From assembly GCA_009692745.1 (NCBI GenBank), contig SHYO01000013.1:1-41431 (forward strand): a DNA stretch of 41,431 nt, in the 5' to 3' direction. The notes below the pieces were generated by a model. That model did not search any database. It saw only the letters and a program-made list of their open reading frames with translations, and was not told the DNA's origin. The position numbers were made by a program, and so were the translations under genes. Position 1 is the stretch's first letter, and every line of letters begins with the position of its first letter. This document shows positions 1 through 41,431 of this stretch, piece by piece. This DNA is from Chloroflexota bacterium (GTDB lineage Bacteria > Chloroflexota > Anaerolineae > Epilineales > SHYO01).

Positions 1-143
1 TGGACCGCACGACACTGCACAGCAACGTCATCATCTGCCAAGTAGGTTCGTTCATTGGATCGGCCCTCCAGCATGGATTCGAAAGTACAGCCAGTTTACA
101 CCATGTTGCCCACCCCGGCAAAGCTTAACTTAGCGGAAAGTAG

Positions 144-626
144 AGATTCTTCGAATGTGCCAAAATCCAATCTGACACTCACGTCACCTATTCCCTGATA
201 GATGGCGGAATATTCGCGAATAATCCAGCGCTGTGTGCTTATGCCGAAGCGCGCAAAATGGAATCGAAGCCCACGGCGAAGGACATGGTCATCCTGTCTT
301 TGGGAACTGGCGACGTCAAGACACCCTATCACTACGATCAAGTCAAAGACTGGGGAGGCTTGGGGTGGGTCAAACCCGTCATTGATATTCTAATGTCAGG
401 AACCGTCGAAGTGGCGGATTATCAGCTCCGGAAAATGTATGAGGCTGTTAAGGCTTCACGGCAGTATCTGCGTATTCAGTCTCCCCTTGCGCCTGAGAAC
501 GCAGATCTAGGCAATTCGGAACCTGCTAATCTTAACGAACTCGTGGAAATAGGGGAAAGAGCCGCCGAGCAAAACGATGCGGCGTTAGACAAATTTGTAA
601 CTTTGCTGCTAGAACAGAAGAAGTGA
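144..626 (+). pseudogene. patatin-like phospholipase, C-terminal remnant
   Basis: This open frame reads into a typical patatin C-terminal half: YSLIDGGIFANNPALCAYAEA, then DMVILSLGTG. The DGG motif carries the catalytic Asp of the Ser-Asp dyad in patatin-family lipid acyl hydrolases. The N-terminal half with the GxSxG serine is absent. The same frame has stops at 126-128 and 141-143, just where the conserved block before the DGG motif should lie. The first ATG (258) falls after the DGG motif and so could not give an active enzyme. The upstream part may lie outside the window, but the in-frame stops argue for a decayed gene. The stop codon is at 624-626. Confidence 0.7.
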
Positions 627-648
627 AAGGATTTTTCACGTTCCGATA

Positions 649-857
649 GTGAACCCGTCAAAACAGCAATGGCTATTGTCTGTTGGACGCAGCCGCCCAG
701 CGGCTGAGCTACGCCCTGCTGACCGGCGCGCCAGGCCGAGCTGGAGTTGTCGGCGACCTTTGAGACTGAGGAGCTCCCGGCGAGCGAAGCCGCGGCCAAC
801 TGCCTCGCGCTGCAGCAGTCGCCGCCAGCATGAGCTACTGACAACCTGAGGGTTGCG
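649..857. repeat. gene-free stretch with interspersed repeat pieces
   Basis: No gene is seen. Two pieces recur elsewhere. A 21-bp stretch at 773-793 (starting GCTCCCGGCGAGCG) is found again at 12148-12168. A 26-bp stretch at 823-848 recurs with few changes at 2557-2582 and 7220-7245. These pieces lie at the edges of accessory genes, so they look like a dispersed repeat family or recombination seams. The short inverted repeat CAACC/GGTTG at 842-855, just past the end of the next gene, may help end its transcript. Confidence 0.5.
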
Positions 858-2417
858 TCAGGCACGGATGAGCGTGATCGTGCGCCCGGCCGGGGTCGCG
901 GCCGGCTCAGCCGCGGTGCGTTTGGCGATGGGCGGCTGGCCGCTGCGCCGGTCGAAGATCACCAGCCAACCGCTGGGCAGGCCGAGCCCGTCCAGGTAGG
1001 CGTCGAGCTGCGCCAGCCCCTCAGGCAGCGGGTCATCCTCGCCATCGCGCCACACCTTGAGCTCGATCCCCAGCGTCACCGGCTGCGGCCCGCCGTAGCG
1101 TAGGCAGAGGTCGATGCGCCGCGTGCCGATGGCGTACTCGCGATCGAGCGTGCCATTCCCGTTCACTACCCGGTGCAGAAACGCCATCAGCACCAACTGC
1201 GCCGCTACCTCGTGATAGTGTACGCTGCCCAACAGCGGCTGGCCGTGCTGGCGCCAGAAGGCGAGAAACGCAGTCAGCAGCTTGTCGATGTCCAGGCTGC
1301 CCGTGGGTTTGAGCCAGGTCGGGCTGATGTGCGGCAGTGAGGCCGTAGTCGTGTAAGCGAGCACGCGCGGGAGCACTTCGCGGTAGATCGGATTGGCAAT
1401 CACCAGGCCGCCGGCGCCGTCGAAGCGGCAGAGTCCCAGATCGACCAGGAAGCGAATGTCGTCCTGCGGCACGTCGCTCAACGACCCACCAGTCAGGATC
1501 GGCTCGATAACGCGGCGCACGCGCGGCTCGCGCAGCCGTTCGGCCAGGCTGTCCAGATGGGTGTCCTGCCGCTGGATCAGCAGCTCCTTGGCGGTCTGGA
1601 TGTGCTCGGGCGTGATGACAAGCGCCGGATCGGCGGCCACCTCCATCACCGCGCGGCGCGCCAGGGCGTTGACCAGCCACGGCTGTCCCAGGGTCAAGGC
1701 ATAGGCCAGCGCCACGGCCTCCGGCGTAAAGCGTTGGCCGGTCTCCGCCGTATGCTGGCCGTAGAGTGCGGCCACGTCGCCAGCCGAGAAATCGCCGAGC
1801 GTCAGCGACTCGGTTTTGATATTGAACGGGCTGGCTGTGTTGAGCCGGTCACTGCCACCCGAAGCCACCTTGTAGTCGCGCACGTCGCGCAGGCCGATGA
1901 GCACGACCGACCAGGGGAAGCTGCGTGGGCGGTCGAAGTAGCCCGTGCGCAGTTGGCGCAGCACGGAGATCAACGTGGCGTTTTGCAGCGCATCGATCTC
2001 ATCGATAAAGAGCACCAGTGGCCGCGGCGCAGCTTCGGCCCACATCTGTAGCGCACGGCCAATGCGGGCGCCTGGACGCGCCGCGGGCCAGGGGGGCGGC
2101 TGCAAATCTGGAGCCAGGCGGGCACTGATTGCCCGCTGCCACTCGTCCAGAATCGCCAGTTCTGCGGCGCCGGGGTCGTCGTTGAAGGCCGCCCCCACCT
2201 CGACGGAGACCAGCACGGCCACGTAGTCCCCCGAGGCGGTGAGTTCCTGCGCCAGATTAGTCATCGCGGTCGTCTTGCCGCTCTGGCGCGGCGCATGGAT
2301 CACGAAGTAGTTCTGGTCGGCCACCAAGGGCCGCGCCAGCGGCACGCGTGCCGCGGCAGGCAGCATGTAGTGGATGTCGGGCTTGCACGGTCCGGCAACA
2401 TTGAAGCGGCGTGGCAT
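858..2417 (-). CDS. AAA-like ATPase with C-terminal PD-(D/E)XK-like domain (copy 1)
   Basis: A 519-residue protein. The N-terminus (MPRRFNVAGPCKPDIHYMLP) leads into a P-loop ATPase domain of the AAA-like (AAA_35) type, with Walker A APRQSGKTT near residue 50 and Walker B PLVLFIDEIDAL near residue 150. The C-terminal third reads RRIDLCLRYG then LGIELKVW, the D...ExK arrangement of PD-(D/E)XK nuclease-like folds. The start at 2417 follows a GGAGGA ribosome site; longer frames upstream run through the promoter. The substrate is unknown. Such proteins are common in Chloroflexota and Cyanobacteria and are usually annotated only as ATP-binding proteins. It is a tandem duplicate of the next gene (same length, offset 1734 bp), with near-identical tracts broken by diverged ones. 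A role in defence or DNA processing is only a guess. Confidence 0.85.
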   Translation of the reverse strand: MPRRFNVAGPCKPDIHYMLPAAARVPLARPLVADQNYFVIHAPRQSGKTTAMTNLAQELTASGDYVAVLVSVEVGAAFNDDPGAAELAILDEWQRAISARLAPDLQPPPWPAARPGARIGRALQMWAEAAPRPLVLFIDEIDALQNATLISVLRQLRTGYFDRPRSFPWSVVLIGLRDVRDYKVASGGSDRLNTASPFNIKTESLTLGDFSAGDVAALYGQHTAETGQRFTPEAVALAYALTLGQPWLVNALARRAVMEVAADPALVITPEHIQTAKELLIQRQDTHLDSLAERLREPRVRRVIEPILTGGSLSDVPQDDIRFLVDLGLCRFDGAGGLVIANPIYREVLPRVLAYTTTASLPHISPTWLKPTGSLDIDKLLTAFLAFWRQHGQPLLGSVHYHEVAAQLVLMAFLHRVVNGNGTLDREYAIGTRRIDLCLRYGGPQPVTLGIELKVWRDGEDDPLPEGLAQLDAYLDGLGLPSGWLVIFDRRSGQPPIAKRTAAEPAATPAGRTITLIRA

Positions 2418-2457
2418 GGTCTCCTCCGAAGAACCTGAACGAAACCGTCTTGTACCA

Positions 2458-2463
2458 TTATAC
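2458..2463 (-). promoter_or_regulatory. -10 element of AAA gene copy 1
   Basis: On the minus strand TATAAT lies about 40 bp before the start codon. The surrounding block is the same in front of copy 2 (near 4191-4198), so each copy kept its own promoter. No clear -35 hexamer is visible. Confidence 0.5.
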
Positions 2464-2591
2464 CACACCCTGCTGACCGATACGCCCTTTGGCGACTGCC
2501 TGACCACCCTGGCGCTGCGCGCCCTGGGTCCGGCCAGGCCACGCAGCAGCAGTCGCCGCCAGCATGAGGTGCTGACAACCTGAGGGTTGCG

Positions 2592-4151
2592 TCAGGCGCG
2601 GATGAGCGTGATCGTGCGCCCGGCCGGGGTCGCGGCCGGCTCAGCCGCGGTGCGTTTGGCGATGGGCGGCTGGCCGCTGCGCCGGTCGAAGATCACCAGC
2701 CAACCGCTGGGCAGGTCAAGTCCGTCCAGATAGGCGTCGAGCTGCGCCAGCCCCTCAGCTAGTGGGTCATCCTCGCCATCGCGCCACACCTTGAGCTCGA
2801 TCCCCAGCGTCACCGGCTGCGGCCCGCCATAGCACAGGCAGAGGTCAATGCGCCGCGTGCCGATGGCGTACTCGCGATCGAGCGTGCCATTCCCGTTCAC
2901 CACCCGGTGCAGAAACGCCATCAGCACCAACTGTGCCGCTACCTCGTGATAGTGTACGCTCCCCAGCAACGGCTGGCCGTGTTGGCGCCAGAAGGCGAGA
3001 AACGCAGTCAGCAGCTTGTCGATGTCCAGGCTGCCCGTGGGTTTGAGCCACGTCGGGCTGATGTGGGGCAGTGAATCCTGCGGGCTATTGGCCAACACCC
3101 GCGGGATGACTTCGCGATAGATCGGGTTGGCGATCACCAGGCCGCCCGCTGGATCACGCCGCGCCAGGCCTAGATCGACGACAAACTGGCGGTCATCCGC
3201 TGGCAAGTCACCCAGCGCGGCGCCCGCCAACATCGGCTCGATGACGCGGCGCACGCGCGGCTCGCGCAGCCGTTCGGCCAGGCTGTCCAGATGGGTGTCC
3301 TGCCGCTGGATCAGCAGTTCTTTGGCGGTCTGGATGTGCTCGGGCGTGATGGCAAGCGCCGGATCGGCGGCCACCTCCATCACCGCGCGGCGCGCCAGGG
3401 CGTTGACCAGCCACGGCTGTCCCAGGGTCAATGCATAGGCCAGCGCCACAGCCTCCGGCGTAAAGCGTTGGCCGGTCTCCGCCGTATGCTGGCCGTAGAG
3501 CGTCGCCACGTCGCCGGCCGAGAAATCGCCGAGCGTCAGCGACTCGGTTTTGATATTGAACGGGCTGGCCGTGTTGAGGCGGTCACTGCCGCCCGAAGCC
3601 ACCTTGTAGTCGCGCACATCGCGCAGGCCGATGAGCGCCAGCGACCAGGGAAAACCACCGGGACGCCAGTCGTAGCCCGCGCGTAGTTGGCGCAGCACGG
3701 AGATCAACGTGTCGTTTTGCAGCGCGTCGATCTCATCGATGAAGAGCACCAAGGGTCGCGGCGCAGCTTCGGCCCAGGCGCGCAGGGCGGCGCTGATGCG
3801 TTCACCGGCTTCCGTGGCTGGCCAGCGCGGCGGCTGCATCTCCGCCGGTAACCGGACAGCGGCAGCGTTGCGCCAATTGCTCAAAATCGCCAGTTCCGCG
3901 GCGCCGGGGTCGTCGTTGAAGGCTGCCCCCACCTCGACGGAGACCAGCACGGCCACGTAGTCGCCCGCTGCGGTGAGTTCCTGCGCCAGATTGGTCATCG
4001 CGGTGGTCTTGCCGCTCTGGCGCGGCGCATGGATCACGAAGTAGTTCTGGTCGGCCACCAGGCGGCGCGCCAGCGGCACGCGCGCGGCGGCGGGCAGCAT
4101 GTAGTGGATGTCGGGCTTGCATGGTCCGGCAACATTGAAGCGGCGTGGCAT
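2592..4151 (-). CDS. AAA-like ATPase with C-terminal PD-(D/E)XK-like domain (copy 2)
   Basis: A 519-residue paralogue of the downstream gene, with the same Walker A (APRQSGKTT), Walker B (LFIDEIDAL) and C-terminal RRIDLCLCYG ... GIELKVW motif. The start at 4151 uses the same GGAGGA ribosome site; the frame is open much further upstream, but that part is promoter and repeat DNA. The copies are nearly identical over the first 80 residues, the middle and the last 130. They differ sharply in three windows: ARLAPDLQPPPW versus VRLPAEMQPPRW, the segment after LRQLR, and ILTGGSLSDVPQDD versus MLAGAALGDLPADD. This mosaic suggests gene conversion or recombination with further paralogues, not simple drift since duplication. 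Confidence 0.85.
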   Translation of the reverse strand: MPRRFNVAGPCKPDIHYMLPAAARVPLARRLVADQNYFVIHAPRQSGKTTAMTNLAQELTAAGDYVAVLVSVEVGAAFNDDPGAAELAILSNWRNAAAVRLPAEMQPPRWPATEAGERISAALRAWAEAAPRPLVLFIDEIDALQNDTLISVLRQLRAGYDWRPGGFPWSLALIGLRDVRDYKVASGGSDRLNTASPFNIKTESLTLGDFSAGDVATLYGQHTAETGQRFTPEAVALAYALTLGQPWLVNALARRAVMEVAADPALAITPEHIQTAKELLIQRQDTHLDSLAERLREPRVRRVIEPMLAGAALGDLPADDRQFVVDLGLARRDPAGGLVIANPIYREVIPRVLANSPQDSLPHISPTWLKPTGSLDIDKLLTAFLAFWRQHGQPLLGSVHYHEVAAQLVLMAFLHRVVNGNGTLDREYAIGTRRIDLCLCYGGPQPVTLGIELKVWRDGEDDPLAEGLAQLDAYLDGLDLPSGWLVIFDRRSGQPPIAKRTAAEPAATPAGRTITLIRA

Positions 4152-4233
4152 GGTCTCCTCCGAAGAACTTGAACGAACTCGTCTTTTACCATTATACCAC
4201 ACCCTGCTAACCGACACGCCCTTTGGCGACAGG

Positions 4234-4284
4234 GCAATCGCATTTAGCGGATTTCCTGGGAGCGCTCCCAGAAGATGCGATTGC
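4234..4284. repeat. nested inverted repeat
   Basis: The outer arms GCAATCGCAT (4234-4243) and ATGCGATTGC (4275-4284) enclose a perfect 16-bp palindrome CTGGGAGCGCTCCCAG (4256-4271). The left half recurs at 33074-33108 and the outer arm alone at 11073-11082. The inner arm CTGGGAGCGC is also the end sequence of the 63-bp units in the primase gene. This points to one dispersed palindromic family. It lies between divergent genes just before a promoter. Confidence 0.7.
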
Positions 4285-4299
4285 TTTGTTGGAATTGCT

Positions 4300-4328
4300 T
4301 TGCCCTCGGTAGATATCCGTGGTATACT
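4300..4328 (+). promoter_or_regulatory. promoter of the large S74 surface protein gene
   Basis: -35 TTGCCC (4300-4305), a 17-bp spacer and -10 TATACT (4323-4328). Transcription would start near 4335, leaving a leader of about 185 nt before the start codon at 4520. I see no recognised riboswitch in that leader. Confidence 0.55.
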
Positions 4329-4519
4329 GAGAAGACCCCCCAACGCTATGCTTTGACCCGATGCCAGGGTAGTGGCGGGTGTGCTGCCCTCCCGCCTTTT
4401 GGCCGGAGCCGGGTGCTCTGGCAGCGCCGTCACTCTGCCAGTCGATTCCCCATTCAAAGAGTTTCCCATAAGCCGTGGCCCATGGGCCACACCGCCATTT
4501 CACAGGAGGAAGGAATTCC

Positions 4520-7135
4520 ATGCCAGCAAGTTGGTTATCGCCACAAAGAAGAATGTCCACTGCCATCATCGCCGTCCTGCTGGTCTTCTTGGCCGGCATC
4601 GGCGGCGTGGGGGCGCAGGGGCCGCGTCCCACGGGCGCCAGCAGCAACACCAGTATCAGCGCCGGCTGCCCCCCCGGCAACAGCTACGACTCGGGCTGTG
4701 ATGTCGACCATGACGGCGCCATCACGGTGGTGGACCTGCAGCGAGTGGCGGTGCGCTACAGCGCGACCGGCGCCTTCACCAGCGATGGCTGGCTGCTCAC
4801 CGGGAACAGCGACACCAGCCCCAGCACGAACTTCCTGGGCACCAGCGACTCCCAGCCGCTGGTCCTGCGCACCAACAACGTCGAGCGGCTGCGGCTGGAC
4901 AGCAGCGGCAAGTTGGGGATCGGCACCACCACGCCCAACGAGCAGTTGCAACTGACCGGCAACCTGCGCCTGCCGCCCACCACCGCCACCAGCGGCATCA
5001 TCCGCTCCGGCAGCGACACCCTGCTGCACACCTATGGGACGAGCAATTTCTTCGTCGGAGTGAATGCCGGTAACCTGACCATGACGGGCTCCCAAAATAC
5101 GGCCTCTGGCGCGTCTGCTCTCGCCTCCAACATCACGGGCTGCTGCAACACGGCCTCTGGCGCGTCTGCTCTCGCCTCCAACACCGACGGCTTAGGCAAC
5201 ACGGCCTCTGGCTCTGCTGCTCTCCGCTTCAACACCACGGGCAACTACAACACGGCCTCTGGATATCAAGCTCTCTACTTCAACACCACAGGCGGCTACA
5301 ACACGACCTCTGGCAAAGATGCTCTCTTCTCCAACACCACGGGCAGCCGGAATACAGCAGTGGGCTTTGGGGCAGGGTACACCGCGGCTCCCGCCAACGC
5401 CAATACCACAGGCTCGCACAACACCTTCCTCGGCTACAACGCCGGCCCTGCCACCAGTACCGAGTTGAACAACGCCATCGCCATCGGCTACAACGCCCTG
5501 GTAGGGGCCAGCAACGCCCTGGTGCTGGGGGGCACAGGGGTCGACGCCGTCAAGGTAGGCATTGGCACAACCACGCCGAATGAGCAGTTGGAGCTGACCG
5601 GCAACCTGCGCCTGCCGCCCACCAGCGCCACCAGTGGTATCATCAAATCCGGCAGCAGTACCCTATTGCACACCTATGGGTCGGGCAATTTCTTCGCCGG
5701 AGTGGACGCCGGCAACCTGACCATGTCGGGTGCCTTCAACACGGCCTCTGGCTATCAAGCTCTCACCGCAAACACCACAGGCAGCTACAACACAGCCTCC
5801 GGCTATCAAGCTCTCACCGCCAACACCACGGGCAGCTCCAACACGGCCTCTGGCCATCAAACTCTCAACTCCAACACCACGGGCAACTACAACACGGCCT
5901 CCGGCTATGCTGCTCTCGAATCCAACACCACAGGAAGCAATAACACGGCCTCCGGCTATGCTGCTCTCAACTCCAATACCACGGGCAGCAGCAACACGGC
6001 CTCTGGCAAGGGATCTCTCCAGTCTAACACCGAGGGCAGCGCCAACACAGCCTCTGGCGGTTCTGCTCTCCAGTCCAACACCACGGGCGGCTACAACTCG
6101 GCCTCTGGCTTTGCTGCTCTTGTCTCCAACATCGCGGGCAACTACAACACGGCCTCTGGCTATCAGGCGCTCTACTCCAACATTACGGGCACCAACAACA
6201 CGGCCTCTGGCAAAGATGCTCTCCAGTCCAACACCACGGGCAATGGCAACACCGCCGTAGGACGGGGGGCAGGGTACACCGTGACTCCCGCCAACGCCAA
6301 TACCACCGGCTCGAACAACACCTTCCTCGGTGCCCAAGCCGGCCCTGCCACCAGTGCCCAGTTGGACAACGCCACCGCCATCGGCACCAACGCCTTGGTA
6401 GGCGCTAGCAACGCCCTGGTGCTGGGGGGCACAGGCGCCTACACGGTCAATGTGGGCATCGGCTTGACCAATCCCACGTATCGCCTGCAACTGGCCGAAG
6501 ACTCGGCCGCTAAGCCCAGCGGCGGCTCCTGGACAAATCCTTCGGACCGCCGCCTGAAAGAAAATATCCAACCCTTCAGCGACGGCCTGAGCACGCTGGC
6601 GCGCATCGACCCGGTGCGCTACACCCTGAACCGCAAGGGCGGCATGCCCAAAGGCGCGCAGGGCATCGGCGTCATCGCTCAGGACGTGAAGGAGGCCATC
6701 CCCTACACCATTTCCACCTTCAAAGCCAGGCTGAATCCGGAGGATAAGAGCGAGACCGAGCTGTACAGCTTCGACAGCAGCGCCCTGACCTTCGTCACCA
6801 TCAACGCGGTGAAGGAGCTGAAGGCCGAGAACGATGCTCAGCAATCCCGCATTACGGCGCTGGAGCAGCAGAATCAGACACTGCAAGCACAGAATCAGGC
6901 GCTGGCAGTGCAAGTAGCGGCCCTGCAACAACAGCAGGGAACGCAACAGCAACAAACGGATGCCCTGGTCGCCCGGCTGGCGGCGCTGGAGAAGGCGGCT
7001 GGACAGAGTGCTGCCCAACCCGCTGCCCCAGGAAACGGCGGCCTGGCCGGCAACCTGCCCGGCGCCGGGGTGGTGCTGGGGGGGCTGCTGCTGGCAGGAC
7101 TGCTGCTGGGACCGCGCTTCCGCTCGGGGGGGTAA
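4520..7135 (+). CDS. secreted S74-chaperone surface protein with dockerin-like motif and head repeats
   Basis: An 871-residue exported protein. The start at 4520 has a strong AGGAGG/AAGGA ribosome site. A signal peptide covers residues 1-32 (likely cleavage after GVGA). An EF-hand loop DVDHDGAITVVD (61-72) resembles one half of a dockerin. The central region is a duplicated block with 5 and then 10 copies of a 17-residue repeat (consensus NTASGYQALxSNTTGxx), each block closing with an NTAVG...NTFLG module. A peptidase S74 domain starts at S675 (SDRRLK); in this family the Ser and the Lys five residues on (K680) cut the chaperone domain off after the fibre trimerises. Then come a Gln-rich coiled coil and a tail LPGAG-hydrophobic-RFR. 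Probably a trimeric surface fibre or adhesin. It is often called a tail fibre protein, but no phage genes are nearby. Confidence 0.85.
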   Translation: MPASWLSPQRRMSTAIIAVLLVFLAGIGGVGAQGPRPTGASSNTSISAGCPPGNSYDSGCDVDHDGAITVVDLQRVAVRYSATGAFTSDGWLLTGNSDTSPSTNFLGTSDSQPLVLRTNNVERLRLDSSGKLGIGTTTPNEQLQLTGNLRLPPTTATSGIIRSGSDTLLHTYGTSNFFVGVNAGNLTMTGSQNTASGASALASNITGCCNTASGASALASNTDGLGNTASGSAALRFNTTGNYNTASGYQALYFNTTGGYNTTSGKDALFSNTTGSRNTAVGFGAGYTAAPANANTTGSHNTFLGYNAGPATSTELNNAIAIGYNALVGASNALVLGGTGVDAVKVGIGTTTPNEQLELTGNLRLPPTSATSGIIKSGSSTLLHTYGSGNFFAGVDAGNLTMSGAFNTASGYQALTANTTGSYNTASGYQALTANTTGSSNTASGHQTLNSNTTGNYNTASGYAALESNTTGSNNTASGYAALNSNTTGSSNTASGKGSLQSNTEGSANTASGGSALQSNTTGGYNSASGFAALVSNIAGNYNTASGYQALYSNITGTNNTASGKDALQSNTTGNGNTAVGRGAGYTVTPANANTTGSNNTFLGAQAGPATSAQLDNATAIGTNALVGASNALVLGGTGAYTVNVGIGLTNPTYRLQLAEDSAAKPSGGSWTNPSDRRLKENIQPFSDGLSTLARIDPVRYTLNRKGGMPKGAQGIGVIAQDVKEAIPYTISTFKARLNPEDKSETELYSFDSSALTFVTINAVKELKAENDAQQSRITALEQQNQTLQAQNQALAVQVAALQQQQGTQQQQTDALVARLAALEKAAGQSAAQPAAPGNGGLAGNLPGAGVVLGGLLLAGLLLGPRFRSGG
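5096..5350 (+). repeat. 5 x 51-bp in-frame repeat (head block 1)
   Basis: Five tandem 51-bp units encode residues 193-277, each starting NTASG or NTTSG. The block is followed by a non-repeating NTAVG...NTFLG closing module. The period is exact, so copy number can change without breaking the frame. Confidence 0.9.
5738..6247 (+). repeat. 10 x 51-bp in-frame repeat (head block 2)
   Basis: Ten tandem 51-bp units encode residues 407-576 with the same consensus as block 1. The sequence before both blocks (GIGTTTPNEQL ... GNLTM) and after both (NTAVG ... NALVLGGTG) is duplicated too. The protein therefore arose by doubling a whole module, followed by unequal repeat growth. Confidence 0.9.
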
Positions 7136-7155
7136 GGCCAATATCGCCGCTGGTG

Positions 7156-7189
7156 CCCGGCGAGCCCGCTGCTTTCCAGGCTCGCCGGG
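7156..7189 (+). terminator. conserved hairpin downstream of the large S74 gene
   Basis: The arms CCCGGCGAGC (7156-7165) and GCTCGCCGGG (7180-7189) form a 10-bp stem with a 14-nt loop, 20 bp past the stop codon. The same hairpin follows the second complete S74 gene (11013-11050). No T-run follows, so it is either a terminator without a U-tract or an mRNA-stabilising stem. Confidence 0.5.
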
Positions 7190-7473
7190 TACTTCCCACC
7201 AGCAGCACAACCTTCGCCCCGCCAGCATAAGCTGCTGACAACCTGCGGGCCGCAGCCGGCCCGCCTCTGGTCCGCCCCGGTAAAGGCTTTGGTGGTTCGG
7301 ACGTGTCTAGCCAGCGTCGGAGACTTGGCGTCATCCGGCGCAGATGAATCTCAGTGTTAGCTTGTCTCATGGGATAATCGAAAAATGTGGTCTTGAACCT
7401 GGGTAGAAGCCGCCTGGTTTTTCTGTTATAATGGAGCTATATGATTATGACGAGAAGGCACGAGTAATAGACA
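7190..7473. other. spacer before the mntA/hepT module
   Basis: No gene is seen. The first part holds the 26-bp dispersed repeat (7220-7245). The second part becomes AT-richer and carries TATAAT at 7427-7432, a likely -10 for mntA. The only upstream hexamer at 17-bp spacing (TAGAAG, 7404-7409) is weak. Confidence 0.45.
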
Positions 7474-7779
7474 ATGAATGCTCAAATATCCATTTCAAAA
7501 CATAGGCTTGTTCCGTTTTGCCAAGAGCGAGGCATTCAATGGTTGGCCGTATTCGGTTCAGCATTGAGGGCGGACTTTCGCTCAGATAGCGATGTTGACG
7601 TGCTTGTCAGATTCGATCCAGATCGTATCCCAGGACTCTTAGGGATGGCTCGCATTGAGCGCGAGTTATCGGATCTGTTTGGGAAACGGAAAATCGATTT
7701 ACGTACGCCTGAGGACCTGAGTCGTTATTTTCGCCAACAAGTACTTGAACAGGCTGAGGTGCAGTATGCAGATGGATGA
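7474..7779 (+). CDS. mntA: MntA-type nucleotidyltransferase antitoxin
   Basis: A 101-residue minimal nucleotidyltransferase. The signature GSX10DXD is complete: G28-S29, then D40 and D42 ([15 protein letters not shown]), the metal-binding residues of the DNA polymerase beta fold. In characterised MntA/HepT (type VII) pairs, MntA adds AMP units to a Tyr of the HEPN toxin and so blocks it. The next gene overlaps its end by 14 bp, as expected for a coupled antitoxin-toxin pair. No good ribosome site precedes the ATG; GAGAAGG lies about 15 nt upstream. The module sits between a complete S74 gene and a 5'-truncated one, is less GC-rich than both, and was probably acquired. Confidence 0.85.
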
Positions 7780-8113
7780 TGAGATACGCCTGAGGCATAT
7801 GCTGGACGCTGCACGTGAGGCAAGGTCATTCATAGTTGGGCGAAAGCGTGCTGACTTGAATCAAGATCGGGTACTTGTGCTAGCCCTTGTTAAATCAGTG
7901 GAGATCGTTGGTGAAGCTGCATTCACGATGTCTGAAACAACGAAGGAGATGTCGCCAAATATTCCCTGGGCCGATATTATCGGAATGCGGCATCGCCTCG
8001 TTCATGCCTATTTCGATATTAATCTCGACGTTCTTTGGCAAACGGTGCAAAACGATCTGCCTACCTTAATTGCACAGATCAATCCACTGGTACCCCCAGA
8101 CAAGTCTTCATAG
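7766..8113 (+). CDS. hepT: HEPN-domain ribonuclease toxin HepT
   Basis: A 115-residue all-alpha HEPN protein (formerly DUF86). The catalytic RX4HXY motif is intact: R75, H80 and Y82 in RHRLVHAY. The Tyr is the residue AMPylated by MntA in studied systems. HEPN toxins act as homodimeric RNases. The start is ambiguous between ATG 7766 and ATG 7772; 7766 has AGG six bases upstream and is preferred. Its stop is immediately followed by sequence matching the inside of the S74 domain, so the 3' boundary of the acquired module lies right here. Confidence 0.85.
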
Positions 8114-8114
8114 C

Positions 8115-8603
8115 TTGATCCGGCCCTTCACCAACGGCCTCAGCACCCTGGCGCGCATCGACCCGGTGCGCTACACCCTGAACGGCAAGGGCGGCATGCC
8201 CCAGGGCGCGCAGGGCATCGGCGTCATCGCCCAGGATGCGAAGGACGCCATCCCCTACACCATCTCCACCTTCAAAGCCAGGCTGAATCCGGAGGATAAG
8301 GCAGAGACCGAGCTGTACAGCTTCGACAGCAGCGCCCTGACCTTCGTCACCATCAACGCTGTGAAGGAGCTGAAGGCCGAGAACGATGCACTAAAGCAGC
8401 GGGTTAGCGGTCTGGAACAGCAGAACCAGGCGCTGGCCGCCCGGCTGGCGGCGCTGGAGAAGGCGGCAGGACAGAGTGCTGCCCAACCCGTTGCCGCTGG
8501 AAACGGCGGCCTAGCCGGCAATCTACCCGGCGCCGGGGTGGTGCTGGGGGGGCTGCTGCTGGCAGGCCTGCTGCGGGGACCGCGCTTCCGCTCAGGGGGC
8601 TAA
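8115..8603 (+). pseudogene. 5'-truncated S74 surface protein gene
   Basis: From 8115 the reading frame matches the two complete S74 genes, beginning at IRPFTNGLSTLARIDPVRY and running through the S74 core, a shortened coiled coil and the tail LPGAG-hydrophobic-RFRSGG. Signal peptide, EF-hand, head region and the SDRRLK dyad are all missing. The homology break lies one or two bases after the hepT stop codon. The frame has no stops, so the loss looks recent. It may still serve as a donor of 3' ends for recombination. Translation from an upstream ATG inside hepT (8070) is possible but would give no export signal. Confidence 0.85.
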
Positions 8604-8688
8604 GGCCAATATCGCGGGGTCCATCCGGCTATCCAAAATGGCGGCCCGCAGTTGGGGCATCCGGTTGGCCAGGGTCGCCACGCTTGTA

Positions 8689-8709
8689 GGACAATTTGGA
8701 AAATTGTCC
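8689..8709. promoter_or_regulatory. inverted repeat, likely operator of the next TA pair
   Basis: Perfect 9-bp arms GGACAATTT and AAATTGTCC are separated by GGA. The repeat lies 32 bp upstream of the -35 box of the antitoxin promoter. Antitoxins with DNA-binding domains commonly repress their own promoter by binding such sites; that role here is inferred. Confidence 0.5.
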
Positions 8710-8740
8710 GTTCTTGTTCGTTGCGTTTCGCACCGCAAAC

Positions 8741-8769
8741 TTGTCTGGCAGTCAATTCTGAAGTATACT
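8741..8769 (+). promoter_or_regulatory. promoter of the antitoxin/PIN toxin pair
   Basis: -35 TTGTCT (8741-8746), a 17-bp spacer and -10 TATACT (8764-8769). This places the transcript start about 45 nt before the antitoxin ATG. Confidence 0.6.
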
Positions 8770-8819
8770 GGGTCTGTGGCGATTTCATCTTATCGCTTGA
8801 GACCAGGGAGCATCATCCA

Positions 8820-9137
8820 ATGGACAGAACAGCAGCCGAGTCAACACCGCATTACCGCGTGCAACTCGATCTTCCGCCAGAGCTATACCGATGGCTCATG
8901 GACGAAGCTGCGCGTCGCTCTGTACCCCTGGATCAGGTCGTCCGGCAGATGTTAGAGCGCGTTGCCCAAACAGAGAAGGTGGATTTTGACATTACTCAGA
9001 CCCTCACCTGGCAATTCTGTGGCGCGCTGGAAGTGTTTGAGCCAGACCTTGAACACATCGTTGGCCGCGATGCGCAGGGCCACGAAATCACCAATTACGC
9101 CGAGCATGTAGACGCCCTACTTTACCGAGGCAGTTAA
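8820..9137 (+). CDS. putative antitoxin of a PIN toxin
   Basis: A 105-residue protein directly before a PIN-domain toxin, whose ATG overlaps its stop codon (TAATG). The first 50 residues (YRVQLDLPPELYRWLMDEAARR, then SVPLDQVVRQML) have the strand-helix-helix pattern of ribbon-helix-helix or related DNA-binding antitoxins. The C-terminal half (TWQFCGALEVFEPDLEHIVG) is the likely toxin-binding part. The start at 8820 has GGGAG about nine bases upstream; the longer frame from 8652 would run through the promoter and operator. I do not recognise a named family with certainty. The role rests mainly on position, overlap and the promoter-operator layout. Confidence 0.7.
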   Translation: MDRTAAESTPHYRVQLDLPPELYRWLMDEAARRSVPLDQVVRQMLERVAQTEKVDFDITQTLTWQFCGALEVFEPDLEHIVGRDAQGHEITNYAEHVDALLYRGS

Positions 9138-9553
9138 TGGCCGAGGTCATTGCAGATACATCGGCCCTTATTGCCTTCTTCGTACGATCTGAAGCGCGTC
9201 ACCAGGATGCTCGCCAGTATATGGCGACGCATTCGCGTACACGTTGGTTGATCCTGGCTTCAGTCTTCGATGAGACGGTGACATGGTTTCGCGTCAAGGT
9301 TTCGCCGCAGGCCTCGATCACGATCGGCCGCATCCTGCGGGAAGAACATCGCTACGTTAACCTGTCCGACGATGACGATTCTGCCACTTGGGAAGCTTTT
9401 TGCCAGTATGACGATAAAGCTTGGAGCTATACCGACTGCTCGATCCTGGTAATGGCCAGGCGTCTGGGCATTTCGCAGGTTTTCGCTTTCGATGACCACA
9501 TCCGGCAGATGGCAGGCTTGGGAATTACGTCTGTGCCTGCGACGACGGTGTGA
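9137..9553 (+). CDS. PIN-domain toxin (VapC-like ribonuclease)
   Basis: A 138-residue PIN domain. The acidic metal-binding residues are present in order: D7 (IADTSAL), E46 (VFDETVTW), D100 (SYTDCSIL) and D119 (FAFDDHI). VapC-type toxins cut tRNA or rRNA and are held inactive by the antitoxin coded just upstream. The start codon shares one base with the antitoxin stop, implying translational coupling. It sits between the truncated and the second complete S74 gene. Confidence 0.85.
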   Translation: MAEVIADTSALIAFFVRSEARHQDARQYMATHSRTRWLILASVFDETVTWFRVKVSPQASITIGRILREEHRYVNLSDDDDSATWEAFCQYDDKAWSYTDCSILVMARRLGISQVFAFDDHIRQMAGLGITSVPATTV

Positions 9554-9660
9554 AGCACGCCGCCTGGCTACCTATCTACCCCAATCCCTTCAATTACAAC
9601 TTATCGCAAAACTACCCCAGAAGTAGATCACTCTAAACCATAATATAAGGAAGGAATTCC

Positions 9661-10992
9661 ATGCCAGCCAATTGGTTATCGCCACAAAGAAGAATGTCCA
9701 TGGCCATCATGGTTGTCCTGCTAGTGTTCTTGGCCGGCATCGGCGGCGTGGGGGCGCAGGGGCCGCGTCCCACGGGAGGAACCGGCGCTGCCAGCATCAG
9801 CGCCGGCTGCCCCTCCGGCAGCGGCTACGACTCGGGCTGCGATGTCGACCATGATGGCGCCATCACGGTGGTGGACCTGCAGCGGGTGGCGGCGCGCTAC
9901 ACCGCCACCGGCGCCTTCACCAGCGATGGATGGCTGCTGACTGGGAACAGCGGCACGATTCCCACCACCAACTTCCTGGGCACCAGCGACGCCCAGCCGC
10001 TCATTATCCAACCCGGCAGCGGTAAAATGGGGATTGGGACGACAGGGAATCTAGGCGGAAAACTTTCCATTTATAGCAATATTAGCACCGCTAATATTCC
10101 TCCCTTATATTTGATTTCAACAAGTGGAGAGACAGGTGTGCTTAATCGTGAAGCAGAAATCCGCTTGCAAAATAATTCAAATACGAATGGGGCATTCGCT
10201 GGAATTCAAAATAACGATGCAAGTGGGGATGTGACCGCTAGTATAGACTTCATAAATGTAGATCAAGTATATGCTGGAGCAATTCGCTTCATAACGAGGT
10301 CAGGGGAATCGGTCTATGGAGAACGACTGCGCATTGATCAAAATGGCAACGTGGGCATCGGTTTGACCAACCCCGTCTACCAGCTCCAACTCTCCACCGA
10401 CTCCGCCGCCAAGCCCACCAGCAACGCCTGGACCGTCGTCTCCGACCGCCGCCTGAAAAACGACATCCGGCCCTTCACCGACGGCCTCAGCACCCTGGAG
10501 CGCATTGATCCGGTGCGCTACACCCTCAACGGCAAGGGCGGCATGCCCCAGGGCACCCAGGGCATCGGCGTGATTGCCCAGGATGTGAAGAACGCTATCC
10601 CCTACACTATCTCCACATTCAAAGCTAAACTGGAGCCGGGCGACAAAGAAGCCACCGAGCTGTACAGCTTCGACAGCAGCGCCCTGACCTTCGTCACCAT
10701 CAACGCCGTCAAGGAGCTGAAGGCGCAGAACGATGCCCAGCAATCCCGCATCACAGCGCTGGAGCAGCAGAATCAGACCCTGCAAGCCGAGAAGGAGGCG
10801 CAGCAGCAGCAGATGCAGTCTATGGAGGCCCGGCTGGCGGCATTGGAGAAGGCGGCGGGGCAGAGCGCTGCTCCGTCAGCTGCCGCCGGAAACGGCGGCC
10901 TGGCCGGCAACCTGCCCGGCGCCGGGGTGGTGCTGGGGGGGCTGCTGCTGGCAGGACTGCTCCTGGGACCGCGCTTCCGCTCAGGGGGCTAA
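9661..10992 (+). CDS. secreted S74-chaperone surface protein, short variant
   Basis: A 443-residue protein with the same frame as the 871-residue one: signal peptide 1-32, EF-hand loop DVDHDGAITVVD at 61-72, S74 domain from S261 (SDRRLK, dyad S261/K266), coiled coil and tail LPGAG-hydrophobic-RFRSGG. The ribosome site and start (AAGGAATTCC then ATG) are the same as in the large gene. The middle is unrelated: residues about 133-226 have no NTASG repeats and are coded by clearly AT-richer DNA (10058-10340). The shared ends with a foreign centre suggest exchange of a passenger segment. The S74 domain should trimerise and then cut itself off, as known for endosialidase-type chaperones. Confidence 0.85.
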   Translation: MPANWLSPQRRMSMAIMVVLLVFLAGIGGVGAQGPRPTGGTGAASISAGCPSGSGYDSGCDVDHDGAITVVDLQRVAARYTATGAFTSDGWLLTGNSGTIPTTNFLGTSDAQPLIIQPGSGKMGIGTTGNLGGKLSIYSNISTANIPPLYLISTSGETGVLNREAEIRLQNNSNTNGAFAGIQNNDASGDVTASIDFINVDQVYAGAIRFITRSGESVYGERLRIDQNGNVGIGLTNPVYQLQLSTDSAAKPTSNAWTVVSDRRLKNDIRPFTDGLSTLERIDPVRYTLNGKGGMPQGTQGIGVIAQDVKNAIPYTISTFKAKLEPGDKEATELYSFDSSALTFVTINAVKELKAQNDAQQSRITALEQQNQTLQAEKEAQQQQMQSMEARLAALEKAAGQSAAPSAAAGNGGLAGNLPGAGVVLGGLLLAGLLLGPRFRSGG

Positions 10993-11012
10993 AACCAATA
11001 TCGCCGCTGACG

Positions 11013-11050
11013 CCCGGCGAGCTCGCCCACCGCTTGCCGGGCTCGCCGGG
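11013..11050 (+). terminator. conserved hairpin after the short S74 gene
   Basis: CCCGGCGAGC (11013-11022) pairs with GCTCGCCGGG (11041-11050). It is the same stem as after the large S74 gene, at the same distance from the stop codon, so the 3' flank was duplicated with the gene. Confidence 0.5.
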
Positions 11051-11121
11051 ACCGTCCGGCTCTCTAGAAAGGCGCAATCGCATCTTAGCTGGGTAGTACC
11101 TGCTCAGCTTTTTTGCTATAA

Positions 11122-11152
11122 TTGATTCAATCCTCGGGTTTTCGGTTATACT
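11122..11152 (+). promoter_or_regulatory. promoter of the UPF0175/DUF3368 pair
   Basis: TTGATT (11122-11127) and TATACT (11147-11152) are 19 bp apart. A second TATAAT lies at 11117-11122. Either could start transcription 60-100 nt before the antitoxin ATG at 11219. Confidence 0.4.
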
Positions 11153-11218
11153 ATTGGACATGAGGAGATGGATAGTTGAAGCGCTCGACAAACAATCAAT
11201 GGTATAGACGGAGTAATT

Positions 11219-11527
11219 ATGACAAGTACAGCCGTTATCGTAGAAACACAAATACCTGGAGATGTATATTCAACGTTGAAGGCTCAAGGGTTTCATCGAG
11301 AAGACCTGGTTGAAAAAAGTAAGCGTTTGCTCGCGCTGCACTTCTTTCGCGAGCATATACTGTCACTGGGGCAAGCTGCACGCCTTTCCGGGATGGGTTA
11401 CTGGTCATTTGTAGAATTTTTGTCTGGAAATGACGTGCCAGTAGTAGATCTTGACGATGAAGAGTTAGCAGATGAATTCTCTTCGGTCAGTCGGATTTCT
11501 CAACAATTGCCTGATGCCCAGGGATGA
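11219..11527 (+). CDS. UPF0175 family antitoxin
   Basis: A 102-residue protein matching UPF0175: a helix-rich N-terminus, then LALHFFREHILSLGQAARLSGMGYWSF, with the AARLSGM helix-turn-helix-like segment typical of the family. UPF0175 genes usually precede a DUF3368 PIN-like gene and are taken as antitoxins. The same pairing is seen here, with an ATGA overlap. GGAG five bases before the ATG supports the start. The DNA is AT-richer than the flanking S74 gene, which suggests transfer. Confidence 0.85.
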   Translation: MTSTAVIVETQIPGDVYSTLKAQGFHREDLVEKSKRLLALHFFREHILSLGQAARLSGMGYWSFVEFLSGNDVPVVDLDDEELADEFSSVSRISQQLPDAQG

Positions 11528-12021
11528 TGCCTTCTCTACGTGTTGTTGTTTCCGATGCAACTCCATTAATTGCTCTGTCAAAGATAGAACAACTTCACCA
11601 TCTTGTAGACCTGTTTGGTGAAATTTATGTGCCGCAAGCTGTCTATGAAGAAGTAAATTTCTCCGGAAAAGGACGTAGTGGCGCGCAAGATATCGAACAA
11701 GCGGACTGGATAATTGTTCGTGAGGTAAAAGACCAGTCTAGAGTCGATTATTTGCTCACCCAACTTGGTATTGGCGAAGCGGAGGCGATTATTCTAGCCC
11801 AAGAAATCGATGCAGGTTTAGTGCTTATAGATGAGCGCAAAGCACGAGCCGTTGCCCAACGTCTCGGCTTTGAAGTTATCGGAACAGCAGGTCTCTTGCT
11901 CTTGCTGAAAGAGCAAGGGAAAATCTCACCGGTTCGTCCACTTCTGGACAGACTCCGTTCCCTAAACTTCAGGCTTGGTAATCGAGTGTATGATCAGCTC
12001 GTGTCTCGAGATGGAGAATAA
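11524..12021 (+). CDS. DUF3368 PIN-like toxin
   Basis: A 165-residue DUF3368 protein, a PIN-like nuclease fold. The opening VVSDATPLIALSKI holds the first acidic residue. GIGEAEAIILAQEI is the family's conserved central block, and LVLIDERKARAVA carries the next acidic pair. It starts within the stop codon of the UPF0175 gene (ATGA; a second ATG follows at 11527). It is the likely RNase toxin of the third toxin-antitoxin module in this array. Confidence 0.85.
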   Translation: MMPSLRVVVSDATPLIALSKIEQLHHLVDLFGEIYVPQAVYEEVNFSGKGRSGAQDIEQADWIIVREVKDQSRVDYLLTQLGIGEAEAIILAQEIDAGLVLIDERKARAVAQRLGFEVIGTAGLLLLLKEQGKISPVRPLLDRLRSLNFRLGNRVYDQLVSRDGE

Positions 12022-12067
12022 ACGTTCTTCATAAATCTGCGTCAACTTAACCAGCCTCTTTTGATAA

Positions 12068-12168
12068 CTGCCTGACCAGCATGGCGATGCGCGGCCTGGG
12101 TCCGCGCCAGGCCGAACGGACGTGGCCGGGTGCTTTGCATCGGACGGGCTCCCGGCGAGCGAAGCCGC
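12068..12168. repeat. interspersed repeat pieces
   Basis: 12068-12113 matches 2496-2540 upstream of AAA gene copy 1, and 12148-12168 matches 773-793. They mark the right edge of the array and show that non-coding pieces were copied around this accessory region. Confidence 0.55.
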
Positions 12169-12197
12169 AGAATTGATGGGCAGCATCTCCAAAGATC

Positions 12198-12418
12198 GAT
12201 GGTGTACTATTCTGCTTCTGTGCTGATAGCCCAAAATCTACCAAGTCCTTGTTTGCCGCAGAGAAATTTACCACGGCTTATCAAACATATGTCAAAAGCC
12301 GGTAGGCATCATCACCATTGACCAGCTTGATCTATCCGCTTTCCCTAAACCAACCAGGGAAGAAGTCTTAAATTTTTGGCGCGAACTGCCTGTTAAGCGG
12401 AAAAATCCCAGGACTTAG
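12198..12418 (+). pseudogene. frameshifted remnant of an unrecognised gene
   Basis: Two adjoining frames read like one protein. Frame one ends FAAEKFTTAYQTYVKSR at a TAG (12303-12305). Frame two carries on with KPVGIITIDQLDLSAFPKP and ends at a TAG (12416-12418). The joint lies near 12296-12303. There is no start codon with a ribosome site, and the upstream part has stops. I do not recognise the family. Confidence 0.4.
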
Positions 12419-12427
12419 TGACGTGTG

Positions 12428-12649
12428 ATGGATAGTCAGGTTCGCCAGTGGATTGACCAGATATTGGAAGAGCATCCCAAAATCCTTAAGCTCGCATTGA
12501 GACAGAGAGCCAAATTCGAGGGCTGGCTCAAATTCGAACTTGCAGTACAGGCCAAACTTTACGGAGCCGTGGACGTGGAAGTGGAATCGGCCTCCCCTCA
12601 AAATGAGACTGATCTCTCACAATCCGACATCGCGTTCACCTATGTTTGA
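12428..12649 (+). CDS. short hypothetical protein, possibly a truncated gene
   Basis: A 73-residue ORF starting MDSQVRQWIDQILEEHP, followed by a basic helix and FEGWLKFELAVQAKLYGA. The composition looks like real coding sequence. The C-terminus stops abruptly after DIAFTYV, where I would expect a longer protein, and the downstream DNA does not continue in any frame. No clear ribosome site precedes it. It lies 10 bp after the preceding remnant, so both may be leftovers of one lost operon. Confidence 0.4.
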   Translation: MDSQVRQWIDQILEEHPKILKLALRQRAKFEGWLKFELAVQAKLYGAVDVEVESASPQNETDLSQSDIAFTYV

Positions 12650-12707
12650 TTCTCAAAGATTTGGAGGCTGGTAGAGTTTCAGAGTGGGAACATCCTCATA
12701 TGCCACC

Positions 12708-12947
12708 TTATCTCCGTTTATGCAGGCGCAAATTCCGTACATGCAAAATCTCCGATGGCCCCATAGGACGAATATCCGCCGCAGACAGTGTCATCACAGC
12801 GACCGTCTCTCCTTCTCCCTTGACAAATTCGACTTCAAAAGCCAGGCCATCCCGGTAAACATGGACAACCGCGCCCACGTTACCGTGTCTCAAGTCATAC
12901 GCTTCAATATCGCGGACCAGGACAACAGAGTCTAGCTCACGCATCAT
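12708..12947 (-). CDS. DUF4926 domain protein
   Basis: A 79-residue protein matching the small DUF4926 family: ELDSVVLVRDIEAYDLRHGNVGAVVHVY, then FEVEFVKGEGETVAVMTLSAADIRP. This is an SH3-like beta barrel pattern, with a conserved valine-rich opening and the closing LxxxDIRP block. AAGGAG lies about eight bases before the first of two adjacent ATGs. DUF4926 genes often follow a DUF6883 gene; none is seen upstream here. The function is unknown. It may be part of a small toxin-antitoxin-like pair that lost its partner. Confidence 0.8.
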   Translation of the reverse strand: MMRELDSVVLVRDIEAYDLRHGNVGAVVHVYRDGLAFEVEFVKGEGETVAVMTLSAADIRPMGPSEILHVRNLRLHKRR

Positions 12948-13139
12948 AGTGGGACTCCTTCCACCTTTCGGCCTACGCTCAAGGACCTCATATAGTATTT
13001 TACCATTAAATGCCTGGGCGAGGGTAAAGCCAGGAGACGGCGGATACCTGCCAAACGACTACGCCTCACCTGGCGTTTGTACATACAGGGAGTGGCCTAC
13101 ACTCCACAGAAAAGCAAATCACGGGCGCACACCATCCGT

Positions 13140-13448
13140 TTATCCGCTTTTATCCGCTGCCTCCCCCGCATCACACAACGCCATATACGCCCGGTTGAGC
13201 ACGCCGTACCGCTCCTCCAAGGGGCGGACCTGGGCCTCCAGCCGCGCCAGCAGGGCCGCGGCTTCGCTGTCGCCGGGAGAAGCGGCGCAGCGGGCGCGCA
13301 GCGCGCACATCACGTCGTGCCGGGCGAGGCCGCCGGCCTGGGGGTGGGGCGTGTGCAGCGCGGCGTGCCAGGCTTCCCACGCCGCCTCCAGGTCGGCATA
13401 GGCCGTCGCGATATGATCTTCGATGGTGGGAAAAGTTAAGACAGGCAT
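13140..13448 (-). CDS. small hypothetical protein of the replication module
   Basis: A 102-residue protein, alanine- and leucine-rich and probably all-helical (YADLEAAWEAWHAALH, then EAAALLARLEAQVRPLEERY). The start at 13448 has GGGAGG seven bases upstream. It is the last gene in the direction of the primase-like gene, separated from it by a 314-bp AT-rich spacer. I do not recognise it. The coiled-coil-like pattern would fit a small structural or regulatory protein of a plasmid or phage. Confidence 0.6.
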   Translation of the reverse strand: MPVLTFPTIEDHIATAYADLEAAWEAWHAALHTPHPQAGGLARHDVMCALRARCAASPGDSEAAALLARLEAQVRPLEERYGVLNRAYMALCDAGEAADKSG

Positions 13449-13762
13449 ATACTTGCCTCCCGGCCTAGGTTTGTAATATTGTTACGGTTTACGGGTTAGC
13501 GCATTTTCCGCGTAGAACACCACATATATATAGGCCCTTTCTCACCCTCTTTTCTACATCTAAAATGGAGGGTGCGCGGACATCTCACGCGAAAAGGGTG
13601 TTATTGAGAAAAAGCGATAACCCGCTAACCATAGGGATATTCTCCATAGTCAGAGTCCTCAATATTAAAGAATTCGCACGAAATTCCCATATTTTCCCTC
13701 TCATGATGCCTCTCCATTCGTAAAAAGGTTTGCGCATTTTTGCATAGATCCGCTAACCGCTA
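13449..13762. other. AT-rich spacer with repeated 9-mers, possible origin
   Basis: No gene is seen. The stretch is far AT-richer than its surroundings. It holds CCGCTAACC at 13622-13630 and 13750-13758 and the inverted form GGGTTAGCG at 13493-13501. Such repeats beside a primase/helicase gene could be initiator sites, but three copies are few, so this is only a candidate origin. Confidence 0.3.
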
Positions 13763-15851
13763 TCAGAGCAATATCTCGTTTTCATCTGCCGCTTCAGATT
13801 TCTCATCCTCACGTGCATTAACTTTCAGATGCAATAGAACCAGGCTATCACCGGCTATCTTTACCGTCTTGGTACTCCTTCCAGCGTTACTGCTCGCAAT
13901 CACCTCCAGATCGGCCAGTTGGGCGTAGAGCGCTTTGTTGCTGATGCGCCCCAATGCGTCCGGGCCGCCCAGCACGCGCTCTATGGCCTGGCGCGCCAGG
14001 TCGGGCAGCAGGTAGACGGTGCCATCCTCCCCAGCCCAGCCCAGGATGCGGTCGCGGGAGACGTCCTCGTAGAGCCGGTCGCCGCTGGGGCTCAGCCCCC
14101 TGGGCACCAGCACCATGTTCCCATCGCTGCGCAGCGCGGAGATGCCCATGCCGTAGGGCAAGAGCACCATCTTGCCGCTGCCCAGCAGCTCGCGCAGCGC
14201 CGACAGGTAGCGGGCGGCTTCCAGCGCCTCCGTGGTAGAGTGCGCCATGGCCCCGGCGACTTGCTGCAGCCCCTCGCGGTGCTCCGCCCGGTAGGCGCGG
14301 AAGAATTCCCCGAGCTGGGGATGGAGGCTGAGCGCCTGCCAGGTCAGGCTGTTGGTCGCCAGGTTGGTGGCGATGCGAAAGGCGTTCACCGTGTGCGGCT
14401 GCTGGGCCTTGAGGTGGGCGCTCCAGGCGCGGCGTAGCGGCTCGAACTGCAGCGCCAGCGGGGCCAGGCTCTCGCGGCCGGCGGCCCCTTCCAGCCAATC
14501 CAGCCACAGCCCGCCAACCGCCGCCAGGTGGCCCGCGGTCGCGCCTGCCTGGGCGGCGGAAAGGTGCGCTTCGACCCCCGGCGCCGGCCGCTCCATGCGG
14601 ATCACCAGCACCCGCGCCAGGCTGGCGGGATCATGGTCGGGCACATCCTCGCCGGTGACCAGCGGCCAGCAGAAGATGGGTTCGTCTCTTTGATCTCGGC
14701 GGCGCGGCTCAGGCGGTCCTTTTCGCCCCCTTCCAGCAGATTGTGCATCAGGTTGATGAAGCCGCGCGCCCCGTCCCCCGTGCTGGGCTTGTAATTGTCG
14801 ATCAACAGCGGCAGATCGTGGGCATAGGTCGCCAGCGCCATAATGGCGTTGCGTGTAGCCCCTTCGCCCCACTTGATCAGCAGGTCATCGCGCAGGAAGC
14901 CGGCGCCGTAGAGGCTCATGCCGCATTGGGCCAGCGAGGTTTTAAAGGTGCCGCTGCGCCCGGTGATAAACAGCCCGTAGCGCTCGTTGCGCCAATCCAG
15001 CAGCGCTGCCAGCGGCCCCTGGAAGAGGAAGGCGGCGATTACCGCCGCCTTGCCGGCCGGCGCCAATTGGAAGAGGGATTCCAGCGCCGCCAGCCCGCTG
15101 CGCCAATCTCCCCGCCCGTCGATATCATACGGGAGCTTGCGCATCAGTTGCAGGCTCACTCCCTCCGGCTCCCGGCCGGGGATTAGAAAGCTGGCGCCGT
15201 GCCAGCCGGTGCGGCTGAACCTTTGACGGCGGCGCAGGTCGCCATCGGTCAGGGTGCTGATGGCCGGCGCCAGGTGCTCGGCCATGCCGGCCATCACCGT
15301 GCCCTTGGCGCCCGCCGCGCCGACCAGGGCGGCCCGCAAGCGGCGCGGATCGCTGAACTCCTCCGCCGGCAGCTCCAGCTTGAAGGGGTACTGCGCCGTG
15401 GTCTGCCCGGCCAGGGTGAACCAGCGCATCCCGTCCTCCGCCACCGCCTCCTCGACGATGCGGGCGGTGAAGTTGCAGATCGGCGCCTGCTGCAGCTCCC
15501 CGCCGGCGGTGATATGCGTCACCACCATGCGCCCCTCGGCAATGGCATACGGCCAGTGCGGGTGCTGCTCGCGCCAGGCCGAGTGCTGCCCCGGCTGCGG
15601 CATGGGCAGCGCTTGCTGCGCCTCCTTCACCGCCTGGCGCCAGCGGTCCACGCTTTTGTGCGACAGGCCCAGCGCGCGGAGTTTGTGCCCCAGGCGCAGC
15701 AGGTCCGGCGTGTCGAGGTAGGCCGCCTGCCGGATGAGTTCGATAGCTCTGGCCTCCACCGCCAATTTATCCGCCGCGCCGCCCGCCGCCAGGCCGCCCA
15801 GATCAGCCAGCAGCGCCTCGACGCCGGCCATGGGTACCTGGCTTGACGCCC

Positions 15852-15914
15852 CTGGGAGCGCGAGTGTCTCGCTCGTATGCGGCACACCGGCGCCCAGGAT
15901 GGTCGCGCTCCCAG
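15852..15914. repeat. 63-bp palindromic unit 1, in frame
   Basis: Ends in CTGGGAGCGCGA and TCGCGCTCCCAG (12-bp inverted arms). It adds exactly 21 codons to the primase linker. It is one of three units spaced 111 and 105 bp apart. Confidence 0.85.
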
Positions 15915-15962
15915 GAGGGTGCTGCGGCGCGCCATCCCCGTTAGCCGCGATCGCCCCGCCCC

Positions 15963-16025
15963 CTGGGAGCGCGAGTGTCTCACTCGCATGCGGCGCACCA
16001 GCGCCCAGGATGGTCGCGCTCCCAG
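15963..16025. repeat. 63-bp palindromic unit 2, in frame
   Basis: Same length and same 12-bp inverted arms as unit 1. The interior differs by a few bases. On the minus strand it codes for ATILGAGAPHASETLALPG-like residues. Confidence 0.85.
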
Positions 16026-16067
16026 TAGGGTGCTGCGGCGCGCCATCCTCGTTAGCCGCGATCGCCC

Positions 16068-16130
16068 CTGGGAGCGCGAGTGTCTCACTCGCATGCGGCG
16101 CACCGGCGACCAGGATGGTCGCGCTCCCAG
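16068..16130. repeat. 63-bp palindromic unit 3, in frame
   Basis: Third unit with the same ends. It is linked to unit 2 by a 42-bp spacer that is also similar between copies, so the whole 105-111-bp block was probably duplicated in tandem after one insertion. Confidence 0.85.
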
Positions 16131-16949
16131 TAGGGTGCTGGGCGGCGGCCGGGTAGCGCATCACGCTGTGGGCGATTAGCGCCACCTCGCCGGCCGGCAG
16201 CGGCGGGCGGCACCTGGCCTGGTTCTCGGCCGCCAGAGCCGCCAGGATGGCGTCTGCGCTCATGCCGCGCCGCCGCATCCAGCCGCCCAGGCTGACCAGG
16301 GCATTGTTGCGCCCGCCGGCGGAAATGATGTCGCCGCCAGGACCCCGCCCTGGTGCGCGTTCGTGCGGGGTGGCCGCCGGACTGGCAGCGCGGCTGAACA
16401 GCTCCAGCAGGCGCGGCGGCAAGGGGGCGGGAGCCAGGTGCTGCGGCCCGCGCCCCTCGGCCCAGGCGTACTGCCGGTCGCTGGCATGCCGGCTGGGTGG
16501 GGCGACAAACTGGCCGCCGAAGCCGCGCACGTTGACGCCGCCGGGCAAGGGCGCATCGGTGTTGCGCAGGTGCAAGCCCGGCGGCATGGTGTAGATCAGG
16601 TGCTCCCCCCCGCCGCCGGTCAAACTGGTGATGGTAGCCCTTTCCGCCGCGTCCAGTTCCAACGCGCCGCCGTGGTAGGTATCGATGTCGATCACCACCA
16701 GGCCGGATTTACCGGCGGCGATGCCGATATTGGCCTGCGGCCAGCGCTGCCACCAGGCGCTGATGGTCCGCGCGTCTGTGCTGGCGGCGTGCTCCCAAGC
16801 GGCGATACGCGGGTGTTTGCCGCTGCTCGAGCACTCTTTCCCCCGGCTGCAGCTACAGATGCCGTTTGCGGGGTTGTGCAGCGGGAGGACGTACCAGCCG
16901 AGCCTTCCGTACCATAAAGCTGCTCGCATAAGCTGTGTCTGGTCAGATG

Positions 16950-17165
16950 TCATGCCTGGCCCCCTCCCCCTTTCACGCCAAGAGATGTATTGTTAGACGT
17001 ATAATCGTGAGCATGGGGCAAAATTTTTTCCAGTAACTCCGGAACCTCCAGCAAGCCCTGCAGCGCCAGCGTGGTGAAGCTATGGCCGCTGTAGCCCAGC
17101 TTACCCGCGAATTGGTACCAGCGCTGCTGCATCACGCCCTCCGCCGAAAGTATCTTGCGCGCCAT
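16950..17165 (-). CDS. small hypothetical protein upstream of the primase-like gene
   Basis: A 71-residue protein (MARKILSAEGVMQQRWYQFAG, then EVPELLEKILPHAHDYTSNN). AGGAGG before the ATG at 17165 gives a strong start. Its TGA overlaps the ATG of the primase-like gene, so it is the first gene of that operon. It may be a small DNA-binding or replication accessory protein; I do not recognise it. A TATAAT on the minus strand near 17202-17207 would serve as its -10. Confidence 0.65.
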   Translation of the reverse strand: MARKILSAEGVMQQRWYQFAGKLGYSGHSFTTLALQGLLEVPELLEKILPHAHDYTSNNTSLGVKGGGGQA

Positions 17166-17351
17166 ATCTTCCTCCTATCCGCAAACACGTTTGTAAATGC
17201 ATTATAACACGAAATGTCGTAAAAGGCAGACGCGACAAAAGGCGTTTCACTAATGTTCGTGCGTTTGCACACTTTCCAGCGTGATAAAAGTATGGTATCA
17301 TAGGTAGCATATGCAGCCAGATATAGGGCACAGAAAGGCGGTAAGGATCTC
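17166..17351. promoter_or_regulatory. divergent control region with small inverted repeats
   Basis: The region lies between the replication operon (minus) and the XRE regulator (plus). It holds CAAAC-AC-GTTTG (near 17183), ACGA-AATG-TCGT (near 17210) and GTGC-GTTT-GCAC (near 17260), plus TATAAT facing the operon. This resembles a phage or plasmid immunity switch in which the XRE protein binds several short palindromes. Confidence 0.4.
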
Positions 17352-17360
17352 TTGGAGTCG

Positions 17361-17759
17361 ATGGAAGTGCAGGCAACGGATACGTTCGCGTCCTGGCTGG
17401 AGCGGGCTTTGCGCCTGACAGGCATGTCCAAGCGCGAGGCCAGCATGAAAGCGGGTTTGGGTGAAGCGCAGGTCTCCTCGTACACCAAAGCGCAGCCGAA
17501 TATGCCCAGCGCCGACGCCGCGGTCGCCCTGGCTCACCTGTTTCAGGCGCCGGTCACCGATGTCTTGTGGGCGGCGCAGGTGATAAAAATCCGGCCCCAG
17601 GAATTGGCAGATCGGGTGGCGCGCCTGGCCGCAGCCGATGAACGCTTCCAGTTTATTCTGCGCGCCTGGCCGGATCTGCGGGATCAGGATCGGGATCTGC
17701 TGGCGCGTCTGGCGCGTCTGGCGCTGGAGGAGGATTCAAAAATTCCTTCAGCTCATTAA
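17361..17759 (+). CDS. XRE-family transcriptional regulator
   Basis: A protein of about 132 residues with an N-terminal helix-turn-helix: FASWLERALRLTGMSKREASMKAGLGEAQVSSYTKA, followed by the helices PSADAAVALAHLFQAPVTDVLW. The C-terminal half is leucine- and alanine-rich and may dimerise. The start is either ATG 17361 or TTG 17352, three codons earlier; neither has an ideal ribosome site (AAGGA at 17343, GGAG at 17354). It diverges from the replication module and most likely represses it, in the manner of phage and ICE immunity repressors. Its last 107 bp overlap the 3' end of a gene on the other strand. Confidence 0.8.
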   Translation: MEVQATDTFASWLERALRLTGMSKREASMKAGLGEAQVSSYTKAQPNMPSADAAVALAHLFQAPVTDVLWAAQVIKIRPQELADRVARLAAADERFQFILRAWPDLRDQDRDLLARLARLALEEDSKIPSAH

Positions 17760-17928
17760 CCAATTCGAGGTAGGCTTTGTGCAACAAGTGGGCATGGCGG
17801 TGCAGCGTATGTATGCGGGCAATGTGCTCCTTTTCGAACTTTGTGACTCCCACGTTGAAGACACTGTAACGGCGTACCCCTACCTCTTTGCCAAACACTG
17901 CTTTTTTCCGTAATTTGCGTTTGCCCAT
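17653..17928 (-). CDS. small basic protein with Pro/Asp/Ala-rich tail
   Basis: A 91-residue ORF. The first two thirds are basic (MGKRKLRKKAVFGKEVGVRR, then HIARIHTLHRHAHLLHKAYLELV), and the tail is rich in Pro, Asp and Ala. The tail is coded antisense to the end of the XRE gene, so its composition may simply mirror that gene. A consensus promoter just upstream makes a real transcript very likely. ATG 17943 is a possible earlier start, but 17928 has GGGG about nine bases upstream. The family is not recognised. It may control the XRE gene, as protein or as overlapping transcript. Confidence 0.5.
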   Translation of the reverse strand: MGKRKLRKKAVFGKEVGVRRYSVFNVGVTKFEKEHIARIHTLHRHAHLLHKAYLELVNELKEFLNPPPAPDAPDAPADPDPDPADPARRAE

Positions 17929-17981
17929 GCGAATCAACCCCATTCAGTTTTAGATGAAAACAGACCATGTGTTCTGAATAG

Positions 17982-18009
17982 ATTATATCACGTCTGGCAA
18001 CTGTGTCAA
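17982..18009 (-). promoter_or_regulatory. consensus sigma-70 type promoter
   Basis: On the minus strand -35 TTGACA (18004-18009), a 16-bp spacer and -10 TATAAT (17982-17987). Both hexamers match the consensus fully, the best promoter in the window. It reads towards the small basic protein gene and the 3' end of the XRE gene. Confidence 0.75.
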
Positions 18010-18099
18010 GGGGTTTTAGGAAATTGACCGGCGGCTATTTTCGGAAGTAAGATAAGGGTCGGAATTATCCCATTTATCCCAAAAGTGAGGGTCTGCCCT

Positions 18100-18939
18100 A
18101 TGCCTTCCCGGCGCATGTTGGTTTTCTTTGTACCCATGATGCTCGTTCCGGTGCTCACCTTTGCCTGGCTCTGCTTGTTTGTGCTGGCGGCCATGCAGGG
18201 CGGCCACATGCCGTTCCTGCCGGGGGCTGCCCTGGTAGCACTCTTGCTGGCGATCGACCTGCTCTTCCTGCTGCTGTTATGGTACCTCGCGCTGGCCATC
18301 CTGGGACAGGTGGCTGACTGGGATACTTTCCTGCAGGTACATCCGCACGGTGGGCGCGCCTTCTATATCTTGCTCATCCCCCTGGTGCTGACGCCGCTGC
18401 TGGCGTTCGGCTGGCTGCTGGGGGATACCATACGCCGTATCGCTGCCGGCCAGTCCGGCGACTACATCGGCGTGGTCATCCTGGCGGTGCTGCTGCTGCT
18501 GCTGGGACCGATGCTGCTCATTCTGGCCTGGAAATGCGTGCAGACCGCGGCGGGATGGGAGGGGCCTCAGGCCGCCCAGGCGCTGGCGTGGTTCCAGGTG
18601 GGAGATGGGGGCTACTGGGGCTGGATTTCCTTTGTGGGGATCGTTTTTGACATCGCGCTGATCATCATCGCCCTGGTCTCCTTCAGCCTGGGGAACTACC
18701 TGGTGGGCTTCGTTACCGGCCTGGCAGCGATCGGCCGGGCACTACAAACCTTCTCCGGCCTGACCCCCGCCGGGCGGCTGCGCGTCGCCGGCGGCGCCCT
18801 GACGGTGTTGGGGCTGGTGTGGTTGGGTCCGGTGCTGCAGGGCCTCTCCGGCGGCGACCAGCGCCTGGTGCTGGGCGGGGCGATCTTGTGGCTCGTCTTC
18901 ACCGCGCCAGGCGTGTTTCTGCTGCGCCGGTCGTGGTGA
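18100..18939 (+). CDS. multi-pass membrane protein of unknown function
   Basis: A 279-residue integral membrane protein. Hydrophobic segments occur near residues 5-32, 38-65, 85-110, 125-150, 175-205 and 235-279, so six or seven helices are likely. A positive N-terminus (MPSRRM) suggests it faces the cytoplasm. No transporter or enzyme motif is visible. The start at ATG 18100 has GAGGG about ten bases upstream; GTG 18085 would add five residues. It stands alone between the replication module and an ArsR regulator that faces it across about 130 bp. Confidence 0.65.
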   Translation: MPSRRMLVFFVPMMLVPVLTFAWLCLFVLAAMQGGHMPFLPGAALVALLLAIDLLFLLLLWYLALAILGQVADWDTFLQVHPHGGRAFYILLIPLVLTPLLAFGWLLGDTIRRIAAGQSGDYIGVVILAVLLLLLGPMLLILAWKCVQTAAGWEGPQAAQALAWFQVGDGGYWGWISFVGIVFDIALIIIALVSFSLGNYLVGFVTGLAAIGRALQTFSGLTPAGRLRVAGGALTVLGLVWLGPVLQGLSGGDQRLVLGGAILWLVFTAPGVFLLRRSW

Positions 18940-19069
18940 GGCCAGCAAGAAGCCGCAAGATCACAGGATACAAGGATGGACATAGGATGAGCAGGATAAA
19001 AAGATGGTCACCCAGGTATTTTCCGCACCTGGGGGCGCTCACTCAACGATCTCTTCCCCAGTCACCCCC

Positions 19070-19645
19070 TCACCCACTCACCCTGTCATCCCCCAGCCGC
19101 CGGTAGATGCCATTCTCGCGCTGCATCAGCCGGTGGGCTTCCGAAATCAGCTCGCGGCGCAGCGTGGCGCAGTCGGGGTGGTGGCGCTTAAGGATCTCGT
19201 TGACCTGCGCTTCGCGGTAATCTACCCCTACCTCGAACTGGCCCGCCAGCCATTTGAGGATCACCAGGCGCTGCTTGCGGCTGGCGGGGATCACCTTCAA
19301 GCGCGGTCCGTCGCAGAAATCGCGCAGCACTTTGCGCTCCCAGGCGTCGCCGCTGCTCTCATCGACCAGGGCGGCCATCTTTTCCGGCGTCAGCGCCTCG
19401 GGCGCCAACACCTCTTTGCTGATTGCGCGCAGCGACTCGGCATCCAGCCGGTAGTAGAGCGTGTTGCCGTCGCGGCGCAGGTCCACCAGGCCAACTTCCT
19501 TCAGCTTACTCAGGTGGTGGGAGATGGTCGGCTCTTTGACTTCCAACCGCACCGCCAACTCCCCCACGCTGCATTCTCCGTTCGCCAGGATCCCGACGAT
19601 TTTCAGCCGGTTCTCGTCGGCCAGGATCTTAAAGAGCTGCAACAT
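19070..19645 (-). CDS. ArsR-family regulator with DUF2087 domain
   Basis: A 191-residue protein. Residues 1-75 form a winged helix of the ArsR type (LFKILADENRLKIVGILANG; recognition helix VKEPTISHHLSKLKEVGLV; wing RDGNTLYYRL). The C-terminal half is a DUF2087 domain (RKQRLVILKWLAGQFEVG ... YREAQVNEILKRHHPDCATLRREL), known in regulators of this layout. No metal-binding Cys pair is seen, so the signal is probably not a metal. The ATG at 19645 lacks a close ribosome site; a strong GGGAGG lies about 28 bases upstream, with no normal in-frame start near it. Confidence 0.85.
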   Translation of the reverse strand: MLQLFKILADENRLKIVGILANGECSVGELAVRLEVKEPTISHHLSKLKEVGLVDLRRDGNTLYYRLDAESLRAISKEVLAPEALTPEKMAALVDESSGDAWERKVLRDFCDGPRLKVIPASRKQRLVILKWLAGQFEVGVDYREAQVNEILKRHHPDCATLRRELISEAHRLMQRENGIYRRLGDDRVSG

Positions 19646-19962
19646 CCGTTCAAATTCTGCCTGACCTATTTCGCACCTCCCTCTTGACGTCTATTTACTG
19701 GACTTTCACACATGATTTGATGAGTGGTAGCCTAGCCCCTCGTGATTCTGTAGGTTTTCGGTTATTTCCCCACTAGATACGGGAAAATGGACCGAAGCAG
19801 ACACAGCCCCTAGTAGTATAAAGGGCGTTTTCCTACAGAATCCCTCGTGGGCGTGGGGACGGGCACAAGCGACGGGCACAAGCGACGGGCACAAGCGACG
19901 GGCACAAGCGACGGGCACAAGCGACGGGCACAAGCGACGGGCACAAGGCCCTAGACTACATG
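19646..19962. other. gene-free stretch with inverted and tandem repeats
   Basis: No credible gene. It holds an 11-bp inverted repeat, GATTCTGTAGG (19744-19754) with CCTACAGAATC (19832-19842), about 77 bp apart, followed by a 13-bp tandem array. The region lies upstream of the ArsR gene and downstream of the FGE-like gene. Confidence 0.6.
19858..19948. repeat. 7 x 13-bp tandem repeat
   Basis: Seven head-to-tail copies of GACGGGCACAAGC; only the last base of the last copy differs. Such perfect identity points to recent expansion by slippage. It begins 16 bp after the inverted repeat. Confidence 0.95.
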
Positions 19963-20898
19963 TCAATTATTATAGTTTACCGGGAAAACAACCCGAAAAC
20001 CGATAGAGTCGTTGAAGAGATCGGGGACGACCGCGTTCCGTTCGGCGCCGCGGGTTTCGGCACGCGGGTCATTCCACGACCCACCGCGTATGATGCGGTG
20101 TGCCGGTTGGGTCTCATCCCACGTGGTGGTCCACTCCCAGACATTTCCGCTCAGGTCGCAGATGCCCTCGGGGGTGCCACCCTCAGGGAACTGCCCTACT
20201 ATCATCGTGGAAGCTGTATCTATGCCGCCGGCATACCCATCGTCATCCTGTGCCCAGAACGCGCCACAATTCAAGCGGTGGCGCTCAAAAGTGTCCCCCC
20301 AGGCAAAGATGCGTCCTTGAGCGCCGCGGGCGGCATATTCCCATTCTGTTTCCGTGGGGAGACGCGCCGGCCGGTTGTATTCCCTGGCCAACCAATGGGT
20401 ATACGCCTCAGCCTCGAACCAGGTGATCCACACCACCGGCGCCAGCGGATTGTTCCATTGGCTGTTGTGCCACACATACGGCGCGCTGCGCTTTTCAACC
20501 GTGCGCCTGGCAAGGTAAGCCTTTTTATGGTCTCCTATTTCCTGGGTCTCATAAGCTCCGGTGCGCCATGCCCAGCCGTCCTGGCTCCAGAATTCCTCTT
20601 GCTCGTACCCTGCGCCATCGATAAAGCGGCGGAATTGCAGGTTAGTCACCGGGTACTTGCCGATGGCGAACGGTTCTGGGACGGCCGTAGGGCGCTTATC
20701 GTCGCCAAAGAGGAATTCCCCGGCCGGTATCTGGATCACAGCGTCCAAGTCCGGGCGAATGTGTGCTAGCAGAGCCGGGCTGCCAGCCGCCATCCGGCCC
20801 AGCATGAAACCAGCATCCCGCTGCACGTCCGGCGGTAGGGAGCGCTCCCGGGTTGTGCTGGTTAATTCTTCGATCCTTTCAAAATCCGCCTGTTCCAA
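19963..20898 (-). CDS. FGE-like (SUMF1 fold) protein lacking the catalytic cysteines
   Basis: A 311-residue protein with the formylglycine-generating-enzyme fold: IPAGEFLFGDD, then YPVTNLQFRRFID, WFEAEAYTHWL, LPTETEWEYAARG, CDLSGNVWEWT and a final RGGSWNDPRAETRGAERN. True FGE carries two cysteines in the segment after RGGSW; here there are none, so sulfatase activation is unlikely. Family members without them serve as binding or signalling domains, and in some pathways as oxidases. The likely start is TTG 20898, preceded by GGAGG with six bases between; the frame can be extended to TTG 20922. The N-terminal 60 residues are helical. Its promoter carries a large palindrome. Confidence 0.8.
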   Translation of the reverse strand: MEQADFERIEELTSTTRERSLPPDVQRDAGFMLGRMAAGSPALLAHIRPDLDAVIQIPAGEFLFGDDKRPTAVPEPFAIGKYPVTNLQFRRFIDGAGYEQEEFWSQDGWAWRTGAYETQEIGDHKKAYLARRTVEKRSAPYVWHNSQWNNPLAPVVWITWFEAEAYTHWLAREYNRPARLPTETEWEYAARGAQGRIFAWGDTFERHRLNCGAFWAQDDDGYAGGIDTASTMIVGQFPEGGTPEGICDLSGNVWEWTTTWDETQPAHRIIRGGSWNDPRAETRGAERNAVVPDLFNDSIGFRVVFPVNYNN

Positions 20899-20923
20899 TG
20901 AGCACCTCCATTTTGATGACAAC

Positions 20924-20947
20924 CTAATTAGATATATATCTAATTAG
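20924..20947. promoter_or_regulatory. 24-bp perfect palindrome, probable operator
   Basis: Each half is CTAATTAGATAT, and the 24 bp are fully self-complementary. It lies directly downstream of the -10 box and covers the expected transcript start of the FGE-like gene, a classical position for a repressor. Confidence 0.7.
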
Positions 20948-20948
20948 A

Positions 20949-20977
20949 ATTATATCAAAATAGATGCCAAAGTGCAA
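20949..20977 (-). promoter_or_regulatory. promoter of the FGE-like gene
   Basis: On the minus strand -35 TTGCAC (20972-20977), a 17-bp spacer and -10 TATAAT (20949-20954). It reads into the palindrome and then the gene. Confidence 0.6.
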
Positions 20978-21263
20978 ATCGATGCTATTATAGATATTAT
21001 GGCGACCAGCAACACGTCTTTTATTGCGGGTACTACATTTTGAAAAATGTAGTTTGGCACACCGGTAGTTGGAAGCTACATGCTATGCGAGGCACAGCGA
21101 TTCAATGTGTAGAGCCACAATTAAGCACATTTTCGCCTGTTGCCAGGAGCCACAGTTAATTTTCATCATGCATCACCAAACTTCTTTGGATGGTAACTTC
21201 GTAGGTGCTGCCTCCGGCTGCACGTCCTGGTCGGGCGCAAAGCGTGCGGCCAGGAGGCCGCAC
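20978..21263. other. gene-free stretch with palindromes
   Basis: No gene is seen. A 10-bp inverted repeat ACTACATTTT/AAAATGTAGT with a two-base loop lies at 21032-21053. A GTAGGTGC-type dispersed palindromic element covers 21201-21267 and reaches into the end of purN. Confidence 0.5.
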
Positions 21264-21267
21264 CTAC
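21201..21267. repeat. GTAGGTGC-family palindromic element at the purN end
   Basis: Begins GTAGGTGCTGCCTCCGGC and ends GCCGCACCTAC. Its first 26 bp are identical to 32938-32963 upstream of purL. The purN stop codon (TAG, read on the minus strand) lies within the right arm, so the element sets the end of the protein. It may also act as a terminator hairpin. Confidence 0.75.
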
Positions 21268-21911
21268 GGCTCTGCTTCTATGAGGCGGCGCAGGGTGTCT
21301 ACCAGCAGGCGGTGCTCAACAGCGTGGATGCGGGATTCGACTTCGGGCAGGGTGTCGCCGGGTTGGAAGGGTACGACTTCCTGGGCCAGCAGCGGGCCTT
21401 CGTCGACGCCCTCGGTCACCAGGTGTACCATTACCCCGGTCTGCTGGATTTCGCCCTGCTCATAGGCGGCATAGGCCCGCTCGATGGCGTGCAGGCCGGG
21501 GAATTGGCCGGGCAGGGCCGGGTGGATATTCACTACCCGCGCGGGATAGTACTGCAGAAAAACAGGACTTAAAACGTGCAGCCAACCGGCCAGTACTACC
21601 CAGTCGACGCGGTATTCCTGTAGTACTTGCGCCAGGGCTAAATCATACTCGGCGCGGCTCTTACCGGCCTGCAGGTAGGATTTTAAGGTCATGGCGATCG
21701 CGGGCAGGCCGACTTGCCGGGCACGCTCCAGGCCATAGGCGTCGCGGCGGTTGGAGATCACCACAACGACTTCGGTATCCGGCAAATACCCCTCGCGGCA
21801 GGCATCGAGAATCGCCTGGAAGTTTGAGCCAAACCCGGAGATCAGGACAGCCAGGCGGGTGCCGTCAGAACGGGTGCCGTCAGAACGGGTGCCGTCAGAA
21901 CGGGTGCTCAT
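21264..21911 (-). CDS. purN: phosphoribosylglycinamide formyltransferase
   Basis: A 215-residue PurN, which moves a formyl group from 10-formyl-tetrahydrofolate to GAR in step 3 of purine synthesis. Catalytic residues are N128, H130 (RVVNIHPALPG) and D170 (TEGVDEGPLL); the start of the fold is LISGFGSNFQAI. The start chosen is ATG 21911; GTG 21959 would add 16 residues. The N-terminus is odd: RSDGT occurs three times, coded by three perfect 15-bp repeats (21861-21905), before the first beta strand. Last gene of the pur operon, 118 bp after purM. The stop codon comes from a palindromic element. Confidence 0.95.
   Translation of the reverse strand: MSTRSDGTRSDGTRSDGTRLAVLISGFGSNFQAILDACREGYLPDTEVVVVISNRRDAYGLERARQVGLPAIAMTLKSYLQAGKSRAEYDLALAQVLQEYRVDWVVLAGWLHVLSPVFLQYYPARVVNIHPALPGQFPGLHAIERAYAAYEQGEIQQTGVMVHLVTEGVDEGPLLAQEVVPFQPGDTLPEVESRIHAVEHRLLVDTLRRLIEAEP
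21861..21905. repeat. 3 x 15-bp repeat in the purN N-terminus
   Basis: Three identical copies of GCCGTCAGAACGGGT. Related sequence occurs inside purM (22350-22370) and at the end of the operon's membrane protein gene (26094-26114), where it is read in another frame (PSEQVP, PSERVP). Confidence 0.95.
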
Positions 21912-22029
21912 AAATTCACCCAACCATTTGCCAGAAGTAAAACGTGCGGTTGAACTCACGGCAAGGCCGGGGACGCGCGTATATTTTGATACGGGAGGCC
22001 CCCCTGAGCGGCGCCGGTTTCAAGGAGTG

Positions 22030-23085
22030 CTATCCTGGCTGGGATGTGAAGCGCACCGCAGGATCGTTGCCCAACGGCACGACCTGGCCGATCTGACAGG
22101 CGCCGGGTCCCAGCAGCCGGAGAGCCGGCTGGACTTGATCGGCCGCGACGATGACAACCATGCCGATGCCCATGTTGAAGACCTGGTGCATCTCGGCCGG
22201 GCTGATCTGCCCTTGCGCTTGAATAAGGTGGAAAATGGGGGGGACTATCCAACTCCCCGGCCAGAGCTCCACCGCCAGGTGCGGCGGCAGCACGCGGGGA
22301 ATATTGCCGATGAAACCGCCGCCCGTGATATGGGCCAGGCCGTGAATCGGCACCTGTTCTGACGGCACCTGCCGGGCTAGGGCGCGGATTTCCGCCAGAT
22401 AGCAGCGGTGGGGCGCCAGCAGCGCCGCGCCCAGGGTGACAACGGTCCCCGGCACCTTCCGGTCCCAGGGAATGTCCGCCAACGCCTGGCGCGCCAGGGA
22501 GTAACCGTTAGTGTGCAACCCCGCAGAGGCAAGCCCCAACACGGCGTCGCCGCATTGGATAGTGGCGCCGCCCAGGATCAGATCGGCCCGGTCTACTACC
22601 CCGACGATGGTGCCAACCAAGTCAAATTCGCCGGGAGCATAAACCCCCGGCATCTCTGCGGTCTCCCCACCTAGCAGGGCGCAGCCCACAGCGCGGCAAG
22701 CCGTCGCAATCCCGCTGACGATAGCGGCCACCCGCTGCGGGTCAAGCTGGGAAGAGGCGATATAATCCAGGAAGAAGAGAGGGGTGGCGCCCTGCACCAG
22801 GATATCGTTCACGCAGTGATGGACAATGTCCTGGCCGATGGTATCATAGCGCCCCAAAGCCTGGGCGATTTTGGTCTTGGTACCGACGCCGTCGGTAGAG
22901 GCCACCAGCACCGGGGCGACCAGGGATTTCAGCCGGCTGATATCGAACAGCCCGCCGAAGGCGCCAATCCCGGCCAACACCTCCGGGCCATAGGTGGCCT
23001 GCACATCGGCGCGCATCAGATCCACCGCCAGCTCGCCGGCCTGAATGTCTACCCCGGCGGCGCTATATTTTGATATCATGGTCAT
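22030..23085 (-). CDS. purM: phosphoribosylformylglycinamidine cyclo-ligase (AIR synthase)
   Basis: A 351-residue PurM. It closes the imidazole ring of FGAM with ATP to give AIR. Family motifs: STDGVGTKTKIA, then GCALLGGETAEMPGVY, GLASAGLHTNGYS and HITGGGFIGNIPRV. The ATG at 23085 overlaps the purD stop (ATGA), so translation is coupled. Residues PSEQVPIH in the loop before HITGGGF are coded by a piece of the 15-bp repeat family (22350-22370), a likely in-frame insertion in a tolerant loop. Otherwise the length is normal for bacterial PurM. Confidence 0.95.
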   Translation of the reverse strand: MTMISKYSAAGVDIQAGELAVDLMRADVQATYGPEVLAGIGAFGGLFDISRLKSLVAPVLVASTDGVGTKTKIAQALGRYDTIGQDIVHHCVNDILVQGATPLFFLDYIASSQLDPQRVAAIVSGIATACRAVGCALLGGETAEMPGVYAPGEFDLVGTIVGVVDRADLILGGATIQCGDAVLGLASAGLHTNGYSLARQALADIPWDRKVPGTVVTLGAALLAPHRCYLAEIRALARQVPSEQVPIHGLAHITGGGFIGNIPRVLPPHLAVELWPGSWIVPPIFHLIQAQGQISPAEMHQVFNMGIGMVVIVAADQVQPALRLLGPGACQIGQVVPLGNDPAVRFTSQPG

Positions 23086-24392
23086 ACCTGCTGTAACGCC
23101 GCCACGGCAGCTATATCGCGGCGAAAATATTTGCCCTCAAATTCGATCTTATCCACTGCGTCATATGCCCGGCGGCGCGCCTCGGCCAGGTCGGCCCCGG
23201 TAGCGGTCACACCCAGCACGCGCCCGCCATCGGTGAGTACCTCTCCAGGGGAGAGGACGTCGAGCGTCGAGTCACCGGCGCGGCGCGTACCGGCGTGGAA
23301 GAGGAAAGTCTCAGGCAGAGCGGCTGCGGCTGCCAACCCCTCTATCACCTTACCGGTAGGGTACTTACCGGGATAGCCGCCGGAGGCCAGAACCACACAT
23401 ACCGCCGCCCCGGATTTCCAGGCTATTTGCTCCCCGGCGAGAGAGGCGCCTGTAGCCACTTTTAGAAACAGCGGCAGCAGGTCAGTGTCCATCAAAGGCA
23501 AAATCACCTGGGTCTCGGGATCGCCGAAACGGCAATTGTATTCCAACACGCGCGGCCCGGCAGCCGTCAGCATCAGACCGATGTAGAGCATACCCTGGTA
23601 GGAGCGTCCTTCCGCTATCAGGCCATGCAGGGTAGGACGCAGGATGCGCTCCACCACCAGGCGCTGCGTGGCCGGGTCCAGGCTGCGGGCCGGGGCAAAA
23701 GTGCCCATGCCGCCGGTGTTCGGTCCCCGGTCACCCTCATAAATGCGTTTGTAGTCCTGGGCCGGGAGCAAGGGCAAAAATTCGGCGCCGTTGCAGATGA
23801 CCAGAAAGGAGGTTTCGGCGCCTTCCAGGTACTCTTCGACAATCACCTGGTCAGCAGCGGCGCCAAAGATGCGCTCTACCATCATCTGGCGCAGTGCCGT
23901 GCGCGCTTCTACCAGGGTAGCGGCGATGATTACCCCTTTGCCGGCCGCCAGGCCGTTGGCTTTAAGCACCAGGGGGAAAGGTTGTTGCTCGAGATAGGCG
24001 CTGGCCGCGGCAAATTCGGTAAAAGTGGCCGAGGCGGCCGCCGGAATGGCGTGGCGCTGCATAAAGCCTTTGGCGAAGGCTTTCGACCACTCAAGTTCAG
24101 CGGCCTGCCTGGTAGGGCCGAATACTGGTTGATCGATAGCCCGCAACCGGTCCGCCAGGCCGGCAGCCACAGGGGCGTCCGGGCCGATCACGGTCAGATC
24201 GGGGCGCTGATCGCGCGCAAAAGCCACAATAGCATCCAAATCGTTCACCAGGACCCCTGGTAGATTCTCACCCAGGGCTGATGTTCCCGCGTTTCCGGGG
24301 GCCATCCAGAGGCGCCCAATGCGCGGAGAACTCGCCAATTTCCAGGCGAGGGCGTGTTCCCGCCCGCCGGAACCGACAATTAGCACGCGCAT
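23082..24392 (-). CDS. purD: phosphoribosylamine-glycine ligase (GAR synthetase)
   Basis: A 436-residue ATP-grasp enzyme joining glycine to phosphoribosylamine (step 2). It opens MRVLIVGSGGREHALAWKL, the family's N-terminal signature; the ATP-grasp core includes LVLKANGLAAGKGV, VEEYLEGAETSF and RFGDPETQVILPLM. The start at 24392 has GAGGA five bases upstream; the longer ORF start (24428) overlaps the end of purF. It begins 7 bp after the purF stop and overlaps purM at its end, fitting a tightly packed operon. Confidence 0.95.
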   Translation of the reverse strand: MRVLIVGSGGREHALAWKLASSPRIGRLWMAPGNAGTSALGENLPGVLVNDLDAIVAFARDQRPDLTVIGPDAPVAAGLADRLRAIDQPVFGPTRQAAELEWSKAFAKGFMQRHAIPAAASATFTEFAAASAYLEQQPFPLVLKANGLAAGKGVIIAATLVEARTALRQMMVERIFGAAADQVIVEEYLEGAETSFLVICNGAEFLPLLPAQDYKRIYEGDRGPNTGGMGTFAPARSLDPATQRLVVERILRPTLHGLIAEGRSYQGMLYIGLMLTAAGPRVLEYNCRFGDPETQVILPLMDTDLLPLFLKVATGASLAGEQIAWKSGAAVCVVLASGGYPGKYPTGKVIEGLAAAAALPETFLFHAGTRRAGDSTLDVLSPGEVLTDGGRVLGVTATGADLAEARRRAYDAVDKIEFEGKYFRRDIAAVAALQQV

Positions 24393-24399
24393 AAGATCC

Positions 24400-26043
24400 T
24401 CACGGGCGGTTGGGTGATGGGTCGTCACGCAGTGAATGGGGCCCCTGCCCGTTTCTGTGGCTGGTATCCAGAATACCGGAATATTCCGCTGCAGAGAATT
24501 CCGCCGGGACTAAGCACTGCTCCTGGGAACCCTCCTCAGCCTGCCGCGCCAGGGGGCCGCTGGCACCCGGCTCGCCGATAATTTTGATGGGCCGGCCCTG
24601 GAACTGCGGCATCTGCTCGTCAACCGGCAGCGGATAATCGCCGGTCAGGCAGGCGGTGCAGAAATCCCACTCCGGCCGCCCAGTAGCCTTAACCAGGTTC
24701 TCCAGGCTCAGGAAGCCCAGGGAATCGGCGTCTACATAGGCGCGGATTTCCGGGATGGTGTGGTTGTGGGCGATTAATTCACCATAGGTAGCCATATCCA
24801 CCCCCAGGTAACAGGGATGGCGAATGGGAGGGCTGGAAATCCGCAGGTGTACCTCCTTGACCCCTGCCTGGCGCAACATGGCGATAATGGCTTTGGTCGT
24901 ATTGCCCCGCACGATGGAATCGTCCACCACCGCCACCCGCTTGCCACGCAAGATCTCCGGCAGGGGATTAAATTTCAGTTTTATACCGGTCTGGCGCATG
25001 CGCTGGCTGGGTTGGATGAAGGTTCGGCCGATATACCGATTTTTGATCAGACCTTCCAGCAAGGGCAGATCGCTCTCCTCGGCAAATCCGGTGGCGGCGG
25101 CTATGGCCGAATCGGGGATGCCGATGACAAAATCGGCCATGGCAGGGTGCTCCCGCGCCAACAAGCGACCCATATTCTGGCGCGCTTTGTATATCAGCCG
25201 TTCCTGGAACAGGCTATCGGGGCGGGCAAAGTAGATATATTCAAAGAGGCAGAAAGCCGAGTTCTTGGTGGAGTGGTAGAAGGTGGTGACGCCGCGCTCG
25301 TTGATGAAGACCGCCTCACCCCGGCCAATCTCGCGCACATACTCCGCGCCGACTGTAGCCAGGGCGCAGGATTCGGAAGCTACCACCCAACCATCATTCC
25401 CTAAGCGACCTAAACACAACGGGCGGATACCCCACGGATCGCGCAGAGCAATCACTCCCACGGGTGTCAGAATCACCAGGCTGAAGGCCCCGGCCAACTG
25501 GGGCACTACTTCCATCACCTTCTGCTCCCAGGTCGGGGCCTTGGACCGCTCCAGCATAGCCACGATACAAGCAGTATCGGAGGTGCCTTCAAACTGCGCA
25601 CCGGCCTCTTCCAGGCGGGAGCGGAGCATACGGTAATTCACTAAGTTGCCGTTGTGCCCCAGGGCAAAGGGGCCTAAATCGGTGTGGCCGCTAATCGGCT
25701 GGGCATTATACGCTTTAGAAGCCCCCGAGGTGGCATAGCGGGTATGTCCGATGGCGATATGACCGACCAGGGGCTCCAGGTCGGTCTCGGTAAACGCCTG
25801 GCTGACCAGCCCCATAGCTTTGGAGGCAAATATTTCCTGGCCATTACAAACAGCGATGCCGGCGCTTTCCTGGCCCCGGTGCTGCAAAGCAAAGAGGCCG
25901 AAGAAAGTGACGCGGGCTACATCTTCACCAGGGGCATAAATCCCAAAGACGCCACACTTTTCGGTGGGACGATCCGTGTTACTGAGAACATCCGTGTTAC
26001 TGAGAACATCTGCTTGAAATGGATCTTGCACGGCTGATTCCAT
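24400..26043 (-). CDS. purF: amidophosphoribosyltransferase
   Basis: A 547-residue PurF, the first and usually feedback-controlled step, making phosphoribosylamine from PRPP and glutamine. The catalytic Cys30 (EKCGVFGIY) must be freed by removing the 29-residue propeptide, as in the Bacillus subtilis type. Cysteines in AFCLFEYIYFARPD, HPCYLGVD and FCTACLTGDYP fit the 4Fe-4S cluster of that type. The PRPP loop reads VAVVDDSIVRGNTTK. Oddities: the propeptide holds VLSNTD twice, coded by two 18-bp repeats, and a tail of about 40 residues after the normal end. The start at 26043 follows AAGGAG at a rather long spacing of 12. Confidence 0.95.
   Translation of the reverse strand: MESAVQDPFQADVLSNTDVLSNTDRPTEKCGVFGIYAPGEDVARVTFFGLFALQHRGQESAGIAVCNGQEIFASKAMGLVSQAFTETDLEPLVGHIAIGHTRYATSGASKAYNAQPISGHTDLGPFALGHNGNLVNYRMLRSRLEEAGAQFEGTSDTACIVAMLERSKAPTWEQKVMEVVPQLAGAFSLVILTPVGVIALRDPWGIRPLCLGRLGNDGWVVASESCALATVGAEYVREIGRGEAVFINERGVTTFYHSTKNSAFCLFEYIYFARPDSLFQERLIYKARQNMGRLLAREHPAMADFVIGIPDSAIAAATGFAEESDLPLLEGLIKNRYIGRTFIQPSQRMRQTGIKLKFNPLPEILRGKRVAVVDDSIVRGNTTKAIIAMLRQAGVKEVHLRISSPPIRHPCYLGVDMATYGELIAHNHTIPEIRAYVDADSLGFLSLENLVKATGRPEWDFCTACLTGDYPLPVDEQMPQFQGRPIKIIGEPGASGPLARQAEEGSQEQCLVPAEFSAAEYSGILDTSHRNGQGPHSLRDDPSPNRP
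25972..26007. repeat. 2 x 18-bp repeat in the purF propeptide
   Basis: Two identical copies of ATCCGTGTTACTGAGAAC duplicate the residues VLSNTD in the propeptide that is cut off before Cys30. Being in frame and in a removed segment, it should be harmless. Confidence 0.95.
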
Positions 26044-26089
26044 GATATTGCCCGTCTCCTTGTTTGACCAAAGGCTAAGGCATCTGTTC

Positions 26090-26629
26090 CTACGGCACAC
26101 GTTCTGACGGCATCTGCTTGACCGAGAGAATCATTTGACTCTCGGGGGCATAGGTAATGGTAACCCTGGCGCCGACATGCAGCGCTTTGGCTTCTTGCTC
26201 GTCCAGGTAGAGGGCCTGCGGATACCCTTCCACCAAAACCTGGTATTTGCTCCCCAGGGTTGTACCCAGCGGGCGATAGTTATTGTTGCTCACCACGCCG
26301 GTATATTCGGCCGGGCCGGGGCGTTGCAGATCAAGATAAATGCGGGCCGGGCCGACCCAGATCTGGGGTACCCCCAGCACCACTACCCAAACTTCTACCC
26401 CTACAAAAGCCACCAACGCCAGACCCACTAAAATTTCCACCAGGGAGCGGTAGCGACAACGCAACAACAGACCGAGGGCGAAATAGGCCATCAAGCCGGC
26501 GGCCCCTAATAGCAATATAGTGAACACCAGTGAGATGCCCAGGGCTGACAGGAAATTCCACTGCATGATGATATGGTAATCTTTTAATATCGCAGCCCAG
26601 GTATGCCAGTCTTCCAGGATACGTGCCAT
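26090..26629 (-). CDS. membrane protein within the purine operon
   Basis: A 179-residue protein with two transmembrane helices (about 25-55, ALGISLVFTILLLGAAGLMAY; and 62-90, LVEILVGLALVAFVGVEVWVV), followed by a soluble domain of about 90 residues rich in beta strands (GSKYQVLVEGYPQALYLDEQ, then ARVTITYAPESQMILSV). The start has GGGGAG seven bases upstream, 4 bp after the purC stop, so it is surely cotranscribed with the pur genes. No family is recognised. It ends MPSERVP, coded by the repeat family seen in purN and purM, so the C-terminus may have been altered by insertion. Confidence 0.7.
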   Translation of the reverse strand: MARILEDWHTWAAILKDYHIIMQWNFLSALGISLVFTILLLGAAGLMAYFALGLLLRCRYRSLVEILVGLALVAFVGVEVWVVVLGVPQIWVGPARIYLDLQRPGPAEYTGVVSNNNYRPLGTTLGSKYQVLVEGYPQALYLDEQEAKALHVGARVTITYAPESQMILSVKQMPSERVP

Positions 26630-26632
26630 AAT

Positions 26633-27607
26633 TTAACTCCCCTGGAGGAACCCCAGGAGGTTACGCCGGATACGATCCGCATACGGCGTTTCTCCCGGAA
26701 CAAAGGTACGACCCGTGAGCATCTCATACACGCTCACGTAGCGCCGGCTGGCTTGCGAGACGGTCGCACTATCCAGGGCCGGCGGCTCGCCATCGCCCCG
26801 ATAATTCTGTTGCGCAAACCACAATCTGATAAACTCTTTGTCAAAGTTCTCAGGTTCCAGGCCGGCTGCCAGGCGCTCCCGGTAGGTCTCAGCCCGCCAA
26901 AAGCGGCTGGAATCCGGCGTATGCATCTCGTCAATCAAAATCACCTGACCATCGACCAGGCCAAATTCATATTTGGTATCCACCAGGATCAACCCACCCT
27001 GCTCGCTGAGCTGCTGGCCGCGTTTGAAGAGGGCCAGGGCGGCCTGCTCGATCTGGCGATACTGTGTTGCAGCTACCAGGCCACGCTCTATGATCTCGGC
27101 GCGGGTAATCCGTTCATCATGCCCACCGGCGCCGGTGGCGCGGGTAGTGGGCGTAATCACCGGATCCGGCAGGCGTTGGTTCTTATGCAACCCCTCGGGG
27201 AAACGGAGGCCGTAGATTTCTCGTTCACCCTGCTGATAATTGTACCACAATGAGGTCTTGGTAACACCGGAGATATAGCCCCGCACTACAATCTCCACCG
27301 GGAAAGCCTGCGCCTCCCGCCCGATCATGACATTGGGATCGGGCACTGCCAGCATATGGTTGGGGATGATATCACCCGTCTGTTCGAACCAGAAAGCCGC
27401 CAGTTGATTTAAGACCTGCCCTTTGTGGGGGATCAGGCCCACCACGCGGTCGAAGGCGGAGAGGCGGTCGGTGGTAATCAATGCGCGCCGCTGGCCGGGC
27501 AAGGTGTAGAAATCCCGTACCTTCCCCTGGCGCTTCTCGCCCAGCTCAGGGATATCGACACCGGCAAGGGTGGGAAAAGTAGTATAGCGATCCATATCAT
27601 GTGGCAT
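26633..27607 (-). CDS. purC: SAICAR synthase
   Basis: A 324-residue PurC, joining aspartate to CAIR with ATP (step 8). Motifs: GKVRDFYTLPGQRRALITTDRLSAFD in the nucleotide site, EIVVRGYISG, and the signature LVDTKYEFG. The length matches the longer, yeast-like PurC group, not the ~240-residue bacterial type. AAGGA lies eight bases before ATG 27607. It lies 11 bp after purB. Confidence 0.95.
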   Translation of the reverse strand: MPHDMDRYTTFPTLAGVDIPELGEKRQGKVRDFYTLPGQRRALITTDRLSAFDRVVGLIPHKGQVLNQLAAFWFEQTGDIIPNHMLAVPDPNVMIGREAQAFPVEIVVRGYISGVTKTSLWYNYQQGEREIYGLRFPEGLHKNQRLPDPVITPTTRATGAGGHDERITRAEIIERGLVAATQYRQIEQAALALFKRGQQLSEQGGLILVDTKYEFGLVDGQVILIDEMHTPDSSRFWRAETYRERLAAGLEPENFDKEFIRLWFAQQNYRGDGEPPALDSATVSQASRRYVSVYEMLTGRTFVPGETPYADRIRRNLLGFLQGS

Positions 27608-27618
27608 AATAAAAATCC

Positions 27619-29031
27619 TTATACAGCCCCATCCAGCTTCCTGATTATCTCTACGATCTGGCGCGCCCTTTGGGGTGCATCGCCCACGTAATCGCGCACG
27701 GCCATCAATTCACGCACGCGGCGCGGCTGCAAATATTTCAAGATAGCGGGGTCCCCTGCCAGGTATTCGGCCAGCGGGTTGGCCTGGCCCTTTTGCACCG
27801 CTTCCCAGGCTTGCAAGCTATGGCCGCGCAAGGTCTCATGCATCGCCTGGCGGTCAGCCCCCAGGCGGGCCAGCTCCATCAACAAGGCTTCAATGGCCGC
27901 GAAGGGACCATACACATCTAGATTACGCTGCACCTGGTTCGCGTTGATGACCAGACCGGCGATGAGCTTCTGCGCCCGGATAATCATTTCCTCGGCGGCC
28001 AGGAAGATAGCGGGCAAAGCCTCGCGCCGGTTGGCGGAATCGTCCAACGTGCGCTCCAGCGCCATCAGCGCCGTATTATCCCAGGCCGTCTGGCTCAGAT
28101 GGTGTACCAAGCGGGCCAGGGAACAGATGGTTTCGGCATTAATGGGGTTGCGCTTAAAGGGCATGGCCGAGGAACCCACCTGGCGCGCCCCGAAAGGCTC
28201 CGACCATTCGCCAATGGAGGGAGATTGCAGCAGGCGCAGATCCAGGGCGAATTTGTGTAAGTTGGCGGCAATACTGGCCACGGTATTGACGACCGGCAAA
28301 TCGAGGGAGCGAGGATAGACCTGGGTGGCGATTAGGACCGCCGGCAGCCCGAGGAGCTGCATCACCTCGCTCTCCATCTGTTGCGCCGTCAGCTCCGAGC
28401 TGCGCAGCAGGTGGGTGTAGCTGGCCGCCGTGCCTACAGCGCCCTTCAAACCCTTGCCGGGGAACTCCGCAGCCAGGCGGCTGATCTGCCGGTAATCCTG
28501 CAACAGGTCCTGGGCATACCCGGCCAGGCGATACCCCACGGTGGTCGGCTCGGCCGGCTGGATATGGGTGAAGGCCATGCATACCTGGCCCGCGGTAGGC
28601 TCAATCCGGTCTGCCAGCCGCAGCAGTAACGTTTTCAATTCTGCGGCCAATATATCCAGCGAAGCCCTGATGCGCAGCGCATCGGTATTGTCTTCGATAT
28701 CCATGCTGGTGGCGCCCAGGTGCAGTTTTCCGCCGGCCGGGCCGGCCTGTGCCGCGAAGACGCGCAGCTCAGCCATCAGGTCATGGCGGGTTTCGGCCTC
28801 TACCGCGTGGGCCTGCGCCACATCCACCTCGGCAGCATGCGCCTGGAGGGCGGCAACTTCTTGAGCCGAGACTAAGCCAACCTGCGCCTGGACGGTCGCC
28901 AGCGCCACCCAGACCTGGCGCCAGAGCAGACGTTTGTGCTGCTCTGACCAGATAACCCGCATCCGGTCGCTGCCATAGCGCCAGGTGAAGGGGGATAGAT
29001 AGGTATCATAGCCGAAACTGGTGGGTTCCAT
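27619..29031 (-). CDS. purB: adenylosuccinate lyase
   Basis: A 470-residue PurB of the fumarase/aspartase superfamily. It acts twice in purine synthesis, releasing fumarate from SAICAR and from adenylosuccinate. The superfamily signature GSSAMPFKRNPINAE holds the catalytic serine loop; HLGATSMDIEDN and FTHIQPAEPTTVGYR are the other two conserved blocks. I chose ATG 29031 because it overlaps the purQ stop (TAATG) with AAGGCG upstream; GTG 29040 would add three residues. Confidence 0.95.
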   Translation of the reverse strand: MEPTSFGYDTYLSPFTWRYGSDRMRVIWSEQHKRLLWRQVWVALATVQAQVGLVSAQEVAALQAHAAEVDVAQAHAVEAETRHDLMAELRVFAAQAGPAGGKLHLGATSMDIEDNTDALRIRASLDILAAELKTLLLRLADRIEPTAGQVCMAFTHIQPAEPTTVGYRLAGYAQDLLQDYRQISRLAAEFPGKGLKGAVGTAASYTHLLRSSELTAQQMESEVMQLLGLPAVLIATQVYPRSLDLPVVNTVASIAANLHKFALDLRLLQSPSIGEWSEPFGARQVGSSAMPFKRNPINAETICSLARLVHHLSQTAWDNTALMALERTLDDSANRREALPAIFLAAEEMIIRAQKLIAGLVINANQVQRNLDVYGPFAAIEALLMELARLGADRQAMHETLRGHSLQAWEAVQKGQANPLAEYLAGDPAILKYLQPRRVRELMAVRDYVGDAPQRARQIVEIIRKLDGAV

Positions 29032-29795
29032 TACTGGCACGCCTTTACAGCGCTCTTAAAGATCGTCAATCCATCTCCCTGTTCCCGGCGTCGGAACGCT
29101 TCGACGCCGCTCGCTTGCCGGGTCCACGCAGGGTGGTGCCAGGGCCAGAGGTGGCGCTCCGGGTGGGGCATCAGGCCAAAGACCTGCCCGGTACTATCGC
29201 AGATGCCGGCAATATCTGCCACCGAACCGTTGGGATTAGCCGGGTAGGCGGAGGCCGCATAGCTCAGCACCACCTGATCCTGCTGCTGCAACTGGCGCAA
29301 GACAGTGGCATCGCGGGGCACAAATTTGCCTTCGCCGTGGGCCACGGGCAGCAGAATCCGCTGCGGCGTCTCGCTGACCCAGAGGCATTTGCCGCGGTTA
29401 GCCATGCTGAGCTCGACCCAGCGGCATTCGAAGCGGCCGGAATCGTTGGCATACAACGTGGCATCTGTATGCAGCATTCCCGCCTTGACCAGGATTTGAA
29501 AGCCGTTGCAGATGCCGATAATCAGCCCACCGCGCATCCTGAAGCTTTGCAGCGCGTCGCCTAAGCGGCAGATCAAATCCACTGCCAGCAGTTTGCCGGC
29601 GCCCAGATCATCTCCATAGGTAAAGCCGCCGGGGATGGTGAGAATTTGGTATTCCGCCAGGCGCTGCGGTTGCTCGATCAGGGTGTTGAGGGGCAGTAAA
29701 ACGCCCTGCGCCCCGGCCAATTCCCACCCCAAAGCCGCCTCGCGGTCACAATTGGAGCCGGGCCCCTGTAACACGACAGCTCTAGGCTGCACCAT
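29031..29795 (-). CDS. purQ: FGAM synthase, glutaminase subunit
   Basis: A 254-residue class I glutamine amidotransferase that feeds ammonia to PurL (step 4). Nucleophile C96 in GICNGFQIL; the His-Glu pair is H211/E213 in MPHPERH. It starts inside the last 14 bp of purL with GGAGGAG before the ATG, and ends in the purB start, so the three subunits and enzymes are coupled. The length is slightly above the usual 220-230, because of extra sequence near WPWHHPAWTRQASG. Confidence 0.95.
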   Translation of the reverse strand: MVQPRAVVLQGPGSNCDREAALGWELAGAQGVLLPLNTLIEQPQRLAEYQILTIPGGFTYGDDLGAGKLLAVDLICRLGDALQSFRMRGGLIIGICNGFQILVKAGMLHTDATLYANDSGRFECRWVELSMANRGKCLWVSETPQRILLPVAHGEGKFVPRDATVLRQLQQQDQVVLSYAASAYPANPNGSVADIAGICDSTGQVFGLMPHPERHLWPWHHPAWTRQASGVEAFRRREQGDGLTIFKSAVKACQ

Positions 29796-32700
29796 GATCG
29801 CTCCTCCCCTGCCAGGCGTGGCGCAAGGCCGCCTGTGTTAGTTCTAACAGTGGGCGCTGGGCACTGCCATAGGCGGTTAACGTGGGTAGCACTTTGGTAG
29901 TACCCACCTGGGCGAAGGGGATGACAGGGGTGACAGGGTTCAATGTGCGGTTAAAAACCGCACCTACAGGTAGTGTTTCGTCCCCGGCAGCCATAATGGC
30001 CTCAAAGGCGGGGGCATCTGCCGGCCGAACTTCTACCAGGAAGCGGGCGTTGGATTCGGCGAAGAGCAGCGCCGCTGCATCCTGCCGGGCTGCATCGTCA
30101 GCCGGCGCCCGGTTCAGATGCAAGTCCAGGCCGATGGCGCCGCCCAGCACCATTTCTGCGGCTGCCACCGCCAGACCGCCCTCGCTGCAATCGTGGCAGG
30201 CCTGCACCAGCCCCTGGCGCATGGCCTGGTGTAGCCGGCGCATGAGGGCCGGACTGTAGTCCTGTGGTTGGGGCACGCGCTCGCCCAGCAACCCGTGCTG
30301 TTGATAATAGATAGAGCCGCCCAGCTCGTAGCGCGTCAAGCCCAGTTGATAGACCAGATTGCCGGGAGCTTTGAAGTCCATGGTAACAGCGCGGCGCACG
30401 TCGGGCAGCAGGCCCAAGGCGGATATGAGCAGACTGGGGGGGATGGGATGGCGCGCGCCATCGGCCCCCAGATATTCGTTGTTCAGGCTATCCTTGCCGG
30501 AGATAAAAGGGGTGCGGTGCAGCAGCGCGGCCTCATAACATCCCTGGGCCGCCCGCACCAGGCCGCCCAGCCGGTCAGGCCGGTTGGGGTCGCCCCAGCA
30601 GAAATTGTCCAGCACCGCGATCCGGTCGGGATCGGCCCCCACCGCTACCACGTTGCGCACGGCTTCATCCAGCGCACTATGGGCCATAGCCCAGGGATCA
30701 ATCAAACCGTAGCGCGGGTTGAAGCCACATCCCAGGGCGAATCCCTGCCATGCACCAGCAGGGACATCCAGCGGCCGGATCACTGGCGCATCTCCCGGGG
30801 CATCCTGCCCCACGCCCACCAGCGGTTTTAGGATCGTGCCCCCCTGGACCTCATGGTCGTAACGCCGGATCACATCCTCTTTGGAGGCAGTGCTCGGCTG
30901 GCACAATAGGTCAAGCAGCGCCTGGCCCAGGTCGCCCACCACCGGGGGCGCAGCATAGGCGTCCCCCGCTGGTCGATCCCAGATCGCCTGGAGAGTACGC
31001 CGGGGGCAACCGTGGTGCAGGAAGTCCATCTCCAGATCGCCCACCAGGATGGTCCCATAGTACAGCACTAACCTGTGGGTAGCGGTAAATTCCCCGATCA
31101 CCGTGGCTTCGACATCCTGAATGCGGCAGATCTCCAGCAGGGCGGGGACATTCCCCAGAGAGACAGCCAAAACCATGCGTTCCTGGGCTTCGCTTAACCA
31201 GATCTCCCAAGGCGCCAGGCCGGCATACTTCAGCAGCACCCGGTCCAGGTATACCTGGGCGCCCAATTCTGCCCCCATCTCGCCGACCGCCGAGGAGAGC
31301 CCACCGGCGCCGCAATCCGTGATAGCGGTATACAACCTGGCATCGCGCGCCTGCAGAATGGCTTCCAGGCATTTCTTTTCGGTGATAGGATTACCGATCT
31401 GGACGGCCGTCGCGGCAATCTCATTGGTTTCATGGGTCAATTCCAAGGAGGAAAAGGTAGCGCCGCCGATGCCATCGCGCCCGGTACGCCCGCCGAGCAC
31501 CACGATAGCATCTCCCGACTGCGGCGCGCGCGGATGGCTGCCGTTAGGGGCAATACCCACGGCGCCACAGTAGACCAACGGATTAGCCAGGTAACCGGCA
31601 TCATAATAGATAGCGCCGCTGACGGTGGGCACGCCGAACTTATTGCCATAATCCTGGATGCCCGCTACCACGCCGGCAGCCACACGGCGCGGATGCAAAA
31701 CGCCCAGCGGCACGTCGGCGGCAGGCCAAGTAGCAGGGGCAAAGCACAAAACATCGGTGGCGGCAATGGGGCGCGCAGAGACGGCGATCACGTCGCGCAA
31801 TACCCCGCCCACCCCGGTATTGGCGCCGCCAAACGGCTCCAAGGCAGAAGGGTGGTTATGGGTCTCGACTTTAAAGGAAAGCTCGTGGCGCTCATCAAAG
31901 GCGATGATGCCGGCATTATCTATGAAGGCGGATTTGACCCACGGGGCAGCAATCTCTTCGGTGACGCGGCGGATAAAGGTAGCCAGCAGTCCGGGGATGG
32001 TCTGCTGCGCTACGATCTGGCCGGCCCTTTGCTCGGTGTACTCCACGATGGCCTTGAAGGTTTTGTGGGAACAATGTTCGGACCAGGTCTGGGCCAGGGT
32101 TTCCAATTCCACATCGCTGGGCTCGCGCCCGGAGGCGCGGAAATAGTGCTGAATGGCCTGCATCTCGGCCAGGTCCAGCGCCAAACGCCGGTCGCGGCTG
32201 ATCTGTAAGAGGGCCTCATCGGTGACACCGGCCAACGGTACATATACCAACGGGCCGCGCCAGGCGGGCAGTGGGCCGAAGTGCGGCATCCAGGCTGCCA
32301 GGCTATAACTCTGGATGACATCGTTGACCAGCAGCTCCCGCGCGATACGGTGCAAGGTAGCTGCACTTACCACCCCGGTAAACAGATACCGTTGCGCCGT
32401 GCGGATCTCCACCGGCTGGCGGGCCGCGGCGGAGGGCTGAGGGTACTCAGCTTGCGGCTGGAGGCCGAGGCGCTGCATCCCATGCCCCAGGCTGGCGGCC
32501 ACGCTGTCGGTGACGCCTGGATGCAGCCCCACCTCAATAGCGCCGGCGCCCGGGTAATGCGCCTTTGGCGGGGGCGGACCGGCGCCTCTCAGCTCATCAA
32601 TATGGTAGGTTTGGACGACGGCATCGCACAACAGGGTCTCGGCAATCTGCCGCACCTGGGCCCCTGTTAAAGCACCGTCCAGAAAATAAAGCTCGCTGGC

Positions 32701-32841
32701 CCGGACAGAGGTGATTGCCTCCGAAGAGGTAAGACCCTCTAAATCCAAGTCAGCGATCTTTGCCAGCACAGCCTGACCTCGGCTGTCGAACATGTCGTCC
32801 TTCAGCCTGATTTCTATGCGGAACAAATCGGCTTCTCCCAT
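29782..32841 (-). CDS. purL: FGAM synthase large subunit with N-terminal PurS-like pair
   Basis: A 1019-residue protein turning FGAR into FGAM with ammonia from PurQ. Residues about 5-85 and 98-190 each look like PurS ([20 protein letters not shown] ... [32 protein letters not shown] ... [12 protein letters not shown]). The rest is small-type PurL: [31 protein letters not shown] and SGKDSLNN. The layout thus resembles the N-terminal part of the large single-chain PurL, whose first domain mimics a PurS dimer, but with PurQ kept separate. Two palindromic elements lie in frame: AEYPQ at 32436-32451, and FNRTLN from the hairpin 29945-29963 near the C-terminus. First gene of the operon. Confidence 0.92.
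   Translation of the reverse strand: [1019 protein letters not shown]
29945..29963. repeat. GTGCGGTT/AACCGCAC hairpin inside purL
   Basis: 8-bp arms with a three-base loop, followed by CTAC, the same core as the intergenic element at 37294-37312. On the coding strand it adds a [8 protein letters not shown]-like stretch near the PurL C-terminus. Confidence 0.85.
32436..32451. repeat. GCTGAG palindrome inside purL
   Basis: GCTGAGGGTACTCAGC, one or two mismatches from the perfect palindrome GCTGAGTATACTCAGC. It codes for AEYPQ in the linker inside the second PurS-like domain. Confidence 0.8.
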
Positions 32842-32859
32842 CCCCTGATTGACATGCCA

Positions 32860-32888
32860 AGCATACCACTTTCAGGGGCGTCTGTCAA
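32860..32888 (-). promoter_or_regulatory. promoter of the purine operon
   Basis: On the minus strand -35 TTGACA (32883-32888), a 17-bp spacer and -10 TATGCT (32860-32865). The expected transcript start is only about 12 nt before the purL ATG, which leaves no room for a purine riboswitch. The ATG has only AGGGG immediately before it, so a near-leaderless mRNA is likely. Confidence 0.65.
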
Positions 32889-32937
32889 AAAGTTCGATTG
32901 AGGGCAACAGATCAGAATCTCGGTAGAGAAGCTACTT

Positions 32938-33023
32938 GTAGGTGCTGCCTCCGGCTGCACGTCTTTGATGCTTGTAAAAGATGTGCGGCAAGCTGTCCCT
33001 CGGACAGCCGAGACCGCACTTAC
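32938..33023. repeat. GTAGGTGC-family palindromic element upstream of purL
   Basis: Starts with the same 26 bp as the element at the purN end and closes with CCGCACTTAC. It sits between the divergent purL and STAND promoters. Confidence 0.7.
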
Positions 33024-33242
33024 AGAAAATGTAAACAGTTACTAATGGCGGCAGCATGTTGAGGGACTCAACCGGCAATCGCATCTGAATGGATTTCCTG
33101 GGAGCGCTTGCCATCGATACGATATGTGAGTAAGATTGGGGTTCAATGAGTACCTGGCCGGTGAGCAAAGAGCCAGCAAGACCAGCCAGGATCTGGCTGG
33201 CGTCTATCGTTTATTTAGAAAACCCGAGCGGTAGGTTATGCC
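33024..33242. other. control region before the STAND gene
   Basis: 33074-33108 repeats the left half of the nested inverted repeat at 4234-4284. A promoter candidate follows at 33108-33136. A hairpin CCAGCCAG/CTGGCTGG with a three-base loop (33182-33200) lies in the leader. No other gene is seen. Confidence 0.5.
33108..33136 (+). promoter_or_regulatory. promoter candidate of the STAND/WD40 gene
   Basis: -35 TTGCCA (33108-33113), a 17-bp spacer and -10 TAAGAT (33131-33136), about 100 nt before the start codon. The -35 box overlaps the end of a dispersed repeat. Confidence 0.45.
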
Positions 33243-36200
33243 ATGGTCGATTCACCCTACAAGGGGCGCGCAGCCTATGATGAGCAGGATGCCCGGCTCT
33301 TCTTTGGCCGAGAGAGAGAGCTAGAGCGCGTCCTTGCCAGTTTGACCTCCACAAAACTCACCGTGCTTTTTGGCGCCGCGGGCGCCGGAAAAACCTCCTT
33401 GCTGCGAGCGGGGGTGATGGCTGAGGGTACTCAGCAGCCGGCTGAGTATACTCAGCACGCGCCAGACTACGCTGTAATTTATTTCGACGCCTGGGAGGGA
33501 GATGCTTTAGCGGCGTTGGAACAGGCCATTGCGTATACCACGGCAGCGGCCACAAGCAGCGGGGGATCTGAAACCAATGTATCCGTAGCCCAAAGTGCGC
33601 CGTCCTTGGGTAGCGACGCGCAGGGAAAGCCCGCCAGCAACGGGCATTTGAGCGCCGCGCCCGCCAATCTTACGGCTGCCTTGCAGGCGTGGACAGATCA
33701 AACCAGCGGTACGCTGCTGATCATGCTGGACCATTTCGAAAGGTATTTCCAGTACCATGACCAGGAGGATGGTCACGGCACTTTTGCGGTGGAGTTCCCG
33801 CGCGCCGTGCGCCAGCCCGGCTTGCGCGCCAATTTCCTGATCTCTGTGCGCGAGGGCGCTTTGGAAGATGAAGGGATTTTCACCGGGCGCATTCCCCAGT
33901 TTTTCAATCATTGCATGACGTTAGACCATCTGGATAGGGAAGCGGCGGCGCGGGCCATCGAGGCGCCGGTGCAGGTTTACAACCAGCTCCATACCGCCGA
34001 TGGGGAGCGGGTAGACATCTTGCCGTCCCTGGTGCAGCAAATTATTCAGCAACTCAGCCCCGCGCCGCTAGCGGCGCAGCCCAGCCGAGGAGCACCCAGC
34101 GGGAACCTCGCGCCAGAACAGATCCTCCCTGCCCGGATTCAGGGCTGGATGGTACAAGTCGTGATGGCGCACCTCTGGCAGGCAGAATGGGAGATGATGG
34201 CGCTGTGGTCCGGCGGCAGAACCGTCGGCCCGCGGGCCTTACGCGTGGAAACGTTAAACCGCCTGGGGCAGGTAGCCGGTATTCTGCAAAATCACTTGAA
34301 CCAGGTGATGGAGCGCCTGGCGCCGGCGCAGCAGGTGGTAGCCGCCGCGCTATTCCATTTTCTGGTATCACCTTCGGGCACCCGCGCTGCCCCTACGGTA
34401 GCCGACCTGGCTGAATATACCGGATTTGCGGCAGAGGATATTTTACCCGTGCTGGAGATCCTGACAGCGGAGCAGGCGCGGATAGTGGCGCCTATAGTCA
34501 GTCTACCCACCCAACCAGGCAAATCCGTTTACACGGTCGCCGATGATCTTCTGGTAGGAGCGATTTTGCGGTGGCGCCAGACCTATCTGCAGCACTGCGC
34601 CCAGATGGCGGCGGCAGAGCAGCAGGCCCAAGCACGCACCCAGGCAGCCGGCCGGCAGGGATTGAGGCGCTGGCGCCTCTTTCGCACCCGCTGGAGTAGG
34701 GGCCGCCTCTCCCTAGGACTGGCTACGCTGCTGCTCCTGGCGGCTATCACAATGGGCTTCTTGCGACTCATTAACGAGGCCACACAACTAAGCGCTGGCG
34801 TAGTGCGGTATAACACCGATGTGAATACCTTACGGAGTCAAGCAGTGCGCCTGTGGGAGACAATTTTATCGACCCAGGACGAGGCGCGGGCTTATCGGAA
34901 AATAGTGCTTTCGCAAAACCTGGCTGCCAATGCCCTTTCCCAGCGCACCAAGAATCCCGATTTGAGCACCCTGCTGGCCATTGAGGCGGCCAATACCGCC
35001 CCTACGCGCCAGGCAGAGCAGGCGCTGCGGACGGTGCTGCTCAATCCGGCGCGGGTTATCCTCACCGGCCACACGGCCGGGGTAAATCACGCTAGCTTTA
35101 GCCCCGATGGCAAGCTGGTGGTGACAGCCGGACTGGATAGTACGGCAAGGATATGGGAGGCGCAATCGGGAAAGATCATAGCCACCCTGAACCATAATGA
35201 TGTGGTGAACGAGGCCACATTCAGCCCGGATGGCCGGTTTGTGGCTACCGCGAGCAATGATGGTTTTGTGCGGATATGGGAGATGGATACGGGCAAGTTT
35301 ATTACCGAGCGCCCCAACAGCGACGTGGCCAACTCGGTGGCATTCAGTCCCGATGGGAAAACCGTGGTGATGGCCAGCTTCAATGGACTGGCTTCGGTTT
35401 GGGAAGCCGCCAGCCGCAATTTCATAGCCGAGCTGCGCGGCCATACCAGTTGGATCTTCAGTGCGGCCTTCAGCCCCGATGGCAAATATGTGGTGACGTC
35501 CAGCCGGGATTACACTGCCAGAGTCTGGGACGTTGCCAGTGGCAAAAGCAGCGCAGAACTCAAAGGGCACACCGCCCCCGTGACCGGCGCCGTGTTCAGT
35601 CCCGACGGAAGACTGATCGTGACCGCCAGCAACGATGGCACAGCTCGATTGTGGGATGCAGGCAGTGGCCAGAGTGTTGCTGAGCTACGCGGGCACACGG
35701 GACCGGTTACCCGCGCTCTCTTTAGCCCGGATGGGACGCTTATCGCTACTGCCAGTACAGATAGCAGCGCCAGGATTTGGGAAATTAGTACGGGTAAGTA
35801 TGTGGCCGAGCTACGCGGTCATGCAGATACGATCAATGGCATCGACTTCAGCCCGGATGGCAAGCTGCTGGTCACGGCCAGCTACGACAAAACCGCCCGC
35901 GTCTGGGATGCTGCCACCGGCCGCCCCTTCGTGGTGCTAGAGGGACACAGCGGGCGGGTAAACAGTGCCGCCTTCAGCGCCAACGGCAGGCTGATCATTA
36001 CCGCCAGCAGCGACGGCACGGCCCGCATATGGGATCTGACAGCCCACCTGAACCAGGTTGTGCTGCAGGGACAAGATGGTCCGGTGACCAATGCTGCCTT
36101 TAGCCCTGACAGCCAGATGATTGCCACGAGCAGTATCGATGGCACCAGCCGGACCTGGCAGACTAACGGTCTGGCGCTGGCTACGTCGCACAAACACCTC

Positions 36201-37169
36201 AGCCAGGTGAATAACGCCACTTTCAGCCCTGATGGCAAACTGGTGGTCACAGCCAGCGATGACGAATCGGCCCTGATCTGGGAAGCGAGCACCGGCAACC
36301 CCGTGGCCCAACTGGGATCTGTGCCCGGCACAGCAGGCCATCGGGACGCGGTGAATCATGCGGAATTCAGCCCGGATGGAAGCTTTGTAGTCACTGCTAG
36401 CCGGGATGGCACGGCCAGAATTTGGGATCTCACCGGCAAGACGGTGGCGGAATTGGCCGGACATACGGGGCCGGTATCCACCGCCCATTTCAGCTTCGAC
36501 GGCAAGCTGGTGGTTACAGCCAGCTTTGACCGCACCGCGCGCGTCTGGGATGCGCATAGCGGGCAGATTGTGGCTGTGCTACAGGGCCATACTGGCACCG
36601 TGGTCAATGCTATCTTTAGCTCCGATGGGACGTGGGTCGTCACAGCCAGTTGGGATAACACCGGCCGCATCTGGAATTCCCAGACCGGCGAAAGTCTGGC
36701 CGAGCTGCGCGGCCACCAGGGCCAGGTGGTAAGCGCTCAATTCAGCCCCAATAACCAGTTGGTCGCGACGGCCAGTTGGGATCATACCGCCCGTATCTGG
36801 GACGCCAAAACAGGGCGCAGCATCATGGAGCTGCGCGGCCATACCGGCTCGATTAACGCCCTCGCTTTTAGTCCCAACGGCAGATTTTTAGCCACCGCCA
36901 GCGCCGACAGTACTGCGCGTATCTGGGATATTGACACCGGAGAAAGCCTGGTCGAATTACGCAACCACGCCGGGCCGGTGAACCAGGTGACCTTCAGCCC
37001 CAATGGGAATTTACTCCTAACCGCCAGCCAGGACCAGAGCGCCAGAGTTTACGTCTGTATTGTTTGCAGCCCGGTTAAGACGTTGGTGGCTGCCGCCCAG
37101 GGCCAGGTGCGGCGCGATTTGACCCCGGCAGAGAGGGAGCGCTTTGTGACCCTCGCCCCCCTGCAGTAG
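33243..37169 (+). CDS. nSTAND1-type NTPase with one membrane helix and 16 WD40 repeats
   Basis: A 1308-residue protein. It begins almost directly with the STAND NTPase: SPYKGRAAYDEQDARLFFGR, Walker A GAAGAGKTSLL (44-54) and Walker B LLIMLDHFERYF. A basic stretch and one membrane helix follow near 490-512 (LGLATLLLLAAITMGFL), then a linker and 16 WD40 repeats (about 605-1270; consensus GHTxxVxxAxFSPDGKxVVTASxDxTARIWD), enough for two propellers. STAND proteins act as ligand-triggered switches with the repeats as sensor. No effector domain is seen at the N-terminus. With one helix, ATPase and propellers would lie on opposite sides of the membrane. Two GCTGAG palindromes lie in frame (EGTQQPAEYTQ) just after Walker A. 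The start has only a weak ribosome site. Confidence 0.88.
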   Translation: MVDSPYKGRAAYDEQDARLFFGRERELERVLASLTSTKLTVLFGAAGAGKTSLLRAGVMAEGTQQPAEYTQHAPDYAVIYFDAWEGDALAALEQAIAYTTAAATSSGGSETNVSVAQSAPSLGSDAQGKPASNGHLSAAPANLTAALQAWTDQTSGTLLIMLDHFERYFQYHDQEDGHGTFAVEFPRAVRQPGLRANFLISVREGALEDEGIFTGRIPQFFNHCMTLDHLDREAAARAIEAPVQVYNQLHTADGERVDILPSLVQQIIQQLSPAPLAAQPSRGAPSGNLAPEQILPARIQGWMVQVVMAHLWQAEWEMMALWSGGRTVGPRALRVETLNRLGQVAGILQNHLNQVMERLAPAQQVVAAALFHFLVSPSGTRAAPTVADLAEYTGFAAEDILPVLEILTAEQARIVAPIVSLPTQPGKSVYTVADDLLVGAILRWRQTYLQHCAQMAAAEQQAQARTQAAGRQGLRRWRLFRTRWSRGRLSLGLATLLLLAAITMGFLRLINEATQLSAGVVRYNTDVNTLRSQAVRLWETILSTQDEARAYRKIVLSQNLAANALSQRTKNPDLSTLLAIEAANTAPTRQAEQALRTVLLNPARVILTGHTAGVNHASFSPDGKLVVTAGLDSTARIWEAQSGKIIATLNHNDVVNEATFSPDGRFVATASNDGFVRIWEMDTGKFITERPNSDVANSVAFSPDGKTVVMASFNGLASVWEAASRNFIAELRGHTSWIFSAAFSPDGKYVVTSSRDYTARVWDVASGKSSAELKGHTAPVTGAVFSPDGRLIVTASNDGTARLWDAGSGQSVAELRGHTGPVTRALFSPDGTLIATASTDSSARIWEISTGKYVAELRGHADTINGIDFSPDGKLLVTASYDKTARVWDAATGRPFVVLEGHSGRVNSAAFSANGRLIITASSDGTARIWDLTAHLNQVVLQGQDGPVTNAAFSPDSQMIATSSIDGTSRTWQTNGLALATSHKHLSQVNNATFSPDGKLVVTASDDESALIWEASTGNPVAQLGSVPGTAGHRDAVNHAEFSPDGSFVVTASRDGTARIWDLTGKTVAELAGHTGPVSTAHFSFDGKLVVTASFDRTARVWDAHSGQIVAVLQGHTGTVVNAIFSSDGTWVVTASWDNTGRIWNSQTGESLAELRGHQGQVVSAQFSPNNQLVATASWDHTARIWDAKTGRSIMELRGHTGSINALAFSPNGRFLATASADSTARIWDIDTGESLVELRNHAGPVNQVTFSPNGNLLLTASQDQSARVYVCIVCSPVKTLVAAAQGQVRRDLTPAERERFVTLAPLQ
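33420..33456. repeat. two GCTGAG palindromes inside the STAND gene
   Basis: GCTGAGGGTACTCAGC (33420-33435) and the perfect palindrome GCTGAGTATACTCAGC (33441-33456), in frame and five bases apart. The perfect form recurs at 37459-37474. Confidence 0.9.
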
Positions 37170-37412
37170 GGGCAAAAGCGTGCGGTTGCACGCAGTGAAG
37201 TACACTGCAGGCACCTACCCAACCCTGCCGTAGGTGCGGCGCCCAGCCCGAGGCTGGGAAGTAGCCGCACGTCTTGCTGATGCCGGCAAAAGCGTGCGGT
37301 TGCAAACCGCACCTACAAAGTCGATCTCCTTATGAGATGCCAGTAAAGGTCAAACTCAGGTCATAAATTGGTCAGAATATGGTTAGGAAAGGCAAATGGT
37401 GCCAGCTAGCGC
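37170..37412. repeat. intergenic cluster of GTAGGTGC-family palindromes
   Basis: No gene is seen. From 37170 to 37318 the stretch holds several copies of the GTGCGGTTGCA and CACCTAC motifs, including the hairpin GTGCGGTT (37294-37301) / AACCGCAC (37305-37312). These stems after the STAND gene could act as terminators. The rest, up to the fhs promoter, shows nothing recognisable. Confidence 0.6.
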
Positions 37413-37441
37413 TTGCCCGGCCTCATGCTTTTTGCTACAAT
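37413..37441 (+). promoter_or_regulatory. promoter of fhs
   Basis: -35 TTGCCC (37413-37418), a 17-bp spacer and -10 TACAAT (37436-37441). The transcript would start near 37448, about 47 nt before the start codon. Confidence 0.6.
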
Positions 37442-37458
37442 AGAGCCAGGGATTTCAT

Positions 37459-37474
37459 GCTGAGTATACTCAGC
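37459..37474. repeat. perfect GCTGAG palindrome in the fhs leader
   Basis: GCTGAGTATACTCAGC lies between the fhs promoter and its ribosome site. Here it could act as an operator or mRNA stem, but the same sequence inside coding regions argues for a dispersed element. Confidence 0.85.
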
Positions 37475-37494
37475 GACTGTAAAGGGGAAATTCA

Positions 37495-39213
37495 TTGACG
37501 ATATCTAACATCAACACCCAGCCCCCGAATAATTCCTCGCGGTTGGATACGACACCTCGCCCCATAACGGAAATTGCCGCCGGTATCGGGCTTTTACCGG
37601 AAGAAGTCGAGCAATACGGCCATTACAAGGCCAAAATCAGCCTGGCAGCTCTGCAGCGCCTGGCAGACCGGCCCAATGGCAAATATATTGATGTCACGGC
37701 GATCACACCCACGCCGCTCGGCGAGGGGAAAACCGTTACCACCATCGGCTTGAGCATGGCTCTGAACCATATCGGTGTGAAAGCCGCCTGCTGCCTGCGC
37801 CAACCATCCATGGGTCCGGTGTTCGGCATTAAGGGAGGGGGCGCCGGTAGCGGCCATTCCCAGATTATCCCCTTGGAAGAGATAAACCTGCACCTGACCG
37901 GCGATATTCATGCGGTGGGCGCCGCGCACAACCTGCTGTCCGCCGCGATAGACAATTCTTTGCTCAAAGGTACCGGCCTCAACCTGGACCCGATGAGCAT
38001 CACCTGGCCGCGCGTGGTAGATATCTCCGACCGGGTGTTGCGCCACATCGTCGTGGGATTGGGGGGACCCCTCAACGGCATCCCGCGCGAGTCGGGCTTT
38101 GATATCACCGTGGCATCGGAGATCATGGCGATTCTGGCCCTGTCCAGCGATTTACACGATCTACGCGCCCGGCTGGATCGCATTGTGATCGGCAACACGT
38201 TCGATGGCAAACCGGTGACGGCCAAGGATCTGCAGGTTGCGGGCGCCCTGGCGGTGATCATGCGCGATGCCGTTAAGCCCAACCTGATGCAAACGATTGA
38301 GCATACCCCCTGTTTTGTACACGCCGGTCCCTTTGCCAATATCGCCCAGGGAAATAACTCCATCATTGCGGATCGCCTGGCGCTGAAGTTGATGGATTAT
38401 GTAGTGACGGAATCCGGCTTTGGCGCCGACCTGGGGATGGAGAAGTTTATGGATATCAAGTGCCGCGTCTCCGGCCTGGTACCCAACGCGGTGGTGGTGG
38501 TAGCAACCATCCGGGCGCTGAAGATGCACGGCGGGGTGGGGCGGGTAGTGGCGGGGAAAGCGCTGCCGCCTGAGCTGGTGCAAGAGAACCTGCCGGCGCT
38601 GGAGAAGGGTTCGGCCAACCTGGTCAAGCAGATAGAGAATGCCCGCAAATACGGTGTACCCGTGGTAGTCGCGATCAACCTGTTCCCCACCGATACAGAC
38701 CGGGAAATCAACTTGCTGCAAAGGATTGCCGTCGAAGCTGGCGCCGAAGGCGCTTATGTCAGCGAGGTGTGGGCCAGCGGCGGGGCAGGCGGCGCTGACC
38801 TGGCGCAAGCCGTGGTGCGGGCAGCCGATAAGTCCGGGGATTTCCATTTTCTCTATCCGCTGGATATCCCTATCAAGGAGAAGATAGAGACCATCGCCCG
38901 CGAGATTTACGGCGCCGACGGGGTAGATTATCTACCGGAAGCCAACAAGATGATTAAACTCTACACTGAGATGGGCTTTGACAAGTTGCCGATCTGTATG
39001 GCCAAGACCCACCTCTCTCTGAGCCATGATCCTAATCTGAAAAATGCCCCCAAAGGATGGCGTCTGCCGGTGCGCGATGTGCGGGTGGCTGCCGGGGCAG
39101 GGTTCATTTATCCGTTGTGTGGCGAGATGACGACGATGCCCGGCCTGCCTTCAAAGCCAGCCTACATGAACATGGACATCGACGCAGAGGGTAACCCGGT
39201 AGGGCTATTCTAA
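37495..39213 (+). CDS. fhs: formate-tetrahydrofolate ligase
   Basis: A 572-residue monofunctional enzyme making 10-formyl-tetrahydrofolate from formate, ATP and tetrahydrofolate. The nucleotide loop is TPTPLGEGKTVTTIGL. The family signature GIKGGGAGSGHSQIIPLEEI and HLTGDIHAVGAAHNLL follow; the C-terminus (GEMTTMPGLPSKPAYMNMDI) is intact. The start is TTG 37495, with AAGGGGA seven bases upstream; no ATG is nearby in frame. It is followed by folD after 28 bp. Together they supply the one-carbon unit used by PurN and PurH and may run either way, for example in formate-based or acetogenic metabolism. Confidence 0.95.
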   Translation: MTISNINTQPPNNSSRLDTTPRPITEIAAGIGLLPEEVEQYGHYKAKISLAALQRLADRPNGKYIDVTAITPTPLGEGKTVTTIGLSMALNHIGVKAACCLRQPSMGPVFGIKGGGAGSGHSQIIPLEEINLHLTGDIHAVGAAHNLLSAAIDNSLLKGTGLNLDPMSITWPRVVDISDRVLRHIVVGLGGPLNGIPRESGFDITVASEIMAILALSSDLHDLRARLDRIVIGNTFDGKPVTAKDLQVAGALAVIMRDAVKPNLMQTIEHTPCFVHAGPFANIAQGNNSIIADRLALKLMDYVVTESGFGADLGMEKFMDIKCRVSGLVPNAVVVVATIRALKMHGGVGRVVAGKALPPELVQENLPALEKGSANLVKQIENARKYGVPVVVAINLFPTDTDREINLLQRIAVEAGAEGAYVSEVWASGGAGGADLAQAVVRAADKSGDFHFLYPLDIPIKEKIETIAREIYGADGVDYLPEANKMIKLYTEMGFDKLPICMAKTHLSLSHDPNLKNAPKGWRLPVRDVRVAAGAGFIYPLCGEMTTMPGLPSKPAYMNMDIDAEGNPVGLF

Positions 39214-39241
39214 CCGGCCCTCTGGCAAAAGGATGATTATC

Positions 39242-40120
39242 ATGGCTCCCATCGTTATAGACGGAAATGTGGTTGCCGCCGCGCTGCGGGAAGAGATTCG
39301 GGTCGATGTGGCGCGCTTTCAAACCCAATACGGCTATCCTGCCGGATTGGCCGTCATCCTGGTGGGTGAATATCCTGCCAGTGTAACCTACGTCCGTAAC
39401 AAGTCTCGTTACAGCCAGGAACTGGGGATGCATTCGGAAGTCCACCAACTCCCGGCCAGCACCTCCGAAGACGAAGTACTGCAACTGATCGACCGGTTGA
39501 ACAGGGATGCGCGCATCCACGGCTTCTTCGTGCAGATGCCCGTACCCGCCCAAATCAGGCCGTTGCACCTGCAATCGGCCATCGATCCCGCTAAGGATGT
39601 GGACGGACTGAACCCGGTGAACGTCGGGCGGCTGGTGCTAAATGAGCCCTGCCTGACCGCCTGTACCCCCCTGGGCGTTATAGAGCTGCTGAAACGGTAT
39701 GATTTGCCCGTGGCGGGTAAGCACGCCGTGGTGCTGGGCCGCTCCAATATTGTCGGCAAACCGATGGCCAATCTGCTGTTACACGCCAATGCCACAGTGA
39801 CTATCTGCCACTCCCAGACGCGGAACCTGGCGGAGATCACGCGCCAGGCCGAGATTCTGGTGGTGGCCATCGGGAAAACGGAAATGGTAACCGGAGAGAT
39901 GGTACAAGCGGGGACAGTAGTGATCGACGTGGGCATGAACCGGATTGAGGATAGCAGTAAGAAATCCGGCTTCCGCCTGACAGGAGATGTGAAATACGAT
40001 GAGGTGGCGCCATTGGCCCAGGCCATTACCCCCGTCCCCGGCGGCGTGGGGCCTATGACCATTGCCATGTTGCTCAGCAACACCATACGCGCCGCCTGGG
40101 ATAGTAAGAAAACTGGTTAA
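39242..40120 (+). CDS. folD: methylene-THF dehydrogenase / methenyl-THF cyclohydrolase
   Basis: A 292-residue bifunctional FolD linking 5,10-methylene-, 5,10-methenyl- and 10-formyl-tetrahydrofolate. Key residues Y50 and K54 sit in YVRNK, at the numbering of the E. coli enzyme. KDVDGLNPVNVGRL holds the conserved Asp, VVLGRSNIVGKPMANLL is the cofactor loop, and TPVPGGVGPMT is the C-terminal signature. ATG 39242 is preferred to ATG 39233, because AAAAGG lies about nine bases upstream of the former and touches the latter. Cotranscription with fhs is likely (28-bp gap). Confidence 0.95.
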   Translation: MAPIVIDGNVVAAALREEIRVDVARFQTQYGYPAGLAVILVGEYPASVTYVRNKSRYSQELGMHSEVHQLPASTSEDEVLQLIDRLNRDARIHGFFVQMPVPAQIRPLHLQSAIDPAKDVDGLNPVNVGRLVLNEPCLTACTPLGVIELLKRYDLPVAGKHAVVLGRSNIVGKPMANLLLHANATVTICHSQTRNLAEITRQAEILVVAIGKTEMVTGEMVQAGTVVIDVGMNRIEDSSKKSGFRLTGDVKYDEVAPLAQAITPVPGGVGPMTIAMLLSNTIRAAWDSKKTG

Positions 40121-40204
40121 CAGGTTGGCAAGTTCGCAAGTTGGCAGGTTGGCAGGTTCTAAAGCTGTCAGATTCACCTAAAAAGCAAAATACAGGAGGC
40201 AGGA
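40121..40204. repeat. short spacer with GGCAGGTT-type direct repeats
   Basis: Between 40121 and 40160 the motif AGGTTGGCA / AAGTTGGCA is repeated about four times. The rest holds the AGGAGG ribosome site of the next gene. Confidence 0.6.
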
Positions 40205-41287
40205 ATGGCCAAGTACCGTGCAGCTCTGATCGGATTGGGGCGGATTGCCTCAACCATCGATGATGAGGTTCGCAACTCTCCGCTCACCAGGTTACCGTAT
40301 TCCCACATGGCCTGTTACCGGGCCGTACCAGAGATCGAGGTGGTAGCCGGCGCCGATCTCTACCCGGAGCAGCGCGAGGCATTTAAGAACCGCTGGGGGT
40401 TGGATAATATGTACGCCGACTACCGCGAGATGCTGGCCAAGGAGAAGCCGGACATTGTCAGCGTGACCACCTCGGCCAAGCCGCGCCCGGGGATAGTGAT
40501 CGACTGCGCCAATGCCAAAGTACCGCTGATCTTCGCCGAGAAACCGCTGGCCTTCAGCCTGGCGGAGGCCGACGCCATGCTGGCCGCCTGCGATAAGAAT
40601 GGCTCTAAAGTTGCCGTCGGCTGCACGCGGCGCTGGGATGCCTACTGGAACAGCGCGCGGGATTTGATCGACTCCGGAGAACTGGGACAGGTATTGCAGG
40701 TGACAGGGTACGGCCGGGCCGGCATTTCCCATAACGGCAGCCACCTGATCGATTTGATCCGCTACCTGGCGGGCGGCCACGTAAAATGGGTATTTGGCGA
40801 GATGGAGAGCGATGAGAAGGCTGCCGGTGACGAGGATATGATGGGCAATGGCTACCTGGCCTTCGACAATGGGGCACGCGCCTACGCCCGCATGATGCCC
40901 TCCGGCGGCGCTGAGTGGGCCTTTGAGGTCGTTGGTGAGAATGGGCATCTGCGCTCCGTAGGAGACGGGCGGGAGATCGAGTGGTGGCAGAAGAAAGAGG
41001 GTGGAGCGCGCCGCGAGCTGGAACAACGCCAGCTTACCCTGCCGCAAGATATCCGCAGTCCCGGCTACCGCGCAGTACTGGACTTTATCAAGTGCCTGGA
41101 TACCGGCAAAGAGCCCACCTGCTCCGGCGTGGATGGGCGCGAAGCCCTGGAAACAGCTATTGCGCTACGGCAATCCCACCGCCAGGGTGGCAGCCGGGTA
41201 GATTTGCCCCTGGCCGATCGCAGTCTCTACATCCGCTCACAAGAGACGTTGCAGGGGGACCTGCCCCAGGCCTTCCGGCGCAGGTAA
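40205..41287 (+). CDS. Gfo/Idh/MocA family oxidoreductase
   Basis: A 360-residue NAD(P)-dependent oxidoreductase. The Rossmann opening is YRAALIGLGRIASTID; the family motif FAEKPLAFS holds the conserved Lys, and GSHLIDLIRYL is the catalytic HxxD-like helix after GRAGISHNG. AGGAGG a few bases before the ATG gives a strong start. Members act on sugars, inositols and related polyols; the substrate cannot be read from the sequence. It follows folD by 84 bp on the same strand and may be cotranscribed, but it has no evident link to one-carbon metabolism. Confidence 0.9.
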   Translation: MAKYRAALIGLGRIASTIDDEVRNSPLTRLPYSHMACYRAVPEIEVVAGADLYPEQREAFKNRWGLDNMYADYREMLAKEKPDIVSVTTSAKPRPGIVIDCANAKVPLIFAEKPLAFSLAEADAMLAACDKNGSKVAVGCTRRWDAYWNSARDLIDSGELGQVLQVTGYGRAGISHNGSHLIDLIRYLAGGHVKWVFGEMESDEKAAGDEDMMGNGYLAFDNGARAYARMMPSGGAEWAFEVVGENGHLRSVGDGREIEWWQKKEGGARRELEQRQLTLPQDIRSPGYRAVLDFIKCLDTGKEPTCSGVDGREALETAIALRQSHRQGGSRVDLPLADRSLYIRSQETLQGDLPQAFRRR

Positions 41288-41394
41288 GGGCTCGTCAAGA
41301 AATAAGTTCCCGTTTTGGCGGATGGGTAGCCATGGCGTCAGAACGGGGGCGAATGATGTAGTTCCAATTGGGACAGATGGCATGGCGTTCCAAA

Positions 41395-41429
41395 TTGAGC
41401 GTCTCCATCTCAGCGTCCGAGACGCTCAA
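41395..41429. repeat. inverted repeat at the window end
   Basis: TTGAGCGTCTC (41395-41405) and GAGACGCTCAA (41419-41429) are 11-bp arms around a 13-bp loop. It lies about 110 bp after the oxidoreductase and could be a terminator stem or another dispersed palindrome. The 41288-41394 stretch before it shows no gene. Confidence 0.7.
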
Positions 41430-41431
41430 GC

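Follow-up and report, generated by a model that had tools for sequence, protein, structure and literature searches.

The window analysed here, a stretch of 41,431 nucleotides, is the whole contig C142 of a draft genome (G000; 4.37 Mb, 83% complete). A primase gene lies on its minus strand, with the Prim-Pol (12–179), PriCT_1 (211–267) and DUF927 (559–756) domains recognised by Pfam in one frame (14602..16953). Between the last two domains, at 15852–16130, there are three units of 63 bp, whose 12-bp inverted ends (CTGGGAGCGCGA/TCGCGCTCCCAG) are perfect in every case, as an earlier note on this DNA had described; the note also held that the units are in frame and of a length that keeps it, and the segment indeed lies in a single open frame. 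The insert begins 13 bp past the final codon matched by PriCT_1, and the ~96 residues that it encodes are enriched in Ala, Gly and Pro. Near the primase, the window encodes several proteins similar to S74 endosialidase chaperones or tail fibres (4475–12021), and purine-synthesis genes are found on the other side of the primase, from 22030.

Each 63-bp unit is a double hairpin, referred to here as the core, and the cores alternate with sequences that match the right part of an outer shell enclosing the full intergenic copies of the same repeat family. On the plus strand, core copy 1 (15852..15914; 84.5 bits with the covariance model (CM) described below), which is diverged from the other two, is followed by a 48-bp right-shell copy (15915..15962), core copy 2 (15963..16025; 89 bits), a second right-shell copy of 42 bp (16026..16067; z 9.4, 0/500 shuffles) and core copy 3 (16068..16130; 90.1 bits), which is 97% identical to copy 2. 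Before the host gene resumes there is TAGGGTGCTG (16131..16140), a leftover of a third right-shell copy that agrees with shell copy 2 in its first 10 bases. The single-stranded fold energies of the units lie 3–5 SD below those of shuffled sequences (z −3.1 to −5.3), and the window contains 10 occurrences of the arm CTGGGAGCG, where 0.9 would be expected, a count never reached by shuffles.

The first right-shell copy agrees with the intergenic right shell at 31 of 44 positions (z 10.7, 0/500 shuffles), and the BLAST alignment of the element on contig C213 runs on through it. In the shuffle test, no significant shell match was detected in the DNA to the left of the first core or to the right of the third core past the first 10 bases of the remnant. 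Thus, the repeated unit is not the 63-bp core taken as such in the earlier note; it is the core joined to the 42–48 bp of right shell (z about 9–11), 105–111 bp in all, present in 2.7 copies that are 94–97% alike. Because the two in-gene spacers resemble each other (39 of 42 positions) as well as the shell, a single insertion followed by tandem duplication of this unit explains the primase copies better than the three separate 63-bp insertions envisaged before, and three independent events were rejected on these grounds.

The absence of the segment from related primases, proposed earlier as a check, was found in homologues from five other genomes (G201, G254, G271, G032 and G378), which have a short linker or none and share 37–50% identity over the common domains. 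These are distant homologues, so that the exact empty site is not visible in them; viral contigs and plasmids contained no close orthologues of the primase, only distant ones.

Two layers of a dispersed repeat family

Our searches confirmed the expectation that further copies would be found elsewhere in the genome. A search with the exact arms recovered more 63-bp copies on contigs C16, C26, C213 and C214, along with shorter variants; the CM, built from eleven copies, gave clear matches at 38 sites of G000, with E-values down to 1e-16, and BLAST with one full copy found 40 sites. With the shell and insertion sequence (IS) junction searches included, the dispersed palindromic family amounts to ~60 sites, its cores ranging from 40 to 84 bp. 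Judging from the sequences, the interior of the family is a mosaic of exchangeable stem-loops. No Rfam family matched at the gathering threshold, and a lax search hit only a neighbouring tRNA.

Two further copies lie on the plus strand of the window itself. The collapsed palindrome at 4256–4271, previously thought to stand alone, is real and belongs to a short intergenic copy of the outer element (4230..4288), in which the shell encloses a collapsed core, CTGGGAGCGCTCCCAG. The other is a half copy (33076..33107), consisting of a left shell and CTGGGAGCGC, upstream of the gene at 33243 (33243–37169), whose 1308-aa product contains 15 or more WD40 repeats. Elsewhere in the genome, for instance at L024, L031, L049 and L050, the core hairpins are supplemented or exchanged for other hairpin modules, CCCCGAACTCCGTTCGGGG being one of them.

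A full intergenic copy is ~134 bp long and nested, with the core placed between CAGGGCAATCGCATCTTAATGGATTTC and GACGGTTCTGCAGTGCGACATCCAAATTAGATGCGATTGCCCTG, and its outer shell is bounded by terminal inverted repeats of 15 bp (TIRs; CAGGGCAATCGCATC) and flanked by 10-bp target duplications. The duplications were assessed at lengths 4 to 15 in the 12 copies with both ends readable: flank identity averages 0.56 at length 10 and 0.14–0.32 at every other length, and a duplication with at least 8 of 10 matching bases is present in 5 of the 12 copies, compared with 0 of 132 mismatched control pairs. A further copy, L024, has a 10-bp duplication that is perfect but offset by a single base. With its TIRs, a target duplication of fixed length and no coding capacity, the full element qualifies as a miniature inverted-repeat transposable element (MITE). 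Shells without a core exist at C134 and C140, and many cores occur without a shell; thus, the shell is best regarded as a separate MITE, and the core as its cargo or as an insertion within it. The 10-bp duplications suggest that the shell was presumably moved by a DDE-type transposase. A search with the TIR pattern found no transposase-bearing copy among the ends that could be read, the assembly being broken at repeats. As a guess, the parent of the shell might belong to the ISAs1 family, with its CAGGG ends and 8–10-bp duplications.

Conservation of the core and its RAYT-borne relatives

The core consists of two head-to-head hairpins, each a ~25-nt unit with a CTGGGAG foot. Among 60 relatives, the CM strongly matches one of the same order (G006; 30 rows at about 20 places, in a variant form) and two others weakly. 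A scan of the genome collection with the core motif extended the distribution to Planctomycetota, Armatimonadetes and Chloroflexaceae, with single matches in other phyla; binning of metagenome-assembled genomes (MAGs) may err for such single matches, and we therefore rely on the genomes with several copies. No core was found in viral contigs or in plasmids.

In other phyla, the copies keep the architecture and differ in the sequences of the hairpins, with compensatory base changes. In an alignment of 25 copies from at least five genomes, folded into a three-helix structure, 96.6% of the cells are paired, 9 of the 20 pairs have changed on both sides, and the covariation score was reached by 0 of 500 shuffles; sliding the partners, as a control, lowers pairing to at most 44%. 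Judged by fold z and covariation, the core, like REPINs, comprises two inverted units able to fold as one hairpin. Every aligned copy has CTGGGAG at its foot, rather than a GTAG or CGTC tag.

We compared the core model with the Y1-transposase loci of several genomes and found matches beside all 3 Y1 genes of G396, the Planctomycetota MAG PL25a_bin.47, and beside none in G000. Each of the three G396 genes is flanked on both sides, in inverted orientation, by CTGGGA-CGCG with a hairpin (L185, 207–897; L184, about 1171–1835; L183, 1409–2083). The two proteins that were scanned score above the NCBIfam cut-off for the REP-associated tyrosine transposase (RAYT), and the third matches the L185 protein at E 1e-69. 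In the aligned sequences, CTGGGA, CGCG and the hairpin geometry are common to the G396 transposon ends, the gene-less copies found alongside them in G396 and the two ends of the window unit; the repeat is thus of the same type as ends flanking a Y1/HUH gene, as in TIRtrons. Since the same two ends enclose RAYT genes in G396, the core is most likely what is left of a RAYT (HUH/Y1) transposon after loss of the gene.

A search for the cognate transposase in the core-carrying genomes found three Y1 genes in G000, all with other flanks, and no Y1 gene in G006 or G398, these assemblies being incomplete. Two of the G000 Y1 proteins have no phmmer match to the G396 type, the third gene is flanked by ordinary GTAG-type repeats, and no RAYT adjoins the element in G000, which seems to have no matching enzyme. 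Given the incomplete assemblies, the G000 element is claimed as a probable descendant of a RAYT transposon and not as an active member. The canonical GTAG-type REPs (GTAGGTGCGGTTTTCCAACCGCAC) at L021 (1215–1310 and 1920–1950), which flank a different RAYT gene of G000, form a REP system of their own with no relation to the core.

Origin of the primase segment

We consider it probable that the primase segment represents part of a nested element that is not autonomous, in which a core of RAYT type is contained in a ~134-bp MITE shell, and that this element entered the gene once and was then duplicated. The core would have arisen by the joining of two RAYT transposon ends without the gene, head to head, each with its CTGGGAG foot and hairpin, and would have been carried within the shell, whose TIRs and 10-bp duplications point to a DDE transposase as the presumable mover. 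One copy may then have entered the primase in the linker that immediately follows PriCT_1, oriented and sized such that the frame was kept, and slippage or unequal crossing-over could have multiplied the core with its right shell into the 2.7 copies that make up the Ala/Gly/Pro-rich linker. The family with its structure and covariation, the 10-bp duplications, the RAYT-borne form in Planctomycetota, the likeness of the spacers to the shell and the lack of the segment in distant homologues can be read from the sequences themselves; the identity of the moving enzymes, the order of these events and a linker that is tolerated or neutral are what we infer. The left shell is missing at the primase copy and the in-gene shell is GC-shifted, which places the first insertion event beyond reconstruction.

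How much meaning should be attached to the preserved frame depends on the state of the host gene. The homologue from G378, with a continuous frame of 810 aa, matches the window in two frames, with a switch near 14677–14690, ~1.2 kb downstream of the insertion; beyond the break, tblastn places the homology in another frame of the minus strand (13763..14676), as far as about 13814. Accordingly, the insertion might sit in a decaying primase gene, its kept frame being a matter of luck and of no functional meaning, a reading that we take as a serious contender, if one that we do not favour. The break pattern is consistent with one missing base beside a C-run, a single-base event that in a draft MAG may be an assembly error; furthermore, some 780 codons of the primase are open apart from this break, and the 48-bp and 42-bp spacers differ by 6 bp, a multiple of three. 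Thus, the primase may be either a broken gene or the product of a draft-assembly error at this place, and any claim of a functional linker is limited by the break.

Alternatively, the repeat could be purely of the REPIN type, with a RAYT acting in trans as its sole mover and the shell being a degenerate flank copied along with it. Indeed, the core has the REPIN architecture, occurs without the shell both in G000 and in other phyla, and has RAYT-borne counterparts at the transposon ends in G396. However, the 10-bp duplications flank the ends of the shell, shells exist without the core, and no matching RAYT was found in G000, making this scenario improbable.

Less probable still is a family of coding palindromes comparable to the Rickettsia elements, that is, selfish DNA fitted to genes by its length and frame. 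The in-frame insertion at an inter-domain linker speaks for such a family, and some properties of the element agree with it: all six frames are free of stops in each of the four 63-bp cores examined, whereas only 5–33 of 300 shuffles are open in all six, and the modal element of 134 bp plus its 10-bp duplication makes 144 bp, or 48 codons. Given cores open in six frames and a length divisible by three, an in-frame landing needs little luck. Nevertheless, a simple codon model applied to 40 copies placed none but the three primase copies within genes, and all 37 others are intergenic (15 between co-directional genes, 12 between divergent and 3 between convergent genes, and 7 at contig ends), so that, with the primase copies counted once, a single site of the 38 tested is genic. 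Other genomes yielded candidate genic copies, among them L165 and L102, but each of these fell either upstream of the actual start codon or within an open reading frame lacking domain support. Full elements, moreover, frequently contain stops and vary in length modulo three, which, like the 40–84-bp range of the cores, does not fit a family length adapted to coding sequence, as had been proposed. The family shows no sign of preferring genes, and transposon biology accounts for the primase segment better than a coding palindrome does. Finally, an ordinary repetitive linker that resembles the intergenic palindromes by chance, conceivable inasmuch as Ala/Gly/Pro-rich tandem repeats are common in linkers, is refuted by the family search with its CM E-values, by the three perfect pairs of inverted ends and by the homologues that lack the segment, and is practically untenable.

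Relation to known mobile elements

The component parts of the element are of known kinds. In TIRtrons, an HUH/Y1 transposase gene lies within inverted, partly self-complementary ends, of which gene-less dimers exist as well (PMC3733652); the ends around the Y1 genes of G396 and the gene-less dimers in that genome are alike in this respect, and the differences are the CTGGGAG foot, which the main text of PMC3733652 does not mention, and the gene-less form of G000, which is orphaned and located inside a second mobile element. With the REP/REPIN/BIME repeats and their RAYTs (PMC3116915, PMC6006769), the family shares the inverted hairpin pair, the foot 5′ of the hairpin, the mostly intergenic location and the high copy number, but it lacks the GTAG or CGTC tag and numbers about 60 sites instead of hundreds. 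Bacterial MITEs (PMC10969869) are likewise short and non-autonomous, with TIRs, target duplications (10 bp here) and an intergenic bias; the window element differs in carrying a RAYT-type double hairpin as cargo.

The Rickettsia palindromic elements, put forward at the outset as the precedent, remain an analogue, and the well-known extreme, of an in-frame palindrome in a gene, compared here by their features. As cited in PMC10969869 from Ogata 2000/2002, they lie in genes in about half of the cases, and in many genes, unlike the present family with its one genic site; the closer kin are palindromes borne by RAYT or TIRYT transposons and MITEs with 10-bp duplications. The suggestion that the family is undescribed holds in part: a literature search by sequence motif returned only unrelated primer and promoter sequences and no published name, and the CTGGGAG foot, the cross-phylum RAYT link and the nesting in a MITE with 10-bp duplications appear undescribed in the searchable literature, whereas REPs inserted in frame within tnpA_REP genes (subclass 2.4), as well as REPs in replication and repair genes, have been reported before (PMC3116915, PMC6006769).

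More tentatively, and at less than even odds, mini-transposons of RAYTs with the CTGGGAG foot could form an undescribed family that has spread among phyla and can persist without its own transposase inside a DDE-type MITE; its stop-free core would be tolerable in genes and could give rise to new protein linkers by tandem duplication. If our main reading of the segment is right, there would be a widespread and apparently unnamed repeat, CTGGGAG...CTCCCAG, tied to a specific RAYT transposase, and one non-autonomous element carried by another, with separate marks for each layer, the hairpin foot and covariation for the core and the 10-bp duplications for the shell. The primase would then be a clear case of an intergenic repeat turned into a multi-copy protein linker of a replication enzyme, in agreement with the REPs described previously in genes for replication and repair.

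The family hairpins themselves are a site of insertion. At 12 of 16 left-end junctions, located at contig ends of G000 where the assembly breaks (L145–L160; C2, C5, C40, C41, C94, C98, C159, C180, C185, C199 and C217), an IS with the ends AATGGCACTAAGATTTG is inserted within them; its N- and C-terminal pieces gave no NCBIfam match. This placement resembles that of the IS elements that target REP palindromes, e.g., ISPpu9 (PMC8450116).
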